The translations under genes were made by a program, and so were the position numbers. A stretch of DNA of 64,000 nt from Labilibaculum euxinicum (GTDB lineage: Bacteria; Bacteroidota; Bacteroidia; Bacteroidales; Marinifilaceae): NCBI RefSeq assembly GCF_009795715.1, contig NZ_WTCR01000001.1, positions 248,001 to 312,000 on the forward strand, given 5' to 3'. A model generated the notes under the pieces. It was not told where the DNA came from and searched no databases. It worked only from the letters and a program-made list of their open reading frames with translations. Positions 1 to 64,000 of the stretch are shown one piece after another (the stretch's first letter is position 1; each line of letters begins with the position of its first letter).

Positions 1-684
1 ATATCTTTACGCGATAAAGTAAAACGTGAAAAGTATATTGGTAGTGACGAGAATTGGGATAAAGCAGAACAGGCTATTATAGAAGCTGCTGAAGAAAAAG
101 GCTTAAATACCGTTGTTGAATATGGCGAAGCCGCTTTTTATGGTCCGAAACTCGATTTTATGATTAAAGATGCAATTGGCCGTAAATGGCAGTTGGGAAC
201 CATACAGGTTGATTACAACTTACCGGAACGTTTCGAGTTAGAATACGTTGGAAGCGATAATCAGAAACATCGCCCGATCATGATTCACAGAGCTCCATTT
301 GGTTCTATGGAACGATTTGTTGCCGTTTTACTGGAACATACCGGTGGTAAATTCCCTTTATGGCTAACACCTGAACAGGTTGTAATTATGCCAATTAGCG
401 AAAAATATAACGATTATGCCGAAAAAGTTTTAAATTCGTTAAATAATTCCGATATTCGCGCCGTATTAGATGATCGCAACGAGAAAATTGGTCGGAAAAT
501 CCGTGATAGTGAGTTGAAAAAGACCCCATATCTTATAATTGTAGGCGAAAAGGAAGCAACCGAAGGTACAGTTTCTGTTCGCAGACAAGGAGAAGGTGAT
601 TTGGGTTCTCAAAGCATTCAGGAATTTACAGATTTTATAAATAAAGAAGTAGAAGATCAAATATCTTCTATTGAACAATATTAA
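1..684 (+). CDS. thrS: Threonyl-tRNA synthetase, C-terminal part (5' end outside window)
   Basis: The open frame runs in from base 1 and ends with TAA at 682-684. It encodes the last ~227 residues of ThrRS, which charges tRNA-Thr in the cytoplasm. The class II motif 3 region is visible ([11 protein letters not shown]), followed by the anticodon-binding domain that begins near [14 protein letters not shown] and includes [15 protein letters not shown]. An ATG at 160 is internal, because homologous sequence ([15 protein letters not shown]) continues upstream of it. infC follows 21 bases after the stop, which is the usual thrS-infC-rpmI-rplT order. The assignment is very secure; only the N-terminus is missing. 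Confidence 0.97.
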
Positions 685-691
685 CTTAATT

Positions 692-708
692 AGGAGGACC
701 TAGACATA
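692..708 (+). promoter_or_regulatory. Strong Shine-Dalgarno and AUA start of infC
   Basis: A perfect AGGAGG at 692-697 is followed by an 8-base spacer and then ATA at 706-708, in frame with the IF-3 coding sequence. The only in-frame stops upstream are TAG at 691-693 and the thrS stop, and no ATG, GTG or TTG lies between them and conserved IF-3 sequence. Non-AUG starts on infC are known from other bacteria, where they let IF-3 repress its own translation. A full Shine-Dalgarno is rare in Bacteroidota. Confidence 0.8.
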
Positions 709-1260
709 GCTGGATTTCAACATAAAAACAACAGGGGGCCAAGAAAACCTCAAGAAGCTCTACACAAAATTAATAAATTAATTAGGGCACGTAGCGTTCG
801 CGTTGTTGGAGAGAACGTAGAACCAGGAGTTTATTCTATTGCTGAAGCATTAAAATTTGCTGAAGATCAAGGATTAGACTTAATTGAAATTTCACCAAAT
901 GCCGATCCACCAGTCTGTAAGATTTCTGATTACCAAAAGTTTCTTTATCAACAGAAAAAGAAACAAAAGGAATTGAAGGCTAAAACGGTTAAAGTTGTAG
1001 TGAAAGAAATTCGTTTCGGACCAAACACCGACGAACATGATTACAATTTTAAACTAAAGCATGCCGAAAAATTCTTAACAGAAGGTTCGAAGGTAAAAGC
1101 TTATGTTTTCTTTAAAGGCCGGTCAATCCTTTTTAAAGACAAAGGTGAGATTCTTTTATTAAAATTTGCTCAGGATCTTGAAGAGCTTGGTAAAGTTGAA
1201 CAACTGCCAAGATTAGAAGGAAAACGTATGACCATGTTTTTAACACCAAAGAAAAAGTAA
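706..1260 (+). CDS. infC: Translation initiation factor IF-3
   Basis: The gene encodes 184 residues. IF-3 binds the 30S subunit, keeps it apart from 50S and rejects wrong initiation complexes. The N-domain ([20 protein letters not shown], then [17 protein letters not shown]) and the C-domain ([41 protein letters not shown]) are both complete. The start is placed at ATA 706, because the frame is open from there, homology begins within a few codons (NNRGPRKPQ), and AGGAGG lies 8 bases upstream. The first ATG in frame would lose about half the protein. It lies in an operon with thrS, rpmI and rplT. Autoregulation through the rare start codon is expected from E. coli infC, but is inferred here. 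Confidence 0.95.
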
Positions 1261-1294
1261 AGTAATTTATATATAATCAATAATTAGTTGTACA

Positions 1295-1492
1295 ATGCCT
1301 AAGATGAAAACAAATAGCAGTGCAAAGAAAAGATTTACTTTGACTGCATCTGGAAAAATCAAAAGAAAGCACGCTTTTAAAAGTCATATTTTGACTAAAA
1401 AAAGCACTAAAAGAAAGAGAAATCTTACTTACTTTGGTTCTGTAAATAAAGCAGACCAGAAAAATGTTAAGTTAATGCTTAACATGTTGTAA
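1295..1492 (+). CDS. rpmI: Ribosomal protein bL35
   Basis: This 65-residue, very basic protein starts [14 protein letters not shown] and contains [17 protein letters not shown], the conserved signature of the large-subunit protein bL35. Its length matches the family (about 65). It lies 34 bases after infC and 93 bases before rplT in the standard IF-3/L35/L20 operon. No Shine-Dalgarno is visible ahead of the ATG, which is normal for Bacteroidota. Confidence 0.97.
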
Positions 1493-1511
1493 AAATCAGT
1501 ATTTGATTTTT
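1491..1511 (+). promoter_or_regulatory. Hairpin between rpmI and rplT
   Basis: AAAAATCA (1491-1498) and TGATTTTT (1504-1511) form an 8-bp stem around GTATT and overlap the rpmI stop codon. It is A/T-rich and could be a weak terminator or a translational control element for rplT. No function is shown by the sequence. Confidence 0.3.
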
Positions 1512-1585
1512 AAAGTTTATTAACCGGGTGATTTAGCAAAAAAAGAGTCCTTAAATGGAACGCTAACATTCTAAAAACAAAAACA

Positions 1586-1939
1586 ATGCCTAGATCAGTA
1601 AATTCTGTAGCTTCAAGAGCTAGAAGAAAAAAGATTTTAAAAGAAACCAGAGGTAACTTTGGAGCAAGAGCTAACGTTTGGACGGTAGCAAAAAACACAT
1701 GGGAAAAAGGTATGCAGTATGCATATCGTGATAGAAAAAAGAAGAAATCAAACTTCAGAGCATTGTGGATTCAGCGTATTAATGCTGCTGCCAGACTAGA
1801 AGGTTTGTCATATTCACAATTGATTGGTTTGATGCATAAAGCTAACATCGAAATTAACCGTAAGGTTTTAGCTGATTTAGCAATGAATCATCCTGAAGCA
1901 TTTAAAGCTGTTGTTGGAAAAGCACAAACAGCTAAATAA
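1586..1939 (+). CDS. rplT: Ribosomal protein bL20
   Basis: The 117-residue basic protein begins [20 protein letters not shown] and contains [24 protein letters not shown], diagnostic for bL20, which binds 23S rRNA early in 50S assembly. The length is standard. It is the last gene of the operon, and a strong terminator follows 22 bases later. bL20 represses this operon in other bacteria; no convincing mimic of its rRNA site was identified here. Confidence 0.97.
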
Positions 1940-1961
1940 TATTATAAATTATTTACTTTAG

Positions 1962-1995
1962 AACGGGATTGTTTTGTACAATCCCGTTTTTTTTT
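1962..1995 (+). terminator. Rho-independent terminator of the thrS-rplT operon
   Basis: An 11-bp perfect stem AACGGGATTGT/ACAATCCCGTT (1962-1972 and 1978-1988) with a 5-base loop is followed by an unbroken run of T. Confidence 0.93.
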
Positions 1996-2107
1996 GTTTA
2001 TCTCCTAAATCCAAATGCTTAATGGGGTCTTTATACTGATTATCGAAAAAGCATTTTCAAATGGCACAATAATCCACTTCCGGTAGTTTAATATGCCTTG
2101 GATTTAT

Positions 2108-2115
2108 TATTTTTG
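2108..2115 (+). promoter_or_regulatory. -7 box, candidate dapB promoter
   Basis: TATTTTTG fits the Bacteroidota -7 consensus TAnnTTTG and lies 56 bases before the dapB ATG. No clear -33 TTTG is present, only TTTA at 2087-2090. Confidence 0.4.
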
Positions 2116-2171
2116 AAATCATTAAGCAGGAGTAATACTATTAACCATACAAGCTCCTTAAAAAACCACAC

Positions 2172-2885
2172 ATGAGAATAGCACTTATTGGCTACGGAAA
2201 AATGGGCAAGGAAATTGAACAAATTGCACTAAGCCGAGGCCATCAAATAGGATTAATAATTGATCAGGAAAATCAAGCCGATTTGCATACTGAGAACCTT
2301 AAAAATATTGATGTTGCAATTGAATTTACAAATCCTGATTCAGCCTTTGGCAACTATCAAATTTGCTTTGAAGCAAACGTACCCGTTGTATCTGGCACAA
2401 CAGGATGGCTGGATAAAATAGATTTAATTAAAGAAAAATGTCAGTTAGGAAGTGGTTTTTTCTATGCCTCTAATTTTAGTTTAGGAGTAAATCTTTTCTT
2501 CGAACTTAATAAAAAACTAGCGGCACTAATGGCGCCTTTTAGCGAATACAATGCTGACATGGAAGAGATTCATCATATTCACAAGTTAGATTCGCCAAGT
2601 GGAACGGCAATTACTTTAGCTGAGGGTATTATTGAAAATCATCCCAAAAAAACAAAATGGATTGAAGCTGCTAGTATGAAGGAAGACGAACTTAGCATAT
2701 TTGCTAAACGACATGGTTCCGTTCCTGGCACACACTCCATCACCTGGCACTCTGAAGTCGATGAGATCAGCATTCAACATTTGGCTTATAGCAGAAAAGG
2801 CTTTGCTCTTGGTGCTGTGTTAGCCGCAGAATTCATGCCTGAAAAGAAAGGTTTTTTTTGTATGAAAGATCTTTTAAAACTATAG
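2172..2885 (+). CDS. dapB: 4-hydroxy-tetrahydrodipicolinate reductase
   Basis: This 237-residue enzyme reduces 4-hydroxy-tetrahydrodipicolinate with NAD(P)H in the diaminopimelate/lysine pathway. Residues 7-12 (GYGKMG) are the dinucleotide-binding turn. The catalytic segment at 131-146 keeps the His-His pair (H134, H135), K138 and the SPSGTA substrate loop. The C-terminus has HSITWHSEVDEISIQH. It is slightly shorter than E. coli DapB (273), as is usual for Bacteroidota. lepB follows 55 bases downstream on the same strand, and dapB-lepB-WbqC is a familiar gene order in this phylum. Confidence 0.95.
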   Translation: MRIALIGYGKMGKEIEQIALSRGHQIGLIIDQENQADLHTENLKNIDVAIEFTNPDSAFGNYQICFEANVPVVSGTTGWLDKIDLIKEKCQLGSGFFYASNFSLGVNLFFELNKKLAALMAPFSEYNADMEEIHHIHKLDSPSGTAITLAEGIIENHPKKTKWIEAASMKEDELSIFAKRHGSVPGTHSITWHSEVDEISIQHLAYSRKGFALGAVLAAEFMPEKKGFFCMKDLLKL

Positions 2886-2940
2886 TTCAGCACAACAGCT
2901 GGAATAAAAAGAAATTAAGTAATCATTAAAAAAAAATTGA

Positions 2941-4329
2941 ATGAGCAGTATACTAAAAAACAAATGGTTTAAATTTTCAATAGCTCTAATCATCTGCCTT
3001 TTGATGATTATTTGGATAGGTAATTACTGGCTGATTTTGGGCCTTCCCATCCTTTTTGATGTATACATCAGTAAAAAAGTACATTGGGCTTTCTGGAAAA
3101 AAAGAGGTGTAAAAAAACAAAGTGCAACAGTAGAATGGGTTGACGCAATTATTTTTGCAGTTGTTGCTGCAACCATTATAAGAATGTTCTTTATTGAAGC
3201 ATATACAATTCCTACTTCATCAATGGAGAAATCTTTGTTGGTAGGAGATTATCTTTTTGTGAGCAAAGTAGCATACGGGCCAAAAATCCCAAACACTCCG
3301 CTATCCTTTCCTTTTGCGCATCACACAATGCCATTAACCAAATCAACTAAATCGTATCTGGAATGGATTCAATGGCCTTACAAACGCCTTGCCGGTATCA
3401 GCGAAGTGAAAAGAAACGACGTTGTTGTATTCAATTTCCCTGCCGGTGATACTATTATCGTAGGCCGAGAAAACCCAGACTATTACACAAATTTAAGAGG
3501 TATAGGTGATCAATTTATGTCTGATGACATGAAAAAAGGACGGACTCTTCAGTCAGAGAAAAAATATATTGATATGGCACGAAAGTATCTGGCTCAAAAC
3601 ACAGAAATAGCTACTCGTCCGGTAGACAAACAAGAGAACTACATCAAACGATGTGTAGGACTTCCGGGAGATACTCTATTGTGCATCGATGGTGAATTAC
3701 ATGTTAATGGTAAACCTCAGGACAAAATTGAGGATATGCAGTACAATTATGTTGTTCGCACAAATGGAACTCCTATCAATCCAAGAAAACTGGAAGAACT
3801 AAACATTGCCAAAGCAGATATTGACCACAGAGGATCTGATTACAATCTTCCTCTCTCGCTTAGTAAAGTTGAAGAATTGAAAAAATTGAGCAATGTTGTT
3901 TCAATTATTAGAAGAAATTCAACTCAAGGTATTTCTGAAGATGTTTTCCCTTTTAGTGACCATTACACGTGGAACAGAGACAATTTTGGACCATTAGTTA
4001 TTCCTAAAAAAGGACAAACAGTTTCCCTTAATTTGGAAACACTTCCTTTGTATGAAAGAGCTATTAATGCTTATGAGGGTAATGATTTAAAAGTTCAGGA
4101 TTCTACCATTTATATCAATGGAAAAATTGCAACAGAATTTACATTTAAAATGGATTACTATTGGATGATGGGTGATAACAGACACATGTCAGCCGACTCG
4201 AGATACTGGGGATATGTTCCTGAAGATCACATTGTAGGAAAGGCTTCATTTATATGGCTTTCATTGGATAAAGACAAAACTGCTTTCAGCAAAATCAGAT
4301 GGAACAGAGTTTTTAAATGGATTCACTAA
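2941..4329 (+). CDS. lepB: Signal peptidase I, long Bacteroidota form
   Basis: The 462-residue membrane protease cleaves signal peptides from exported proteins. Two hydrophobic segments (about 13-40 and 70-85) precede the catalytic domain. The nucleophile region TIPTSSMEKSLL gives S94, and YIKRCVGLPGD gives the general base K236. The late box MMGDNRHMSADSRYWGYVP is also intact. It is longer than E. coli LepB (324) because of extra sequence between the Ser and Lys boxes and a second insert before the last box; this is common in Bacteroidota S26 peptidases. It is probably co-transcribed with dapB, and a terminator follows. Confidence 0.94.
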   Translation: MSSILKNKWFKFSIALIICLLMIIWIGNYWLILGLPILFDVYISKKVHWAFWKKRGVKKQSATVEWVDAIIFAVVAATIIRMFFIEAYTIPTSSMEKSLLVGDYLFVSKVAYGPKIPNTPLSFPFAHHTMPLTKSTKSYLEWIQWPYKRLAGISEVKRNDVVVFNFPAGDTIIVGRENPDYYTNLRGIGDQFMSDDMKKGRTLQSEKKYIDMARKYLAQNTEIATRPVDKQENYIKRCVGLPGDTLLCIDGELHVNGKPQDKIEDMQYNYVVRTNGTPINPRKLEELNIAKADIDHRGSDYNLPLSLSKVEELKKLSNVVSIIRRNSTQGISEDVFPFSDHYTWNRDNFGPLVIPKKGQTVSLNLETLPLYERAINAYEGNDLKVQDSTIYINGKIATEFTFKMDYYWMMGDNRHMSADSRYWGYVPEDHIVGKASFIWLSLDKDKTAFSKIRWNRVFKWIH

Positions 4330-4352
4330 TCGGCTAAGACTAAAATTATATG

Positions 4353-4380
4353 AAAGACACCCACTGCGGTGTCTTTTTCT
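4353..4380 (+). terminator. Terminator after lepB
   Basis: AAAGACACC/GGTGTCTTT (4353-4361 and 4368-4376) forms a 9-bp stem with a 6-base loop and runs into a T-rich tract. Confidence 0.85.
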
Positions 4381-4394
4381 TTTCCTTATTTTTC

Positions 4395-4402
4395 TATTTT
4401 TG
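4395..4402 (+). promoter_or_regulatory. -7 box, candidate promoter of the WbqC-like gene
   Basis: TATTTTTG matches TAnnTTTG between the lepB terminator and the next start codon at 4434. No -33 element is clear. Confidence 0.45.
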
Positions 4403-4433
4403 TGCTTACGTTTCAACAGCTTCAAAATAATCT

Positions 4434-5081
4434 ATGAAAAACTCCAAAGCCTTACTGACAACATCTTTTTTTGCACCCATTCAATATTACTGTAAATTAA
4501 TTCAATACCCTGAAATCATAATTGAACAATGGGAGCATTATTCAAAACAATCGTACAGAAACCGCTGCAATATCTATGGAGCAAATGGTGTTTTACCTCT
4601 ATCTGTTCCGGTTGTAAAGGCAACAAATAAAAAGGTGTTTACTAAAGATGTTAAGATATCATATGATACCAATTGGCAGAAATTGCACTGGAAAGGAATT
4701 GAGGCGGCTTACAAATCTTCTCCTTTTTATGAATATTATATTGATGATTTAGAGCGCTTCTTCACTCAAAAATGGGATTTTTTACTTGAATACAATAATG
4801 AAATTCAGAAAGAAATATTTGGTATTCTTGAGATTGACCCAATTATTAAATTCTCTGAGGACTTTATTGATTTTGGTACATCTGAATATGATGATTTCCG
4901 GGAAAAGATACACCCTAAAGTTTCAAAATTAGAAACAGACGACTCGTTCACAGCAAGAAAATACACACAAGTGTTTGGAGACAAATATGGTTTTATTGAG
5001 AATCTGAGTATTTTAGATTTAATTTTCAATTTGGGACCAGACAGTCTAAGCTACCTTGAATCAATCAATTCAAATTTGTAG
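4434..5081 (+). CDS. WbqC-like family protein
   Basis: The 215-residue protein resembles the WbqC-like family. The early signature is FFAPIQYYCKL, followed by SYRNRCNIYGANG and LSVPVV, then HWKGIEAAYKSSPFYEYY. Members are often found with cell-surface polysaccharide or lipid genes, but their reaction is not established, so no function is assigned. Its 3' end overlaps the convergent Nudix gene by 12 bases, and an own -7 box lies upstream. No signal peptide is seen, so it is probably cytoplasmic. Confidence 0.85.
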   Translation: MKNSKALLTTSFFAPIQYYCKLIQYPEIIIEQWEHYSKQSYRNRCNIYGANGVLPLSVPVVKATNKKVFTKDVKISYDTNWQKLHWKGIEAAYKSSPFYEYYIDDLERFFTQKWDFLLEYNNEIQKEIFGILEIDPIIKFSEDFIDFGTSEYDDFREKIHPKVSKLETDDSFTARKYTQVFGDKYGFIENLSILDLIFNLGPDSLSYLESINSNL

Positions 5082-5504
5082 TTGTTTCAGCAGATCTGAC
5101 ATAATAAGATCGTGATCAAAAGCCAGAGGTGGCAATTTTTCAACAGCTTGCCATTTTGCTTGTTTGGCATCATCTTCTCCCTTAACAACCGGCAATTCAT
5201 CGGACATCATTGTTCCAGTATAAACAATCGATACGGTTCTTCCCCGGGGATCACGGTCAACAGCTCCATACGTCCTGAATTGTTCTAAACCAAAGCCAAC
5301 AAAACCCGTTTCCTCTTTTAGTTCCCGATAGGCTGCCACTTCAATCTCTTCATCCATATCAACAAAACCACCAGGAAACGCCCACATATCCTGAAATGGA
5401 GGATTGGCTCTTTGAATTAGCAATACGTAAAGCACATTATTGGATTTGCAAAAAACAGCACAATCTACAGTTAGTGCCGGCCGTGGATATTGGTAAGTGT
5501 ACAT
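5070..5504 (-). CDS. Nudix (MutT-type) hydrolase
   Basis: The 144-residue protein carries a complete Nudix box: G46, E52, R60-E61, E64-E65 and G67 fit Gx5Ex7REUxEExGU exactly. Such enzymes hydrolyse nucleoside diphosphates linked to another group, using divalent metal bound by the box glutamates. The segment YQYPRPALTVDCAVF and the context FRTYGAVDRDPRGRTVSIVY resemble the ADP-ribose pyrophosphatase-like Nudix proteins common in Bacteroidota. The exact substrate cannot be read from sequence. It is convergent with the WbqC-like gene, overlapping its end. Confidence 0.9.
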   Translation of the reverse strand: MYTYQYPRPALTVDCAVFCKSNNVLYVLLIQRANPPFQDMWAFPGGFVDMDEEIEVAAYRELKEETGFVGFGLEQFRTYGAVDRDPRGRTVSIVYTGTMMSDELPVVKGEDDAKQAKWQAVEKLPPLAFDHDLIMSDLLKQLQI

Positions 5505-5539
5505 ATAACAGGATTCCTAAAATTGTTACTGAATCGAAT

Positions 5540-6334
5540 CTACTCGTTAATAATTCTTTTAATCACTCTTAACTTGTGCGTGTAACGCTTTTTATCAACA
5601 TTGAATATTCCCTGATGATCTACATTATCAATACGGACATTGCCCGAAGCATGTATAATTTTATGCCGATCCCAAATAATACCAACATGAGTAATTTTCC
5701 CTTCTTCGTTATCAAAAAAAGCCAAATCGCCTGGCAAAGCCTCTTCTACAAAAGTTAGCGTATTTCCAATTAAAACCTGCTGACTTGCATCTCTTGGCAA
5801 TACAATCCCATTTAGCTTGTAAACAATTTGGGTTAAGCCGGAACAATCAATTCCATACGGAGTTCTTCCTCCCCATAAGTAGGGTGAATTAAAATATTTT
5901 AACGCACTTTCGATTATTGAATCACGCAAGTGTTCGGCAGAAGAATTTTCAGAAACCTTGCCTTGATAGAAATAATCCTTATCGGCAATTCTAAATGACT
6001 TCTTCTCCAAATCACAAAATGGAAATGAACTTCCAGGTACAATCAATTTATTGGAGTAATCCTGTTCCTGAAAAACCAAATTAAACGTATCATTAGCTAC
6101 AACCTGAAGCTCCTTATTTAAAATCTGAAAAAGTTCTTCATCAATCGCAGTAATCATTTTAGTATCCACCCAACCTTCGTAATTGTCAAATGCCAATCTG
6201 ATTTTTGACCAGTTTTCATTCTCTTCAAGAATCTCAAAATGTTCCCCAAACAATAATTGAGTCACCATTTCGCTTCGTTCAGCCGGTTCTTTTCGGACTG
6301 GGATAATACTTAGATCGGAAATTCCGTAATTCAT
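5540..6334 (-). CDS. SH3/NlpC-P60 cell-wall peptidase (YkfC-like)
   Basis: The 264-residue protein has an N-terminal bacterial SH3-like region (about 1-65, with VTQLLFGEHFEILEE and NYEGWVD) and a C-terminal NlpC/P60 domain (from about 140). The catalytic Cys is C164 in YGIDCSGL, the His is H216 in ITHVGII, and the third residue is probably H228. These enzymes cleave gamma-D-glutamyl-meso-diaminopimelate bonds in cell-wall peptides. There is no signal peptide, so a cytoplasmic role in recycling muropeptides, as for dipeptidyl-peptidase VI, is likely. It is 36 bases from the Nudix gene on the same strand, so they may be co-transcribed. Confidence 0.9.
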   Translation of the reverse strand: MNYGISDLSIIPVRKEPAERSEMVTQLLFGEHFEILEENENWSKIRLAFDNYEGWVDTKMITAIDEELFQILNKELQVVANDTFNLVFQEQDYSNKLIVPGSSFPFCDLEKKSFRIADKDYFYQGKVSENSSAEHLRDSIIESALKYFNSPYLWGGRTPYGIDCSGLTQIVYKLNGIVLPRDASQQVLIGNTLTFVEEALPGDLAFFDNEEGKITHVGIIWDRHKIIHASGNVRIDNVDHQGIFNVDKKRYTHKLRVIKRIINE

Positions 6335-6360
6335 TTATTGTTCTATTTTAGCATTCAAAC

Positions 6361-6368
6361 CAAATATA
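6361..6368 (-). promoter_or_regulatory. -7 box, candidate promoter of the NlpC/P60-Nudix pair
   Basis: On the minus strand these bases read TATATTTG, an exact TAnnTTTG match, 26 bases before the ATG at 6334. A suitably spaced -33 element was not found. Confidence 0.45.
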
Positions 6369-6523
6369 AAGAATAAAATTATGCTTTTACATTTGGTTTC
6401 ACAAAATTGCCAATAAAATAAGTCTTCTAAAAGAAACAAGGAATAGTTTTCAAGCACAAAATATTACATTATTTTTATAAACAGAATTTCAGTAATAACC
6501 GCACTCACAAATAGCAAACAGAA

Positions 6524-8647
6524 ATGAGTAAATACTTCAGGTGGATTCGACAGAATTTAAACAACATCTACAGGTTTTTGATTACATCAATGACCATTAT
6601 TCTCATCACCCTATTGTTTCCCAATATTGGCAACTTCAAATACGAATACCAAAAAGGAAAACCATGGATGCACGAAACCTTAATTGCCCCTTTTGATTTT
6701 GCTCTTTTAAAAACAGATAGTGAAATTTCGCAGGAGAAGGACAGTATTTTGAATAAATTCTATCCTTTCTTTAAAAAAGACACTGCTGTAATTACAGAAA
6801 TTACGAACAAATTCAATTCTGATTTTGACAAGAAATGGAGTCAATTCACAAAATCCGGCTCGTATAAAAAATTAAATAATTCCAACCAAACTACGGAAAA
6901 AGAGTTCTTACGACTCAAAGAATACCTTATTCTTAATCTCAGTAAAATTTATGAATTTGGAATCGCCGATTTTCAAAATGAACAGAAAGAATTAGGCTTC
7001 AAACGCCCTGATTTCATAAATAAATCGGTAAATAATCTAAACGAAGTTGTTCCTACTGAAAATATATATACACCCAAAAGTGCATATCAATTTATTTCAA
7101 ATCAATTAAAAACAGATTTTCCCTCTTCAGCATATCAGAGTTTTATTCAGGAATTAAACATTGATTCTTATCTTTTGCCTAATCTGTTTTACGATGCAGC
7201 AATGTCTGAACAGGTTAAAGCCAGCATGTTGTCCATGGTATCCCTTTCAAAAGGTATTATAGAATCCGGAACCCGGATTGTTCTTGTTGGAGATGTTATA
7301 GATGATCACACTTTTCTTGTTTTGGAATCACTAAAAAAAGATTATGAAAATATACTAGGATCGTCGCAGAACCATTATTTAATTGTAATCGGACAATGTA
7401 TGCTAATTATTTCATGCATCCTTCTGCTGTTTCTTTATCTGCGAAATTTTAGAAAACAGATTTTACATGACAACAAAAAATTACTATTTATACTTTTATT
7501 TGTACTGCTCTATGTTGCACTAACAACTCTTGTTCTTAAATTTACTAAAGTTAATATCTACATCATTCCGTTCGCGTTAATAACAATAGTTGTGAGAACG
7601 CTGATGGATAGCAGAACTGCCCTCTTTGTTTTTATAATAACGGTTTTACTTACCGGATTTCTTGCTCCAAATGGCTTTGAATTTGTATTCCTACAACTCT
7701 CAGCTGGTATTATGGCAATTTACAGCCTCCCAAGATTAGAGCGTCGTGGACAGTTGGTATTAACAGGAATCATTACCTTCTTAACTTATAGTATTGTCTA
7801 CTTTGCATTTGCCATAACTCAAGAGTCAAATATCGCTGATATAAAATGGGTGAACTTTATGTTCTTTGCCATAAACGGCTTATTTATAACATTTTCCTAC
7901 TCACTGATATACATTTTCGAAAAACTATTTGGTTTTCTTTCGGATGTAACTCTTATTGAACTCTCGAATCAAAATCATCCGCTCTTACGCCAACTATTGC
8001 AACACTCACCAGGAACCTTCCAACACTGCCTGCAGGTAGCCAATTTGGCCGAAGCTGCTATCAACAAAATTGGAGGAAATCCTTTGCTGGTTCGCACAGG
8101 AGCTTTATATCATGATATTGGAAAGATGAAACACCCAGCTTATTTTATTGAAAATCAACTAACCAACTCAAACCCTCATGATAAATTAGATTTTGATAAA
8201 AGTGCTCAGATTATAACAGATCATGTTAAATTTGGGGTTAAAATTGCGAAGAAACACAAGCTTCCTCAGCTAATTATAGATTTTATTGAAACCCATCATG
8301 GTGCCGGAAGAGTTCAGTATTTCTACACCTCATTTAAAAATAAATATCCTGACAAGGAAATTGATGAAGAAAAATTCACCTATCCAGGTCCGGATCCTTT
8401 CACCAAAGAAACCGCAGTATTAATGATGGCAGATTCAGTGGAAGCATCGTCGCGGAGTTTAAAAGAAAAAACGCCCGAAACGATACGTGCTCTTATCGAC
8501 AAAATAATTGACAAGCAAATTGCTGAAAACCGTTTCCAAAATGCTGATATAACTTTTAAAAATATCAATCAGATCAAAGAAATTTTCACAAATGCTCTTA
8601 TTAACGTTTATCATGCGCGAATTGAGTATCCAAAAGAGAATGAATAA
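6524..8647 (+). CDS. 7TM-HD family phosphodiesterase (PgpH/YqfF type)
   Basis: The 707-residue membrane protein has a first membrane anchor (about 16-36), a large extracytoplasmic region (about 40-285), a block of several membrane segments (about 287-480), and a cytoplasmic HD domain. The metal site is visible: HCLQVANLAEAA supplies an early His, H530-D531 is the HD pair in LYHDIGKMKHP, and HHGAGRVQYF and MMADSVEASSR follow. Listeria PgpH and its relatives hydrolyse cyclic di-AMP, so control of c-di-AMP levels is the likely role. A monocistronic unit is plausible, with divergent NlpC/P60 upstream. Confidence 0.92.
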   Translation: MSKYFRWIRQNLNNIYRFLITSMTIILITLLFPNIGNFKYEYQKGKPWMHETLIAPFDFALLKTDSEISQEKDSILNKFYPFFKKDTAVITEITNKFNSDFDKKWSQFTKSGSYKKLNNSNQTTEKEFLRLKEYLILNLSKIYEFGIADFQNEQKELGFKRPDFINKSVNNLNEVVPTENIYTPKSAYQFISNQLKTDFPSSAYQSFIQELNIDSYLLPNLFYDAAMSEQVKASMLSMVSLSKGIIESGTRIVLVGDVIDDHTFLVLESLKKDYENILGSSQNHYLIVIGQCMLIISCILLLFLYLRNFRKQILHDNKKLLFILLFVLLYVALTTLVLKFTKVNIYIIPFALITIVVRTLMDSRTALFVFIITVLLTGFLAPNGFEFVFLQLSAGIMAIYSLPRLERRGQLVLTGIITFLTYSIVYFAFAITQESNIADIKWVNFMFFAINGLFITFSYSLIYIFEKLFGFLSDVTLIELSNQNHPLLRQLLQHSPGTFQHCLQVANLAEAAINKIGGNPLLVRTGALYHDIGKMKHPAYFIENQLTNSNPHDKLDFDKSAQIITDHVKFGVKIAKKHKLPQLIIDFIETHHGAGRVQYFYTSFKNKYPDKEIDEEKFTYPGPDPFTKETAVLMMADSVEASSRSLKEKTPETIRALIDKIIDKQIAENRFQNADITFKNINQIKEIFTNALINVYHARIEYPKENE

Positions 8648-8950
8648 AAAATTTTAACCTTGTTTCCTCAATAATTTGATTTCAATCTATTTTCAATTGC
8701 CTGACAATAGGTTGAAATCAAAATTGCAGTACCCATAACCAACAAACAGAACATAAACATCTAATTTTATGGCTATTAAACACACACAAACATCTTGAAT
8801 TTCTTTTTTTTTCCTATTCATTTTTTTGTAACTTATGACTAAGAGTATTCTTCAAATCGTTTTCAAACGACTTATCCATATTCACTTGTTAAGGAAGCAT
8901 AAAATTAATATAAGCTAATCACAGTATTTTAAATTCAAACCCTTATTGTT
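8648..8950. other. Intergenic region with long inverted repeat
   Basis: No open frame or RNA gene is recognised. It holds the long inverted repeat at 8669-8726 and otherwise AT-rich sequence leading to the lipoprotein gene at 8951. No exact TAnnTTTG box was found close to that gene. Confidence 0.6.
8669..8726. repeat. 21-bp inverted repeat, 14-base loop
   Basis: The 17-base arm 8675-8691 pairs with 8706-8722 with a single G-U. Beyond a 2-base bulge, CAAT (8669-8672) pairs with ATTG (8723-8726). No T-run follows on either strand, so a simple terminator is unlikely. Confidence 0.7.
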
Positions 8951-10603
8951 ATGAATCGGAAACTGATAATTTTATTTGGACTCATCATTTCGATCGTATT
9001 TGCTTTTTCCTGCCAACCCAATAAAAAAACTGAAGAGAAAGAAAAATACGACTCTGTAATGAAACGGAAATTGGCAAACTATGTAAAAGTTCAACTCTCT
9101 GCCGATTTAAGCAATCTCACTGCAAATCAAATAAAACTATTTTCTCAATTAATAAGAGTATCAAATGAAATTGATGAAATTTATTGGTTGCAGGCATATG
9201 GTGATAAAAATCAACTTTTAAATAAGATTACTGATCCAGACATGAGGGAGTATGCAATGATCAATTATGGTCCATGGGATCGTTTAGATGGATTTGCTCC
9301 CTTCACCGATGATTTTCCTCCTCGTCCCTTAGGAATTGGTTTTTTTCCTGACGATATAACTCAGGAAGAATTCTTCTCTTTAAAAAATGACAATAAATAC
9401 AGCGCATACACAACATTAACCCGTACCGAAAATGGATTGCTAAAAGTGTTACCTTACCACATAGCTTATCAAAGTCACATAAATAATGCTGTTTCAGCCT
9501 TACAAAGTGCCGCAGAGCTCTGCGAAACTAAAGATTTTAAGGAATACCTTTTGCAACGTGCTGAAGATTTACTTTCAGATAATTTCGAGAAAAGTGATCA
9601 TTTGTGGATGAATCTGAAAACCAATCCAATTGATTTTATTGCAGGACCTATTTCTAATACTGAAGATCATTTTATCTGGACAAAATATTCCTACGGCGCA
9701 TTTATTTTGTTAAGAAATATACAATGGACCAAGGATGTTGAGAAATACTCTTTACTACTTCCTTATTTACAAAAAAGCCTTCCTGTTTCTGATGAATATA
9801 AAAATGAAACACCCTCCGAATCGGCAGAAATAGTAATTTATGATGTTTTATACAATTCGGGTTATTGTAATGCTGGTAATAAACTAATTGGGTTGAACCT
9901 TCCTATTGGCAACAGTATAACTACCAGTGCTAAAAAATTACATTTCAAGAATGTAATGCAAGCCAAATTTGAACAAATTCTTCAACCGATCACGAATTTA
10001 GTTATCGAAGAAAAACAGCGCAAGCATGTTTCATTTAAGTCATTTTTTTTAAACACAATTTTTTATGAAATAAGTGATGGACTTGGAATCTCACAAACTA
10101 TAAATGGGAAAGGAAGCGTAAAAGAAGCTTTAAAAGAACATTACAATGTAATAAATGAAGTGAAAAATGATGTGCTTCGAATGTTTTTTCTTGGACAACT
10201 AACTGATATGGGGCAAATTGAGGATGTTGAACTAATGGATAATTACGTTACCTATATGGCTGATGTATTTAGATCTATTCGTTTTGGAGTGAAGGATTCG
10301 CAAGGGGTTGCCAATATGATTCGATTTTACTATTTCGAAGAAAATGAGGCCTTTAAATACAACCCAAAGAGTGGCACTTACAAGGTTAATTTTTACAAAA
10401 TGAAAAAGGCCATAGAATCATTATCAAAATTAGTTCTTGAAATAGAAGGAAATGGTGATTATGAAACAGCTGATCAGCTAATTAAAACAAAGGGGTTTAT
10501 TCATAATGAACTATTACAAGACTTATATCGAATTCAAAGGGCTAAAGTTCCTAAAGATCTCGTTTACGATCAGGGTGAAAAAGTTATTATTTCGAGTAAT
10601 TAA
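8951..10603 (+). CDS. Lipoprotein related to M49 (dipeptidyl-peptidase III-like) hydrolases, zinc motif degraded
   Basis: The 550-residue protein has a lipoprotein signal (VFAFSC, Cys21). The body resembles the M49-like zinc hydrolases of Bacteroidota: AYGDKNQLL, INYGPWDRL, DDFPPRPLGIGFFP, then a late NGKGSVKEALKEHYNVINEVKNDVL. In relatives the zinc motif HExxHxLG precedes NGKGT/S. Here that position reads Y372-E-I-S-D376-GLG, so both metal His are lost while E373 and the later E403/D407 remain. The protein is therefore probably not a working zinc peptidase, or binds metal otherwise. The reading frame is intact over the full length, so it is likely expressed, attached to a membrane facing the periplasm. 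Confidence 0.8.
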   Translation: MNRKLIILFGLIISIVFAFSCQPNKKTEEKEKYDSVMKRKLANYVKVQLSADLSNLTANQIKLFSQLIRVSNEIDEIYWLQAYGDKNQLLNKITDPDMREYAMINYGPWDRLDGFAPFTDDFPPRPLGIGFFPDDITQEEFFSLKNDNKYSAYTTLTRTENGLLKVLPYHIAYQSHINNAVSALQSAAELCETKDFKEYLLQRAEDLLSDNFEKSDHLWMNLKTNPIDFIAGPISNTEDHFIWTKYSYGAFILLRNIQWTKDVEKYSLLLPYLQKSLPVSDEYKNETPSESAEIVIYDVLYNSGYCNAGNKLIGLNLPIGNSITTSAKKLHFKNVMQAKFEQILQPITNLVIEEKQRKHVSFKSFFLNTIFYEISDGLGISQTINGKGSVKEALKEHYNVINEVKNDVLRMFFLGQLTDMGQIEDVELMDNYVTYMADVFRSIRFGVKDSQGVANMIRFYYFEENEAFKYNPKSGTYKVNFYKMKKAIESLSKLVLEIEGNGDYETADQLIKTKGFIHNELLQDLYRIQRAKVPKDLVYDQGEKVIISSN

Positions 10604-10620
10604 TTCTCATTTTTAATAAA

Positions 10621-10650
10621 AAAAAAGGCATCATAAAGATGCCTTTTTTT
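10621..10650 (+). terminator. Terminator after the M49-like lipoprotein gene
   Basis: GGCATC/GATGCC with flanking A-run and T-run forms a 12-bp stem (10621-10632 and 10638-10649) around ATAAA. It separates the lipoprotein gene from the TonB receptor gene. Confidence 0.92.
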
Positions 10651-10721
10651 ATTTCCATTCCGCAGATGAAATATTTATCATATATTTGAATTCTAAACTA
10701 AATTCTGAAAATCATACACAA

Positions 10722-13115
10722 ATGATCCGTCTATTTCTTTGTATAATTATTTCACTTCTCTACAACATGAGCACATTTGCTCAAATAGTTAAACTTACCG
10801 ATTCGAAAACTCACAAACCAATAGAAAATGTATACATATTTGATTCGGAAAAATCAATAATAACAAACAACATGGGAGAAGCAAGCTTGGCTGGCTTCTC
10901 AAAAAACAAACTTATTCACTTTCAACATCCTTCTTATAAAAATCTTCAGTTTACTTTTTCAGAAATAGAAAATAAATTATTTATTATCTCCTTACAATCC
11001 AACATATTCCCAATATCCGAGGTCGTGGTATCTGCTAATAAATGGGAAGAGAATAGTAATGAGATACCAATAAAGGTGATACAAATAAACAAAGACCAGA
11101 TAAAACAAAGTACATCTCAAACCAGTGCAGATTTATTAAAGGAATGTAATCAGGTTTATATTCAAAAAAGCCAATTAGGAGGAGGCAGTCCAATGATCAG
11201 AGGATTTGCAGCCAACAGAGTTCTCATTGTATTGGATGGTATCCGTCTCAACAATGCCATTTACAGAAGTGGTAACCTTCAAAATGTACTCAATATTGAT
11301 CCAAACAGTCTTGAATCGGCTGAAGTAATTTTGGGACCAGGCTCTATTATTTATGGAAGTGATGCAATTGGCGGCGTAATGGATTTTCACACGATTAAAC
11401 CGCGTCTTTCAACTTCTGAAGTCCCCAATATTAACTTCTCGTTCAAATCCAGATATTCATCTGCTAATAATGAAGTAATGAATCATGGCAAATACAATTT
11501 TGGGACTTCCAAATTGAGTTTAGCAGGTAGTGTTAGCTATTCTGATTTCTCGGATCTAAAAATGGGAAAACACGGTCCGGATGATTACATGCGACCTCAA
11601 TATGTTATCAGCAGAAATGGCACAGATGAAATAATCCAAAATCCAAATCCTGAAAATCAAAAACACAGTGGCTATTCCCAGATCAATGTATTGCAAAAAA
11701 TACGTTTCAAAGCTTCAGAAACAATGGATTTTCAATACAATTTTCAACATTCCGAAACATCAAACATTCCGAGATACGACCGATTAATACAATATTCAGG
11801 TGGTCAGTTAAAATATGCTGAATGGTATTACGGCCCTCAAAAACTTCAATTGCATTCTTTAAAAATTAATAATTCCAAACCAACATTTCTATATAATTCT
11901 TTTAAAGTAATAGCTGGATATCAAAACTATCAGGAAAGTAGAAATAGTAGGAAATTCAATTCTTCAACACTGACTAACAGAGAAGAGAATCTTAAAATAT
12001 ATTCAGTAAATGCTGATGCTGAAAAGCAAATAAATTCGTCCTCTCAATTGTTTTATGGGAGTGAATGGACTCACAACCGATTAAATTCTTACGGAAATAA
12101 CACGAATATTTTTTCCAATGAAAAGTTAGAAACATCAAGTCGTTACCCTGATAATTCCAAGTATACCAGTTTGGCATTCTACTCCAACTTAAAATGGAAA
12201 TTAAACTCAAAATGGATACTAAATACAGGAATACGATATTCTCATGTTTGGATAACATCTAATCTGGACAATCGCTTTTACAATTTTCCTTTCGATAACT
12301 TAAATCTTTCCTCTGGTGCAGTAAATGGTGGTATCGGTATAAGTCATTTATCCAATAAAGGATGGTCGCTCAAAATAAATGCTACATCAGGATTCAGAAC
12401 TCCAAATATTGATGATGTTGCAAAAGTGTTTGATTCGGAACCAGGAAAAGTTGTTGTTCCGAACAAGAATTTAAAACCTGAAACAGTATATAATTTTGAA
12501 GTAAACCTGAGCAAAAATTTTTTCAACACCTTGTTCCTTGACTTAAATGGATTCTACTCCTTCTTAGATAAGGCCATGGTTAGGAAAGAATTTTCGTACA
12601 ACGGACAAACTAATCTAATTTATGACGGCGAGGAAAGCTCAATTCAAGCCATCGTAAATGCAGATAATGCAAAGATATGGGGAGGTAACTTCAGCGCAAT
12701 TTTGAAGTTAACTGATCATTTTTCAGCCAATACAAGTTTTACGATTACAAAAGGGAAATACAAAGATGGCACCCCTGTACGACATGTTCCTCCATTATTT
12801 GGAAATACGTCGTTAACCTATAATTCGAAACACTTAACATCAAAACTAAGCCTTGAATTTAATGATGAAATCAGCTATAAGAATCTTGCTGATACAGAAA
12901 GAGACAAAGCCTATTTGTATGCAAAAGACAAAAATGGAATGCCCTACTCCCCTTCCTGGATGATTGTAAGCTTTAACAATGAAATTAGAATAAGCAAAAA
13001 GCTTATTGCTAATATAAGTGTGGAAAACATCTTAAATAAGCGATACCGACCTTATTCATCTGGAATTAGTGCTAGTAGCAGGAATTTTATATTGGGGCTT
13101 TCTTATGGGCTTTAA
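10722..13115 (+). CDS. TonB-dependent outer-membrane receptor, probable haem/haemoprotein type
   Basis: From the ATG at 10722 the protein has 797 residues. An upstream TTG frame exists, but the ATG starts directly at a signal peptide (MIRLFLCIIISLLY...FAQ). A carboxypeptidase-like regulatory domain follows (about 20-95), then the plug (TSADLLKE, GGGSPMIRGFAANRVLIVLDGIRLN, GPGSIIYGSDAIGGV) and the 22-strand barrel. GFRTPN followed by VVPNKNLKPE resembles the FRAP/NPNL region of haem and haemoglobin receptors such as HmuR, which suggests haem as substrate. No HmuY-like partner is adjacent. The last residues lack a terminal Phe. Confidence 0.87.
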   Translation: MIRLFLCIIISLLYNMSTFAQIVKLTDSKTHKPIENVYIFDSEKSIITNNMGEASLAGFSKNKLIHFQHPSYKNLQFTFSEIENKLFIISLQSNIFPISEVVVSANKWEENSNEIPIKVIQINKDQIKQSTSQTSADLLKECNQVYIQKSQLGGGSPMIRGFAANRVLIVLDGIRLNNAIYRSGNLQNVLNIDPNSLESAEVILGPGSIIYGSDAIGGVMDFHTIKPRLSTSEVPNINFSFKSRYSSANNEVMNHGKYNFGTSKLSLAGSVSYSDFSDLKMGKHGPDDYMRPQYVISRNGTDEIIQNPNPENQKHSGYSQINVLQKIRFKASETMDFQYNFQHSETSNIPRYDRLIQYSGGQLKYAEWYYGPQKLQLHSLKINNSKPTFLYNSFKVIAGYQNYQESRNSRKFNSSTLTNREENLKIYSVNADAEKQINSSSQLFYGSEWTHNRLNSYGNNTNIFSNEKLETSSRYPDNSKYTSLAFYSNLKWKLNSKWILNTGIRYSHVWITSNLDNRFYNFPFDNLNLSSGAVNGGIGISHLSNKGWSLKINATSGFRTPNIDDVAKVFDSEPGKVVVPNKNLKPETVYNFEVNLSKNFFNTLFLDLNGFYSFLDKAMVRKEFSYNGQTNLIYDGEESSIQAIVNADNAKIWGGNFSAILKLTDHFSANTSFTITKGKYKDGTPVRHVPPLFGNTSLTYNSKHLTSKLSLEFNDEISYKNLADTERDKAYLYAKDKNGMPYSPSWMIVSFNNEIRISKKLIANISVENILNKRYRPYSSGISASSRNFILGLSYGL

Positions 13116-13308
13116 AATAGCAATAGTCAATTACAATTATCTCAATATCTACAACACAGTAATCATCTATACCTCTCAATAATTGACATGAGTAAATCAA
13201 AATACATGACTAGATTACTTCCAATACAACAACATAATTTTAGCTCGAATTAAAAATTATTATCACAATTTCTAATTCTTACAACAACCACTATTTTCGG
13301 TATTAATC

Positions 13309-13336
13309 AAAAAAAAAGCCGAACAAAAGTCCGGCT
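13309..13336 (-). terminator. Terminator of the SusC/SusD operon
   Basis: On the minus strand AGCCGGAC/GTTCGGCT pairs (one G-U) around a 4-base loop and is followed by nine T residues, 23 bases after the susD stop. Confidence 0.9.
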
Positions 13337-13358
13337 CCTTCAATATTTTAAATTTTAT

Positions 13359-14825
13359 TTAATTTACGTCAAACCAAAGTTTAGTCGTTGCTTTATCACC
13401 ACCAATAGCTGCAGCCGCGGCAGTATAGCTATCAATATTCTTATCATTCTCATCATAAGGATATGGGTAACGAACAGGAATATCACCATAATTTAATTCC
13501 TCAGGTACATTTAACACAGGAAAATCCAATCTTCTCCATTCAGCCCAACCTTCTACACCTCTGTTATACATTGCTAACCATTTCTGGGTACCAATTTTCT
13601 GTTTCCATGTACCAGCAGCAGTCGAATAAGCAACAGATGGTTGAGCTAAGTATGCAGTAGCATCCGCAACAGTACCTCCATAATAAAGAATACTAGCAGT
13701 AACACCTTTGTTGTAATGCTCTTCTGCAGTACCACCAACAGAATAACCTCTTTCAACAGCTTCAGCTAAGAAAAATTCCATTTCTGAATAATCTGCTAAA
13801 ACCACCTCTAAAGTAGGCTCAAAGAACATTGGAGTAAAGTGTGAAAAACTAGCATAAGCACCACCGGCAGTTAAACCATAAGTCAAACCTTTATATTCAC
13901 CACCAACTTGAGTAAACCATAAGGCACGTCTAGGATCATTCAAGTTATTCATGATATCAATCAATGTATTAGAAGGAACATAATCCGAACGATTATCAAT
14001 AAAATAACCCTGATAAATTGTGTTCACATAAGGATCTGTTCCAATGTAAGCAAAGAAAGCTCCTTCTAAGTTAGCACTATAAATGCCATTCGAAGATGCT
14101 ATAGCAGCTTCAACTTTCGTTTTAGAATCAAAAGACGGCACATCGGCCATTCTCATAGCCATTCTAAGCTTCAACGAATTGCCCAAAGTTTTCCACTTAT
14201 CAATATCACCACTAAAAAGTAGATCTGAATCTCCAAAAGAATCAGCCTCATCAACAAACATGGCCAATGCTGCATCTAAACGAACAAAAAGATCTGCATA
14301 AATAGTTGCAGCATCATCATATTTAGGAAGAGTATTATCCAATCCCACCAAAGCCTCAGAATAAGGTACATCTCCAAATGTTTCAGTCAATACAGCATAA
14401 GTGTAAACAGTCATAATTTCGATAATCGCTTTCTGATTAGTAGCTATATCAGCAAGGCCACCAGTATATCCCGCAGCATCAATAATCATAGATGCTTCAT
14501 TAAGATCCATCAATACATCACGATACATCTCACCCCAGAAAGAATCTGGAATACCCCGATCCTGAAAATCATAACGACTTTCGTTAGTATAAGTAGTTTC
14601 CATCCAATACTGAGCCAATAAACGAGATATATTTCTGTTTACACTCATATTATCGTATTGCGCAACAAATTGTTGCTGAGCTGCTGTAAATAGTGTTCCT
14701 ACAGGAACCTCCGTAGCTCTCTTTGGATTGATGTTATCATCCAGCTCACATGAAGAGAACCCCACGCCCATCAATAGGACGCCAATCAATATATATTTTA
14801 TTTTTTTCATTTGGTCAATTTTCAT
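13359..14825 (-). CDS. SusD/RagB-family nutrient-binding lipoprotein
   Basis: The 488-residue protein has a lipoprotein signal ending in VGFSSC and the typical SusD helical TPR scaffold (LTETFGDVPYSEAL, LKLRMAMRMADV, YSEMEFFLAEAVERG, WAEWRRLDFP, RYPYPYDE). It sits on the outer surface of the outer membrane and delivers a polymer-derived ligand to its SusC partner, whose gene ends 8 bases upstream. A second ATG five codons in (14810) gives an equally good signal peptide. No glycosidase, protease or sensor gene is adjacent, so the ligand is unknown. It looks closer to the SusD-like group often linked to peptide or mixed substrates. Confidence 0.93.
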   Translation of the reverse strand: MKIDQMKKIKYILIGVLLMGVGFSSCELDDNINPKRATEVPVGTLFTAAQQQFVAQYDNMSVNRNISRLLAQYWMETTYTNESRYDFQDRGIPDSFWGEMYRDVLMDLNEASMIIDAAGYTGGLADIATNQKAIIEIMTVYTYAVLTETFGDVPYSEALVGLDNTLPKYDDAATIYADLFVRLDAALAMFVDEADSFGDSDLLFSGDIDKWKTLGNSLKLRMAMRMADVPSFDSKTKVEAAIASSNGIYSANLEGAFFAYIGTDPYVNTIYQGYFIDNRSDYVPSNTLIDIMNNLNDPRRALWFTQVGGEYKGLTYGLTAGGAYASFSHFTPMFFEPTLEVVLADYSEMEFFLAEAVERGYSVGGTAEEHYNKGVTASILYYGGTVADATAYLAQPSVAYSTAAGTWKQKIGTQKWLAMYNRGVEGWAEWRRLDFPVLNVPEELNYGDIPVRYPYPYDENDKNIDSYTAAAAAIGGDKATTKLWFDVN

Positions 14826-14833
14826 AAGTTAAT

Positions 14834-17800
14834 TTAGAATCCTAATGTAATGTTAAATCCATAAGATCTTGTTGTTGGGTAAGAAGAGTTGGCAATACCC
14901 TGCTTGTTACCAGAACTCTGACCAGTTTCAGGATCAAAACCAGGAGTATTCTTATGTAGAATTAATAAATTACGTCCAATTGCTGAAACTACAGCTTTGG
15001 TTAAGAATGTTTTACCAAGAATACTCTTAGGAAGAGAATATGATAACGCAACTTCTCTCAACTTAACGTATGAAGCATCATAAATGTATCTTGCAGTAGG
15101 AGTTCTTCCGTAATACTGATCTCCACCCCAAGAATCTGCTCTTGCAAAAGTAGTGTTTTGTGCTCCATCTGCGTATACTGCTTCGGCATGTAAAATACCA
15201 CCACCATCAGCTACTGCATCACGCTTAGGATTACCCAATGAATTTAAACCAGCAGTTTCTTTATACAAACCGGTAGCTAAACCATACTTACGATCAACAG
15301 AATAAACATCACCACCTTGTTGTACATCAATTAATGTACGAAGAGAAAACCCTTTGTAGCTAAATGTGTTAGTAATACCGGCATTCCAGTCTGGCTGAAT
15401 ATTACCAATAACTTCATCAGTCTCATCTGTTTTTAAATAGTATCCACTTGAACTAACTGTTTTTTTACCGTTAGTATAAACAAAGTCGGTGCCTTTTAGC
15501 ACACCATAAGGCTGTCCAACAGCTGCATTAAGAGTGATATCCCATGCTGAAGTAATCAAAACATTATTAACTCCTGCATACAAAGATTTAACCTCATTCT
15601 TATTCTTAGCCCAATTGATATTCATATCCCACGAGAAATCATTTGTTCTAATTGGAGATGCATTAATACCAAGTTCTATACCTTTATTCTCCACTTCACC
15701 AGAATTAACATATGCCTGAGAATAACCCGTAGCAAAAGAAACATTTACCGGCATAATCTGATCAAATGAATTTGCTTTATAAAGAGCAAGATCAAATCCA
15801 ATACGGCTATTAAAGAAATTTGCTTCTAAACCCACCTCGTAACTCTCAGTACTTTCTGATTTTAATTTAGGATTCTGAAGAGTACTATTTACTGAAAATG
15901 GAGCATTGTTACCCCAGTTCACATTCTTAGTATAAGTAGATTTTAAATTGTACGGTTGTGTATCATTACCAACTTCAGCATAATTAGCACGAAGTTTTGC
16001 AAATGACAAGAAACTTAAGTCTTTTAATCCACCAAGTTCTGAAAGTATTAAACTTGCAGAAACAGCAGGATAAAAATAACTGTTCTCATCTTCAGGAAGA
16101 GTAGAAGACTCATCAACACGAATAGATCCTTCTAAGTAAGCAAAGTTTTTATAACCAACAGAAAAATTAACATAAGCACTATTTATGTTGCTTTCGTAAA
16201 GATTTTCAGTAGGAGATGTTGCTACTGTAGAATTTGCAACAGTATACAATAAAGGAACAATTAAGCCTCCAGACGTTGAAGAGAAAATATCAGAACTTTC
16301 ATTATCTCTATTTGAGATACCTACAAGACCATTTAAGCTGAAATCATTAACTTGTTTTTTGAATTTCAACATTAAATCGGTATTCAATTCTCTAAAAGTT
16401 CTTCTGTAGTTTGAGAACTCAGATTGAGAATTACTATTAACAGCTATTCTTTCATTCTGCTCTTCACTATAATAATCCATAGAAGTTCTGAAAGTCAAAG
16501 AGAACATGTCATTAAATTTGTAATCTAATGAAGCATAACCAAAAAGTCTGTTTCTCTCATCATCCTCGTAATTCATGTAACGAGTCCAATAAGGATTGTT
16601 TGCATAAATAGGATCAAGATTTGTTGGACTTTTAGCATTCCATGTACGCTGATCACCATCAGGAGCCAGATAATTATTCTTCATTCTACCAAAATCAAGA
16701 TTGGTTTGGAACCACTGTGCAAAATTCTGCATTGGGTTATTATCATCATAACCTGTTCCATAACGACCTTTTCCTTTAGTATTCACAAAGTTACCACTAA
16801 ATTCAGCAGTTAATTTATCGTTTAATTCATAACTCGATCTAAATGAAAGACTATTCTTTTTAATCGAACTGTTTGGAAGAATACCTGTTTCATCAGAATT
16901 AGTATAAGCCAATCTAAAGTTATAACCTTCTTTACCACCTTCTAAAGCAACACTATTCACATACTTTATTCCTGTTTCAAAAAAATCATAAACTTTCGAT
17001 TTAGGAGCAACCCATGGACGCTCTTCACCATAATTATCTGCAGCAGGGTCTAAAGCATCCCAATGAACAACCATCAAGTTTGGATCAAACTTTGCACCCC
17101 ATGAAGCATCTTCCATTGTAGGAACAACTAATTGAACGCCATTCCCAAAATCTGCCTCATTAAAATAAGCATCCTCATCAGGTCCATAATAAGGACCATA
17201 ACCAGCACCATATTCATACTGATATTCTGGCATTGTCTCTTTATTAATAGTACTGAAAGTAATACCAGAGTTAACTGTTACACCAATACCTTTTCGACTC
17301 TTTCCTTTTTTTGTAGTAATTAAGATCACACCATTAGCTGCACGAGAACCGTACAAAGCTGTTGATGCAGCACCTTTCAAAACAGATACAGACTCAATAT
17401 CTTCAGGATTGATATCCGCAGCTGCATTTCCATAGTCATAACCACCCCAACCATCTGTCTGATCAGCATCATTAGTGTTACTATTATCAATAGGTACACC
17501 ATCTACTACAAATAAGGCCTGATTGTTTTGAGTAATTGAAGCAGAACCACGAATCACAATATTTGCAGAACCACCCATTGTATTTGCCTGACGAACTTGA
17601 ACACCAGCAACCTTACCTGAAAGGGAATTCACAATATTGGTTTCCTTAACTTCGCTCATGCTCTCGCCACTTACTTCTGTAACAGCATAACCAAGTGATT
17701 TTTTTTCACGAGTAACGCCTAATGCCGTAACGACAACTTCATCCATACCAATGGATTCAGTTTCCATTACAACGTTAATGACAGTTTTGTCACCAACTTT

Positions 17801-18049
17801 AATTTCCTGGGTAACCATACCAACAAAACTAATCAACAATACATCTGTTGATTTAGCTTCCAAGGAATATCGTCCGTCAATATCAGTACTGGCACCAATT
17901 GTAGTACCTTTTAAAACAACGGATACTCCGGGCATGCCCAGACCATCTTCAGCACTGGTAATAATACCAGAAATCTGCTTGCTTTGCGCATTTACTAATT
18001 GCATTCCCATAAAAATGAGTAATGCAAATAGTCCAATCATTTTTTTCAT
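14834..18049 (-). CDS. SusC/RagA-family TonB-linked outer-membrane transporter
   Basis: The 1071-residue protein has a signal peptide (1-21), a carboxypeptidase-like regulatory domain (about 24-110, ending MDEVVVTALG), the plug with SITQNNQALFVVDGVPIDN and VLKGAASTALYGSRAANGVILITTKKGK, and a long barrel ending in LGF. It imports the ligand captured by the adjacent SusD protein, driven by TonB. ALGVTREKKSLGYAV at the plug entry is the typical SusC signature. A good Bacteroidota promoter and two palindromes lie upstream. Confidence 0.95.
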   Translation of the reverse strand: MKKMIGLFALLIFMGMQLVNAQSKQISGIITSAEDGLGMPGVSVVLKGTTIGASTDIDGRYSLEAKSTDVLLISFVGMVTQEIKVGDKTVINVVMETESIGMDEVVVTALGVTREKKSLGYAVTEVSGESMSEVKETNIVNSLSGKVAGVQVRQANTMGGSANIVIRGSASITQNNQALFVVDGVPIDNSNTNDADQTDGWGGYDYGNAAADINPEDIESVSVLKGAASTALYGSRAANGVILITTKKGKSRKGIGVTVNSGITFSTINKETMPEYQYEYGAGYGPYYGPDEDAYFNEADFGNGVQLVVPTMEDASWGAKFDPNLMVVHWDALDPAADNYGEERPWVAPKSKVYDFFETGIKYVNSVALEGGKEGYNFRLAYTNSDETGILPNSSIKKNSLSFRSSYELNDKLTAEFSGNFVNTKGKGRYGTGYDDNNPMQNFAQWFQTNLDFGRMKNNYLAPDGDQRTWNAKSPTNLDPIYANNPYWTRYMNYEDDERNRLFGYASLDYKFNDMFSLTFRTSMDYYSEEQNERIAVNSNSQSEFSNYRRTFRELNTDLMLKFKKQVNDFSLNGLVGISNRDNESSDIFSSTSGGLIVPLLYTVANSTVATSPTENLYESNINSAYVNFSVGYKNFAYLEGSIRVDESSTLPEDENSYFYPAVSASLILSELGGLKDLSFLSFAKLRANYAEVGNDTQPYNLKSTYTKNVNWGNNAPFSVNSTLQNPKLKSESTESYEVGLEANFFNSRIGFDLALYKANSFDQIMPVNVSFATGYSQAYVNSGEVENKGIELGINASPIRTNDFSWDMNINWAKNKNEVKSLYAGVNNVLITSAWDITLNAAVGQPYGVLKGTDFVYTNGKKTVSSSGYYLKTDETDEVIGNIQPDWNAGITNTFSYKGFSLRTLIDVQQGGDVYSVDRKYGLATGLYKETAGLNSLGNPKRDAVADGGGILHAEAVYADGAQNTTFARADSWGGDQYYGRTPTARYIYDASYVKLREVALSYSLPKSILGKTFLTKAVVSAIGRNLLILHKNTPGFDPETGQSSGNKQGIANSSYPTTRSYGFNITLGF

Positions 18050-18112
18050 AAAAAAACTTTTTAGTTAGTAATTAAGTAAAGATGCAAAATGGTTAATGGT
18101 AATTCTAGATCC

Positions 18113-18143
18113 TAAAAATAGCATTAAAAAAGCTTTTAACAAA
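18113..18143 (-). promoter_or_regulatory. susC promoter (-33/-7)
   Basis: On the minus strand TTTG (18140-18143) is followed after 19 bases by TATTTTTA (18113-18120), one mismatch from TAnnTTTG. The predicted start near 18108 leaves about 59 bases of leader. Confidence 0.55.
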
Positions 18144-18161
18144 AATTAACACACTTTTAAC

Positions 18162-18188
18162 ACTTGATCAAGTTATGACTTATGTCAT
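18162..18188. promoter_or_regulatory. Two adjacent palindromes upstream of susC
   Basis: ACTTGATCAAGT (18162-18173) and ATGACTTATGTCAT (18175-18188, a 5-bp arm each side of TTAT) are both perfect dyads. They centre about 60 and 74 bases upstream of the predicted susC start, where CRP/FNR-type activators often bind. Confidence 0.45.
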
Positions 18189-18512
18189 GTTTTAATGTGT
18201 TTCTCGGGGAGTTACGTAAATAATTCAATTGGAAGTGTTGTCTATTTACTTTTAAAAATCAACACTATAGCTTATAAAAAAAGGATACAACATATTAAAT
18301 TCAAAAAAAATAAAAAAAATATGTTTTTTTTTGAAAACAACATGATAAACTCAAAATTTTAGCCGACACCCCCAAAATATAACAATCAACCTGATTAAAA
18401 ACACACATAAACCACACATGGTGTCATATCAGATGAAGGGGTATTAAAAAAAACATAAAATGTGCATTCTCGAAAAATTGAATGACATTCCTCAACAAAA
18501 TTCATAATTTGC

Positions 18513-18520
18513 TACATTTG
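18513..18520 (+). promoter_or_regulatory. -7 box, candidate pepD promoter
   Basis: TACATTTG matches TAnnTTTG and lies 17 bases before the pepD ATG. No -33 match is seen. Confidence 0.5.
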
Positions 18521-18537
18521 GTGAAAAATTAAACAAC

Positions 18538-20001
18538 ATGAAAAAAATACTCGCAGAATTACAGCCTACGGAAATTTGGAAATATTTCGAAGATATTTGT
18601 CAAGTTCCAAGACCTTCAAAAAAAGAAGATCGAATAATCGACTTTTTGATGGAGTTTGGCAAAAGGCACAACTTACAAACAAAGAGAGACCAGATTGGAA
18701 ATGTGTTAATCAGCAAACCTGCTACTCCTGGAAAAGAAAACCTAAAGACGATTGTTTTACAATCACATATGGATATGGTTTGCGAAAAAAACAATGAAAC
18801 AGTTCATGATTTTAATAAGGATCCTATAATTCCCTTGATTGATAATGGATGGGTAAAAGCAAAAGGAACAACACTAGGTGCCGATGATGGCATCGGAATG
18901 GCTGCAGAAATGGCACTTCTGACCTCAAGCAATATTGAACATGGGCCTATTGAATGTCTCTTTACTGTAGATGAGGAAACAGGGCTATCTGGTGCATTTG
19001 CCCTGCAATCAGGCTTTTTTAATGGAGAAATACTATTAAATCTTGATTCTGAAGATGAAGGTGAAATATTTATTGGCTGTGCCGGAGGTATTGATACCCT
19101 GGCAACAATAGAATATACCAAGGAAGATGTTCCAAATGGGCATTTTTCAGTACGAATTGATGTAAAAGGTCTTCTTGGAGGACATTCAGGTGATGAAATT
19201 AATAAAGGTCGTGGTAATTCAAACAAAATTTTGAATCGTTTTCTTTGGCAAATAAATAAGAAATATGGTATTCGTATTGCCTGTTTTGAAGGTGGCAATT
19301 TAAGAAATGCTATTCCCCGTGAGGCCTACGCTATTATTACGCTACCTTCTGAGTTCAAAGAGAATGTTCGAGTTGATTTGAATATTTATGCGTCAGAAAT
19401 GGAAGAGGTTTGGAAAATTACTGAGCCTAAGTTAAAAATCTCTCTTGAATCTACCGACAAACCAACATTTGTTATTGATGAAGAAAGCTCTTCAAACCTA
19501 ATGGATGCAATTTACGCGTGTCCGCACGGAGTTTTTTCCATGAGTTCGAAAATACCTGGAATGGTTGAAACTTCAACAAACTTGGCATCTGTTAAATTTT
19601 CAGACGACAATAAAATTCAAATTACCACATCGCAAAGAAGTGATGTAGATAGTGAAAAATACAATATCGCTCAAATGGTCGGCACTTGTCTGACTATGGC
19701 AAATGCAAAAATAGTACATTCTGATGGATATCCGGGCTGGGCTCCAAACCCCTCATCAGAAATACTAACTGTTGCTGTAGATTCCTACAAAAAACTCTTT
19801 GGAATTGATCCTGTTGTCCGTTCTATTCATGCAGGGCTTGAATGCGGCCTTTTTCTTGAGAAATATCCAAATATGGATATGATTTCATTTGGCCCTACAC
19901 TCAGAGATGTACATTCTCCTGATGAAAAAATTAATATTGAAACGGTAGATAAGTTTTGGAAACACCTTCTTGATATCCTCAAAAACGCTCCTGTAAAGTA
20001 A
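18538..20001 (+). CDS. pepD: Aminoacyl-histidine dipeptidase (PepD, M20 family)
   Basis: The 487-residue cytoplasmic metallopeptidase hydrolyses dipeptides such as Xaa-His. The M20 metal and catalytic residues are visible: LQSHMDMV (H77, D79), GADDGIGMA (D116 or D117), DEETG (E146, E147), and the late HAGLECG and DVHSPDE. GGHSGDEI opens the lid domain. The length matches E. coli PepD (485). It is flanked by its own -7 box and a strong terminator, so it is monocistronic. Confidence 0.95.
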   Translation: MKKILAELQPTEIWKYFEDICQVPRPSKKEDRIIDFLMEFGKRHNLQTKRDQIGNVLISKPATPGKENLKTIVLQSHMDMVCEKNNETVHDFNKDPIIPLIDNGWVKAKGTTLGADDGIGMAAEMALLTSSNIEHGPIECLFTVDEETGLSGAFALQSGFFNGEILLNLDSEDEGEIFIGCAGGIDTLATIEYTKEDVPNGHFSVRIDVKGLLGGHSGDEINKGRGNSNKILNRFLWQINKKYGIRIACFEGGNLRNAIPREAYAIITLPSEFKENVRVDLNIYASEMEEVWKITEPKLKISLESTDKPTFVIDEESSSNLMDAIYACPHGVFSMSSKIPGMVETSTNLASVKFSDDNKIQITTSQRSDVDSEKYNIAQMVGTCLTMANAKIVHSDGYPGWAPNPSSEILTVAVDSYKKLFGIDPVVRSIHAGLECGLFLEKYPNMDMISFGPTLRDVHSPDEKINIETVDKFWKHLLDILKNAPVK

Positions 20002-20029
20002 AAGAGATCTATCCTCTTCAACACCATAT

Positions 20030-20065
20030 AACGGCAATTCTGAATTCAGAATTGCCGTTTTTTTT
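20030..20065 (+). terminator. Terminator after pepD
   Basis: A 13-bp perfect stem (20030-20042 and 20047-20059, core ACGGCAATTCTG) around AATT is followed by a run of T. Confidence 0.93.
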
Positions 20066-20107
20066 ATACCTTCAATCAATTAATCCATTTATTATAGAAC
20101 AAGTGGC

Positions 20108-20905
20108 ATGACTGAACTATTTGCTAACCTTCACGAAATGGACATTTACTCCTTTCCCATTATATGTTTACTTTTGCTGGCAGGATTTATGGTGGGTTTT
20201 ATTAATACAATTGCTGGAAGTGGAACCGTAATCTCCTATTCCCTATTTATGTTTTTAGGCCTCTCGGCTCCACTGGCCAATGGAACAATTCGATTTGGTG
20301 TGATTATGCAAACACTTGCTGCCACTTATAATTTCAAAAAACAAAATGTTTTAGAACTAAAAAAGGGAGTTCTTCCAGCCTTACCTACAGTTCTTGGATC
20401 TGTTTTAGGAGCGCAAATTGCTATAAGTATTAACAAGGATCTATTTGAGATATTAATAGCTGGAGTGATGCTAATAATGGGGGGCTTACTGTTTTTCAAA
20501 CCAAATCGATGGCTTGCCGGTTCTAAAATTCTTCAAAATAAAAAATTTGGATTCAAGCAATTCGCAATCTTCTTTATAATTGGGATATATGGTGGATTTA
20601 TTCATATCGGAGTAGGGATTTTTTTAATAGGTATATTGGTTCTGGAAATGGGTTACGACCTGATTAAAGCAAATGCCTTAAAAGTATTTATTGTTTTACT
20701 GTACAGTCCCTTTGCTTTGATCGTTTTCATGATGAATGATCAAATACATTATGGTATTGGTGCTATTGCAGCTATAGGTAATGTATTTGGTGGTTATACA
20801 GCGTCTCACTTTGCCGTAAATTGGGGTGCCAATTTCATTAGATGGATACTAATGTCTATCATTCTCATATTTTGTATCCGATCATTAAACCTATTTCATC
20901 TTTAA
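20108..20905 (+). CDS. TSUP (TauE/SafE) family permease
   Basis: The 265-residue membrane protein has about eight hydrophobic segments and the TSUP signature GFINTIAGSGTVISYSLFMFLGL near the N-terminus, repeated in diverged form as GIYGGFIHIGVGIFLIGILV. The family exports or imports sulfite, sulfoacetate and similar organosulfur anions. The substrate here cannot be named, because no sulfur genes are adjacent. It probably forms a separate unit between the pepD terminator and the HD gene. Confidence 0.9.
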   Translation: MTELFANLHEMDIYSFPIICLLLLAGFMVGFINTIAGSGTVISYSLFMFLGLSAPLANGTIRFGVIMQTLAATYNFKKQNVLELKKGVLPALPTVLGSVLGAQIAISINKDLFEILIAGVMLIMGGLLFFKPNRWLAGSKILQNKKFGFKQFAIFFIIGIYGGFIHIGVGIFLIGILVLEMGYDLIKANALKVFIVLLYSPFALIVFMMNDQIHYGIGAIAAIGNVFGGYTASHFAVNWGANFIRWILMSIILIFCIRSLNLFHL

Positions 20906-21016
20906 TTAGAATCCATTGACAGCGAAATACAACGCATTGATCAAGTAGTCTTATATGTGTTAATTTTTCACAAACCAATACTCTCCAAATTCCTTTCCAA
21001 AATTAGATAAAAAGAG

Positions 21017-21024
21017 TAGTTTTG
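21017..21024 (+). promoter_or_regulatory. -7 box, candidate promoter of the HD gene
   Basis: TAGTTTTG matches TAnnTTTG and ends 24 bases before the GTG start at 21049. Confidence 0.45.
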
Positions 21025-21048
21025 TGGGCAATTTTTAATGACTAAGAA

Positions 21049-21828
21049 GTGAAGCAAGAAGTCTACAATAGTATAGAAACATGGTTTAACAGCTATGTTG
21101 CAGGTTTTGAAAATGAAATCGAAGAGATTAAGTCTAATATTAATTTGAAACGAAATCATTCATTTCGTGTAGCTAATTTAATTAAGGAACTTGGTGAAGA
21201 ATCAGGTTTAGATGAGTCTGATGTAATTTTGGCGCAAATCTCTGCATTGTTACATGATGTTGGTAGATTTGAACAATTGACAAAATTTGGTACATTCTCC
21301 GACACAGAAGAAATAAATCATATCCAACTCGGAATTTCAACCATCACCGAAAACAATATTCTATCGGAGCTTACAGAGGAAGAAACGAATGTGGTAATTG
21401 AAAGTATTAGAAACCACAATGAATCACTTATTCCAAAATCAATTGATCCTAAGCTTTTGCCTTTTGTTCAAATTTTAAGAGATGCCGATAAAATAGATAT
21501 ACTTCATGTTGTCTCTGATTATTATTCAAACAACAAACAGGGTAGTAATAAAAGACTCGAAATGGAATTATCGGATAAACCGGAAATTTCTAAAAAGCTT
21601 TATCAATGCATTATTGACGAGAAACATGTTGACTTTAAAGATGTACTAACACTCAACGATCTAAAGCTTTATCAGATGTCTTTAATTTTTGACCTTAAGT
21701 ATAAAAAGAGCTTTAAAATAGTAAGTGAAAAAACTTACTTAAAACAAATATTCGAAACTTTACCTAAAAAAGATCTTGTAATTGACATGTACAGGCAGAT
21801 GAAAATATACCTTGAAAATCAGCTGTAA
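21049..21828 (+). CDS. HD-domain protein (predicted phosphohydrolase)
   Basis: The 259-residue protein carries an HD domain: H37 in NHSFRVANLI, H69-D70 in LLHDVGRFEQ, and a later Asp in LRDADKID. HD proteins of this type hydrolyse nucleotides or phosphate esters, but the substrate is not readable. The start is GTG at 21049. No ATG occurs in frame before the HD domain, and an upstream ATG at 21038 is out of frame and reads only four codons to a TGA overlapping the GTG. No membrane segments are seen. Confidence 0.85.
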   Translation: MKQEVYNSIETWFNSYVAGFENEIEEIKSNINLKRNHSFRVANLIKELGEESGLDESDVILAQISALLHDVGRFEQLTKFGTFSDTEEINHIQLGISTITENNILSELTEEETNVVIESIRNHNESLIPKSIDPKLLPFVQILRDADKIDILHVVSDYYSNNKQGSNKRLEMELSDKPEISKKLYQCIIDEKHVDFKDVLTLNDLKLYQMSLIFDLKYKKSFKIVSEKTYLKQIFETLPKKDLVIDMYRQMKIYLENQL

Positions 21829-21946
21829 CAAACCATTCCTCTTCAATCTTATCTAGAATCATTTAAAATAACACTCTCAGACTTGATGGTTTAAATTGAA
21901 TAATGTATATATTTACAGCAGATTATTATTAAAAGAGCAAAAAACA

Positions 21947-22171
21947 ATGAGGGATATAGTTTGTAACTGTCAGATGGTAGACAGAAAAACCATAGATAAG
22001 GCAATTCATGAGAGAAATTCAACTACAATTGAAGAAATAAGAAGGTACACCGGAGCTAATACCGGTTGCGGAAAATGTATTAGTTACATCAACAGCATAT
22101 TAGATATTGAAGTTCCTAAAATTGCAGCGAAAGTAGAAAATTCAACACAAAATAAATTTAAACTTTGGTAA
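21947..22171 (+). CDS. Bfd-like [2Fe-2S]-binding domain protein
   Basis: From the ATG at 21947 the protein has 74 residues, MRDIVCNCQMV onward. The upstream extension has no similarity and is omitted. CNC near the N-terminus and GCGKC about 32 residues later match the CxC...CxxC ligand pattern of the BFD-like ferredoxin fold. Such small proteins bind a [2Fe-2S] cluster and act as electron carriers, for example in releasing iron from bacterioferritin; the partner here is unknown. A terminator follows 6 bases after the stop. Confidence 0.87.
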   Translation: MRDIVCNCQMVDRKTIDKAIHERNSTTIEEIRRYTGANTGCGKCISYINSILDIEVPKIAAKVENSTQNKFKLW

Positions 22172-22177
22172 ATAGTA

Positions 22178-22207
22178 AAGCTTCGGAAATCCCGAAGCTT
22201 CTTTTTT
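22178..22207 (+). terminator. Terminator after the Bfd-like gene
   Basis: AAGCTTCGG/CCGAAGCTT (22178-22186 and 22192-22200) with a 5-base loop is followed by CTTTTTT. citF converges on it from the other side. Confidence 0.9.
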
Positions 22208-22224
22208 GGATTTAATATTTCTTC

Positions 22225-23778
22225 CTATAAAACCTTTCTCACAACATCAATAACGGTTCCATCAACCCATTTTATAGCCGCTACAATCTCGTCGGATAAA
22301 ACACATTTTTCCATAATACCGCATATTTCTTCTGCTTCCCTTTTTAATTCGTGGATAGATTTAATAGGCAAATTACTTTCCTTCAACTTTCTAAACAGAT
22401 CTTTACGCAAAGGGTTAATTGCAATTCCCCTTTCGGTTATAATAACGTCTATTAATTCTCCCGGACCACAAATGGTTGTTACCTCATCCCTAACAACCGG
22501 AATTCTATTTCGGAAAAGCGGTATGGGTAAAATGACAGTCTTACTAAACAAACAATTTTGCCAACCACCGATGCCATGCAGCAAATAACCATCCGAATGT
22601 GTAACTACATTTGCATTAAAATTAACATCAACCTCAGTCGCCCCTAAAATTGCAACATCAACCATTCCTGCAAAATTCCCTTTGCTGTGATAATTATAAC
22701 TTGTGAAAGGACTGGTCCACACATGATTTGGATTTTCCCGCATAGATCTCACTCCTTCCAAATCGAAAGTCTGACCATCCAATATGTATTCTACAAGACC
22801 TTCTTCAAGCATCTGAACCAAGTATTTGTTACTGCCACCTCTTGCAAACCTGGCTTTTATACCTTTCTCTTTCATGATCCTGCCAAAAAATTTACCAATG
22901 GCAAGTGACGTTCCTCCTGCACCAGCCTGAAACGAAAATCCATCCCTAATGATTCCTGCTTCCTCACAAAATCGTGCAGTCAATTCTGCTATTAATAAAC
23001 GATCCGGACTTTTGGTAATTTGCGTTGTTCCTGAAACGATTTTTTCTGGAATACCTATTTGATCCATTTCAACAGTAAAATCGACGTAATTTCCTTGAAT
23101 TTGCCATGGTACACAAGGGAAAGCGACCATATTATCCGTAGCAACAATTACCTTATCTGCAAACTGAGAATCAGCCAAAGCAAATCCGAGTAAACCCGAA
23201 GCTGACTTACCGTTAAGTCCATTTGCATTTCCAAAAGGATCAGCACAAGCGGCACCAATAACGGCAATATCAATATGAACTTCTCCATCCTGAATAGCCT
23301 GATACCTTCCTCCATGAGAACGCAAAACAGCTACACCCTTCATTTTGCCTTCAGAACAATATTTACCTAAAGGGCCATTCATACTTCCCTCAATACGGGA
23401 AATAGTACCATCTTCCAAATATGGAATTAAATGTTCATGGCAAGGAAATGATGCTGACGGAAACCAAATTAGATCCTTTACCCCCATCTCATGCGCAATA
23501 TCAAACACCATGTTGGCCAACAAGTCTCCATCTCTAAAATGATGGTGAGTAGAAATCCTCATACCATTAGCTAAACCTGCTTTTTGTAAGGCTTCTTTTA
23601 AGTTCTTTACTTTTTTATTACCATCGGCAGGAAACTCAGCATTGGTAGAGATATAAGAATTATATTTTCTCTTCTTAGGTATAAATTTTCCAATTCCCAT
23701 ATAAGGAATTGCTTTCTGACCATTAATTTCTGTCGGAACCATTCGTCCGACAGCATTTTCAATCAATTTAACCGACAT
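22225..23778 (-). CDS. citF: Citrate lyase alpha subunit (citrate CoA-transferase)
   Basis: The chosen start gives 517 residues, close to E. coli CitF (510). CitF swaps the acetyl group on the acyl-carrier subunit for citrate, so that the beta subunit can release oxaloacetate. Sequence blocks typical of CitF are seen: STHHHFRDGDLL, GSMNGPLGKYCSEGKMKGVAVLRSHGGR, GAACADPFGNANG, FQAGAGGTSLAI, and DVNFNANVVTHSDG. The start at 23778 is favoured over the ATG at 23811 by a GGAGGAG site 5 bases upstream. It overlaps the end of the citD-citE fusion by 11 bases, which points to translational coupling. Confidence 0.94.
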   Translation of the reverse strand: MSVKLIENAVGRMVPTEINGQKAIPYMGIGKFIPKKRKYNSYISTNAEFPADGNKKVKNLKEALQKAGLANGMRISTHHHFRDGDLLANMVFDIAHEMGVKDLIWFPSASFPCHEHLIPYLEDGTISRIEGSMNGPLGKYCSEGKMKGVAVLRSHGGRYQAIQDGEVHIDIAVIGAACADPFGNANGLNGKSASGLLGFALADSQFADKVIVATDNMVAFPCVPWQIQGNYVDFTVEMDQIGIPEKIVSGTTQITKSPDRLLIAELTARFCEEAGIIRDGFSFQAGAGGTSLAIGKFFGRIMKEKGIKARFARGGSNKYLVQMLEEGLVEYILDGQTFDLEGVRSMRENPNHVWTSPFTSYNYHSKGNFAGMVDVAILGATEVDVNFNANVVTHSDGYLLHGIGGWQNCLFSKTVILPIPLFRNRIPVVRDEVTTICGPGELIDVIITERGIAINPLRKDLFRKLKESNLPIKSIHELKREAEEICGIMEKCVLSDEIVAAIKWVDGTVIDVVRKVL

Positions 23779-24994
23779 ATTTGCTCCTCCAATCCTTTGA
23801 TAGTATTCCAAGATTAATTGCTAATTCAAGTACCTTTAACTGCCTTTTTACCACAGGAGGATCAACCATTTTTGTTCCAACAGATACAACTGCAAGCCCA
23901 TTCTTCTCTGATTCATGAAAAGCATTCACAATTTTCTTTGCCCTTTCGATTTCATTCCAATTTGGTGCGAAATTTTCATGTATTACTGATATCTGCCTGG
24001 GATGAATACAGCCCATCCCTTGAAAGCCCAATAATTTCGACCTTTTTACATTTTCAGCCAATGCCTCCATATCCCCTACATCTGAAAAAACAGAATCAAT
24101 TGCCTGAATTTTAGCTGCATGACAAGCATTCACAACCCGCATTCTTGCATACAAAGATTCTGTGCCTGCATTGGTTCGCTGAACACCCAAATCTGCCGTG
24201 TAATCTTCAAGACCAATTGCCACAGCAACAATATTATGTGATGAAGCTGCAATTTCATAAGCATTTTCAACTCCAAGAGCACTTTCAATGATTGGCATCA
24301 AAAAAATATCCTGTATCAAATCTTCGCGTTTCTTAATTCTTCTGATTTCTTCTTCAATCTTATAAATATCAGCAGCAAACTCACATTTTGGCACCAAAAT
24401 TACATGTACATTGTGAGGCACAATAAAGGCCAAATCCTCAATACCTAACTCTCCTTGATTAATTCGAACCATTCTCTCTGCACCGTTGAAATTCTGAGAA
24501 CGCAAAGCATTTCTCACGATATATCTTGCTTCATTCTTTTTAGAGACAGCAACAGCATCTTCCAAATCAAGGATAATACCATTAGGTTTATGAAGACCTG
24601 CATTTATCATCATATATGGCGTGTTTCCGGGCAGATACAGCCTGGAAAACCGAAATCGATCCTTATTTGACTGATATAAATTATCTGTGAGAAAATCGAA
24701 GAGAAATTCTTTTTCAGATACAATTAATTGTTTAACTGCCGACTCGATTCGTGCTGCGATAACATAAGGCAATGCCCCATTATCTTTAATTGCAATAACA
24801 GCATTCTCAACTGAAAAGAAAGCAAGTATTGATCTACAAAGCCTTTCGATTGATTTTCCGTAGAAAACTTTCACCTTTGATTCCAATTCAAAATCTACAC
24901 CTCCGGATTGTTTTAACTCAATACTAATACAACAATCTCCTTTGCTATTAGAATCACAATTTCCAGACCTGCTAATTTGTTCTCCAAGTTCCAT
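23768..24994 (-). CDS. Citrate lyase acyl carrier (gamma) - beta subunit fusion
   Basis: The 408-residue protein has two parts. Residues ~1-95 align with CitD, the acyl carrier: KSIERLCRSILAFFSV and VIAIKDNGALPYVIAARIESAV match CitD's C-terminal half, and the early stretch with Ser15/Ser17 (DSNSKGD) lies where E. coli CitD carries its phosphoribosyl-dephospho-CoA serine. Residues ~112-408 are CitE, an HpcH/HpaI-type aldolase, with LDLEDAV, RINQ, LVPKCE, PIIESALGV, GLEDYTADLG and GCIHPRQ. It is the only open frame here, so the fusion is not an artefact of two genes. citC, citX and citG, needed to activate the carrier, are not in the window. It may be called citD-citE. Confidence 0.85.
   Translation of the reverse strand: MELGEQISRSGNCDSNSKGDCCISIELKQSGGVDFELESKVKVFYGKSIERLCRSILAFFSVENAVIAIKDNGALPYVIAARIESAVKQLIVSEKEFLFDFLTDNLYQSNKDRFRFSRLYLPGNTPYMMINAGLHKPNGIILDLEDAVAVSKKNEARYIVRNALRSQNFNGAERMVRINQGELGIEDLAFIVPHNVHVILVPKCEFAADIYKIEEEIRRIKKREDLIQDIFLMPIIESALGVENAYEIAASSHNIVAVAIGLEDYTADLGVQRTNAGTESLYARMRVVNACHAAKIQAIDSVFSDVGDMEALAENVKRSKLLGFQGMGCIHPRQISVIHENFAPNWNEIERAKKIVNAFHESEKNGLAVVSVGTKMVDPPVVKRQLKVLELAINLGILSKDWRSKYVG
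23784..23790 (-). promoter_or_regulatory. Shine-Dalgarno of citF
   Basis: GGAGGAG on the minus strand lies 5 bases before the citF ATG and inside the end of the upstream gene. It decides the start codon choice. Confidence 0.7.
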
Positions 24995-25028
24995 AATGAA
25001 TGAGATTTAGATCGACAAAATTTCCAAA

Positions 25029-25078
25029 GAAAAAAAGGAGAAGCAAGAACCTAAATAATCAGTTCCCACCACTCCTTT
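25029..25078 (-). promoter_or_regulatory. Terminator-like hairpin in the citDE leader
   Basis: On the minus strand AAAGGAG and CTCCTTT (25072-25078 and 25034-25040) pair around an inner GAAC/GTTC helix and are followed by seven T residues, 35 bases before the citDE start. It could be an attenuator, or a second terminator for the decarboxylase operon. Confidence 0.35.
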
Positions 25079-25164
25079 ATTACCATTTTACATCTGATCA
25101 ATTAATGTATATAAATATAACATTTTAGACGTGAAAAAAAAATGACAGTACTCAAGTTCATGAA

Positions 25165-25201
25165 CAAACAAAAAAAGGGTTGTCGAAACCGACAACCCTT
25201 T
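25165..25201 (-). terminator. Terminator of the methylmalonyl-CoA decarboxylase operon
   Basis: AAAGGGTTGTCG/CGACAACCCTTT forms a 12-bp stem (25174-25185 and 25190-25201) with a 4-base loop, followed on the minus strand by a run of T, 23 bases after the beta-subunit stop. Confidence 0.93.
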
Positions 25202-25223
25202 ACAATATCTGTATTGATGTTTA

Positions 25224-26858
25224 TTACATCAAGAAACTCAATAAAATACCAGCTGCCACTGCCGAGCCAATAACACCGGAAACATTAGGTGCCATAGCAT
25301 GCATCAACAAGTGATTGGTTGGATCATTTTGTAACCCCATTGTTTGAACAACACGAGCACTATCCGGCACTGCCGATACTCCTGCGGCTCCAATCATTGG
25401 GTTAATAGGACGATCTTTTGGCGAAAGCCAATTCATAATTTTACCAAAAATCACACCTCCAGCTGTAGCTACAATAAATGAAGCTGCACCCAATCCGAAA
25501 ATTAAGATCGAATCTTTAGTTAAGAAAACATCAGCCTGCGTAGAAGCACCAACAGTAACTCCCAATAAAATTGTAATTGTATTAATTAACGCATTACTTG
25601 CCGTATCAGCCAAACGATTGGTTACTGTTGATTCTTTTAATAAGTTACCAAAGAATAACATACCCAAAAGAGGCAATGCTGTTGGAGAAATAAATGCAGT
25701 TAACAACAATCCAATGATAGGAAAAATTATTTTCTCAAGACGAGACACAGCACGTGGTGGCTTCATCTTAATTTTTCTCTCTTTCTTAGTTGTTAACAAG
25801 TTGATAATCGGAGGTTGAATTACCGGAACCAAAGCCATATACGAATAGGCTGCAATTGCAATAGGTCCAATCAGATTTTTAACCGTTTCTCCATTAGCCA
25901 TCACATTCATTCCATTGGCCAGTTTCGATGACAAGAAAATTGCGGTAGGACCATCAGCACCACCAATAATTCCAATTGCACCCGCTTCCGGTGGCGCAAA
26001 ACCCAACCAAAGAGCTCCCAAAAAGGTAACAAAAATACCAATCTGAGCTGCTGCACCCAAAATCATTAATCTAGGATTACTAATTAAAGATGAAAAATCA
26101 GTCATAGCTCCAATACCAAGGAATATTAATGGAGGATACCAGCCACTAACTACACCCGAATATAAAATATTCATTACTGATCCAGGCTCATAAATTCCTA
26201 ATTTCAAATTAAAATCTACAGCCTGAAACATAGGAATATTACCAATAATTACACCCATTCCGATTGGAATCAGCAACAGAGGCTCATAATCGTATTTAAT
26301 GGCTAAAAAGATAAAAAACAAACCGATCAACACCATCAGCAAGTTACCTCCTGTAACATTCGCAAAACCAGTAAATTCGTAAAAATTCATTAATCCAACT
26401 ACCGCGCCTGAATTATTTTCACAATCAAGACTAGAGTTAGCAAACCTAAGAAATTCACCATCTACTTTGGCTATACGCGAACCAAGATTTAGAATTTCTG
26501 AAGTTGTAAGATAACTATTCGAATTAGAGTTCGGATCAATATTTTTTTGCAAGTGTGTTACAGTTTGTGGATTAAACGTCATTATAACATTTTCCCCTTC
26601 TGCTTTCCACTTACCAGTAAAACGTTGCTTTACCGAATCCATGATAAATGTTTTATCACTTTTGAATTCGAAAATTTTATATCTTTTTACAGTAATATCG
26701 GAATTTCCAACCGGGTTAGGAATATAACCATCTTCATGATTAACCCATTTTCCCGTTGTTAATTTTTCTGCGGTATCCGATGATTTTTGAGCAATGGAGT
26801 TAAAAGCTAACCCCATTACCAAAATCATTGAGAATACCAATGAATAAAGTTTTCTCAT
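25224..26858 (-). CDS. Sodium-pumping decarboxylase beta subunit with an N-terminal exported domain
   Basis: The 544-residue protein combines an N-terminal signal peptide (1-23), a ~130-residue soluble domain (about 24-155, with TTGKWVNHEDGY and FTGKWKAEGENVIMTF, lipocalin-like in pattern), and the ~385-residue membrane subunit OadB/MmdB/GcdB. The membrane part has GLFFIFLAIKYDYEPLLLIPIG, GIGAMTDF, the key GIIGGADGPTAIF, and SAVPDSARVVQ. This subunit couples decarboxylation of carboxybiotin to sodium export. Ordinary beta subunits are about 375-435 residues, so the front domain is an addition. It is the last gene of the operon mce-mmdA-delta-gamma-beta. Confidence 0.9.
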   Translation of the reverse strand: MRKLYSLVFSMILVMGLAFNSIAQKSSDTAEKLTTGKWVNHEDGYIPNPVGNSDITVKRYKIFEFKSDKTFIMDSVKQRFTGKWKAEGENVIMTFNPQTVTHLQKNIDPNSNSNSYLTTSEILNLGSRIAKVDGEFLRFANSSLDCENNSGAVVGLMNFYEFTGFANVTGGNLLMVLIGLFFIFLAIKYDYEPLLLIPIGMGVIIGNIPMFQAVDFNLKLGIYEPGSVMNILYSGVVSGWYPPLIFLGIGAMTDFSSLISNPRLMILGAAAQIGIFVTFLGALWLGFAPPEAGAIGIIGGADGPTAIFLSSKLANGMNVMANGETVKNLIGPIAIAAYSYMALVPVIQPPIINLLTTKKERKIKMKPPRAVSRLEKIIFPIIGLLLTAFISPTALPLLGMLFFGNLLKESTVTNRLADTASNALINTITILLGVTVGASTQADVFLTKDSILIFGLGAASFIVATAGGVIFGKIMNWLSPKDRPINPMIGAAGVSAVPDSARVVQTMGLQNDPTNHLLMHAMAPNVSGVIGSAVAAGILLSFLM

Positions 26859-26889
26859 TATATAGTTTTTGCCTTTTATTCTTGAGATG

Positions 26890-27312
26890 TTATGCTATTT
26901 CAATTAGTACGTCATCCTGAAGTACGCTATCGCCAACTGCAACCTTTATGGCTTTAACGGTTCCTCCTTTTTCGGCTAACACATTATTTTCCATTTTCAT
27001 TGCCTCCATCACCAAAAGAGTATCTCCCGGGTTGATAGAATCACCAACTGCAATGTTAATTTTAATAATACTACCCGGAAGCGGTGCCTTAACTGTTGAA
27101 GCTCCGCCTCCACTTTTTTTGATGCTACCTTCACCAGGTTTGTTAACAACCGGCTTGCGAACCAATCTTGGAGTTTTTGATGATTTATCTGCAACATGCA
27201 CATCAACATCATAACTCGTTCCGTTCACTTCAATTTTGGCATTCGATCCTTCAAAATCTTTGATTTCAACATCGTATTCCTGCCCTCGTATTGTAAATTT
27301 GAACTTCTTCAT
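26890..27312 (-). CDS. Biotin carrier (gamma) subunit of the decarboxylase
   Basis: The 140-residue protein has a C-terminal biotinyl domain with VMEAMKMEN; K106 is the biotin attachment site. An N-terminal ~45-residue fold (MKKFKFTIRGQEYDVEI) and a flexible Gly/Lys/Pro linker (about 45-72) precede it. It carries CO2 from the carboxyltransferase to the membrane beta subunit. It lies 5 bases after the delta subunit gene and 31 bases before the beta subunit gene. Confidence 0.92.
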   Translation of the reverse strand: MKKFKFTIRGQEYDVEIKDFEGSNAKIEVNGTSYDVDVHVADKSSKTPRLVRKPVVNKPGEGSIKKSGGGASTVKAPLPGSIIKINIAVGDSINPGDTLLVMEAMKMENNVLAEKGGTVKAIKVAVGDSVLQDDVLIEIA

Positions 27313-27317
27313 CTTGC

Positions 27318-27668
27318 TTATCTTGGTTGATTCATTACTCCATAAATCTTAGAACTCCATGGAGAATAATTCTTAGTAACTTTTTTAATTGTAATGATAT
27401 TGCTTTCATCATCGTGATTCTGGTTAAAGTGCATATGCAAGGCCATTGCAATAGCAGCATTAACACCTCCCTCGATGTTTAAATCATCAGTTTCAGAGCC
27501 AGATCGACCTTCTCTCACCAACTTTTTTCTTAAGTTAAGATGTAAGAGTTTCGGCAGATTGACAAAAACAATTACCAGTAGTACCAATGCAATAAATACA
27601 ATGGAATAACCTACAATGGCAACAGTCCATCCACCTTGACTTCCTATAGATAAAATATTCATTAACAT
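27318..27668 (-). CDS. OadG-family delta subunit of the decarboxylase
   Basis: The 116-residue protein has one transmembrane helix (about 15-38, TVAIVGYSIVFIALVLLVIVF), followed by a hydrophilic tail with a His-containing stretch (ALHMHFNQNHDD) and the end YSPWSSKIYGVMNQPR. This matches the OadG/MmdD subunit, which anchors the carboxyltransferase to the membrane complex. It is placed between the carboxyltransferase and biotin carrier genes, as in other Bacteroidota. Confidence 0.88.
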   Translation of the reverse strand: MLMNILSIGSQGGWTVAIVGYSIVFIALVLLVIVFVNLPKLLHLNLRKKLVREGRSGSETDDLNIEGGVNAAIAMALHMHFNQNHDDESNIITIKKVTKNYSPWSSKIYGVMNQPR

Positions 27669-27680
27669 AGAACGTTTTTT

Positions 27681-29237
27681 TTATAATGGAATATTAGAAT
27701 GTTTTTTAGGTGGATTCATTTGCTTCTTAGTCTGAAGAGACTGGAATGCGCGAATCACTCTGAAACGTGTATTACGTGGCTCAATTACATCATCGATATA
27801 ACCATATGATGCTGCATTGTATGGATTAGCAAATGCTTCGTTGTACTCAATTTCAGTTTCTGCAATAAACTTAGCTTTATCAGCATCGTTTAATTCAGCC
27901 ATTTTTCTTCCGTGAAGTACTTCGATTGCACCTTTTGCTCCCATAACAGCAATTTCAGCTGTAGGCCATGCATAATTCAAATCACCACGAAGTTGCTTAC
28001 AAGACATTACATCATGAGCACCACCGTAAGATTTTCTTAGAGTAATAGTTACTTTTGGAACTGTAGCTTCACCATAAGCGAACATTAATTTCGCACCATG
28101 AGTAATGATACCACCAAATTCCTGACTTGATCCAGGCAAGAAACCAGGAACGTCAACCAAAGTTAAAATTGGAATATTGAAACAGTCGCAGAAACGAATG
28201 AATCTGGCCGCTTTTCTTGAAGACTCAATATCAAGTACACCAGCAAGGAAACTAGGCTGATTGGCAACAACACCTACAGACATTCCTCCCATACGAGTAA
28301 AACCTACAATAATATTCTTTGCATAATGACGGTGAACTTCCAAAAATTCAGCATCATCAGCAATCGAATAAATTACATCCTTCATGTCATAAGGCATGTT
28401 CGGATTTGCTGGAATGATTTCATTGAGGATATCATCCATTCTATCAATAGGATCTGAACAAGCTGTAATTGGAGCTTCTTCCAAGTTATTTGATGGCATG
28501 TAAGATAACAACTTACGAACAATCATGATACCTTCTTCTTCATCTTCTACCATGAAGTGAGATACACCTGATTTGCTGGCATGCATTTTAGCACCACCTA
28601 AATCTTCAACAGAAATATCTTCACCGGTAACCGTCTTAACAACCTTAGGTCCAGTCACAAACATGTACGACTTTTCTTCTGTCATCATGATGAAATCGGT
28701 AAGAGCCGGAGAATAAACAGCACCACCCGCACAAGGACCGAAAATTGCTGAAATCTGAGGAATTACACCAGAAGCCATAATATTTCTCTGAAAAATCTCA
28801 GCATAACCTGCCAAAGCAGTTACACCTTCCTGAATACGAGCTCCTCCTGAATCATTAAGACCCACAACCGGTGCACCCATTTTCATTGCCATATCCATGA
28901 TTTTACAAATTTTCTGAGCGAAAGTTTCAGATAACGATCCTCCAAAAACAGTAAAATCCTGAGAGAATACGAATACTAAACGTCCGTCGATTGTTCCCTG
29001 ACCGGTAACAACACCATCGCCTAAAAATTTCGTTTTCTCCATACCGAAGTTAGTACAACGGTGCGATACAAACATGTCAAATTCCTCGAAACTTCCTTCA
29101 TCAAGAAGCATATCGATTCTTTCACGAGCTGTAAACTTGCCTTTCTTGTGTTGAGATTCTATTCTTTTCACACCTCCACCAAGCTTAGCCTCTGCTCTTA
29201 AATCAATTAACTTTTTAATTTTATCCTGACTAGCCAT
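27681..29237 (-). CDS. mmdA: Methylmalonyl-CoA decarboxylase alpha subunit (carboxyltransferase)
   Basis: The 518-residue protein belongs to the acyl-CoA carboxyltransferase family: [66 protein letters not shown]-type text ([24 protein letters not shown]) and YGGAHDVM. It moves CO2 from methylmalonyl-CoA to biotin. Family members alone cannot be told apart as decarboxylase or carboxylase; the sodium-pump subunits immediately downstream and the epimerase upstream decide the call. A close relative sits at 55824-57359. Confidence 0.92.
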
Positions 29238-29272
29238 AACTAATTGAGTTATTATTATTTATTGAGTATTCC

Positions 29273-29677
29273 TTATTTATTGCCACAAATTTCAGTCAGC
29301 ACACGCTGAGTTGATTTTGGATGCAAAAATCCAATTTTTAAACCTTCGGCACCATTACGTGGTGTTTTATCGATTACTTCACAACCAGCTTCCTGAACAT
29401 CAGTTAATGCTTGCTGAACATCTTCTACTGCGAATGCCATGTGATGCATTCCTCCACCTGTTTTCGCAACAAACTTACCTATCGGACCTTCTGGATCTGT
29501 TGATTCCAACAACTCAATTTTGGTATCTCCAACTTTGAAAAAAGCTGTTTTAACCTTCTGATCAACTACCTCTTCAACTGCATAACATTCTAATCCTAAT
29601 ACTTTTTCGTAGAATGGAATTGCTTCTTCTAAACTTTTTACGGCTATACCGATATGTTCAATATGGGATGGTTTCAT
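29273..29677 (-). CDS. mce: Methylmalonyl-CoA epimerase
   Basis: The 134-residue VOC-fold protein starts MKPSHIEHIGIAVKSLEEAI and has GKFVAKTGGGMHHMAFAVEDV and IGFLHPKSTQRVLTEI. The metal ligands are visible (H8, the His in GMHHMAF, and a late Glu). It interconverts (R)- and (S)-methylmalonyl-CoA. It is the first gene of the operon and feeds the decarboxylase encoded 35 bases downstream, in the succinate-to-propionate route. Confidence 0.95.
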   Translation of the reverse strand: MKPSHIEHIGIAVKSLEEAIPFYEKVLGLECYAVEEVVDQKVKTAFFKVGDTKIELLESTDPEGPIGKFVAKTGGGMHHMAFAVEDVQQALTDVQEAGCEVIDKTPRNGAEGLKIGFLHPKSTQRVLTEICGNK

Positions 29678-29705
29678 TATAGATATATTTTAAATTATAA
29701 GGTTA

Positions 29706-29736
29706 CAAAAATATCGATTTGAAAAACGGTAATCAA
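29706..29736 (-). promoter_or_regulatory. Promoter of the mce-mmd operon
   Basis: On the minus strand TTG (29734-29736) is followed after 20 bases by TATTTTTG (29706-29713), an exact TAnnTTTG box, 28 bases before the mce ATG. Confidence 0.6.
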
Positions 29737-30120
29737 TGATCTGTAACATTATAAAAGTTGTTTTTCAACATGTATTAAAAACTGCAAGTTCTCACTTTCC
29801 TCCTAACAATCAAACAAATAACAAAAAAACTACTTTTCTAAATTCTTATTTAGAATTCACACTGCGCAAACCTTTGCATAATTAGGCGAACTCATATAAC
29901 GCTTCCTGACATTTGCGAGATCAAAGAAAATCTCTTTTCCGATAAAACAGAAATATATTTTACTATTCCTCAACATATTCGAACACAAATATATTTTCAT
30001 GATTTTTTAGTTAATCCGTACAAAAAACCACGTCCACAACTGTTATTTCACACAATTCTCATTTCATACTTTTTTTGCATTCAAGAGCAAAGAAGAATTC
30101 TACAAGCTTAGAGGATCCTT
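29737..30120. other. Divergent intergenic region, mce to purL
   Basis: No open frame or RNA gene was recognised. A short dyad TCTAAAT/ATTTAGA (about 29836-29853, loop TCTT) is present without a T-run. The rest is AT-rich sequence between the two promoters. Confidence 0.5.
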
Positions 30121-30156
30121 TTTGTTACATTGTGTAAAGTCTTTTACCTATATTTG
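30121..30156 (+). promoter_or_regulatory. Promoter of purL
   Basis: TATATTTG (30149-30156) is an exact -7 box. TTTG at 30121-30124 (24-base spacer) or TTG at 30130-30132 (16-base spacer) could serve as -33; neither is ideal. The ATG lies 53 bases downstream. Confidence 0.5.
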
Positions 30157-30209
30157 CATTTTGAAACAGGTTTCAACCATTATTATAAATTTCATAAGTA
30201 GACTCTAAG

Positions 30210-33200
30210 ATGATACTATTCTTCAAAAAAGACGAAGTACACTTTGTTGTTCAGACAACTAACCAATTGAATGTATTGGATTTTGAAAAGCTTTCCTGGC
30301 TATTCGGAGATGCCGAAAAAATTCAAGAAGATGAGATAGAGGGATTTTTTATTGGCCCAAGAAAGGAAATGATTACTCCTTGGAGTACTAATGCTGTTGA
30401 AATAACCCAAAACATGGGAATTTCAGGAATTTTGCGCATTGAAGAATTTCATAAATCGGAAAACGAAAAAGCAGCATACGATCCTATGCTGCAAGCTTTT
30501 TATAAAAAAATTGGTCAAGACATCTACACCATTGAAAAGCAACCGGAACCAATTATAAATATTGAAAACATTGCTGCATACAACCAAAAAGAAGGTTTGG
30601 CTCTCAGCAGTGAAGAGATTGATTATTTAAATGGAGTTTCAGAAAAAATCGGCAGAAAATTAACTGATTCCGAAGTGTTTGGTTTCTCTCAGGTTAATTC
30701 GGAGCACTGTCGTCACAAAATTTTTAACGGAGTGTTTGTTATTGATGGTGAAGAAAAAGAATCTTCACTTTTCCAATTGATTAAAAAAACTTCCCAATTA
30801 AATCACAACAGAATTGTATCTGCCTACAAAGACAATTGTGCCTTTTTAGAAGGACCTAAAATGGAACAGTTTGCTCCTGTTACTCATGATAAAGCAGATT
30901 TCTTTCAAACCAAAGACATTAACACTGTAATTTCTCTTAAAGCGGAAACACATAATTTCCCAACTACTGTTGAACCATTTAATGGTGCAGCAACAGGTAC
31001 TGGTGGTGAAATTAGAGATAGAATTGCAGGAGGAAAAGCTTCAGTTCCTATGGCTGGAACTGCTGTTTACATGACTTCCTATCCTAGACTGGAAGCTTCC
31101 CGTTCATGGGAAAATGCTACTGATGCCAGAAAATGGTTGTATCAAACTCCTGAAGAAATTTTAATTAAGGCATCGAACGGAGCCAGTGATTTCGGAAATA
31201 AATTTGGTCAGCCTCTTATTTGTGGTTCTGTTCTTACTTTCGAACACTTCGAAAACAATAAAAAATACGGTTACGATAAAGTTATTATGCAGGCCGGAGG
31301 AATTGGTTATGGCAAATTCGAACAAGCTCAAAAAGATGTTCCTGAAAAAGGCGATAAAGTAATTCTTTTAGGTGGTGACAACTACAGAATTGGAATGGGC
31401 GGTGGAGCCGTTTCCTCTGTTGCAACCGGTGAATTCACAAACTCTATCGAGTTAAATGCTGTTCAGCGCTCAAATCCTGAAATGCAAAAAAGAGTTTGTA
31501 ATGCAATTCGGGCAATGGCCGAAATCGATGAGAATCCTATTGTTTCTATTCATGATCATGGAGCAGGCGGACACTTAAATTGCCTATCAGAACTAGTTGA
31601 AGAAACCGGCGGTAAAATTGATTTGAATGCCCTTCCTGTTGGTGACCCTACTCTTTCGGCTAAAGAAATTGTAGGAAATGAGTCTCAGGAAAGAATGGGA
31701 TTGGTTATTAAAGAAAAGGATGTTGCCCTTTTAACCCGCATAGCAGAGAGAGAAAGAGCCCCAATTTACCAGGTTGGCGAAACAACCGGTGATATGAGAT
31801 TCACTTTTGAGGATAAAAAAAACGGACAAAATCCAATTGATCTTGGTCTTTCGGAAATGTTTGGAAAACCACCAAAAACTGTCTTAACAGATACAACTTT
31901 GAATGAAAAATTTGAAGCTGTTAAATATGATGGTAATAAAATAGAAGAATACATCGAAAATGTTCTTCAATTAGAGGCTGTTGCCTGCAAAGATTGGTTA
32001 ACCAACAAGGTAGACAGGTCGGTAACTGGAAAAATAGCCATGCAGCAATGTGCGGGCCCGCTTCAATTGCCATTGAATAATTTAGGCGCCGTTGCAATTG
32101 ATTTTCAAGGCGAAAAAGGAATTGCTACATCTATTGGTCATACACCAATTGCAGCTTTGGTAAACTCTGAAAATGGCAGTCGCCTATCTATTGCCGAATC
32201 ATTAACAAATATGGTTTGGGCTCCAATTGAACAGGGACTTAAAGGCATTTCATTATCTGCAAACTGGATGTGGCCTTGTAAAAATGCCGGTGAAGATGCC
32301 CGTTTGTATCAGGCTGTTCAATCAATTAGTGATTTTGCCATTGAATTGGGAATCAATATCCCAACAGGAAAAGATTCACTTTCCATGACCCAAAAATATG
32401 GAAAAGACGATGTTGTTTATTCTCCTGGAACAGTTATCATTTCAACTGTTGGCGAAATAACCGACATCAATAAAATGATTTCTCCGGTTCTGAAAAACGA
32501 AGCTGGTTCTCATTTAATATATATGGATTTCTCGAAAGATGATTTCCAATTGGGAGGAAGCAGTTTTGCTCAGATTGTAAATAAATTAGGAACACAGACT
32601 CCTGATGTTAAGGATTCAAAATATTTTGCAAAAGCATTTGAAACTCTTCAGCAATTAATATTGGAAGGCAAAGTACTTGCCGGTCACGATATTTCAGCTG
32701 GTGGTATGATTACAGCATTGTTGGAGATGTGTTTTGCAGACAACAGACTTGGTGCTGATATTGATCTTTCATCGATTGACGAAAGCGATTTGGTTAAAGT
32801 ATTGTTTAGCGAAAACCCAGGTGTTATTTTCCAGGTGAAAGATCTTGAAACTATTTCAAAGGATCTTGCCGGTAAAGGAATTAAATTCCATGTAATTGGA
32901 ACTCTTGGCGAGGCAGGAAAGATGCAAATATCAAAAGATGATCAGACTCTTGATCTTGATATAGCATCCTTACGTGATCTTTGGTTCAAAACTTCTTATC
33001 TTTTGGATAGAAATCAATCAGGCAAAGAATTGGCTTTGGAAAGATTCAAATCTTACAAAGAGAATGAACTGGAATTCAAATTCGATGAGAACTTCACAGG
33101 GAAATTTAAACAATTCGGAATTGATCCAAAAAGAAAAGAAAAATCAGGTGTTAAAGCTGCTATTATTCGTGAGAAAGGTGTAAACGGAGATCGTGAGATG

Positions 33201-33899
33201 GCCTGGATGATGCATTTGGCAGGAATGGATGTTAAGGATGTTCATATGACTGATTTGATTGCCGGACGTGAAGATCTTTCTGATGTCAACATGATTGTTT
33301 TTGTTGGAGGCTTCTCTAACTCCGATGTGTTGGGTTCTGCAAAAGGATGGGCCGGAGCTTTCCTTTACAATGAAAAAGCTAAAAAAGCTCTTGATAATTT
33401 CTATGCCCGAAAGGATACTTTAAGTCTTGGAGTCTGTAATGGATGTCAGTTAATTTCTGAACTGGGATTAATTTATCCTGATCATGAAAAACATCCAAAA
33501 CTTCTTCATAACGAATCACACAAATTCGAATCGGGATTTGTAAGTGTATCAATTCCAGAAAATAACTCAATTATGCTTTCGTCTTTGGCCGGAAGTAAAT
33601 TAGGTATTTGGGTTGCTCACGGGGAAGGTAAATTTGATTTGCCATACGGACAAGACAAGTATCAGATTCCTATGAGATACAACATTGATCAGTATCCTGC
33701 CAATCCAAACGGCTCGCCATTTGCAACAGCTGCGATATCATCAAATGATGGTCGCCATTTAGCAATGATGCCTCATCTGGAAAGAGCAACTTACCCTTGG
33801 AACTGGGCTCATTACAATGAGAACCGCATTGATGACGAAGTTTCACCATGGATTGAAGCATTTGTAAATGCGAAAAAATGGATCATGGAACACAAATAA
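30210..33899 (+). CDS. purL: Phosphoribosylformylglycinamidine synthase, fused form
   Basis: The 1229-residue enzyme converts FGAR to FGAM with glutamine and ATP in purine synthesis. It is the large fused type (E. coli PurL 1295 residues). FSQVNSEHCRHK and AETHNFPTTVEPFNGAATGTGGEIRD mark the first synthetase half, PTGKDSLSM and GHDISAGGMITALLEM the second. The C-terminal glutaminase has its nucleophile C1076 in GVCNGCQ, with WVAHGEG and PHLERA completing that domain. It stands alone between its own promoter and a terminator. Confidence 0.97.
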   Translation: MILFFKKDEVHFVVQTTNQLNVLDFEKLSWLFGDAEKIQEDEIEGFFIGPRKEMITPWSTNAVEITQNMGISGILRIEEFHKSENEKAAYDPMLQAFYKKIGQDIYTIEKQPEPIINIENIAAYNQKEGLALSSEEIDYLNGVSEKIGRKLTDSEVFGFSQVNSEHCRHKIFNGVFVIDGEEKESSLFQLIKKTSQLNHNRIVSAYKDNCAFLEGPKMEQFAPVTHDKADFFQTKDINTVISLKAETHNFPTTVEPFNGAATGTGGEIRDRIAGGKASVPMAGTAVYMTSYPRLEASRSWENATDARKWLYQTPEEILIKASNGASDFGNKFGQPLICGSVLTFEHFENNKKYGYDKVIMQAGGIGYGKFEQAQKDVPEKGDKVILLGGDNYRIGMGGGAVSSVATGEFTNSIELNAVQRSNPEMQKRVCNAIRAMAEIDENPIVSIHDHGAGGHLNCLSELVEETGGKIDLNALPVGDPTLSAKEIVGNESQERMGLVIKEKDVALLTRIAERERAPIYQVGETTGDMRFTFEDKKNGQNPIDLGLSEMFGKPPKTVLTDTTLNEKFEAVKYDGNKIEEYIENVLQLEAVACKDWLTNKVDRSVTGKIAMQQCAGPLQLPLNNLGAVAIDFQGEKGIATSIGHTPIAALVNSENGSRLSIAESLTNMVWAPIEQGLKGISLSANWMWPCKNAGEDARLYQAVQSISDFAIELGINIPTGKDSLSMTQKYGKDDVVYSPGTVIISTVGEITDINKMISPVLKNEAGSHLIYMDFSKDDFQLGGSSFAQIVNKLGTQTPDVKDSKYFAKAFETLQQLILEGKVLAGHDISAGGMITALLEMCFADNRLGADIDLSSIDESDLVKVLFSENPGVIFQVKDLETISKDLAGKGIKFHVIGTLGEAGKMQISKDDQTLDLDIASLRDLWFKTSYLLDRNQSGKELALERFKSYKENELEFKFDENFTGKFKQFGIDPKRKEKSGVKAAIIREKGVNGDREMAWMMHLAGMDVKDVHMTDLIAGREDLSDVNMIVFVGGFSNSDVLGSAKGWAGAFLYNEKAKKALDNFYARKDTLSLGVCNGCQLISELGLIYPDHEKHPKLLHNESHKFESGFVSVSIPENNSIMLSSLAGSKLGIWVAHGEGKFDLPYGQDKYQIPMRYNIDQYPANPNGSPFATAAISSNDGRHLAMMPHLERATYPWNWAHYNENRIDDEVSPWIEAFVNAKKWIMEHK

Positions 33900-33920
33900 T
33901 ATCAATAACTTAAATATTGA

Positions 33921-33951
33921 ATACCTCCTTTTCAAGGGGGTATTTTTTTTT
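33921..33951 (+). terminator. Terminator after purL
   Basis: ATACCTCCTT and AAGGGGGTAT (33921-33930 and 33934-33943) pair with one G-U, followed by a T-run. Confidence 0.88.
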
Positions 33952-34019
33952 GCTTAAGTACAAGGTAAAAACTAATACATTTTTCATAACTTGTGACAAC
34001 TAACGAAATCACAACGTAT

Positions 34020-34433
34020 ATGAAACATTTTTTACCCCTTATTGCCATTCTGGGATTAACATTAGCGTGTGCCCCACCTAATAAACTTGCTTCCACTGAA
34101 AAAACGCAAGACTCAATCCAAAAGGAAAAAAGAATCCCCGTTGAAAAACAAATTGCCCCCGGTACTTGTTCTCTTGTAATAAGTGACTTTAAATTTTTAT
34201 CAGAGAACAATAAATTCCTGCTAAACGGAAAAGTGATTTCCATAAAAGCTTATGGTGCAGGCTTTACTTCGACTTTCCAGAAGGAACAAAGCATTCAAAT
34301 AAAAATTACAGAACAACAATTTATTAATTTGAAATCTGCAAAAAGCATTTCTTGTTTAATATCCAGCATCGAAGGAGTACACAACACACCCCTTTACAAA
34401 CTGGTAGATTATAAATCAGAAACAAAACAATAA
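34020..34433 (+). CDS. Small hypothetical lipoprotein
   Basis: The 137-residue product starts at the ATG 34020. A GTG nine codons upstream is not preferred, because the ATG begins a clean lipoprotein signal (MKHFLPLIAILGLTLACAPP, Cys about residue 17). After a Lys/Glu/Ser-rich linker, residues ~45-130 look like a small beta-rich domain with two Cys (GTCSLVISDF and ISCLISS) that could form a disulfide. I do not recognise the family. It lies between the purL terminator and the secreted propeller protein, without a clear operon link. Confidence 0.7.
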   Translation: MKHFLPLIAILGLTLACAPPNKLASTEKTQDSIQKEKRIPVEKQIAPGTCSLVISDFKFLSENNKFLLNGKVISIKAYGAGFTSTFQKEQSIQIKITEQQFINLKSAKSISCLISSIEGVHNTPLYKLVDYKSETKQ

Positions 34434-34630
34434 AATTAATTTCAATTTAGTCCTTATCTTATTCATATTGGTTCCTAGAATACAGGAGAACAGCCCCAAT
34501 TGTAATTTAAAAATTGGAAATAAAAATTACTTTTCAACTAACAAATAAGTTAGGAAAACGTAATATGTCTGCTTCCTCTTTGATAAGAAAACTTAATTTG
34601 CACGTATTCGGCATTAAATAATCAAAACAC

Positions 34631-37600
34631 ATGAAATCAATTTTCACCATACTACTCGCAATAGCGATTTCTTTTCCAATACTTGCGCAAAATAAAAAAC
34701 TAACAGCACAAAAGCACTCTACACTAGGAGTGAAAAATATCGTAATAACCGAAAAAACGTACAATGATTTAACCAATCCCACATTAAACAAAAGAAAGTT
34801 GGCTAAAATTGCGGACAAAGAAGCAGGAAAGCCAAAACGTGCGGATGATCCTATTGCCAGAGCCTTGTACGAAAGAAATCTACTGAAAAATCCTCTTACA
34901 GGACAGATCCCATTAAACATTAAAGAACTGGAAAAGGCATATGTCCTTTCTTCAGCCTCAGGTTTGCAAAGCAGATTAAAAACAGGAGGATTAAGCTATA
35001 TCAATAGCGGACCTCGAAATGTTGGCGGAAGAACCAGAGCTTTAGCTATTGACATGAATGATGCAACAGGAAATACAATATTAGCGGGAGGAACAACCGG
35101 CGGAATGTGGAAATCAACCGATAACGGTGTTAGTTGGACCCGAACAACAAAGCTTGAAGACCACCCTAGTGTAACTTCTATTGCACAAGATCCAAACAAC
35201 ACTGCAATCTGGTATTATACAACCGGAGAACTAATAGGTAATTCAGCATCGGCAGGTAGTGCCCCTTACCGGGGAAACGGACTGTTTAAATCTACCGATA
35301 ACGGCGACAGCTGGACATCTTTAACCTCTACTGCTTCCAACACATCTGAAATATATGATGCTTTTGATTATGCCTGGAATATTTGTATTGATCCTATCAA
35401 CAGCGATGTATATGTTGCAACATCAGATGGAATTAAGCGCTCAACGGATGGAGGGACCAGCTGGACTGATGTTATCGAATCAGATTCCTATTATGAAGAT
35501 ATTATCTGTACTCCCAGCGGGATTAAGTACACTTCTTTAAGTGCCGATGGTACAACAAAAGGAATCTACAGATCGGTAACAGGAAATTTAAATGATTGGG
35601 AAGACATTACTCCTAGTGGATTTCCTGCAGATTATAACAGAGTGGTACTAGCACATGCACCAAGTAATACAACCAATGATATTGTTTATATTTTAGGTGA
35701 AACAATAGGAGCAGGTTTTCAGGATCACAGTTTTTGGAAATTGACTTATAATCCTGCCGCAACAACTCCGGCAACATGGGTAGACCGGTCACAAAATCTA
35801 CCGGAAGGTGGCGACGGGGACACAGATGTAAATGGTTACAACTCACAGGGGTCTTACAATATGGTAATAAAAGTTGCTCCGGATAATGAAAATATGGTAT
35901 TTATCGGCGGCACTAATCTGCTTCGTTCCGATGATGCTTTTGCAACAAAAGCAAGTCCTTTAAGTGTTGGGAAATCGACCGATGAATCAAAAACCTACTG
36001 GATCGGAGGCTACGCTACCGAAAATAATATTAGTCAGTATCCAAATCATCATCCGGATGTACATGCATTAGTATTTAAGAATGATAATGCAACATTACTA
36101 TGCGGACACGATGGTGGAATTAGCATTACTAACAACTATAAACAAACAGACGATACATTTTCTGAAACAGCAGGAGACAAAAGCATGCCTGTTGATTGGG
36201 AATTTCTGAACAATGGCTACCTAACAACACAAGCTTATACAGTCGCTGTTGATAACGATATTAGAACAAACAAAGTATTGCTTTCCGGATTTCAGGACAA
36301 CGGTACCTGGCTTGCTGAAACTTCCGATCCTGATAAAGATTGGTTAGCCTGGGGGTCAGGCGACGGCAGTTACTGCAGTATTTTTAATTTAGGTACCAGT
36401 ATTTACTCTTCTTCACAAAGCGGCACCACTTACCTTGAAAATAACGTAACAGATGAGGCAAGTTACTATTGGACCCGTGTTGATCCTGAGGGAGCAACCG
36501 GACAATTGTTTATCAATCCATTTGTTGAGGATGCCAACAACAGTGAAATTTTATATTATGCTGCAGGACAATACATCTGGAGAAATTCCAATATTTTTGA
36601 AATTCCAAAACTACAATCCAATGAAGCCAATATAAATTGGGAAAAACTGGAAATATCAAAAGCAAGCGGAACTGTATCAGCAATGGAATCCTCAACCTTC
36701 CCTGCTCACATTCTGTATTATGGAACATCAACAGGAAAAGTTTATAAAATTGAAAATTCGCACTCGAAATGGGCAAAAAAAAATGACATTACAGGAACAA
36801 ATATGCCAGCTGGAAATGTAATTTCTATTGATGCAAACCCTTTAAATGCGAATGAAGTATTGGTCGGATTTTCCAATTACGGAATTGAAAGTATATTTAG
36901 TACTACCGATGGGGGAACCACCTGGACTCCTGTAAGTGGAAATCTGGAAGAAATAAATGGTGAGAATAATGGTCCGTCCATCCGCTCAGTAGCTTACATG
37001 GTTTCACCAACTGACACTACCTATTATGCAGGTACCAGTACCGGTTTGTACAGTACAACAAAACTTGAGGGAAGTTCTACAATCTGGACACAGCAAGCAA
37101 TTAACCAAATCGGAACCAGCGTTGTTTCAATGATAAAAGCTCGCAGAGATGGATTCTTTGCTGTTGCAACTCATGGTAATGGGGTATTTACAGCTGATGA
37201 TGATTTTAGCTCTGCTGCTCCTGTTGCACTAATTGGAATGACAAAAGATTCTATTCAAATAGGAGAAGCAGTTGATTTCATGAACAGAAGTATTGGCGAT
37301 GGGTTTACCAAGTGGGAATGGACATTTGAAGGAGCAGAAACAACAACTTCCGCCGACGAACATCCGCGTGGAATTACTTACAACACATCCGGCGTTTATA
37401 AAGTTAGCTTAACTGCTACAAATGCTGCAGGAGAAACTACCCAGGAAATCAGTTCAGCAATAGTTGTTAAATCTGTTAAATCTAATTTTATTGCGAATAC
37501 AACAAATGTTAATGTTGGAACACAAGTCTCTTTTACGAATCAAAGTACAGGCTCTGATCTAAATTATAATTGGAGTTTCCCTGGTGGAACACCAGACAAT

Positions 37601-38824
37601 TCAACAGAACAAAATCCTGTAATTACATATAATACAGTTGGTACATTTGACGTGACGCTTACTATCAGCGATAATGAGTATAATGATACAGAAACAAAAG
37701 TTGGATACATTACAGTTCTTGATCCTGACGATTTTGATGATACTTTACTTTACAATATTTCAGCTGAAGATGAATCAAAATTGTCCATTTATTCTTTAAC
37801 TTGGGGATATACATCCGGACACAACAATTATAACATGTCTCAATTTGCTGAGAAATTTGAGATGGTTAATCCTAACTTAAACGTTGTACGAAGTATTCAG
37901 CTGAATCCGGTTTTTGTAGAAGCACAATCTTCAGATCCTAAAATTGCAATCAAAATTTGGAATGGTGAAAGCATACCCGAAACTGAAATTTATTCAAAAG
38001 AAATTGCATTTTCTGAACTGCAGGCCCGCCAGTTTAATGAAATTATTCTTGACTCTCCAATTGAAGTCAACTCTAGTTTCTTTGTTGGCTACGAAGTCTT
38101 TTATGAAAATCCTGTTGATACATTTGCTGTTTGGCATCTTCCTTTAGATGGAGATATTACTTGGGACAATTCAGCCTACCTTACCTATGAAGGTGAATGG
38201 AAAAGTTTCTCGGATGGAAGTATCTATGCTGCCAATTCAGCATTAGCCATTAAAGCATTAGTTGGATATGAAGAAAATATTGCACCTCCATTGAAGGCTG
38301 ATTTTACCGTAAACTCAACTACCACAACAACAGCAGACAATATTAGCTTTACTGATTTATCAACAGGCGCAATTGCATCATGGGAATGGAATTTTGCAGG
38401 TGGTACTGCTGACGATAATACATTGCAGAATCCTACTGTATCATATAGTGAAGCAGGGATTTATGACGTAACATTAACGGTAAACGGCACAAATGGTACA
38501 TCAAATACCAATACCAATACCAATACCAAAGAAAATTATATAACCGTTGAGATGGCTACAGCAATTAATGAACTGGGCGAAGAAGTTGAAAAGCTAATGA
38601 TATATCCTAACCCACTGGTGTACAAAAGTAATGTAGTCTTCCCTAACAAAACCAATCAGAAATACCGGTTGGTGGTTGTGGATGCCAGTGGCCGTGTGGT
38701 TCGGATTATTGAAAATATTACAGGAAACAACGTGATTATAAACCGGGAACAATTGAAACCCGGTGTACATATCATCAACCTTTCGGGCGAAAAAATATAC
38801 AAGGGAAAACTATTGGTGAAATAA
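34631..38824 (+). CDS. Secreted beta-propeller/PKD protein with type IX secretion signal
   Basis: The 1397-residue protein has a signal peptide (1-19). Residues ~115-850 carry repeated Asp-box/BNR-type motifs (STDNGVSWT, STDNGDSWT, STDGGTSWT, TTDGGTTWT), as in sialidase and VPS10-type propellers. Three PKD-like domains follow (about 861-950, 955-1035, 1217-1300; FVGYEVFYENP lies in a jelly-roll-like insert between the second and third). The last ~80 residues (LMIYPNPLVYKSNV ... GVHIINLSGEKIYKGKLLVK) are a type A C-terminal domain for type IX secretion. The enzyme activity, if any, is unknown; no catalytic sialidase residues were identified. Confidence 0.88.
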   Translation: MKSIFTILLAIAISFPILAQNKKLTAQKHSTLGVKNIVITEKTYNDLTNPTLNKRKLAKIADKEAGKPKRADDPIARALYERNLLKNPLTGQIPLNIKELEKAYVLSSASGLQSRLKTGGLSYINSGPRNVGGRTRALAIDMNDATGNTILAGGTTGGMWKSTDNGVSWTRTTKLEDHPSVTSIAQDPNNTAIWYYTTGELIGNSASAGSAPYRGNGLFKSTDNGDSWTSLTSTASNTSEIYDAFDYAWNICIDPINSDVYVATSDGIKRSTDGGTSWTDVIESDSYYEDIICTPSGIKYTSLSADGTTKGIYRSVTGNLNDWEDITPSGFPADYNRVVLAHAPSNTTNDIVYILGETIGAGFQDHSFWKLTYNPAATTPATWVDRSQNLPEGGDGDTDVNGYNSQGSYNMVIKVAPDNENMVFIGGTNLLRSDDAFATKASPLSVGKSTDESKTYWIGGYATENNISQYPNHHPDVHALVFKNDNATLLCGHDGGISITNNYKQTDDTFSETAGDKSMPVDWEFLNNGYLTTQAYTVAVDNDIRTNKVLLSGFQDNGTWLAETSDPDKDWLAWGSGDGSYCSIFNLGTSIYSSSQSGTTYLENNVTDEASYYWTRVDPEGATGQLFINPFVEDANNSEILYYAAGQYIWRNSNIFEIPKLQSNEANINWEKLEISKASGTVSAMESSTFPAHILYYGTSTGKVYKIENSHSKWAKKNDITGTNMPAGNVISIDANPLNANEVLVGFSNYGIESIFSTTDGGTTWTPVSGNLEEINGENNGPSIRSVAYMVSPTDTTYYAGTSTGLYSTTKLEGSSTIWTQQAINQIGTSVVSMIKARRDGFFAVATHGNGVFTADDDFSSAAPVALIGMTKDSIQIGEAVDFMNRSIGDGFTKWEWTFEGAETTTSADEHPRGITYNTSGVYKVSLTATNAAGETTQEISSAIVVKSVKSNFIANTTNVNVGTQVSFTNQSTGSDLNYNWSFPGGTPDNSTEQNPVITYNTVGTFDVTLTISDNEYNDTETKVGYITVLDPDDFDDTLLYNISAEDESKLSIYSLTWGYTSGHNNYNMSQFAEKFEMVNPNLNVVRSIQLNPVFVEAQSSDPKIAIKIWNGESIPETEIYSKEIAFSELQARQFNEIILDSPIEVNSSFFVGYEVFYENPVDTFAVWHLPLDGDITWDNSAYLTYEGEWKSFSDGSIYAANSALAIKALVGYEENIAPPLKADFTVNSTTTTTADNISFTDLSTGAIASWEWNFAGGTADDNTLQNPTVSYSEAGIYDVTLTVNGTNGTSNTNTNTNTKENYITVEMATAINELGEEVEKLMIYPNPLVYKSNVVFPNKTNQKYRLVVVDASGRVVRIIENITGNNVIINREQLKPGVHIINLSGEKIYKGKLLVK
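38504..38527 (+). repeat. AATACC x4 in-frame microsatellite
   Basis: Four perfect copies of AATACC encode an Asn-Thr repeat in the third PKD domain/linker. Changes in copy number would keep the frame. Confidence 0.9.
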
Positions 38825-38849
38825 GAAGATCAAATAGATATTTTAGTGA

Positions 38850-38880
38850 GAGCTTGTCGTAATTCGGCAAGCTCTTTTTT
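38850..38880 (+). terminator. Terminator after the secreted propeller gene
   Basis: GAGCTTGTCG/CGGCAAGCTC (38850-38859 and 38865-38874, one G-U) with a 5-base loop and a T-run. Confidence 0.9.
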
Positions 38881-38936
38881 CTCCTCAGACACCAACAAAG
38901 CTTCTTAGCTGGACACGATATACCCCTTATGACGTA

Positions 38937-39166
38937 TTTTACATCTCCTGATATATATTTTACTATCTGCATGATGAATTTTACATCATAAATCAGGTAT
39001 TTTACTTACTGTAAATCGTTTTTTACATCTTTTATTATCTTTTTACCTAATCTGATAGGTAATTTACATCTCATATTATCTTTATTACTTAAATTATTAC
39101 GTTTTTTACATCATAAAGGATGTATTTTAATGACTAAACTATTGATTTTACTATCTATAAGGTTTA
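38937..39166 (+). repeat. Phased 21-bp repeat array (11 TTTTAC boxes), candidate operator array
   Basis: TTTTAC or a close variant starts at 38937, 38958, 38979, 39000, 39021, 39041, 39062, 39083, 39104, 39125 and 39146, so the spacing is 21 bp throughout, apart from one 20-bp step. Only the first 6-10 bases of each unit are conserved, and the other ~12 vary. CGTTTTTTACATC occurs twice (39017-39029 and 39100-39112), which points to partial duplication. The array ends where the predicted promoter of the helix-turn-helix gene at 39275 begins. It fills most of the 394-base gap after the preceding terminator. Function inferred, not shown. Confidence 0.75.
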
Positions 39167-39193
39167 ACTTTATACTTGTAGGAAGCATATTTG
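39163..39193 (+). promoter_or_regulatory. Weak promoter of the helix-turn-helix gene
   Basis: TTTA (39163-39166), a 19-base spacer and CATATTTG (39186-39193) each differ by one base from the TTTG and TAnnTTTG consensus. The -33 element touches the last repeat unit. Confidence 0.4.
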
Positions 39194-39274
39194 CTCTTAG
39201 GTTTACAATTTCTGTAAAAGAAACGGATGAACTGAATCAGGAAGAATATTAATTTTTAAACCCGCCACATACGC

Positions 39275-39646
39275 ATGAACCCAAAATCAGAAAAAATCCC
39301 CTTCAGCATTCACCGAATGATTCGACAAAACTTATCGAAACGAAACCTAACGGTAAGCTGGTTAGCACGAAAAATTAATATCCGCCCTATTTCACTTCAC
39401 CAACAACTGGACAGATCAACACTTCAGGTAAACAGACTATGGAGTATCTGTCAGGCTCTTGAATTAAATATTTTTCAGGAAATTGCGAATAGACTGGAGA
39501 GAGAGAATCAATCACAAAAGGCTGTAGAAAAAGGCATGGAACTATCTCAGATAGATGCAGAAGTAGATGGCCTTAAAAAAAGAATCGAGTTACTCGAAAA
39601 CGAAAACAAAACCTTAAAAGAGGTAATCAGTTTACTGAAAGGTTAA
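39275..39646 (+). CDS. XRE-like helix-turn-helix protein with C-terminal leucine zipper
   Basis: The 123-residue protein has an N-terminal helix-turn-helix region (about 11-72: LTVSWLARKINIRPISLHQQL, then STLQVNRLWSICQALELNIF). This resembles the small Bacteroidota XRE-like regulators with the pattern TVxWLA...LLxRIS...ALxxDFF. Residues 97-121 form a regular leucine zipper: Leu at 100, 107, 114 and 121 in the d positions, and V97, I104, N111 and I118 in the a positions. A single Asn at a is the hallmark of parallel dimeric zippers such as GCN4. It is likely a dimeric DNA-binding protein. The repeat array directly upstream is the obvious candidate target, which would make it autoregulated; that is inference. 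Confidence 0.75.
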   Translation: MNPKSEKIPFSIHRMIRQNLSKRNLTVSWLARKINIRPISLHQQLDRSTLQVNRLWSICQALELNIFQEIANRLERENQSQKAVEKGMELSQIDAEVDGLKKRIELLENENKTLKEVISLLKG

Positions 39647-39650
39647 ATCA

Positions 39651-39696
39651 GAAAATAAAAACAGCACCAAATAACCGATGTCAATATGGTGCTGTT
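39651..39696 (-). terminator. Terminator of the GH15 gene
   Basis: AACAGCACCA/TGGTGCTGTT (39660-39669 and 39687-39696) is a 10-bp stem with a 17-base loop; on the minus strand it runs into TTTTTATTTTC. Confidence 0.75.
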
Positions 39697-39718
39697 CAAA
39701 CAATCATTTAAAATTTTC

Positions 39719-41530
39719 TTAACTACTCAACTGATCCAACAAACTATCCTCATCATCGAAAGTAGAATCTGAAAAATTTAATGCTGTTTCGATAATCGCC
39801 AAGTGGGAATAGGCCTGTGGAAAATTACCTAGCATTCGTTTCGAAACAAAATCGATATCCTCAGCAAACAAACCCAAGTGATTTGAATAGGTTAATAACT
39901 TATCAAATTTCTGTTTTGCCTCCTTCTTTTTGCCAATTTTATACAAACTGTTTATCAACCAGAAAGAACAAATTGTGAAAGCTGACTTTGGCGTCCCAAA
40001 ATCGTCCTTATTTTTATAACGATACATTAAACCATCATGTTCCAATTCGTTTTGAATGGTTAGTACTGTCGATTTATACTTCTCATCTGCGGCATTGATA
40101 AAACCATAACTCTCCATTAACAATACAGATGCATCCATATCCTCAGAACCATAAAATTGGGTGAACGCCTGTTTCTTTTCACTCCAGGCCTTTTTCATGA
40201 TATCTTCTTTCACCGAATGTCGAAGAATGGTCCACTTCCCCACATAATAATCGCGCTTCAAAAGAGTTGCAATTTTAACCGCCCGGTCGAAAGCCACCCA
40301 GCACATCACTTTACTAAAAGTGAAATGAAGACTTCTACCACGAATTTCCCAAATTCCCCGATCCGGCTTTTTCCAATTCTCCTCTACAACCTTCACAATG
40401 CTTCTTACAATGGTCCATAATTCCTCACTATGATCGAGAGAATTTTCAAACATTTCGAAATGCTGATGAATCAGATCCACCAAAATTCCATAAATATCAT
40501 TCTGTTTTTGCTTGTAGGCAGCATTCCCAACGCGAACCGGTTTCGATCCTTCATAACCTGCAAGGTGTTCCAACTCGAATTCCGAAAGCTTTTTCTCACC
40601 ATTAATACCATACATGATCTGAATTTTCTCATTCTTCTCAGGAATAATATCCATAATAAAATTCAGGTATCGTTTTGCCACATTATAATGTCCCAATTGG
40701 GTGAGAATCTTAACAACCATAGAACCATCACGAATCCAGCAAAAACGATAATCCCAATTTCTAACTTCACCTATTGTTTCGGGTAAAGATGTTGTTAATG
40801 CAGCAAGAACGGCTCCACTTTTTTGATAACTTAACAATTTCAAAACCAATGCACTTCGATTGGATTCTTCATTATATTTAGGCAGTACTTTGGTTTTTTC
40901 GCTCCAATTCAGCCAATATGTTTTTGTGCGCTGTAATTTCAAATAAATTCGGTCAAGTGTTTGTTCCAGTAACTTCTGATTGTAACTAACCTCGCAAAAT
41001 TCATCTTTTTCCAATTCAATGACTTCCTGATTCAATATATCAGAACCTTTAAAACTGGAATACAAATACAAAGAATCGTAATTACCTGATGTTGTATACG
41101 ATTTTATAAATTTCTCACTGGACAATTTATTTTTAGTTGTATTTCGGGCATAATCCAGTTGAGGATTGTATTTAATCCGAAACTTTGGTTTTCCATAAAC
41201 CAATCGAAAAAAACGAACTACATCAGGAGGCATGTAGTAATCATTTTTCTCTGTTACATATCTGGGCATAAAATCCAAAACTTCAAAAACTCCATCGATA
41301 CACTCAAATCTTGTTTTTAAAATATTTGTATTTTTTCGGTACTCCTGTGTAATATTTGTTGCACTCTCAGGTAAAATTTCAAAACTACCACCTTTACTCT
41401 TATCCAACAACTTAGCAAATGCCGAAGATGAATCAAATTGTGGCAAACACACCCAATCCAACGACCCCTTTTCCGAAACCAGTGCCGCACTTCTACAATT
41501 TCCTATTACCCCGTAATTTAAATTCTTCAT
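39719..41530 (-). CDS. Glycoside hydrolase family 15 protein (glucoamylase/trehalase-like)
   Basis: The 603-residue protein opens with YGVIGNCRSAALVSEKGSLDWVCLPQFDSSS, the typical N-terminal super-sandwich of bacterial GH15. The (alpha/alpha)6 barrel includes WDYRFCWIRDGSM, GYEGSKPVRVGNAAY and GIWEIRG. No signal peptide is present, so it acts in the cytoplasm. It is divergent from fused otsA-otsB (102 bases between starts), and some GH15 enzymes are trehalases, so breakdown of trehalose is a reasonable guess. A glucoamylase-type activity on other alpha-glucosides remains possible. Confidence 0.88.
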   Translation of the reverse strand: MKNLNYGVIGNCRSAALVSEKGSLDWVCLPQFDSSSAFAKLLDKSKGGSFEILPESATNITQEYRKNTNILKTRFECIDGVFEVLDFMPRYVTEKNDYYMPPDVVRFFRLVYGKPKFRIKYNPQLDYARNTTKNKLSSEKFIKSYTTSGNYDSLYLYSSFKGSDILNQEVIELEKDEFCEVSYNQKLLEQTLDRIYLKLQRTKTYWLNWSEKTKVLPKYNEESNRSALVLKLLSYQKSGAVLAALTTSLPETIGEVRNWDYRFCWIRDGSMVVKILTQLGHYNVAKRYLNFIMDIIPEKNEKIQIMYGINGEKKLSEFELEHLAGYEGSKPVRVGNAAYKQKQNDIYGILVDLIHQHFEMFENSLDHSEELWTIVRSIVKVVEENWKKPDRGIWEIRGRSLHFTFSKVMCWVAFDRAVKIATLLKRDYYVGKWTILRHSVKEDIMKKAWSEKKQAFTQFYGSEDMDASVLLMESYGFINAADEKYKSTVLTIQNELEHDGLMYRYKNKDDFGTPKSAFTICSFWLINSLYKIGKKKEAKQKFDKLLTYSNHLGLFAEDIDFVSKRMLGNFPQAYSHLAIIETALNFSDSTFDDEDSLLDQLSS

Positions 41531-41632
41531 AAAAAAATGCTATTTTAGAGCTTAACCATAAAAACTCCACGGAAAATAAAGATTTTCCATGACTTTAGAC
41601 TGTTTTTAAACCAAAATTTAAATTTCCTTTTT

Positions 41633-43840
41633 ATGAATCGAATTCACATTGTCTCCAACAGACTCCCTTTTAGTATTAACGTAGAAAATGACAACATCGA
41701 ATTAATTCCGAGTGTTGGCGGGCTTGCAACAGGTATGAGGTCGGTTTACAAAGAATACAATGGAAAATGGATTGGCTGGCCGGGATTACCAAGCGATGAT
41801 CTTGATGATCAATTAACTGCAAAAATTGAAGAAGAATTAATTAAAGAAGATTGTATATCTGTTCATCTGTCGAAACAGGAAATAGACTTGTACTATGATG
41901 GTTTTAGTAACCGGACTATTTGGCCGCTATTTCATTATTTCGCGCAATATATTGATTACGATCATGAATTATGGGACGCTTTTGTAAGCGTGAATCAAAA
42001 ATTTGCTGATAAAGCACTGGAAACTATAGAGGAAGGTGACACCATTTGGATTCACGACTATCAATTATTACTGGTTCCTGAAATGATAAAATCAAAAAAA
42101 CCTGGTGTTACCATTGGTTTTTTTCTCCACATCCCCTTTCCTTCTTTTGAAGTCTTTCGAATTTTGCCATGGAGAAAAGAATTGATACAAGGCATTCTGG
42201 GTGCTGATCTGATAGGCTTTCATACTTTCGATTATCAAAGACATTTTTGCAGTTCGGTGCGTCGTTTAATGGGGTACGAGATTTCATTCAACCAAATTCA
42301 CATCGAAGACCGGATTATACTTGTTGATTCCTTTCCAATGGGAATTGACTACGATAAATTTAGAGATGCTGCAAATCAAACATTTCAAAAGCCGCTTCAG
42401 GAAAAATCGAAGCTTCATCGTGAGCTGGAAAAATATTTTCTGGTTTCACCTGAACGAAAGCTAATTCTCTCGATCGATCGAATGGATTACTCGAAAGGAA
42501 TTCCAAACCGCTTACGGGCTTTCTCAAAATTCTTAGAAGATTATCCTGAATTTATAGGCAAAGTAACACTGATAATGCTTGCGGTACCATCCCGTGGAAC
42601 CGTGGAACACTATATCAACCTTAAGAGAGAGGTGGATGAATTGGTTGGAACTGTAAATGGTAAATTCGGGAGTATTAACTACACGCCGGTTTGGTATTTT
42701 TACCGTTCGCTACCCTTCGAAAACCTGATTGAATTGTACAGTTCATGTGATGTTGCTCTGGTAACACCTGTGCGCGATGGAATGAATCTGGTTGCGAAAG
42801 AATATGTAGCATCAAGAACAAATAGAACAGGTGTTATCATTTTAAGTGAGATGGCAGGTGTTGCCAAAGAAATGGGGGAAGCTCTGATAATTAATCCCAA
42901 CAATATTAATGAAATTGCAAGTGCTATTAATCAGGCCTTAATCATGCCGCTTGATGAGCAGCGGGAACGGATGATCTTTCTTCAGGATAGGATAAAACGA
43001 TATGATGTTTTCAAATGGTCCAGTGAGTTTGTAAAATCTTTAGCAAAAGTTGAAAAAATACAAAACTCCTTCTATGCGAAGAAAATTAATAGTAAAATCA
43101 TGGAAAATCTTAGCTCGAAATACCATTCTGCAGAAAGCAGGGCTATATTCCTTGACTACGACGGAACCTTAACCGGCTTCAGATCGAATCCAAATGATGC
43201 AAAACCGGATGAAGAGCTTCATAAAATTCTTTTCAAACTGGAAGAAGATCCTCGTAATGTAATTACAATTATAAGTGGCAGGGACAGAGTTAGTCTGGAG
43301 AAATGGTTTGACGGACACAAAATCAATTTGATTGTTGAACATGGTGTTTGGCTTAGAAAAAATCAAAAAGAGTGGAAAATGCTAAGCAATGCTTCGGATA
43401 TATGGAAACCAAATATTCGTCCTACTTTAGAAACCTTTGTTGACCAAACACCAGGGTCTTTTATCGAAGAAAAAAATTATTCTCTGGTTTGGCATTTCAG
43501 AAAAGCAGAACCTGAACAAGGAGAACTTAGAGCAAATGAGCTTCGGGACGAGTTAACCACAATGATCGCCAATCACAACCTCGAAATATTAGAAGGCAAT
43601 AAAGTAATAGAAGTGAAAAGTGGCGGGATAAACAAAGGGATTGCCGCTATGCAATTTCTTAAAAACCAAGATTTCGATTTCGTGATGGCCATAGGAGACG
43701 ACTGGACTGATGAATACATGTTCCGTGAACTTCCGGAATCGACTCATACCATAAAGGTTGGACTTAAAAACACAGCAGCAAAATACAAAGTTGAATCTGT
43801 TGCTTCAGTTCGAAAACTACTTTCGGAATTCATTAAATAA
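41633..43840 (+). CDS. otsAB: Bifunctional trehalose-6-phosphate synthase/phosphatase
   Basis: The 735-residue protein joins a GT20 synthase (about 1-470; HDYQLLLVPEMI, SIDRMDYSKGIPNRL, VTPVRDGMNLVAKEYVA) to an HAD-type phosphatase (from about 500; FLDYDGTL with D508 and D510, then GDDWTDEYMF). It makes trehalose-6-phosphate from UDP-glucose and glucose-6-phosphate and dephosphorylates it to trehalose, a compatible solute. The fused form is common in Bacteroidota. A strong terminator follows, so it is monocistronic. Confidence 0.95.
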   Translation: MNRIHIVSNRLPFSINVENDNIELIPSVGGLATGMRSVYKEYNGKWIGWPGLPSDDLDDQLTAKIEEELIKEDCISVHLSKQEIDLYYDGFSNRTIWPLFHYFAQYIDYDHELWDAFVSVNQKFADKALETIEEGDTIWIHDYQLLLVPEMIKSKKPGVTIGFFLHIPFPSFEVFRILPWRKELIQGILGADLIGFHTFDYQRHFCSSVRRLMGYEISFNQIHIEDRIILVDSFPMGIDYDKFRDAANQTFQKPLQEKSKLHRELEKYFLVSPERKLILSIDRMDYSKGIPNRLRAFSKFLEDYPEFIGKVTLIMLAVPSRGTVEHYINLKREVDELVGTVNGKFGSINYTPVWYFYRSLPFENLIELYSSCDVALVTPVRDGMNLVAKEYVASRTNRTGVIILSEMAGVAKEMGEALIINPNNINEIASAINQALIMPLDEQRERMIFLQDRIKRYDVFKWSSEFVKSLAKVEKIQNSFYAKKINSKIMENLSSKYHSAESRAIFLDYDGTLTGFRSNPNDAKPDEELHKILFKLEEDPRNVITIISGRDRVSLEKWFDGHKINLIVEHGVWLRKNQKEWKMLSNASDIWKPNIRPTLETFVDQTPGSFIEEKNYSLVWHFRKAEPEQGELRANELRDELTTMIANHNLEILEGNKVIEVKSGGINKGIAAMQFLKNQDFDFVMAIGDDWTDEYMFRELPESTHTIKVGLKNTAAKYKVESVASVRKLLSEFIK

Positions 43841-43856
43841 TTAGAAGCTAATAGCA

Positions 43857-43886
43857 GGCGGTAAATTCTCATTTACCGCCTTTTTT
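43857..43886 (+). terminator. Terminator after otsAB
   Basis: GGCGGTAAAT/ATTTACCGCC (43857-43866 and 43871-43880) with a TCTC loop and six T residues. Confidence 0.94.
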
Positions 43887-43962
43887 AGCTTTTCATGTAT
43901 TTTAAAAGAGCTTTATCACACAAAAAATCAACGAATACTATTCCTGTTCTTTAAAATTCGTA

Positions 43963-43970
43963 TAATTTTG
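43963..43970 (+). promoter_or_regulatory. -7 box, candidate nadB promoter
   Basis: TAATTTTG matches TAnnTTTG, 52 bases before the nadB ATG; no -33 match. Confidence 0.45.
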
Positions 43971-44022
43971 CAACGAAATAAAATGAAATTCCCTAATTTC
44001 GCACGAACCAAGATTTTTAATA

Positions 44023-45606
44023 ATGCTACACAAACAGTTCGATTATTTAGTAATCGGAAGTGGACTGGCTGGTTTATATTCAGCCTACTATGCTTCCCGC
44101 TTTGGGAAAGTTGCCATTTTAACAAAATCGAAGATTGATGTTAGCAATTCTTACTACGCACAAGGAGGCATTGCTGCTGTTACCGATCCTGAAGATTTTC
44201 CTCAATATCATTTAGAAGATACTTTAACCGCAGGTCGTGGTTTGTGTGACCTTATTCCTGTGGAAATTCTCGTTAACGAGGGGCCGGATCGTATTCAGGA
44301 CATAATCGATTTGGGCATGCAATTCGATAAAGAGAACGGCAAACTGGCTTTGGGACTTGAAGGAGGGCATCACCGAAGGCGGATTCTTCATGCCGGTGGT
44401 GATTCAACAGGAAAAGAAATGACTCTTTTTTTGATTAAACAGGTAGTGAATAATCCCAATATAGAAATATTTGAAAACCATATGGTTTTTGAATTGCTTG
44501 TTGAAAATAAAATTTGTGCCGGAGCAAAAAGCTACAATATCACCAACAATACCAATCTCCTAATTGAAGCTAAGAATACAATTCTTGCTTCGGGCGGAGC
44601 TTCTGCGGTCTATCAAAGAACAACAAACCCGCACACTACAGTTGGCGATGGAATAAACCTGGCTTATAAGGCCGGTGCTACAGTAGCGGATATGGAATTC
44701 ATTCAGTTTCATCCCAGTTCGTTTTATTCTAAGGAAGGATATACATTTCTGATTAGCGAAGCTGTTCGTGGTGAAGGTGCTCATCTTATAAATTCAAAAG
44801 GAGAACGGTTTATGTCGGCAATTCATCCTTTAGCCGAATTAGCTCCCCGCGATATCGTTGCCCGGTCCATTTTCAATCAGATGAAACAAAGTCAAAGCAA
44901 TCATGTGATTCTTAGCCTTAAACATCTTGATGGAGAGAAAATAAAAAATCGGTTCCCGTCTATTAATAAAAATTGCGAATCTTCAGGCGTTGATATGACT
45001 CAGGAAATTCCAATTGCTCCTGCAGCGCATTATATGGTTGGAGGAATTAAAACCGGAATACACGCTGAAACCAATATATCGCGACTGTATGCCTGTGGGG
45101 AAATAGCTTCATCAGGAGTTATGGGAGCCAACAGACTTGCTTCAAACTCATTGCTTGAATGTTTGGTATTTGGTAAAAGAGCTGTCGATCATGCCAGGGA
45201 AACTACTTTGCTTACCGATCCGTTTCCCTTGAATCAGACCGAACTGCATATTAATACAGATCTGGAACAATCATTCCTAAATCATTGCAATGAAATTGCA
45301 AATGAGATGAATTTAAAGGCAGGAATAGTACGAAACCATACAGAATTGAAGGAAGTTATTTCACTTTTAGAATTAATTGAAAACAATTTCCCTTTTGAAG
45401 CTTATGAATATTACAGTGTTCGTTTGCAAAACCTTATAACAGTATGTCATCTGCTAACCACTGCAGCATTGGCAAGACAAGAGAGTCGCGGAGGTCATTA
45501 CAGAGAAGATTTCCCAAAAGAAAAATCAAGATTCCTTACCCACTCGATTCAACAAATTAATAAAGAAATTTATTTTGTTCCTGTAGATCATCGATCTCAA
45601 GATTAA
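44023..45606 (+). CDS. nadB: L-aspartate oxidase
   Basis: The 527-residue flavoprotein oxidises L-aspartate to iminoaspartate, the first step of NAD synthesis. VIGSGLAGLYSAYYASRFG is the FAD-binding turn. SYYAQGGIAAV, GGHHRRRILHAGGDSTG, QFHPSSF, PAAHYMVGGIKT and GVMGANRLASNSLLECLVFG are typical of NadB and the related succinate dehydrogenase flavoproteins. The missing N-terminal linker and the presence of nadC 10 bases downstream settle the call. nadA, which acts between the two, is not in this window. Confidence 0.95.
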   Translation: MLHKQFDYLVIGSGLAGLYSAYYASRFGKVAILTKSKIDVSNSYYAQGGIAAVTDPEDFPQYHLEDTLTAGRGLCDLIPVEILVNEGPDRIQDIIDLGMQFDKENGKLALGLEGGHHRRRILHAGGDSTGKEMTLFLIKQVVNNPNIEIFENHMVFELLVENKICAGAKSYNITNNTNLLIEAKNTILASGGASAVYQRTTNPHTTVGDGINLAYKAGATVADMEFIQFHPSSFYSKEGYTFLISEAVRGEGAHLINSKGERFMSAIHPLAELAPRDIVARSIFNQMKQSQSNHVILSLKHLDGEKIKNRFPSINKNCESSGVDMTQEIPIAPAAHYMVGGIKTGIHAETNISRLYACGEIASSGVMGANRLASNSLLECLVFGKRAVDHARETTLLTDPFPLNQTELHINTDLEQSFLNHCNEIANEMNLKAGIVRNHTELKEVISLLELIENNFPFEAYEYYSVRLQNLITVCHLLTTAALARQESRGGHYREDFPKEKSRFLTHSIQQINKEIYFVPVDHRSQD

Positions 45607-45616
45607 ATTATCAAAT

Positions 45617-46465
45617 ATGAAAGAATCAGGATTCAACGTTCAGGAAATTGAACTCATCATTAATCATGCTTTTCAGGAAGATATAGGAAGTGGTGATATT
45701 ACCACAAATAATATAGTACCCGAAAATACATCCGCGACTGCAAGTATGACCGCTAAAGCTGATGGAATAGTTGCAGGTTTGGATATTGCCGAAATGGTGT
45801 TTCGTAAATTGGATGCAAATTTAAAATGGAATCCAAAAATTAAGGATGGTGACCGAGTATCAAAAGGAGACGTTATTCTTGAAATAAAAGGAACATTCAG
45901 GGCTCTTTTAACCGGCGAAAGACTAGCCTTAAATTTACTGCAAAGAATGTCGGGTATTGCTACCGAAACAGCTAAATATGTTGCCAAAGCTAAAGGGACA
46001 AAGGTGAAAATACTGGATACAAGAAAAACAGTTCCCGGCTTACGGACATTCGACAAATATGCAGTTAAAATGGGAGGAGGAACCAATCATCGCATTGGTT
46101 TATATGATATGGTAATGATTAAAGACAATCACATTAAGATTGCCGGCAGCATTACCTCCGCTGTTGAACAGGTTCGTAAAGCAATTCCTTCGGATATTAA
46201 AGTGGAGGTAGAAACAACAAACTTAGATGAAGTTAAAGAAGCTGTTACTGCAGGCGCAGATATCATCATGCTCGATAATATGAGTAATGAATTAATGAAA
46301 GAAGCTGTTGACTTCATTAATGGCAAAGCTTTGATTGAAGCATCTGGAAATATGAATTTGGAGAGGATTGCCGGAGTTTCCAAAACAGGAGTAGACTTTA
46401 TTTCAATTGGTGCTCTCACCCATTCTGTAATTGCATTAGATATCAGTCAAAACATTATTCTTTAG
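45617..46465 (+). CDS. nadC: Nicotinate-nucleotide pyrophosphorylase (quinolinate phosphoribosyltransferase)
   Basis: The 282-residue enzyme converts quinolinate and PRPP to nicotinate mononucleotide. ALNLLQRMSGIAT, ILDTRKTVPGLR, VKMGGGTNHRIGLYDMVMIKDNHI, VEVETTNLDE and MLDNMS contain the conserved active-site Arg, Lys, Glu and Asp residues. The length is standard. It is in an operon with nadB. Confidence 0.96.
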   Translation: MKESGFNVQEIELIINHAFQEDIGSGDITTNNIVPENTSATASMTAKADGIVAGLDIAEMVFRKLDANLKWNPKIKDGDRVSKGDVILEIKGTFRALLTGERLALNLLQRMSGIATETAKYVAKAKGTKVKILDTRKTVPGLRTFDKYAVKMGGGTNHRIGLYDMVMIKDNHIKIAGSITSAVEQVRKAIPSDIKVEVETTNLDEVKEAVTAGADIIMLDNMSNELMKEAVDFINGKALIEASGNMNLERIAGVSKTGVDFISIGALTHSVIALDISQNIIL

Positions 46466-47045
46466 TATTCCAAAGAAGTATTACAGGAAGAAATATTAAA
46501 AATTTGAGTGTGAATATTTTTTCCTGCAAAAATATTCGAACACAATAAAGGCGCGGCAAAAAAGCAATCCATTTTTTCTTACGAATTGTGTCTGTTGTAT
46601 GAGTTTGTAATTTATAATTGATCTAAATAATAAACTCTCTGCCATTCAAAATCAATTTACACATCAACAAAGGAATTCCAACTTTATTTTTTTTCTCAAA
46701 GTGCTTAAACACTACCAATTAAAGGCATAAAGTCCCTGAGCCAATTTCAACTAAATCGATCTATTATCAAAAAATATATCAGAAATTGAATACGTATTAC
46801 TCACAATCTTTATCCAATTCAAAACACTTTTTTACAAAATAAAAATAAAGTGTCTAATACACTCTATTTGTCATCTATCAAAATAATAATACTATTATTT
46901 CAGTCAAAATTATTCTAATTAATATTACTATATTTCGACTCATTATTAGACAATTATGAATAAACAATACCACAAAAAACCTCAACTAAACAATTAAAAC
47001 AATCCGATTTAATAATAGCATCCAAACTTAAGATCCAAAACCACA
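46466..47045. other. 580-base intergenic region before the histidine kinase
   Basis: No open frame or RNA gene was recognised in this very AT-rich stretch. It holds one clear hairpin (46508-46543). TATATTTC near 46930 is one base off the -7 consensus and could serve the kinase gene. Confidence 0.5.
46508..46543. repeat. Hairpin downstream of nadC
   Basis: GAATATTTTT/AAAAATATTC (46512-46521 and 46528-46537), extended by GTGT/ACAC past a 2-base bulge. It lacks a T-run and may be a weak 3'-end structure for nadBC. Confidence 0.5.
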
Positions 47046-49178
47046 ATGCAATTTCCCCTACCACTTGTTTTGCTTTTTTATATTTCGTTCTCCAACACTC
47101 TATTTGCAAATAGGGTTTCAGATGACGTAAAGAATCAGGATAGTATTAAGATAGAACGATATCTAACCAAATCAAGAACGTACTATACGGTAAAAACTGA
47201 TAGTGCAATCTATTTTGCAAATAAAGCGCTGCAACTATCTCTAAAGAGTAATAACCAAAAATTGATCATCAATTCGCAGATTGAATGTTTTTACAATTAT
47301 TCTGTGAACAGAGATCTGACAAATGCAAAAGAAGTCCTTGATGAAGCCAAATCAATCGCATATATAATAAATGATTCTTTAAGTATTGGCAGAGTACATT
47401 CCTGTTTAGGATACTATTATGTATTAGCCAGCAAATACGACAGTGCAATTGCCCAATACAATAAATCTCTTGAAATAAGCGAGGCAATCAAGAATAACAA
47501 AAATAAAATTAATAATCTTATCGGGCTTGGACAAGTGTACTATGAAAGAGGAGATTTTGAATTAGCACTAAGCAAATATGTAGAAGCCTTTCAATATAAT
47601 AAAGTACAGGACAACAAGAATACTAAGCTTAGTATTCTCATTAGTATGGCAAATATTTATGCCGATGAACATCAAAGGGAAAAGGCAATATCCTATTACA
47701 ATCAAGCTATGGAAATCGCGATAGAGCTAAAGGATGAAGACACTCTATCAGTTCTTTACAATAATTTAGCAATTATATACCAAAACGATTTAAATTTTAA
47801 TAAAGCATTAAAATTTTACGAAAAAAGTCTCGCAATAAATAAGAAAGAAAATAATAAAGCAGGCGTTGCATTGTGTCTGAATAATATTGGTGAAAATTAT
47901 TTTAAAATGGGGAATACAGATAAAGCAATTGTATTCCTGCGCGAATCATTATCTACCAATCGACAATTACAACTTGATACTGAGATTATTTATAATTTGG
48001 AGACCTTAATTCAAATACACCTTAGCTTAGGTAATTTCAATCAGGCATATAAATATCTTGAAGAAGGAATTTCTTTAACTAAGAAATTAAAGATAAAAGG
48101 TAAAAGAAGTGATTTATTGAAACTCCTTGCTGAATATTACAATAAAACAGGGAAATACCAAAAAGCCTATTCCTCCATGATAGCATACAACTCTCTTAAG
48201 GATAGCATACAACAAAAATCAAGAACAGATAAGATAGTTGAACTTCAAACGCAGTTTGATTCTGAAAAAAAAGAGAAAGAGAATGAAATTTTAAGAGTGA
48301 AAAACCAATTTACTCAAGAAAAACTGGAACAAGAAAAAATGAGAGCAAAATACCTTTATATTTTCTCCTTTTTAGCGCTTGCTGTTATCCTTCTAATAAT
48401 TATCCTATTTCGCTCTAAAATTAAGATAAACAACCAAATAAAGAATATAAATGGCAAATTGGAAGATTCTAATTCCAAATTAAAAATCATGAATGCTACA
48501 AAAGATAAGTTCTTTTCAATAATTGCACATGATTTAAGATCACCTTTTAACGCCATATTAGGATTTTCGGAACTGATAAAATCGGAAGTAAAGAAAGGAA
48601 AAGATTTAGAGATCATAGAAGAGTATAATGCCAATATTAATGAATCTGCAAACAGTTTATTTACACTACTTGAAAACCTTTTACAATGGGCTAATGATCA
48701 ACGTGGAATCCTTGAATTTACACCAACTCAAATTGATTTATATGAATTAATTCAATCCAATCTTGCTCTTTTCAAATTAAAAGCTGCAGATAAATCAATA
48801 AAATTATTTTCAGATATACAACCCAACACGGTAGCATTTGGTGATATAAACATGGTAAACACCATAATTAGAAACCTAATTAGCAACGCATTAAAATTCA
48901 CAGATGAAAATGGCGAAATATTCCTGTCTTCGGTATTAGATGGTGATTTTATTCATCTTTCGGTAAAAGATAGTGGTATCGGAATTAGTAAAAACAATCA
49001 GGACAAGCTCTTCCGATTAGATTGTAACTTTACAACTACCGGCACTAAAGAAGAAACAGGAAGCGGTCTGGGTCTTATTCTCTGTAAAGAATTTGTGAAG
49101 AGAAACGGCGGTGAAATTTGGGTTGAAAGTGAAGAAAATAAAGGAAGCAAGTTCATTTTCTCCTTAAAATCGGCTTAA
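47046..49178 (+). CDS. TPR-containing membrane sensor histidine kinase
   Basis: The 710-residue protein has a signal/anchor (1-22), about six to eight tetratricopeptide repeats (about 50-370), a coiled coil (about 385-435), one transmembrane helix (about 437-457), and a kinase core. H495 in FFSIIAHDLRSPFNAILGF is the phosphorylated His; NLISNALKFT is the N box, DSGIGIS the G1 box and GSGLGLILCKEF the G2 box. The TPR region faces the periplasm, a layout common in Bacteroidota. No response regulator is adjacent, so the partner and signal are unknown. Confidence 0.92.
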   Translation: MQFPLPLVLLFYISFSNTLFANRVSDDVKNQDSIKIERYLTKSRTYYTVKTDSAIYFANKALQLSLKSNNQKLIINSQIECFYNYSVNRDLTNAKEVLDEAKSIAYIINDSLSIGRVHSCLGYYYVLASKYDSAIAQYNKSLEISEAIKNNKNKINNLIGLGQVYYERGDFELALSKYVEAFQYNKVQDNKNTKLSILISMANIYADEHQREKAISYYNQAMEIAIELKDEDTLSVLYNNLAIIYQNDLNFNKALKFYEKSLAINKKENNKAGVALCLNNIGENYFKMGNTDKAIVFLRESLSTNRQLQLDTEIIYNLETLIQIHLSLGNFNQAYKYLEEGISLTKKLKIKGKRSDLLKLLAEYYNKTGKYQKAYSSMIAYNSLKDSIQQKSRTDKIVELQTQFDSEKKEKENEILRVKNQFTQEKLEQEKMRAKYLYIFSFLALAVILLIIILFRSKIKINNQIKNINGKLEDSNSKLKIMNATKDKFFSIIAHDLRSPFNAILGFSELIKSEVKKGKDLEIIEEYNANINESANSLFTLLENLLQWANDQRGILEFTPTQIDLYELIQSNLALFKLKAADKSIKLFSDIQPNTVAFGDINMVNTIIRNLISNALKFTDENGEIFLSSVLDGDFIHLSVKDSGIGISKNNQDKLFRLDCNFTTTGTKEETGSGLGLILCKEFVKRNGGEIWVESEENKGSKFIFSLKSA

Positions 49179-49203
49179 CTTCTTAGAATACTTTTAAATA
49201 GGA

Positions 49204-49232
49204 AATTTCTTTATCTGAAATTGCTTTTTTTT
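49204..49232 (+). terminator. Weak terminator after the histidine kinase
   Basis: AATTTC/GAAATT (6-bp stem, 7-base loop) followed by GC and eight T residues. Confidence 0.4.
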
Positions 49233-49254
49233 CGCCTCTTAAGTAGGAAGCATA

Positions 49255-49262
49255 TATCTTTG
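49255..49262 (+). promoter_or_regulatory. -7 box, candidate mntP promoter
   Basis: TATCTTTG matches TAnnTTTG, 21 bases before the ATG. The predicted leader is too short for a yybP-ykoY manganese riboswitch. Confidence 0.5.
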
Positions 49263-49283
49263 CAGTCCTAAAATTACGATTAC

Positions 49284-49850
49284 ATGGAATTAATAAGCAT
49301 ATTTCTTCTTGGCCTTGGACTATCTGTAGATTCATTTGCCGCATCGGTGTGCAGTGGTTTAGCTATTAAAAAAATTCACTTTTTTCAAGCAGTTAAAATT
49401 GCTGTTTTTCTTGCTGTTTTTCAAGGAGGAATGCCAATAATTGGTTGGTATACCGGATGGGAATTAAGGGATTTAATCAAAGATTTTGATCATTGGATCG
49501 CCTTTTTTCTACTCGCAGGAATGGGTAGTAAAATGATTTATGAAAGCATAACTGCCAAAGAAAAGGATTGCTCATTTAATCCATTAAAACTGTTCGTCCT
49601 TATCGGTATTTCTGTAGCAACGAGTATAGATGCTTTGGTGGTAGGTTTAAGCCTTGCTCTTATTGATGTTGTTATTTGGTTTCCAGCAATTATAATAGGC
49701 ATAATAACATTCATTGTTTGCATGCTTGGAATGTTGCTGGGTAAAAAAATTGGCAGTAAAATGAGTAAACGCTTTGAAGTAATTGGAGGCATTGTTCTAA
49801 TTCTTATTGGACTAAGAATTCTGATTGAAGATTTATTTTTTCAAATCTAA
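49284..49850 (+). CDS. mntP: MntP-type manganese efflux pump
   Basis: The 188-residue membrane protein has six hydrophobic segments and the duplicated Asp motifs of MntP: GLGLSVDSFAASVCSGL near the start and GISVATSIDALVVGLSLAL in the second half. It exports Mn2+ when the ion is in excess. The length matches E. coli MntP (188). The last 4 bases overlap the convergent FMN-binding gene. The divergent/convergent metal-related neighbours fit a metal-homeostasis region. Confidence 0.93.
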   Translation: MELISIFLLGLGLSVDSFAASVCSGLAIKKIHFFQAVKIAVFLAVFQGGMPIIGWYTGWELRDLIKDFDHWIAFFLLAGMGSKMIYESITAKEKDCSFNPLKLFVLIGISVATSIDALVVGLSLALIDVVIWFPAIIIGIITFIVCMLGMLLGKKIGSKMSKRFEVIGGIVLILIGLRILIEDLFFQI

Positions 49851-50401
49851 ATTTTCCCGTTTGCTTTCAATTCACTTAAAAGCAAGCTAACAGATTTTAC
49901 TCCCTTAGCCATTGCCGGAGCTGAAATTGTGGCTCCGGAAATCCCATCAATATCTTTTCCAAATTCCATTTCCTCTCCTCTTATCTTCCCAATAAACTGC
50001 TTCAACCACGATTTAGCCATAATTTCGCCGCCATAGGAAGATCTGTAGATTAGTACCACTACTTTTTGAATTTCGAGATTTTCATTGAACAGAACCATAT
50101 AATCGAAAAAATCATTCTTCCCTTTTGATGATGCAAAACAAGCAAATCCCATTAATTTATCCGCCTTCTTTAGTGTACTCAAATGTAAATCCCTTACCCC
50201 TTCACAATTAAAAACATCCAGATTTAGATTGTCAATATCGTCCATTATCAAATCTTCAACGGGGAATATTTTTTGAACTTCTTTATCTATTTTTTTCTGT
50301 ATGGATTTAGGGAATTCACTTGCATTTGCAGCAAATGTTCCATGAATCAAAACAAAAATAACTACTAGCTGAATAATATTTATCCATCTTTTCATCAACA
50401 A
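49847..50401 (-). CDS. FMN-binding domain protein with flavinylation motif
   Basis: The 184-residue exported protein has a signal peptide (about 1-27, ending ANAS) and an FMN-binding domain. Near the C-terminus D152-G-I-S155-G-A-T158 matches the DxxSGAT motif in which ApbE-type transferases attach FMN to Thr (T158). It is likely a periplasmic electron carrier, similar to the FMN domain of RnfG and NqrC. It follows the porin gene by 79 bases on the same strand, suggesting joint expression. No apbE gene is in this window. Confidence 0.88.
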   Translation of the reverse strand: MLMKRWINIIQLVVIFVLIHGTFAANASEFPKSIQKKIDKEVQKIFPVEDLIMDDIDNLNLDVFNCEGVRDLHLSTLKKADKLMGFACFASSKGKNDFFDYMVLFNENLEIQKVVVLIYRSSYGGEIMAKSWLKQFIGKIRGEEMEFGKDIDGISGATISAPAMAKGVKSVSLLLSELKANGKI

Positions 50402-50480
50402 ATCTCCTTTACTTGAAAAACCTCAAAGCACAATGGAAACCCAAAATGCCTTGAAGTAAAATATTTTAATTGTTTTAGTT

Positions 50481-51653
50481 CTAGAACCAAACGCCTACAC
50501 CAAAATTCACAAAATTCTTTTTCTCATCATTACCGTCTTTTGACATTTGGTAATCAGCTTTTACAACAGCACCTTTTGCCAAATGATAGCTTAACCCAAA
50601 GAATACCTCTTCCCGGTCGTAAGCTTTGTTTGCAACCATATTCCCAGCCGTTTTGTGATGTGTGTTATAATTTTCGTAGCGTACAAATGGAACCAAAGCC
50701 TGCTCTTTTCCATCTAATAAATCATATCCTGCCTCTAAATAGTAACCTTGCATTTGCTTTCCAAGATCCTTACCTGTTTTATCATTATACGCTGCCACAT
50801 CGCTGATAAAAGAATGAATATACTGACCTTTTAACTGCAAAGCGTTCACCTTGTAACGAACATCCATTCCAAACATGCTTATTCCAACACGTGTTGAATC
50901 TGCAACTTCCTCAGCAAAATCATCATTCTTATCCAATCCATTAAAGGCAGATGACTGAGTTTTTCCGAAATATCCTGCCAAACCAATATTTAAGCCTTTC
51001 ACTCCGTAATAATCCAATTTAGCAGATAAAGAAGGTGATGTAAATGTAGATTCAGCGCCTTTCTGACGGCCTTTTCTAAATCCATCAGAACCTCTAAGAA
51101 CACCCGTACCATTGTATCCAATAAAACCATTCATTACATACAATTGATACTTTAAAGGAAATGAAGGCATACGCCCGCTAAGTCCGACCCCGATTTCGCG
51201 CCATGTAGTTGGAACAATTCTGTTATCTACACTTGGGCGCTCCACGCCGTTAAAAGTAGTTGGTTCGTGATATTCGTTTACAATACCCATTGGCACCAAC
51301 ATTAAACCGGCTCTCAAACTTGTGTTTGGACGAACATTATAGTTTAGAAATGCTTGCTCAACGTACAACTCTTTTACGTGTTCGTATTCAATTTCGGTAA
51401 CAAACGAAGTCTTATCATTAAATTGATATCCAAAGAACAATACCATTCTATGAACATCCATATTTCCATTGTAACGGGTATTACCACTAATTTGCTGATT
51501 GTAATGAACCTCACCATAACCTCCAATACTTAATTTCTCATCTTTAACTCTGTCCAAAATAGTTGTTCCAATACTTTTTGATTCCTGAGCATCCTGTGCT
51601 TTTGCTGCAAAAAACGCAGCAATCGCAGCCACAAATAGTAATCCTTTTTTCAT
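50481..51653 (-). CDS. Outer-membrane porin
   Basis: The start is set at the ATG of the signal peptide (MKKGLLFVAAIAAFFAAKAQ), giving 390 residues; a longer frame from 51701 adds 16 residues without a signal. The mature part starts with a coiled stretch (about 20-35) and then LSIGGYGEVHYNQQ, alternating beta strands, and ends in a terminal Phe (GVGVWF), as outer-membrane barrels do. It resembles phosphate-selective porin O/P-like and related Bacteroidota porins. The substrate is unknown. It is co-directional with the FMN-binding gene and divergent from the metal permease, with a palindrome between them. Confidence 0.85.
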   Translation of the reverse strand: MKKGLLFVAAIAAFFAAKAQDAQESKSIGTTILDRVKDEKLSIGGYGEVHYNQQISGNTRYNGNMDVHRMVLFFGYQFNDKTSFVTEIEYEHVKELYVEQAFLNYNVRPNTSLRAGLMLVPMGIVNEYHEPTTFNGVERPSVDNRIVPTTWREIGVGLSGRMPSFPLKYQLYVMNGFIGYNGTGVLRGSDGFRKGRQKGAESTFTSPSLSAKLDYYGVKGLNIGLAGYFGKTQSSAFNGLDKNDDFAEEVADSTRVGISMFGMDVRYKVNALQLKGQYIHSFISDVAAYNDKTGKDLGKQMQGYYLEAGYDLLDGKEQALVPFVRYENYNTHHKTAGNMVANKAYDREEVFFGLSYHLAKGAVVKADYQMSKDGNDEKKNFVNFGVGVWF

Positions 51654-51740
51654 CAGTTTAAAACAATTAGGTTTTAGTTTTTCTGCTCGAATAACAAGCA
51701 TTATTTCGACGGCTAAATTAGACTAAGTCTCAATAAGCAT

Positions 51741-51762
51741 AAATACCTACATGTTGGTATTT
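51741..51762. promoter_or_regulatory. 22-bp near-perfect palindrome between porin and permease genes
   Basis: AAATACC (51741-51747) and GGTATTT (51756-51762) flank ACATGT; 20 of 22 positions are symmetric. It lies 87 bases upstream of the porin ATG and about 57 bases upstream of the permease -7 box, so one regulator could control both. Confidence 0.55.
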
Positions 51763-51819
51763 TTAGACTGTCAGCTCTTTTATTACTGATATACTCTATA
51801 TATATATCCAATATTTTAA

Positions 51820-51827
51820 TACTTTTG
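51820..51827 (+). promoter_or_regulatory. -7 box of the metal permease gene
   Basis: TACTTTTG matches TAnnTTTG, 66 bases before the ATG at 51894. It overlaps the TTG that would start a longer frame, which argues against that start. Confidence 0.5.
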
Positions 51828-51893
51828 AGTCTGAAAAAGCTCCGGATTCGCTATTTACTTATAGCATTTCGGATACTAAAGAGAAGCTCAACT

Positions 51894-53225
51894 ATGGAAT
51901 ATATCAATCAGTTTTTTATAGATTTTATAGATATCTTAAACGAGATGTCCCCCTACTTAATGCTTGGTTTTTTATTTGCAGGAATTTTGAAAGTAGCATT
52001 TCCGCAGAAATTTATCGACAAATATTTAGGTCAGAAAAACGGAAAATCCGTTTTATATGCCGCACTTCTGGGTATTCCACTTCCATTGTGCTCTTGCGGA
52101 GTTATCCCTACCGGTATTTCATTTTATAAGAGCGGCGCTTCCAAAGGTTCATCTGTATCATTTCTGATCTCAACTCCCCAAACTGGTGTAGACTCAATTT
52201 TAGTTACTTATTCCTTATTAGGCTTACCTTTTGCAATCATTCGTCCCTTTATAGCATTATTAACCGGACTGTTTGGCGGAATGCTCACCAATCATTTTGA
52301 TAAAGATGAGAAGGAAATTCCCGTACAAAACACGGATTCTTGCTGCTCTACCGAAAAAGAATCGGACTGCGGATGTAATGGAGAATGCAATACAGAAACT
52401 AAAAAGAAAAAATCACCACTCTATACCATGTTCAAATATGCTTTTGTAGATTTTCTGCAGGACATTTCGAAGTGGTTAATTATTGGACTTCTTTTGGCTG
52501 CTGTAATTTCAGTACTAATTCCAGACGATTTTTTCTCTGCTTATATTGGAAATGATTTTATTGGTATGCTGGTAATTCTTGTGGCATCTATCCCTCTGTA
52601 TATTTGCGCAACTTCATCGGTACCAGTGGCTGCTATCCTAATGATGAAAGGCATTTCTCCCGGTGCTGCCTTGGTATTCTTAATGGCCGGTCCGGCAACC
52701 AATGCCGCAACCATTACCGTACTAAATAAAGTTCTGGGCAAAAAAACAATGTGGTCCTACTTACTGTCAATTGTTACCGGCGCACTGCTTTTTGGACTGT
52801 TAATCGATAATGTTTTCCCCAGAGAATGGTTTACTATGGGCGCATTGCATGATCATATGGGGGCACATGAAGGACATTGGATGCTTCCCGACTGGCTAAG
52901 ATGGGGAAGCAGTATTGCATTAGTTCTATTGATTATCAATGGCTATTTACAAAAATATATTTCCGGCAAAAACAAGCTTAAATCAACTGATCCTGAAATA
53001 GCTGTTAATAAAAAACTGGTAATAGTGAATGGGATGAGCTGTAATCATTGTAAAAACAGTGTGGAAAAACACATTGGAGCCATGAAAAACATTACTCTGG
53101 CAGAAGTAAATCTGGAACAAAAACTTTTGCAGTTAGAGGGAAATAATATCGATTTACAAATCATAAAAAAAGAACTGGAAAGCCTTGGTTTCGAATTTGG
53201 CGGAGAGGTGAAAAACAAAAACTAA
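51894..53225 (+). CDS. SO_0444/ArsP-type metal efflux permease with C-terminal HMA domain
   Basis: From the ATG at 51894 the protein has 443 residues; a TTG 69 bases upstream lies in the promoter. It belongs to the DUF318/ArsP permease group: PLPLCSCGVIPTG (C66, C68) and LISTPQTGVDSILVTY in the first half, CATSSVPVAA and GPATNAATI in the second, with about ten membrane segments. A Cys-rich loop (CCSTEKESDCGCNGEC) lies between the halves. The last ~70 residues are an HMA domain with GMSCNHC. Relatives export Cu, Zn or organoarsenicals; the Cys loop and HMA suggest a soft metal such as copper. Confidence 0.9.
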   Translation: MEYINQFFIDFIDILNEMSPYLMLGFLFAGILKVAFPQKFIDKYLGQKNGKSVLYAALLGIPLPLCSCGVIPTGISFYKSGASKGSSVSFLISTPQTGVDSILVTYSLLGLPFAIIRPFIALLTGLFGGMLTNHFDKDEKEIPVQNTDSCCSTEKESDCGCNGECNTETKKKKSPLYTMFKYAFVDFLQDISKWLIIGLLLAAVISVLIPDDFFSAYIGNDFIGMLVILVASIPLYICATSSVPVAAILMMKGISPGAALVFLMAGPATNAATITVLNKVLGKKTMWSYLLSIVTGALLFGLLIDNVFPREWFTMGALHDHMGAHEGHWMLPDWLRWGSSIALVLLIINGYLQKYISGKNKLKSTDPEIAVNKKLVIVNGMSCNHCKNSVEKHIGAMKNITLAEVNLEQKLLQLEGNNIDLQIIKKELESLGFEFGGEVKNKN

Positions 53226-53667
53226 GTCACTCTCCGGTTTCAAATATTCATTTGGCAAAAATAATATTTGTAAATACGACTTAAAAACTCCTCGTTTTCA
53301 TGCATATTATTGCTTAAATTCCATAATTTCTTACAAATACAATCCTTGTTCTGCAACATAATTGGCGGTTTTCACCCATTTTACGATTTTTTTGAACTGA
53401 AATTCTCACACTGCCAAACACTACCCCCGCAAACTGCTGATCTTCAGTTAATTTAATCACGCCAAAGCATGTGTGATTTATGATCATCACATGCACACAT
53501 CTTTATATTTAATTACTTGAAAACTTCGAAATTTTGATTACATTTAGATGTTCTACAACACATCCATGCTGTATATTATTCTTTTTGGAAAAATATTTTT
53601 CTAACTATCAGATGGATTAGTTGATTAAAAACAAAGCCTTTACAGGCTTTTAAACGAAGACCAAAAT
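53226..53667. other. Intergenic region before the acyl-CoA carboxylase operon
   Basis: No open frame or RNA gene was recognised. A small hairpin (53633-53651) lies just before the accC start. Near 53278 AATATTTG is one base from the -7 consensus. Confidence 0.5.
53633..53651 (+). promoter_or_regulatory. Small terminator-like hairpin in the accC leader
   Basis: AAAGCC/GGCTTT with loop TTTACA and a short T-run ends 16 bases before the ATG. It could be an attenuator, but the stem is only 6 bp. Confidence 0.3.
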
Positions 53668-55191
53668 ATGATCAAGAAGATTTCAAAAGTCCTTGTTGCA
53701 AATCGAGGAGAAATTGCTCTGCGTGTTATGCGATCATGCAGAGAATTGGGAATTCTTTCTGTTGCTGTTTACTCCGATGTCGATCGAACATCTATGCATG
53801 TGCGATATGCCGATCAGGCAATTCATATCGGAGCTGCCACATCAGCCGAAAGTTATTTAAATATTGATAAAATAATAAACGCAGCAAAACTGGTAAAGGC
53901 TGACGCCATTCATCCTGGTTATGGATTTTTAAGCGAAAATGCTGAATTTTCAAAACGCTGCGAAAAAGAAGGTATCATTTTTATAGGTCCAACTCCCGAA
54001 GTAATTGCAACAATGGGGGACAAAATTACCGCTCGACAAACCATGATTAAGAGTGGTGTTCCTGTAGTTCCGGGGACTAAAGAAAACCTAAAAGATGAAT
54101 CGACAATACTTAAAACGGTTCGGGAAATTGGTTTACCGGTAATGATTAAAGCTTCAGCCGGAGGTGGTGGAAAAGGAATGCGAATGATCGACAAAGAAGA
54201 GAATATTCTGGAAGGGCTAAGAGCTGCTAAATCGGAAGCCATGGCATCATTTGGTGATGACGCTGTTTACATCGAAAAATACATTTCTTCTCCTCATCAC
54301 ATCGAGTTTCAGATCCTTGGTGACAAACATGGCAATGTAATTCATCTTTGCGAAAGAGAATGCTCCGTTCAAAGACGACACCAGAAAGTGGTAGAAGAAA
54401 CGCCCTCTCCGCTAATGACTTCTGAGTTAAGAGCTCAAATGGGAGAACATGCTGTTGCAGCCGCTAAAGCAGTTAATTATCATGGAGCAGGCACCATTGA
54501 GTTTCTGGTAGATAATGATCACAACTACTATTTCCTTGAAATGAATACTCGATTACAAGTCGAGCATCCTATCACCGAAAGGGTAACCGGATACGATCTT
54601 GTGAAACAACAAATTTTAATTGCCGAAGGACAAGAATTGAAAATGAAACAAGAAGATATTTTTCAGTTCGGACATGCAATCGAATGCAGAATTTATGCGG
54701 AAGATACCGATAATAACTTTATGCCGAGTCCGGGTGTGATTACCCACATTACCGAGCCAATGGGCTTAGGAGTTAGAACCGACGGCTACGTTTATGAAGG
54801 ATATGAAATTCCAATTCATTACGATCCAATGATTTCCAAACTAATTGTTTGGGCCAAAACAAGAGAGGAAGCGATCGAACGAATGCGGCGGGCACTTTTC
54901 GAATACAAAATTACCGGCGTAAAAACCTCAATCAAATATCTTGAAAAAATAATGGATTGCCCTGACTTTAGAAACGGCACCTACGATACTCACTTTATTC
55001 AAAATAACAAAGATTTTCTTCTTGCTTCTGATGAAGCAAAGCAGTCTTTTGAAGATCTGGCCATAGTTACCGCCTTTATCAATTATCACAACAAACTGAA
55101 AAACACTCAAATTTGTCCAAAATCATCACTGCAAAGCAAGTGGAAAGAATTTGGACGCAGAAGGGGAATGTTTAGAGCAAGTGAAAACTAA
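53668..55191 (+). CDS. Biotin carboxylase subunit of an acyl-CoA carboxylase
   Basis: The 507-residue enzyme uses ATP and bicarbonate to carboxylate biotin. KVLVANRGEIALRVMRSCRELG, the ATP-grasp glycine loop KASAGGGGKGMR, CERECSVQRRHQKVVEE and EMNTRLQVEHPITE are intact. It is longer than E. coli AccC (449) at the C-terminus, like subunits of propionyl- and pyruvate-type carboxylases. It is the first gene of a three-gene operon with a biotin carrier (24 bases on) and a carboxyltransferase. It is AccC/PccA-like; the acyl-CoA specificity lies in the third gene. Confidence 0.93.
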   Translation: MIKKISKVLVANRGEIALRVMRSCRELGILSVAVYSDVDRTSMHVRYADQAIHIGAATSAESYLNIDKIINAAKLVKADAIHPGYGFLSENAEFSKRCEKEGIIFIGPTPEVIATMGDKITARQTMIKSGVPVVPGTKENLKDESTILKTVREIGLPVMIKASAGGGGKGMRMIDKEENILEGLRAAKSEAMASFGDDAVYIEKYISSPHHIEFQILGDKHGNVIHLCERECSVQRRHQKVVEETPSPLMTSELRAQMGEHAVAAAKAVNYHGAGTIEFLVDNDHNYYFLEMNTRLQVEHPITERVTGYDLVKQQILIAEGQELKMKQEDIFQFGHAIECRIYAEDTDNNFMPSPGVITHITEPMGLGVRTDGYVYEGYEIPIHYDPMISKLIVWAKTREEAIERMRRALFEYKITGVKTSIKYLEKIMDCPDFRNGTYDTHFIQNNKDFLLASDEAKQSFEDLAIVTAFINYHNKLKNTQICPKSSLQSKWKEFGRRRGMFRASEN

Positions 55192-55214
55192 AGGACAAAC
55201 AAAAAAATAATAAA

Positions 55215-55724
55215 ATGGCAATTGAAATAAAATTGGGCGAACGCTTGGCAAAAGTTGAACTTTTAGCCGAAGAGGGAAATCAAATCAAAATAATGGTTGA
55301 CTCAAAAGAGTACAATCTGGATATGCTGCAGGTTGAAAATGGCGTGTACTCCGTTCTATATAAAGGTCGCTCCTATAATGTGGAATTAATTGAAACTGAT
55401 TCTTCAAAAAAGTATTCAGTCAACACATTTTACCATTCCTATGATGCGGAAATTATCGATGCTGAAACCAAATATCTGCAAGCAAGAAATTCGGGTAACC
55501 TTGAAGCAACAGAGAGTACAATCACCTCACCAATGCCGGGAAAAGTAGTAAAGATTCCTGTTGAATTGGGAAGCGAAGTGAAAAAGGGAGACACCGTAAT
55601 TATTGTATCAGCAATGAAAATGGAGAGCGAATACAAAGCCATGAAAGATGGTATTGTAAAAGAAATCTATGTTCATGAAGAGGATATCATCGACGGAAAT
55701 CAACCTTTAGTGTTTATTGACTAA
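55215..55724 (+). CDS. Biotin carrier subunit of the acyl-CoA carboxylase
   Basis: The 169-residue protein has a C-terminal biotinyl domain with SPMPGKVVKI and VSAMKMESE; K135 is the biotinylated Lys. Residues 1-95 form an N-terminal domain (VDSKEYNLDM, LYKGRSYNVEL) that resembles the equivalent region of propionyl-CoA carboxylase alpha chains. It carries CO2 between the biotin carboxylase and the carboxyltransferase encoded on either side. Confidence 0.9.
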   Translation: MAIEIKLGERLAKVELLAEEGNQIKIMVDSKEYNLDMLQVENGVYSVLYKGRSYNVELIETDSSKKYSVNTFYHSYDAEIIDAETKYLQARNSGNLEATESTITSPMPGKVVKIPVELGSEVKKGDTVIIVSAMKMESEYKAMKDGIVKEIYVHEEDIIDGNQPLVFID

Positions 55725-55823
55725 GTAAAATTACGAATTAACAATTATGGGTATTAACTTATGAATTCCCCAACTTGAAAAGATATTCATAATTTATCAT
55801 TCAAAATTTATAATTATAAAGAA

Positions 55824-57359
55824 ATGTTGACACTTGAAGACAAAATTAAAAAGTTTGAAGAATTAAATAAAGCCGCCGAAGCTGGTGGCGGACAAGATAG
55901 AATTGCAAAACATCATGCTGGTGGTAAAAAAACTGCCAGAGAGAGAATCATGGATCTTATGGATCCCGAAACTTTCGTGGAAGTAGACAAAATGGTTACG
56001 CACCGTTCTACCGATTTTGGTATGGAGAAAAACAAAATACTTGGCGATGGTGTTGTTTGTGGCTATGGCAAAATCGATAGTCGTTTGGTTTATGTTTTCG
56101 CCCAGGACTTTACTGTTTTTGGTGGTTCGTTGAGTAGTGCCAACGCCGATAAAATTGTTAAAATCACCAAATTAGCCATGAAAATGGGCGCTCCTATTAT
56201 TGGTTTGAATGACTCAGGAGGAGCCCGAATTCAGGAAGGCGTGCAGAGTTTAGCCGGATATGCTGATATCTTTTATCAGAATGTAAGAGGTTCCGGAGTA
56301 ATACCGCAGATTTCTGCCATTATGGGTCCATGTGCAGGCGGTGCAGTCTACTCTCCTGCTCTTACCGATTTTATTATGATGGTGAAGGATACAAGTTATA
56401 TGTTTGTAACCGGACCCGATGTGATAAAAACAGTTACACACGAAGAAGTTACCAAAGAAGAACTAGGTGGAGCAATAACTCACAATTCTAAAAGTGGCGT
56501 TGCGCATTTTACTGCCGATAACGACGAACAAGCCATGATGATGCTTCGTGAGCTGATTGGTTTTCTTCCGTCAAATAACATGGAAGATCCGCCAATAAAG
56601 CCTTGTACCGACAATATTCACCGCGAAGATGAGAAACTTCAAACTATGGTTCCTGTTGATCCCAACAAACCATACAACATCAAAGATATTATCGAGACGG
56701 TTGTAGATGATCACAACTTTTTTGAAGTAATGCCGCTATATGCACAAAACATATGCATTGGTTTTGCCAGATTGAGCGGAAAACCCGTGGGAATTGTAGC
56801 TAATAATCCAGCTTTTATGGCTGGCGTTTTAGATATCAACAGCTCTGTTAAGGCAGCCAGGTTTGTGCGTTTCTGCGATGCTTTTAACATTCCTTTAATC
56901 ACTTTCGTGGATGTGCCTGGTTTCCTTCCGGGAACTGCTCAGGAATTTGGTGGTATTATTAAGCATGGCGCTAAGCTATTATATGCTTTCGCAGAAGCCA
57001 CTGTGCCAAAAATAACTTTAATCACCCGTAAAGCATACGGTGGTGCTTATGATGTAATGGCTTCGAAGCACATTGGGGCAGATATTAATTATTCCTATCC
57101 AACCGGCGAAATTGCCGTTATGGGCGCCGAAGGAGCTGTTAATATTATGCACAAAGGACTTACAGAATCGGAAAGAGCAGATGCTATTGAAGATTACCGT
57201 GATAAGTTTGCCAATCCGTACAAAGCTGCAGAATTGGGATATATTGATGAAATTATTCAACCCAAACAAACCCGCCACAAATTGGTACAGGCTTTGGATA
57301 TGTGTGCAAACAAAAGCGAACAGAATCCACCGAAAAAACATGGTAACATTCCATTGTAA
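55824..57359 (+). CDS. Acyl-CoA carboxyltransferase (probably propionyl-CoA carboxylase beta)
   Basis: The 511-residue protein shares the family blocks [82 protein letters not shown] and YGGAYDVM. It is very close to MmdA at 27681-29237, ending in the same [10 protein letters not shown]. The adjacent ATP-dependent biotin carboxylase shows that this copy works in carboxylation rather than sodium-linked decarboxylation. Propionyl-CoA is the likely substrate, but acetyl- or other acyl-CoA cannot be excluded. Confidence 0.9.
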
Positions 57360-57386
57360 ATTAAAATTATAACACACTTTTAAAGA

Positions 57387-57419
57387 AAAGCACGGCTATT
57401 AGCTGTGCTTTCTCTTTTT
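57387..57419 (+). terminator. Terminator after the acyl-CoA carboxylase operon
   Basis: AAAGCACGGCT/AGCTGTGCTTT (57387-57397 and 57401-57411, one G-U) with a 3-base loop and a T-rich tail broken by C. Confidence 0.75.
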
Positions 57420-57647
57420 AAGATTTACCCGTAAATTGAAGTAAGCACAAACTATAAAATACTGAAAAACCACCCCTACAACTTCATTTATCAATAGTGC
57501 AAACGATTTTTATCAATGACGAAAACAATTTCGACAAGGTAAATATTGATCTATATAAATTAGAAATAAAAAGCTAACATACAAATAACTCTAATAAATG
57601 AATGATTTCGTAAATTAGATAGATATTAACGATTTAACCCGAAAGCT

Positions 57648-57920
57648 ATGGATATTAAAAATGAAGAACTTAGAGATGTTTGTCAGGAAGCATTGGAATG
57701 TTTGAATAAACCTGGAAACGATGCATACAACGAACTTAAATCAAAATTAGAGTATGTAATTGGCAGCTACAACTTCGACAAAAATCCTGTTGGTCTTTTC
57801 GAAATTGGTAATCTTGCACTAATTGCTCTGGAAGAAATTAGTGCTGAAAAACCACGCAAAGTAAAAAAAGCATTACTCAAAAATTTAAAAGAAAGCTTAC
57901 TTCAAAAAGTTGAGGCTTAA
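57648..57920 (+). CDS. Small hypothetical protein, 90 residues
   Basis: I do not recognise this family. The product is acidic in the first half and Lys-rich at the end (EKPRKVKKALLKNLKESLLQKVE), and appears all-helical with no signal peptide or membrane segment. A terminator follows 18 bases after the stop and the previous operon ends upstream, so it is probably a single-gene unit. Coding is supported by the ATG start, a full open frame and the well-placed terminator; otherwise only moderate evidence. Confidence 0.65.
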   Translation: MDIKNEELRDVCQEALECLNKPGNDAYNELKSKLEYVIGSYNFDKNPVGLFEIGNLALIALEEISAEKPRKVKKALLKNLKESLLQKVEA

Positions 57921-57938
57921 AACTAAGACTAAACAAAA

Positions 57939-57969
57939 GAGCTTGTTCAATAATGGACAAGTTCTTTTT
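57939..57969 (+). terminator. Terminator after the 90-residue gene
   Basis: GAGCTTGTTC/GGACAAGTTC (57939-57948 and 57955-57964, two G-U pairs) with a 6-base loop and five T residues. It ends next to the convergent tilS gene. Confidence 0.75.
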
Positions 57970-57974
57970 AGAAG

Positions 57975-59297
57975 CTACTCCAACTCCAATCGATATATCT
58001 TGGTGGTGTTGCCTGTAATCTTAAATCGATCATCCATGCGGTGCCCAACAACCCATACAATTTTAGTGCCTGACAACAACAACCAGGTGTTCTCTTTCTC
58101 CTGAAGAGAGAACTTTTGATCGATAAAGAAATCGGAAATCTTCTTCTTACCCTTCATACCGATAGGATGAAAATAATCTCCTTCTTTCCATTTCCTCAAC
58201 TGAAGCGGGAACTGAAGTTTATTCGCATCAAAGCAGGCAATTTTAGTGCTGTTGGGGAATTGAAATCCGGGCGTTCGATCCAAAAATGAAATCTTTAGCT
58301 CTACTGGTAATTTAAGTTTAACTTCCTCATCCGCAATTAAATATTCATTATTATTTCCTTCTGAAATCTCCGTAAGAATTAAATATTCCCGATCGCGCAA
58401 CAATTGATGGCTTGCCGAAGAAAACAACTTACCGGAAATTCCATGAATAGATTCCGCAATTTTGCGAACATCACGATGATGAAAGCCATATGGAGAAAGC
58501 AGTTCGTACAAATGAGACACAGGAGCCAAAAGCTCTTTCAACTTAGGAATTGAAATTAACAACTGATTCTCCCGTGTAAAAACCAAGTGCAAACGGTTCT
58601 GTTCAATTACCCTGTTGTAAATCTGTTCTACTTCACGAAAACGCTGCACATTCTCGGTCATGGTAGCACGAATGGCCGGATTAATCTCCTCCAATACAGG
58701 CATTATCTGATGGCGGATTTTATTCCGCACATAATCGGTTTCCGCATTTGTTCTGTCCTCACGAAAATCAATAGAATTCTTTTTTGCATACTCAAGCAAC
58801 TGCTTACGCGGAAATGGCAGCAGTGGACGCACAATCTTACCTAACTTCGGCTTAATTCCCGATAAACCATGAATCCCCGTCCCGCGAGCTAAATTTATCA
58901 GCACTGTTTCTGCAACATCATCAGCATGATGGCCAACAGCAATGTATTTGTATTCAGAAGCTTCTCTTACCTGTTCAAACCAATTGTAACGCAGGTCGCG
59001 AGCAGCCATTTCGATAGAAATTTTATTCTCCGCAGCATACTTTTTAGTGTCAAAATCTATCGAGTAAAACGCCAAACCTTTCTCTTTGGCCAAATTCTTC
59101 ACAAACTCAAAGTCGCCATCTGATTCCTCGTCCCGCAAATGAAAATTACAATGAGCAACCCCACACTCTACTTCCATTTTGCAAAGAAGATCAAGCAAAA
59201 CAACGGAATCTACTCCACCACTTACCGCAACCAAGATTTTTTCGTCGCGATAAAATAAATTTTCCTCTTCTACAAAACGAACAATTTTACGTTGCAT
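57975..59297 (-). CDS. tilS: tRNA(Ile)-lysidine synthase
   Basis: The start is set at the ATG 59297, giving 440 residues; the longer frame begins with TTG and adds 13 residues without similarity. TilS adds lysine to C34 of tRNA-Ile(CAU), an essential modification. SGGVDS at 26-31 is the PP-loop, followed by HCNFHLRDEESDGD and GHHADDVAETVLINLARGTG. The C-terminal domain ends with GWKGDYFHPIGMKGKKKISDF-like text (WKEGDYFHPIGMKGKKK). pabB lies 60 bases upstream on the same strand, so they may form an operon. Confidence 0.95.
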   Translation of the reverse strand: MQRKIVRFVEEENLFYRDEKILVAVSGGVDSVVLLDLLCKMEVECGVAHCNFHLRDEESDGDFEFVKNLAKEKGLAFYSIDFDTKKYAAENKISIEMAARDLRYNWFEQVREASEYKYIAVGHHADDVAETVLINLARGTGIHGLSGIKPKLGKIVRPLLPFPRKQLLEYAKKNSIDFREDRTNAETDYVRNKIRHQIMPVLEEINPAIRATMTENVQRFREVEQIYNRVIEQNRLHLVFTRENQLLISIPKLKELLAPVSHLYELLSPYGFHHRDVRKIAESIHGISGKLFSSASHQLLRDREYLILTEISEGNNNEYLIADEEVKLKLPVELKISFLDRTPGFQFPNSTKIACFDANKLQFPLQLRKWKEGDYFHPIGMKGKKKISDFFIDQKFSLQEKENTWLLLSGTKIVWVVGHRMDDRFKITGNTTKIYRLELE

Positions 59298-59357
59298 CAA
59301 ATAGTATTTAATTGTAACCAATGAGTTTTTGCTCAAAGTTTAAAGATAAAAAATCCC

Positions 59358-60668
59358 TTACTCTTTTAACACTTTCATAATGGCTTTTGCCTTCAACATA
59401 CATTCCTCATATTCCTTTTCAGGATTTGACTGCATGGTGATAGCCCCACCAACCATAAAAGACAGGTAATGGTTCATTGCATTATACTGAATACTTCGAA
59501 TTACCACATTAAAATCAAAATCACCATCAGGAGTGACATAACCAACTGCTCCGGAAAACAGTCCTCTTTTGGTTGATTCGTATTTCTCAATCAATTTCAT
59601 AGCTCTAACCTTAGGCGCACCGGTCATCGATCCCATTGGGAAAGTCTGACGAATTGCTTCTACAAAATGAACATCTTCTTTCAGCTCCGAAACTATGGTA
59701 GATATCATTTGATGAACCTGCGGAAATGTATAAATACCGCACAATTCCTCAACAATCACAGAGTCCTTTGCTGCAGTTCTCGACAAATCGTTGCGAACTA
59801 AATCCACTATCATGATGTTCTCGGCTCTCTCCTTAGCATCAGAAAATAAATTCTCTTTAATGAACTTATCTTCTTCTTCATTCGCACCTCTTTTAGCTGT
59901 TCCCTTAATGGGTTGAGATATAATTTTCCGCCCCACTTTTTTAAGATATCGTTCCGGACTTGCCGATAACAAATACTTCTCTCCCATTCGGTAAAAACAT
60001 GAATATGGCGTAGGCGAAACCTTCATTAATTTTCGAAACATTTGCCTTGGCCGGATATAAGTATCCTCCGCATAAAATTCCTGACAAAAATTGACTTCGT
60101 ATATATCGCCTATTCGGATGTGTTCCTTCAATTGCCTGATTGCTTTTAAATACTCTTCCCGGCTGATTCTGTATTTTATTTCCGCAACAGTAACCTCTTT
60201 CTCTTTTGGTACAGATATATTCTGAATATTCATGACCAAATTATAAATATCCTCTTCGGAAAATTCCTCTTCGAAATAATGAACCAATAAAGTATCCACA
60301 TCCAAAAGAAACACCCAACACGGACGAAAAAAATTCATTTGCGAAATGTCCAGTCCATCCTGATTGTCTGAACTTAAATTCTCAATCTCATTTTTAAGAT
60401 CATAACCCAAATAACCAAACCACCAATCTTTAGCAAAATCAATCTCAGCTTTTAGGCTATCGAAGCAATTCTGCTCCGGTTCAATAATTTGAAGGGCATC
60501 GATGCCGGCAACCAACTCGTATGTATTGTATTCCATTTTCGAATTCTCCTTCAAATTCACTTCGTGACTGTCAAGAATACATACGCACTGAAACTTCTTG
60601 CTCCAAAAAAGCAATTGTTCTTTAAATTTTGTTGTGTCGGATATGTGGAAAGTAATCCTTTTTCGCAT
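59358..60668 (-). CDS. pabB: Aminodeoxychorismate synthase component I
   Basis: The 436-residue chorismate-using enzyme makes 4-amino-4-deoxychorismate for folate synthesis, with a glutaminase partner that is not in this window. WWFGYLGYDL opens the N-domain. The chorismate-binding half has YEVNFCQEFYAED, LSASPERYLK, QPIKGTAKRG, ENIMIVDLVRNDLSR and TFPMGSMTGAPKVRAMKLI. PIKGT with Lys is the PabB mark, separating it from anthranilate synthase TrpE. The ATG at 60668 lies 4 bases after a -7 box, so the mRNA may be leaderless. Confidence 0.92.
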   Translation of the reverse strand: MRKRITFHISDTTKFKEQLLFWSKKFQCVCILDSHEVNLKENSKMEYNTYELVAGIDALQIIEPEQNCFDSLKAEIDFAKDWWFGYLGYDLKNEIENLSSDNQDGLDISQMNFFRPCWVFLLDVDTLLVHYFEEEFSEEDIYNLVMNIQNISVPKEKEVTVAEIKYRISREEYLKAIRQLKEHIRIGDIYEVNFCQEFYAEDTYIRPRQMFRKLMKVSPTPYSCFYRMGEKYLLSASPERYLKKVGRKIISQPIKGTAKRGANEEEDKFIKENLFSDAKERAENIMIVDLVRNDLSRTAAKDSVIVEELCGIYTFPQVHQMISTIVSELKEDVHFVEAIRQTFPMGSMTGAPKVRAMKLIEKYESTKRGLFSGAVGYVTPDGDFDFNVVIRSIQYNAMNHYLSFMVGGAITMQSNPEKEYEECMLKAKAIMKVLKE

Positions 60669-60672
60669 GTGG

Positions 60673-60680
60673 CAAATTTA
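60673..60680 (-). promoter_or_regulatory. -7 box immediately before pabB
   Basis: On the minus strand these bases read TAAATTTG, an exact TAnnTTTG match, ending only 4 bases before the pabB ATG. Confidence 0.45.
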
Positions 60681-60797
60681 AAGAAAAGATGCGTAGAATC
60701 TCTTCTCTTTACAAAATAGAAGAAATACTGCTATACGATATGAAGTGAATATTAATTTTAGGAGATCTTCCTGAAACTAAATATGATCATTTTGTTT

Positions 60798-60833
60798 AAA
60801 TGTCTTCTCTGAAATTCAGAGAAGACATTTTTT
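60798..60833 (+). terminator. Orphan plus-strand terminator 1
   Basis: A 14-bp perfect stem (60798-60811 and 60817-60830, core TGTCTTCTCTG) with loop AAATT and a T-run on the plus strand. No plus-strand gene lies upstream. Confidence 0.8.
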
Positions 60834-60843
60834 GTTTGGACGG

Positions 60844-60873
60844 CTTCTACATCTTGCGTAGAAGATATTTTTT
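60844..60873 (+). terminator. Orphan plus-strand terminator 2
   Basis: CTTCTAC/GTAGAAG (60844-60850 and 60858-60864) with a 7-base loop and ATATTTTTT. It follows terminator 1 by 10 bases and shares its GAAGA-AT-TTTTTTG 3' side. Confidence 0.65.
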
Positions 60874-60961
60874 GGCTTTTTGTCCCATTATCATCAGCAA
60901 TATGGCTTACGAAGAATTTTCATCGCGCCATCACCAACTTTAGACAATTTCTTATTTGTTC

Positions 60962-61417
60962 TTATCTCCATTTTGGTTCAACAGGAACCCTTTCTCCATC
61001 GGCAACAGTATGCTCTTCCAAAGAATTTTCTTTAGACTGAATTACCATATATATCATTGTTTCGTTAGAAGAATTACGGATACCACGTTTCCCTTGCGGT
61101 GCAACCCGTATTGTACTTCCTTCTTTTATACTAAAACAATCTTCGTCCACTTGAAAAAAACCAGAACCTTTAATAATTATATAGGTTTCTTCATTTTTTC
61201 TGTGAATGTGAAAATAAGATTGCTCAGATTGCGGTGGAAGCGAATTAAACGAAATTTCAGTGCCGGTTGCTTTAGTCGCATCTTTTAAAAAAACTTTGCC
61301 TTCTATTAAGTTTTTACTTGCAGGATGTATTAGAGAGTAATCCATTATATCTTTTAAATCACCCAAATTAACTGCACTGTAATTAGTACTTTCTGATAGC
61401 TTTTCAACTTCTTTCAT
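60962..61417 (-). CDS. Cupin-domain protein
   Basis: The 151-residue protein has a single cupin barrel: SYFHIHRKNEETYIIIKGSGFFQVD is cupin motif 1 with its His-His-Glu metal set, and GSTIRVAPQGKRGIRN followed by YMVIQ is motif 2. The N-terminal ~45 residues (NYSAVNLGDLKDIMDYSLIHP) are an extension. Cupins of this type are often metal-dependent isomerases, dioxygenases or sensors; no substrate can be named. No operon link with its neighbours is evident. Confidence 0.87.
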   Translation of the reverse strand: MKEVEKLSESTNYSAVNLGDLKDIMDYSLIHPASKNLIEGKVFLKDATKATGTEISFNSLPPQSEQSYFHIHRKNEETYIIIKGSGFFQVDEDCFSIKEGSTIRVAPQGKRGIRNSSNETMIYMVIQSKENSLEEHTVADGERVPVEPKWR

Positions 61418-61503
61418 TCCTATTTTTTTTGATTTACCTTCTTAATACAAACGAGTATTTTGTCAAAATATCAATTAAAGACTAAAGTAATAAGAATAAC
61501 ATT

Positions 61504-62022
61504 TTATTCCATCTTCATGATTAACTCCTCCATTGAATTGTACTCTAATAAACCTTTAAAATCAGCAAACTCAATTATTTTTGAATCCTGTTCAACAGTC
61601 ATTTCATCAATCATACTCTTTGTTGCCAAACCACTTAAAAGAACACGACTATCTGTATTAACATGAACAAAAATGCAATTACTTACATGATCAGCACTGA
61701 ATTTTGGTAACGAATCGCCCGCGAATAAAACTAAATTCAGAGTCTTATTTTCGAAAACATACTTTTTTCTCTTGTAATTTTTTTTAGTTCGTTTATCCCA
61801 ATCAAATTTCCTCAGACCAATTATATTCTCAAAAGCATATTCTGAGAATATATCATCTCTCAACCGACTATAATATAGCTGCCCTTCCATTCTATCCCTT
61901 AATTTGCCCATATCAGACAATTCAAGATGCTTTAGTGCTATTGATTGAATATTAGCTTCTATATATTTAGGGATATTTACTCTTTTAAAATAAACTAATT
62001 GATTTAAAAGTACTTTATTCAT
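61504..62022 (-). CDS. Unknown protein downstream of the DNA methyltransferase (candidate restriction partner)
   Basis: The ATG at 62022 gives 172 residues; a TTG five codons upstream is less likely. I do not recognise the family. It is rich in Lys, Arg and aromatic residues in the middle (LRKFDWDKRTKKNYKRKKYVFENKT), with an Asp and an Glu-Asn-Lys that could, at best, suggest a PD-(D/E)xK nuclease. The gene starts 57 bases after the methyltransferase stop on the same strand, the usual place for a type II restriction enzyme. The nuclease idea rests on position and composition only. Confidence 0.65.
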   Translation of the reverse strand: MNKVLLNQLVYFKRVNIPKYIEANIQSIALKHLELSDMGKLRDRMEGQLYYSRLRDDIFSEYAFENIIGLRKFDWDKRTKKNYKRKKYVFENKTLNLVLFAGDSLPKFSADHVSNCIFVHVNTDSRVLLSGLATKSMIDEMTVEQDSKIIEFADFKGLLEYNSMEELIMKME

Positions 62023-62079
62023 CTTGGCAAAATTCAATATATGTATTCGTTTTCATTAATTATTTTCCTGCAAATGATA

Positions 62080-63306
62080 TCATAAAACCATACAAATTTG
62101 CTTAGCGATTCGCTCAATTAAGCTTGTTGTAACTGAATTACCTGCCTGCATATACAAATTACTGTTCGCTAGCTTGGGCAAGATATAATCATGAACAGGA
62201 TAGCCTTGAAATGCAAAGCATTCTTTTGGTGTAAGTTTTCTGATTCCAAAATCATCTTTAATAAGCGGCACATTATGTCCGCCGGTACCCATATTTGCAG
62301 TTAAGGTCGGACAAACATTATTTTTATTTTCTCTCACATAAACCCTACGCCACTGATAAATTGTGTCTTTCGATATCATTGATCTCTCCAGTTCCGGGTA
62401 ATATTTATGATCTTTTTTGTAATAATAAATATCATCCTGCTTCCCTTTTTCTATAAAATCGTGAATGGTCTTTGTTAATTTAATCTCTTCGGGAAATTCA
62501 AAATTCAAATAATTTTCAACCTGATTCGGATCAAAAGCTACAATAAAAATCCGCTCTCTGTTTTGAGGAACATTTGCATGTGTTGCTGTGTTTAAAACTT
62601 TGTGAAACACTTTATATCCTAACTTTTCTTCTAAAGTCTCAAGAATTACTTTAAACGTATTTCCTTTATCGTGGGAAACCAAATTTTTAACATTTTCCAG
62701 AAAAACAACCTTAGGCTGATGCCTTTCAATGATTTGTTCCACATCAAAAAATAAAGTCCCCCGGGTATCAGCAAAACCTTTTCGGTTCCCGGCAATTGAA
62801 AATGCCTGACAAGGAAAGCCCGCACATAAAATATCAAATTGATCGGGAATGTAATTTTTATTTTTCTCTTTGGTTATATCTCCAAACGGTACCTCTCCAA
62901 AATTCGCACGATAAGTCTTTTTAGCATTACTATTCCACTCACTGGTATAGATACACTTCCCTCCAACATTTTGCAATGCAAGTCTAAACCCGCCAATACC
63001 GGCAAAAAGATCAATAAATTTAAACTTGTAGTTTTTTGGAGTTGGGAATGGTACATTTTCAACTTCAGATAAGAGTTGTTGTAATGTATTTTCAAGCAAA
63101 ACAGGGAAATTATCGCTTTGCTGTTCGCATTCCAAGTAATTATTTAGAGTTAACAGAGCATCCTTTTCATAGTGCTTTTTCACACCATTTTGATAATTAT
63201 GCAGATAATGAGTTAAAACGGCTTTGTTTTCAGCCTCTTCAACAAGCTTTAGCTGGGATTTATCCCTCCCCAAATTATCTATACTTATTGCCTGAATTGA
63301 ACTCAT
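62080..63306 (-). CDS. DNA (cytosine-5-)-methyltransferase
   Basis: The 408-residue enzyme methylates cytosine at C5. Motif I is DLFAGIGGFRLAL, motif IV GFPCQAFS with the catalytic C166, motif VI LENVKN, motif VIII QNRERIFIVAF, and motif X AGNSV. The target-recognition region runs about 270-350 (WRRVYVRENKNNVCPTLTANMGTGGHNVP). About 95 residues precede motif I, more than in many relatives; they include a helical, charged stretch. The recognition site cannot be read. It is probably part of a type II modification unit with the gene downstream. Confidence 0.94.
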   Translation of the reverse strand: MSSIQAISIDNLGRDKSQLKLVEEAENKAVLTHYLHNYQNGVKKHYEKDALLTLNNYLECEQQSDNFPVLLENTLQQLLSEVENVPFPTPKNYKFKFIDLFAGIGGFRLALQNVGGKCIYTSEWNSNAKKTYRANFGEVPFGDITKEKNKNYIPDQFDILCAGFPCQAFSIAGNRKGFADTRGTLFFDVEQIIERHQPKVVFLENVKNLVSHDKGNTFKVILETLEEKLGYKVFHKVLNTATHANVPQNRERIFIVAFDPNQVENYLNFEFPEEIKLTKTIHDFIEKGKQDDIYYYKKDHKYYPELERSMISKDTIYQWRRVYVRENKNNVCPTLTANMGTGGHNVPLIKDDFGIRKLTPKECFAFQGYPVHDYILPKLANSNLYMQAGNSVTTSLIERIAKQICMVL

Positions 63307-63534
63307 TCTAATTTCCTCAATAATTTAGGGGGCAAGATACAAAAAAATAGTTGCTTTCAGACTGAAAACTCTTGACTCCAATGTTTCAATCACTTGCATA
63401 ATCAATACTTTTAAATGATTAACTATTTTTTTTATCACTATTCTTCTGCTAAATATTTGACTTGTATTGCCAACAACAATACATTAAAAGCACTCTCTTA
63501 CTACAGACCTCTAAGACAAATTTGCTTTTAAATC

Positions 63535-63558
63535 AAAAAAGGCAACCAATTGGCTGCC
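63535..63558 (-). terminator. Terminator of the acuI/yhdH-like gene
   Basis: On the minus strand GGCAGCC/GGTTGCC (one G-U) around AATT is followed by six T residues, 25 bases after the stop of the gene at 63583. Confidence 0.88.
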
Positions 63559-63582
63559 TTTTTTCTTTTAATATTTAAAAAA

Positions 63583-64000
63583 CTATAGTTTCACAATAAC
63601 TCTCCCGCGACTCTTCTTTGCCAACATTAAATCAATATAGGTATCCAATTCTTCTAAAGATGACTCAATAACCTGCTCTTTGTTGCTGTAAACATTCCAA
63701 TCGGAAGCCAACTTGTTCCAAACTTTTTGGCGCAATTCCATTGGGCAATTCTGAGAATCAATACCAATTAAACTAATTCCATTTAGAATGAACGGGTAAA
63801 CCGTCATTGCTAAATCTCCTGAGCCAACATTACCACAACAGGTCACATTTCCCAATGGTTTGCAAGCTTTAAGAAGTGTATGCAAAGTATTTCCACCAAT
63901 AACATCAATGGCTCCAGCCCAAAGTGGCTTTAATAATGGTCTTCCCGATTGATCATCGGTAATTTCACTACTAATGCGACTAGCAACACCTAATTCGTGT
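63583..64000 (-). CDS. YhdH/AcuI-family oxidoreductase, C-terminal part (5' end outside window)
   Basis: The minus-strand frame is open from the window edge through 63583 and encodes the last ~138 residues of an MDR-family NADPH oxidoreductase. WAGAIDVIGGNTLHTLLKACKPLG, CGNVGSGDLAMTVYPFILNGISLIGIDSQNCP and ELDTYIDLMLAKKSRGRVIVKL match the YhdH/AcuI group, which reduces acryloyl-CoA and related enoyl compounds. A TTG inside is not the real start. Reduction of acryloyl-CoA to propionyl-CoA would fit the propionate genes elsewhere in the window, but that link is only suggestive. Confidence 0.9.
   Translation of the reverse strand, partial: HELGVASRISSEITDDQSGRPLLKPLWAGAIDVIGGNTLHTLLKACKPLGNVTCCGNVGSGDLAMTVYPFILNGISLIGIDSQNCPMELRQKVWNKLASDWNVYSNKEQVIESSLEELDTYIDLMLAKKSRGRVIVKL

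Follow-up and report, generated by a model that had tools for sequence, protein, structure and literature searches.

The window analyzed here is a stretch of 64,000 nucleotides from Labilibaculum euxinicum, a member of a genus that NCBI places in Marinifilaceae, Marinilabiliales, Bacteroidia. Downstream of a gene for a PKD-domain protein, the forward strand carries a predicted terminator-like hairpin followed by a T-run (38849–38882), an array of short boxes (38937–39166), and an open reading frame for a 123-residue helix–turn–helix (HTH) protein (39275–39646), the presumed binder of the array. From the sequence and a regular-expression scan, we also predict a promoter-like site on this strand (39142–39172), composed of TTG (39142–39144), 20 bp, and TAACTTTA (39165–39172). 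TTG-N20-TAACTTTA resembles the Bacteroidota promoter consensus, and the eleventh box (39146–39151) sits between its two elements. Downstream of the HTH gene lies a GH15 gene in convergent orientation, and no filament-forming ATPase gene adjoins the HTH gene in an operon. Beside this module, positions 39719–43840 hold a trehalase-like/GH15 gene and a gene for a trehalose-phosphate synthase–phosphatase fusion, and the upstream PKD-domain gene contains a perfect 6-bp repeat, AATACC, in 4.3 copies (38504–38529).

The original prediction described eleven TTTTAC boxes at a 21-bp step. Each of the eleven positions does hold TTTTAC or a one-base variant, and the array is real. The exact word stands at eight positions (38937, 38958, 38979, 39000, 39021, 39041, 39104, and 39146), and the other three boxes read ATTTAC (39062), TATTAC (39083), and TTTTAA (39125). 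Nine of the ten steps are 21 bp. The sole exception, 20 bp between 39021 and 39041, occurs in L. euxinicum only among four aligned orthologous arrays, in which the array is otherwise conserved; because the other three have 21 bp there, the short step is, judging from the alignment, either the loss of 1 bp in this genome or an error of its assembly within a run of T.

The signal lies in the phase rather than in the word, because TTTTAC as a plain word shows no more than a slight excess in the window (91 occurrences versus 76 expected, a count reached in 4 of 100 shuffles). Across 38925–39180, lags 21 and 42 give base identities of 0.52 and 0.53, and the remaining lags from 1 to 60 give 0.25–0.42. 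The predicted periodicity is the strongest in the window: the top score across the 64 kb at lags 14–40 is that of lag 21 at 38919 (1.54; the runner-up place at this lag scores 1.24), and the stretch upstream of the HTH gene (locus L001) lies 11.4 standard deviations over the mean of 60 dinucleotide shuffles.

An AlphaFold2 single-chain model of the HTH protein (mean pLDDT 85.7, pTM 0.55) has helices at residues 12–22, 27–33, 38–46, 52–62, and 66–122. Residues 12–62 (39308–39460, forward strand) would make up the HTH domain, and residues 66–122 (39470–39640, same strand) a long C-terminal helix, probably a coiled coil. Pfam HTH_26 matches the protein at 17 bits, below its 22-bit cut-off; of 22 family members, 17 match this model with E ≤ 0.01. 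The Foldseek neighbors are ClgR, C.Esp1396I, and HipB (best E 4.8e-3, none ≤ 0.001). By its predicted structure, then, the window protein has an HTH fold of the Cro/C1 (XRE) type. Searches of PADLOC, NCBIfam, and PHROGs gave weak matches only, and an identical protein was found in Labilibaculum manganireducens.

Homologues occur in 15 of 59 genomes searched, the window's genome counted, and a 21-bp period lies upstream of many of them. By rank, they were found in 30 of 56 genomes in the family, 63 of 295 in the order, 59 of 395 in the class, and 6 of 395 in the phylum (cut-offs 1e-3, 1e-6, 1e-12, and 1e-12, respectively), and all six phylum-level genomes belong to the same class. After removal of loci with less than 220 bp upstream, proteins shorter than 60 residues or with an internal stop, and exact duplicate proteins, 174 distinct homologues were available. 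The best lag beating all 60 shuffles was 21 in 71 of these, 22 in 5, and 28, a harmonic of 42, in 3, with at most three homologues at any remaining lag. At z ≥ 5, 68 have arrays of 21 or 42 bp, 4 have arrays of 22 bp (L152, L164, L183, and L204), 95 have none, and 7 are ambiguous. Two alternating unit types appear in 7 of 67 arrays. In 169 control regions taken downstream of the genes, a score over 1.3 at lag 21 or 22 was reached once. Lag 21 is also the most frequent best lag in these controls (27 regions, with lower scores), a preference that could come from codon periodicity.

The arrays are associated with one part of the gene family. On a tree of 141 proteins of 85–145 residues, built after thinning and omission of the seven ambiguous rows from a small number of columns and with many of its forks open, presence of an array changes 10 times versus 47 in shuffles, and arrays precede 49 of 54 rows in the main clade and 18 of 87 in the remainder. 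In a genome found later (G1085), five of six members have 21-bp arrays (scores 1.81–2.39) and the sixth has none. One of these five genes (L351) is broken and keeps a strong array before it (2.39). Loss of the phase where the gene is kept had been named as evidence against an operator; the close orthologues (L001–L004) keep the phase, whereas 5 of the 54 main-clade members lack a clear array. The gene is mostly solitary, a same-strand open reading frame of at least 110 residues starting within 60 bp downstream in only 1 of the 37 loci (among 67 array rows) that had downstream DNA sufficient for this test. A regular-expression scan places a promoter-like motif at 11 of 68 array loci, a minority, versus 3.6 expected. 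At L009 and L018, the array ends 130–270 bp before the start codon, and the promoter-like site lies past it; in the distant members L161, L163, and L173, the array extends almost to the start codon.

Unit sequence varies with the HTH domain. The three members in the window's genome have unlike units (similarity 0.26–0.37), and across the 68 arrays of 21 bp, to which our motif tests were confined, unit similarity is 0.30 at HTH identities below 40%, 0.55 at 80–90%, and 0.80 at 90% or more. At identities of at least 80%, 26 of 27 pairs have their units in the same orientation relative to the gene. Two pairs of paralogues on different contigs of the same genome have agreeing units (L069/L107, 0.85; L157/L185, 0.74). 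The global Mantel correlation (0.109 versus a permutation maximum of 0.098) is small because the majority of pairs show background similarity. Part of this co-variation is explained by shared descent. Protein columns 29, 35, 37, 38, 42, and 44, in or beside helices 2 and 3, are more variable in the 67 array-bearing than in the 74 array-less proteins, as are columns 12, 13, and 34, which lie outside the recognition helix. An array finder counted 361 of 368 steps at 21 bp, but it was seeded on exact 21-bp rows, which biases its spacing counts, and we do not rely on them.

Columns and phase also appear constrained between species. In four orthologues of the window array, 14 of 154 positions vary within −6 to +7 of a box start versus 25 of 76 farther away (p = 2e-5), a split picked after the counts were seen and drawn from sequences of which two are identical here. 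Over 14 orthologue pairs, which share sequences, all 14 column correlations are negative (3 individually significant, pooled rho −0.33): columns that agree between units change less between species. Inside the arrays, seven pairs have no gap columns, three have exactly 21, and the other four have 1, 2, 4, and 19; outside the arrays, 13 of the 14 pairs have gaps, varied in number. Thus the phase is kept while the letters drift, and array length appears from these alignments often to change by one whole unit. The original prediction of an operator array before an HTH gene is well supported by these comparisons, by the period before 49 of 54 clade homologues, and by units that track the HTH domain; what has to be given up is TTTTAC itself as the essence, because the class-wide gene–array family has differing unit sequences.

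The symmetry of the units is less uniform. The window box may be half of GATGTA-TTT-TACATC, and from this element and AGGTTTAAAACC a dyad would be expected in every unit. That expectation was rejected: 18 of 57 arrays are significant at p ≤ 0.05, and the window array is not (p = 0.17), so we claim a dyad for part of the family only. Plain palindromic units occur in L148, L156, L163, and L169. In a genome-wide search for a regulon of the window protein, GTANNNTAC pairs 21 bp apart with at most two mismatches were fewer than in the reversed control (122 versus 355 per strand). Single RATGTATTTTACATC sites with at most two mismatches on both strands number 114 versus 31 for the reversed control; we make no use of this excess, given that it applies to the matches listed and that the sequence is rich in AT and almost a palindrome.

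Similar arrays occur apart from the gene. In 1.264 Mb, a quarter of the window's genome, a scan found 22 tandem places, including two 21-bp arrays with family genes. Three further 21-bp arrays (L261:9618–9796, L223:2943–3150, and L254:7101–7320) and two 42-bp arrays (L226:12800–13110 and L270:5301–5640) are intergenic and adjoin no family HTH gene. Such arrays can therefore exist for another reason. Intergenic arrays with a 41-bp period (L258:126, L260:11470, L255:11826, and L268:16640) and a 23-bp period (L259:2004, L281:14299, and L237:10208) also occur in this genome; L259 and L281, on different contigs, have a common unit with ACGACNACAACGGTCGTG. The orphans were compared first with the three family arrays of this genome and then, together with orthologous sites, with the arrays of the whole family. 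One match was consistent. The L254 array, upstream of a gene for a 120-residue membrane-protein-like product, is present in four and absent from four of eight congeneric genomes that have this gene, and its reversed unit has L090-group arrays as its three best partners in all four species (mean similarity 0.534 versus 0.314 for 63 other arrays, maximum 0.473; L100, a member of the group, does not match, at 0.34). The L254 array may thus be a second target of an L090-type paralogue, a match that we treat as a lead because the group was named after the result was seen. A candidate match of the L223-type unit, at genus level, to L030, L091, and L025 is weaker (0.42–0.58).

The array probably serves autoregulation, as a multi-site, one-faced operator of the downstream HTH protein. 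According to this model, protein dimers, probably joined through the C-terminal helix, would bind one unit after another of an array that lies about 110 bp upstream of their own gene; the two-turn spacing places all units on the same side of the DNA. Occupancy would extend to the last box and the promoter-like site overlapping it, which would thereby be shut, and the outcome would be negative autoregulation; binding, dimer form, cooperativity, and repression are all steps that we infer. Every paralogue would have its own array and its own specificity in a module that stands alone, so that copies in one cell need not cross-talk, and at least one paralogue may bind a second array elsewhere.

The main rival to autoregulation is a role as a centromere or anchor, in which the array would carry a protein filament for chromosome organization or segregation, as with KfrA or ParR on plasmids, and autoregulation would be secondary. 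The number of sites, far in excess of the apparent need for repression, speaks for such a role, as do the arrays that may sit apart from a gene and the combination of HTH and long helix, which resembles that of KfrA, described in PMC7783346 as a participant in plasmid maintenance. We nevertheless consider it unlikely, since a partner gene was not seen (the neighbor-ORF test was positive in 1 of 37 loci), several different gene–array pairs coexist in one genome, and the array lies directly upstream of the gene.

More doubtful still is the idea that the arrays are minisatellites, by-products with little function in genomes prone to tandem repeats of about two or four helical turns. The orphan arrays of the window's genome, with periods of 21, 23, 41, and 42 bp, point in this direction, as does the region that precedes the L223-type gene in eight congeners (L290–L297). 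There, one 21-bp unit is common to five genomes; in the same place, G005 carries a 21-bp unit unrelated to it, G004 has a short run that by eye resembles that of G005, and G001 has none. The replacement in G005 is the strongest indication that mutation tends to produce two-turn arrays. Such a tendency may be how the arrays arise. Against the by-product reading stand the association with 49 of 54 members of a gene clade, compared with about five orphans of 21 or 42 bp in a quarter of the genome, and the conserved columns and units that track the HTH domain.

Two further alternatives carry even less weight. The original prediction had raised phased T-tracts that bend DNA; as a rival explanation, they would curve the promoter region with no need of a sequence-specific partner, and the window boxes are indeed T-rich and in phase. 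T-tracts are, by eye, not common to the arrays, however: L069, L090, L104, and L110 hold the 21-bp phase without one per unit, which makes curvature very improbable as the general explanation. That the repeat encodes seven-residue repeats or acts as RNA, for which one could cite that 21 is a multiple of 3 and that orphan array L223 has open frames, is scarcely credible given that no open frame crosses the best window of the array, that 22-bp arrays exist, and that the array precedes the promoter-like site.

Beyond autoregulation at single loci, a broader picture is possible, although we advance it as speculation. Throughout the class, the proteins of diversifying protein–array pairs might each form a one-faced filament on a private array of many sites and act as a self-recognizing switch or anchor of the chromosome. 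Recognition helix and boxes would drift together and so renew the specificity, and gene-less arrays would be second sites of such proteins or relics of lost ones. If the pairing of protein and array is true, each array is the binding site of its protein written many times, and the family would offer dozens of natural protein–DNA specificity pairs, material for reading the Cro/C1 recognition code. It would also be a test case for helical-phase cooperativity across many sites, perhaps a source of regulators for Bacteroidota that do not cross-react, and a reason for intergenic repeats that otherwise pass as minisatellites.

Several known systems resemble parts of this arrangement. C.Esp1396I and HipB are Cro/C1-type autoregulators with operators in their own promoter regions, and their genes are parts of restriction–modification or toxin–antitoxin pairs; they have the same HTH fold as the window protein and differ in having few operators rather than long arrays. 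ParR/parC, iterons, and MraZ boxes are phased or serial repeats close to the gene for the protein that binds them. ParR has an ATPase partner, however, iterons serve replication, MraZ repeats are short, and all three binders have other folds. The window protein is predicted to have a Cro/C1-type HTH rather than the ribbon–helix–helix of ParR, and no replication initiator (Rep) family of iteron replicons is among the Pfam matches. BldC is likewise a small DNA-binding protein on a series of direct repeats, variable in number; as PMC5859096 describes it, it has a MerR-like winged HTH without a coiled coil, its repeats are 9 bp, and its targets are other genes. Foldseek and Pfam point for the window protein to a Cro/C1-type HTH instead. 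The TAACTGA repeats are intergenic arrays as well, many of them directly upstream of start codons and some in Bacteroidota, but according to PMC4679880 they consist of a single fixed heptamer, with no binding protein identified and no cognate gene per array.

The closest parallel is KfrA of plasmid RA3. PMC7783346 describes a single-gene autorepressor of 355 residues with an N-terminal HTH and an α-helical tail, whose operator consists of five 9-nt repeats in both orientations overlapping its own promoter, at least two neighboring repeats being needed. The solitary gene and the HTH with helical tail, here predicted, are common to both systems, as are repeats that overlap the gene's own promoter or, in the window, its promoter-like site; KfrA differs in being plasmid-borne, in its larger size, and in its few, short, two-way repeats. 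No model of the KfrA N-terminal domain family is among the Pfam matches of the window protein or its family. The layout in the window would fit KfrA-type autorepression through repeats in the gene's own promoter. We found no description of such a matched protein–array family in the literature searched, which took in few subscription journals. Autoregulatory operator repeats as such are already known, and it is the family of gene–array pairs that is apparently undescribed.
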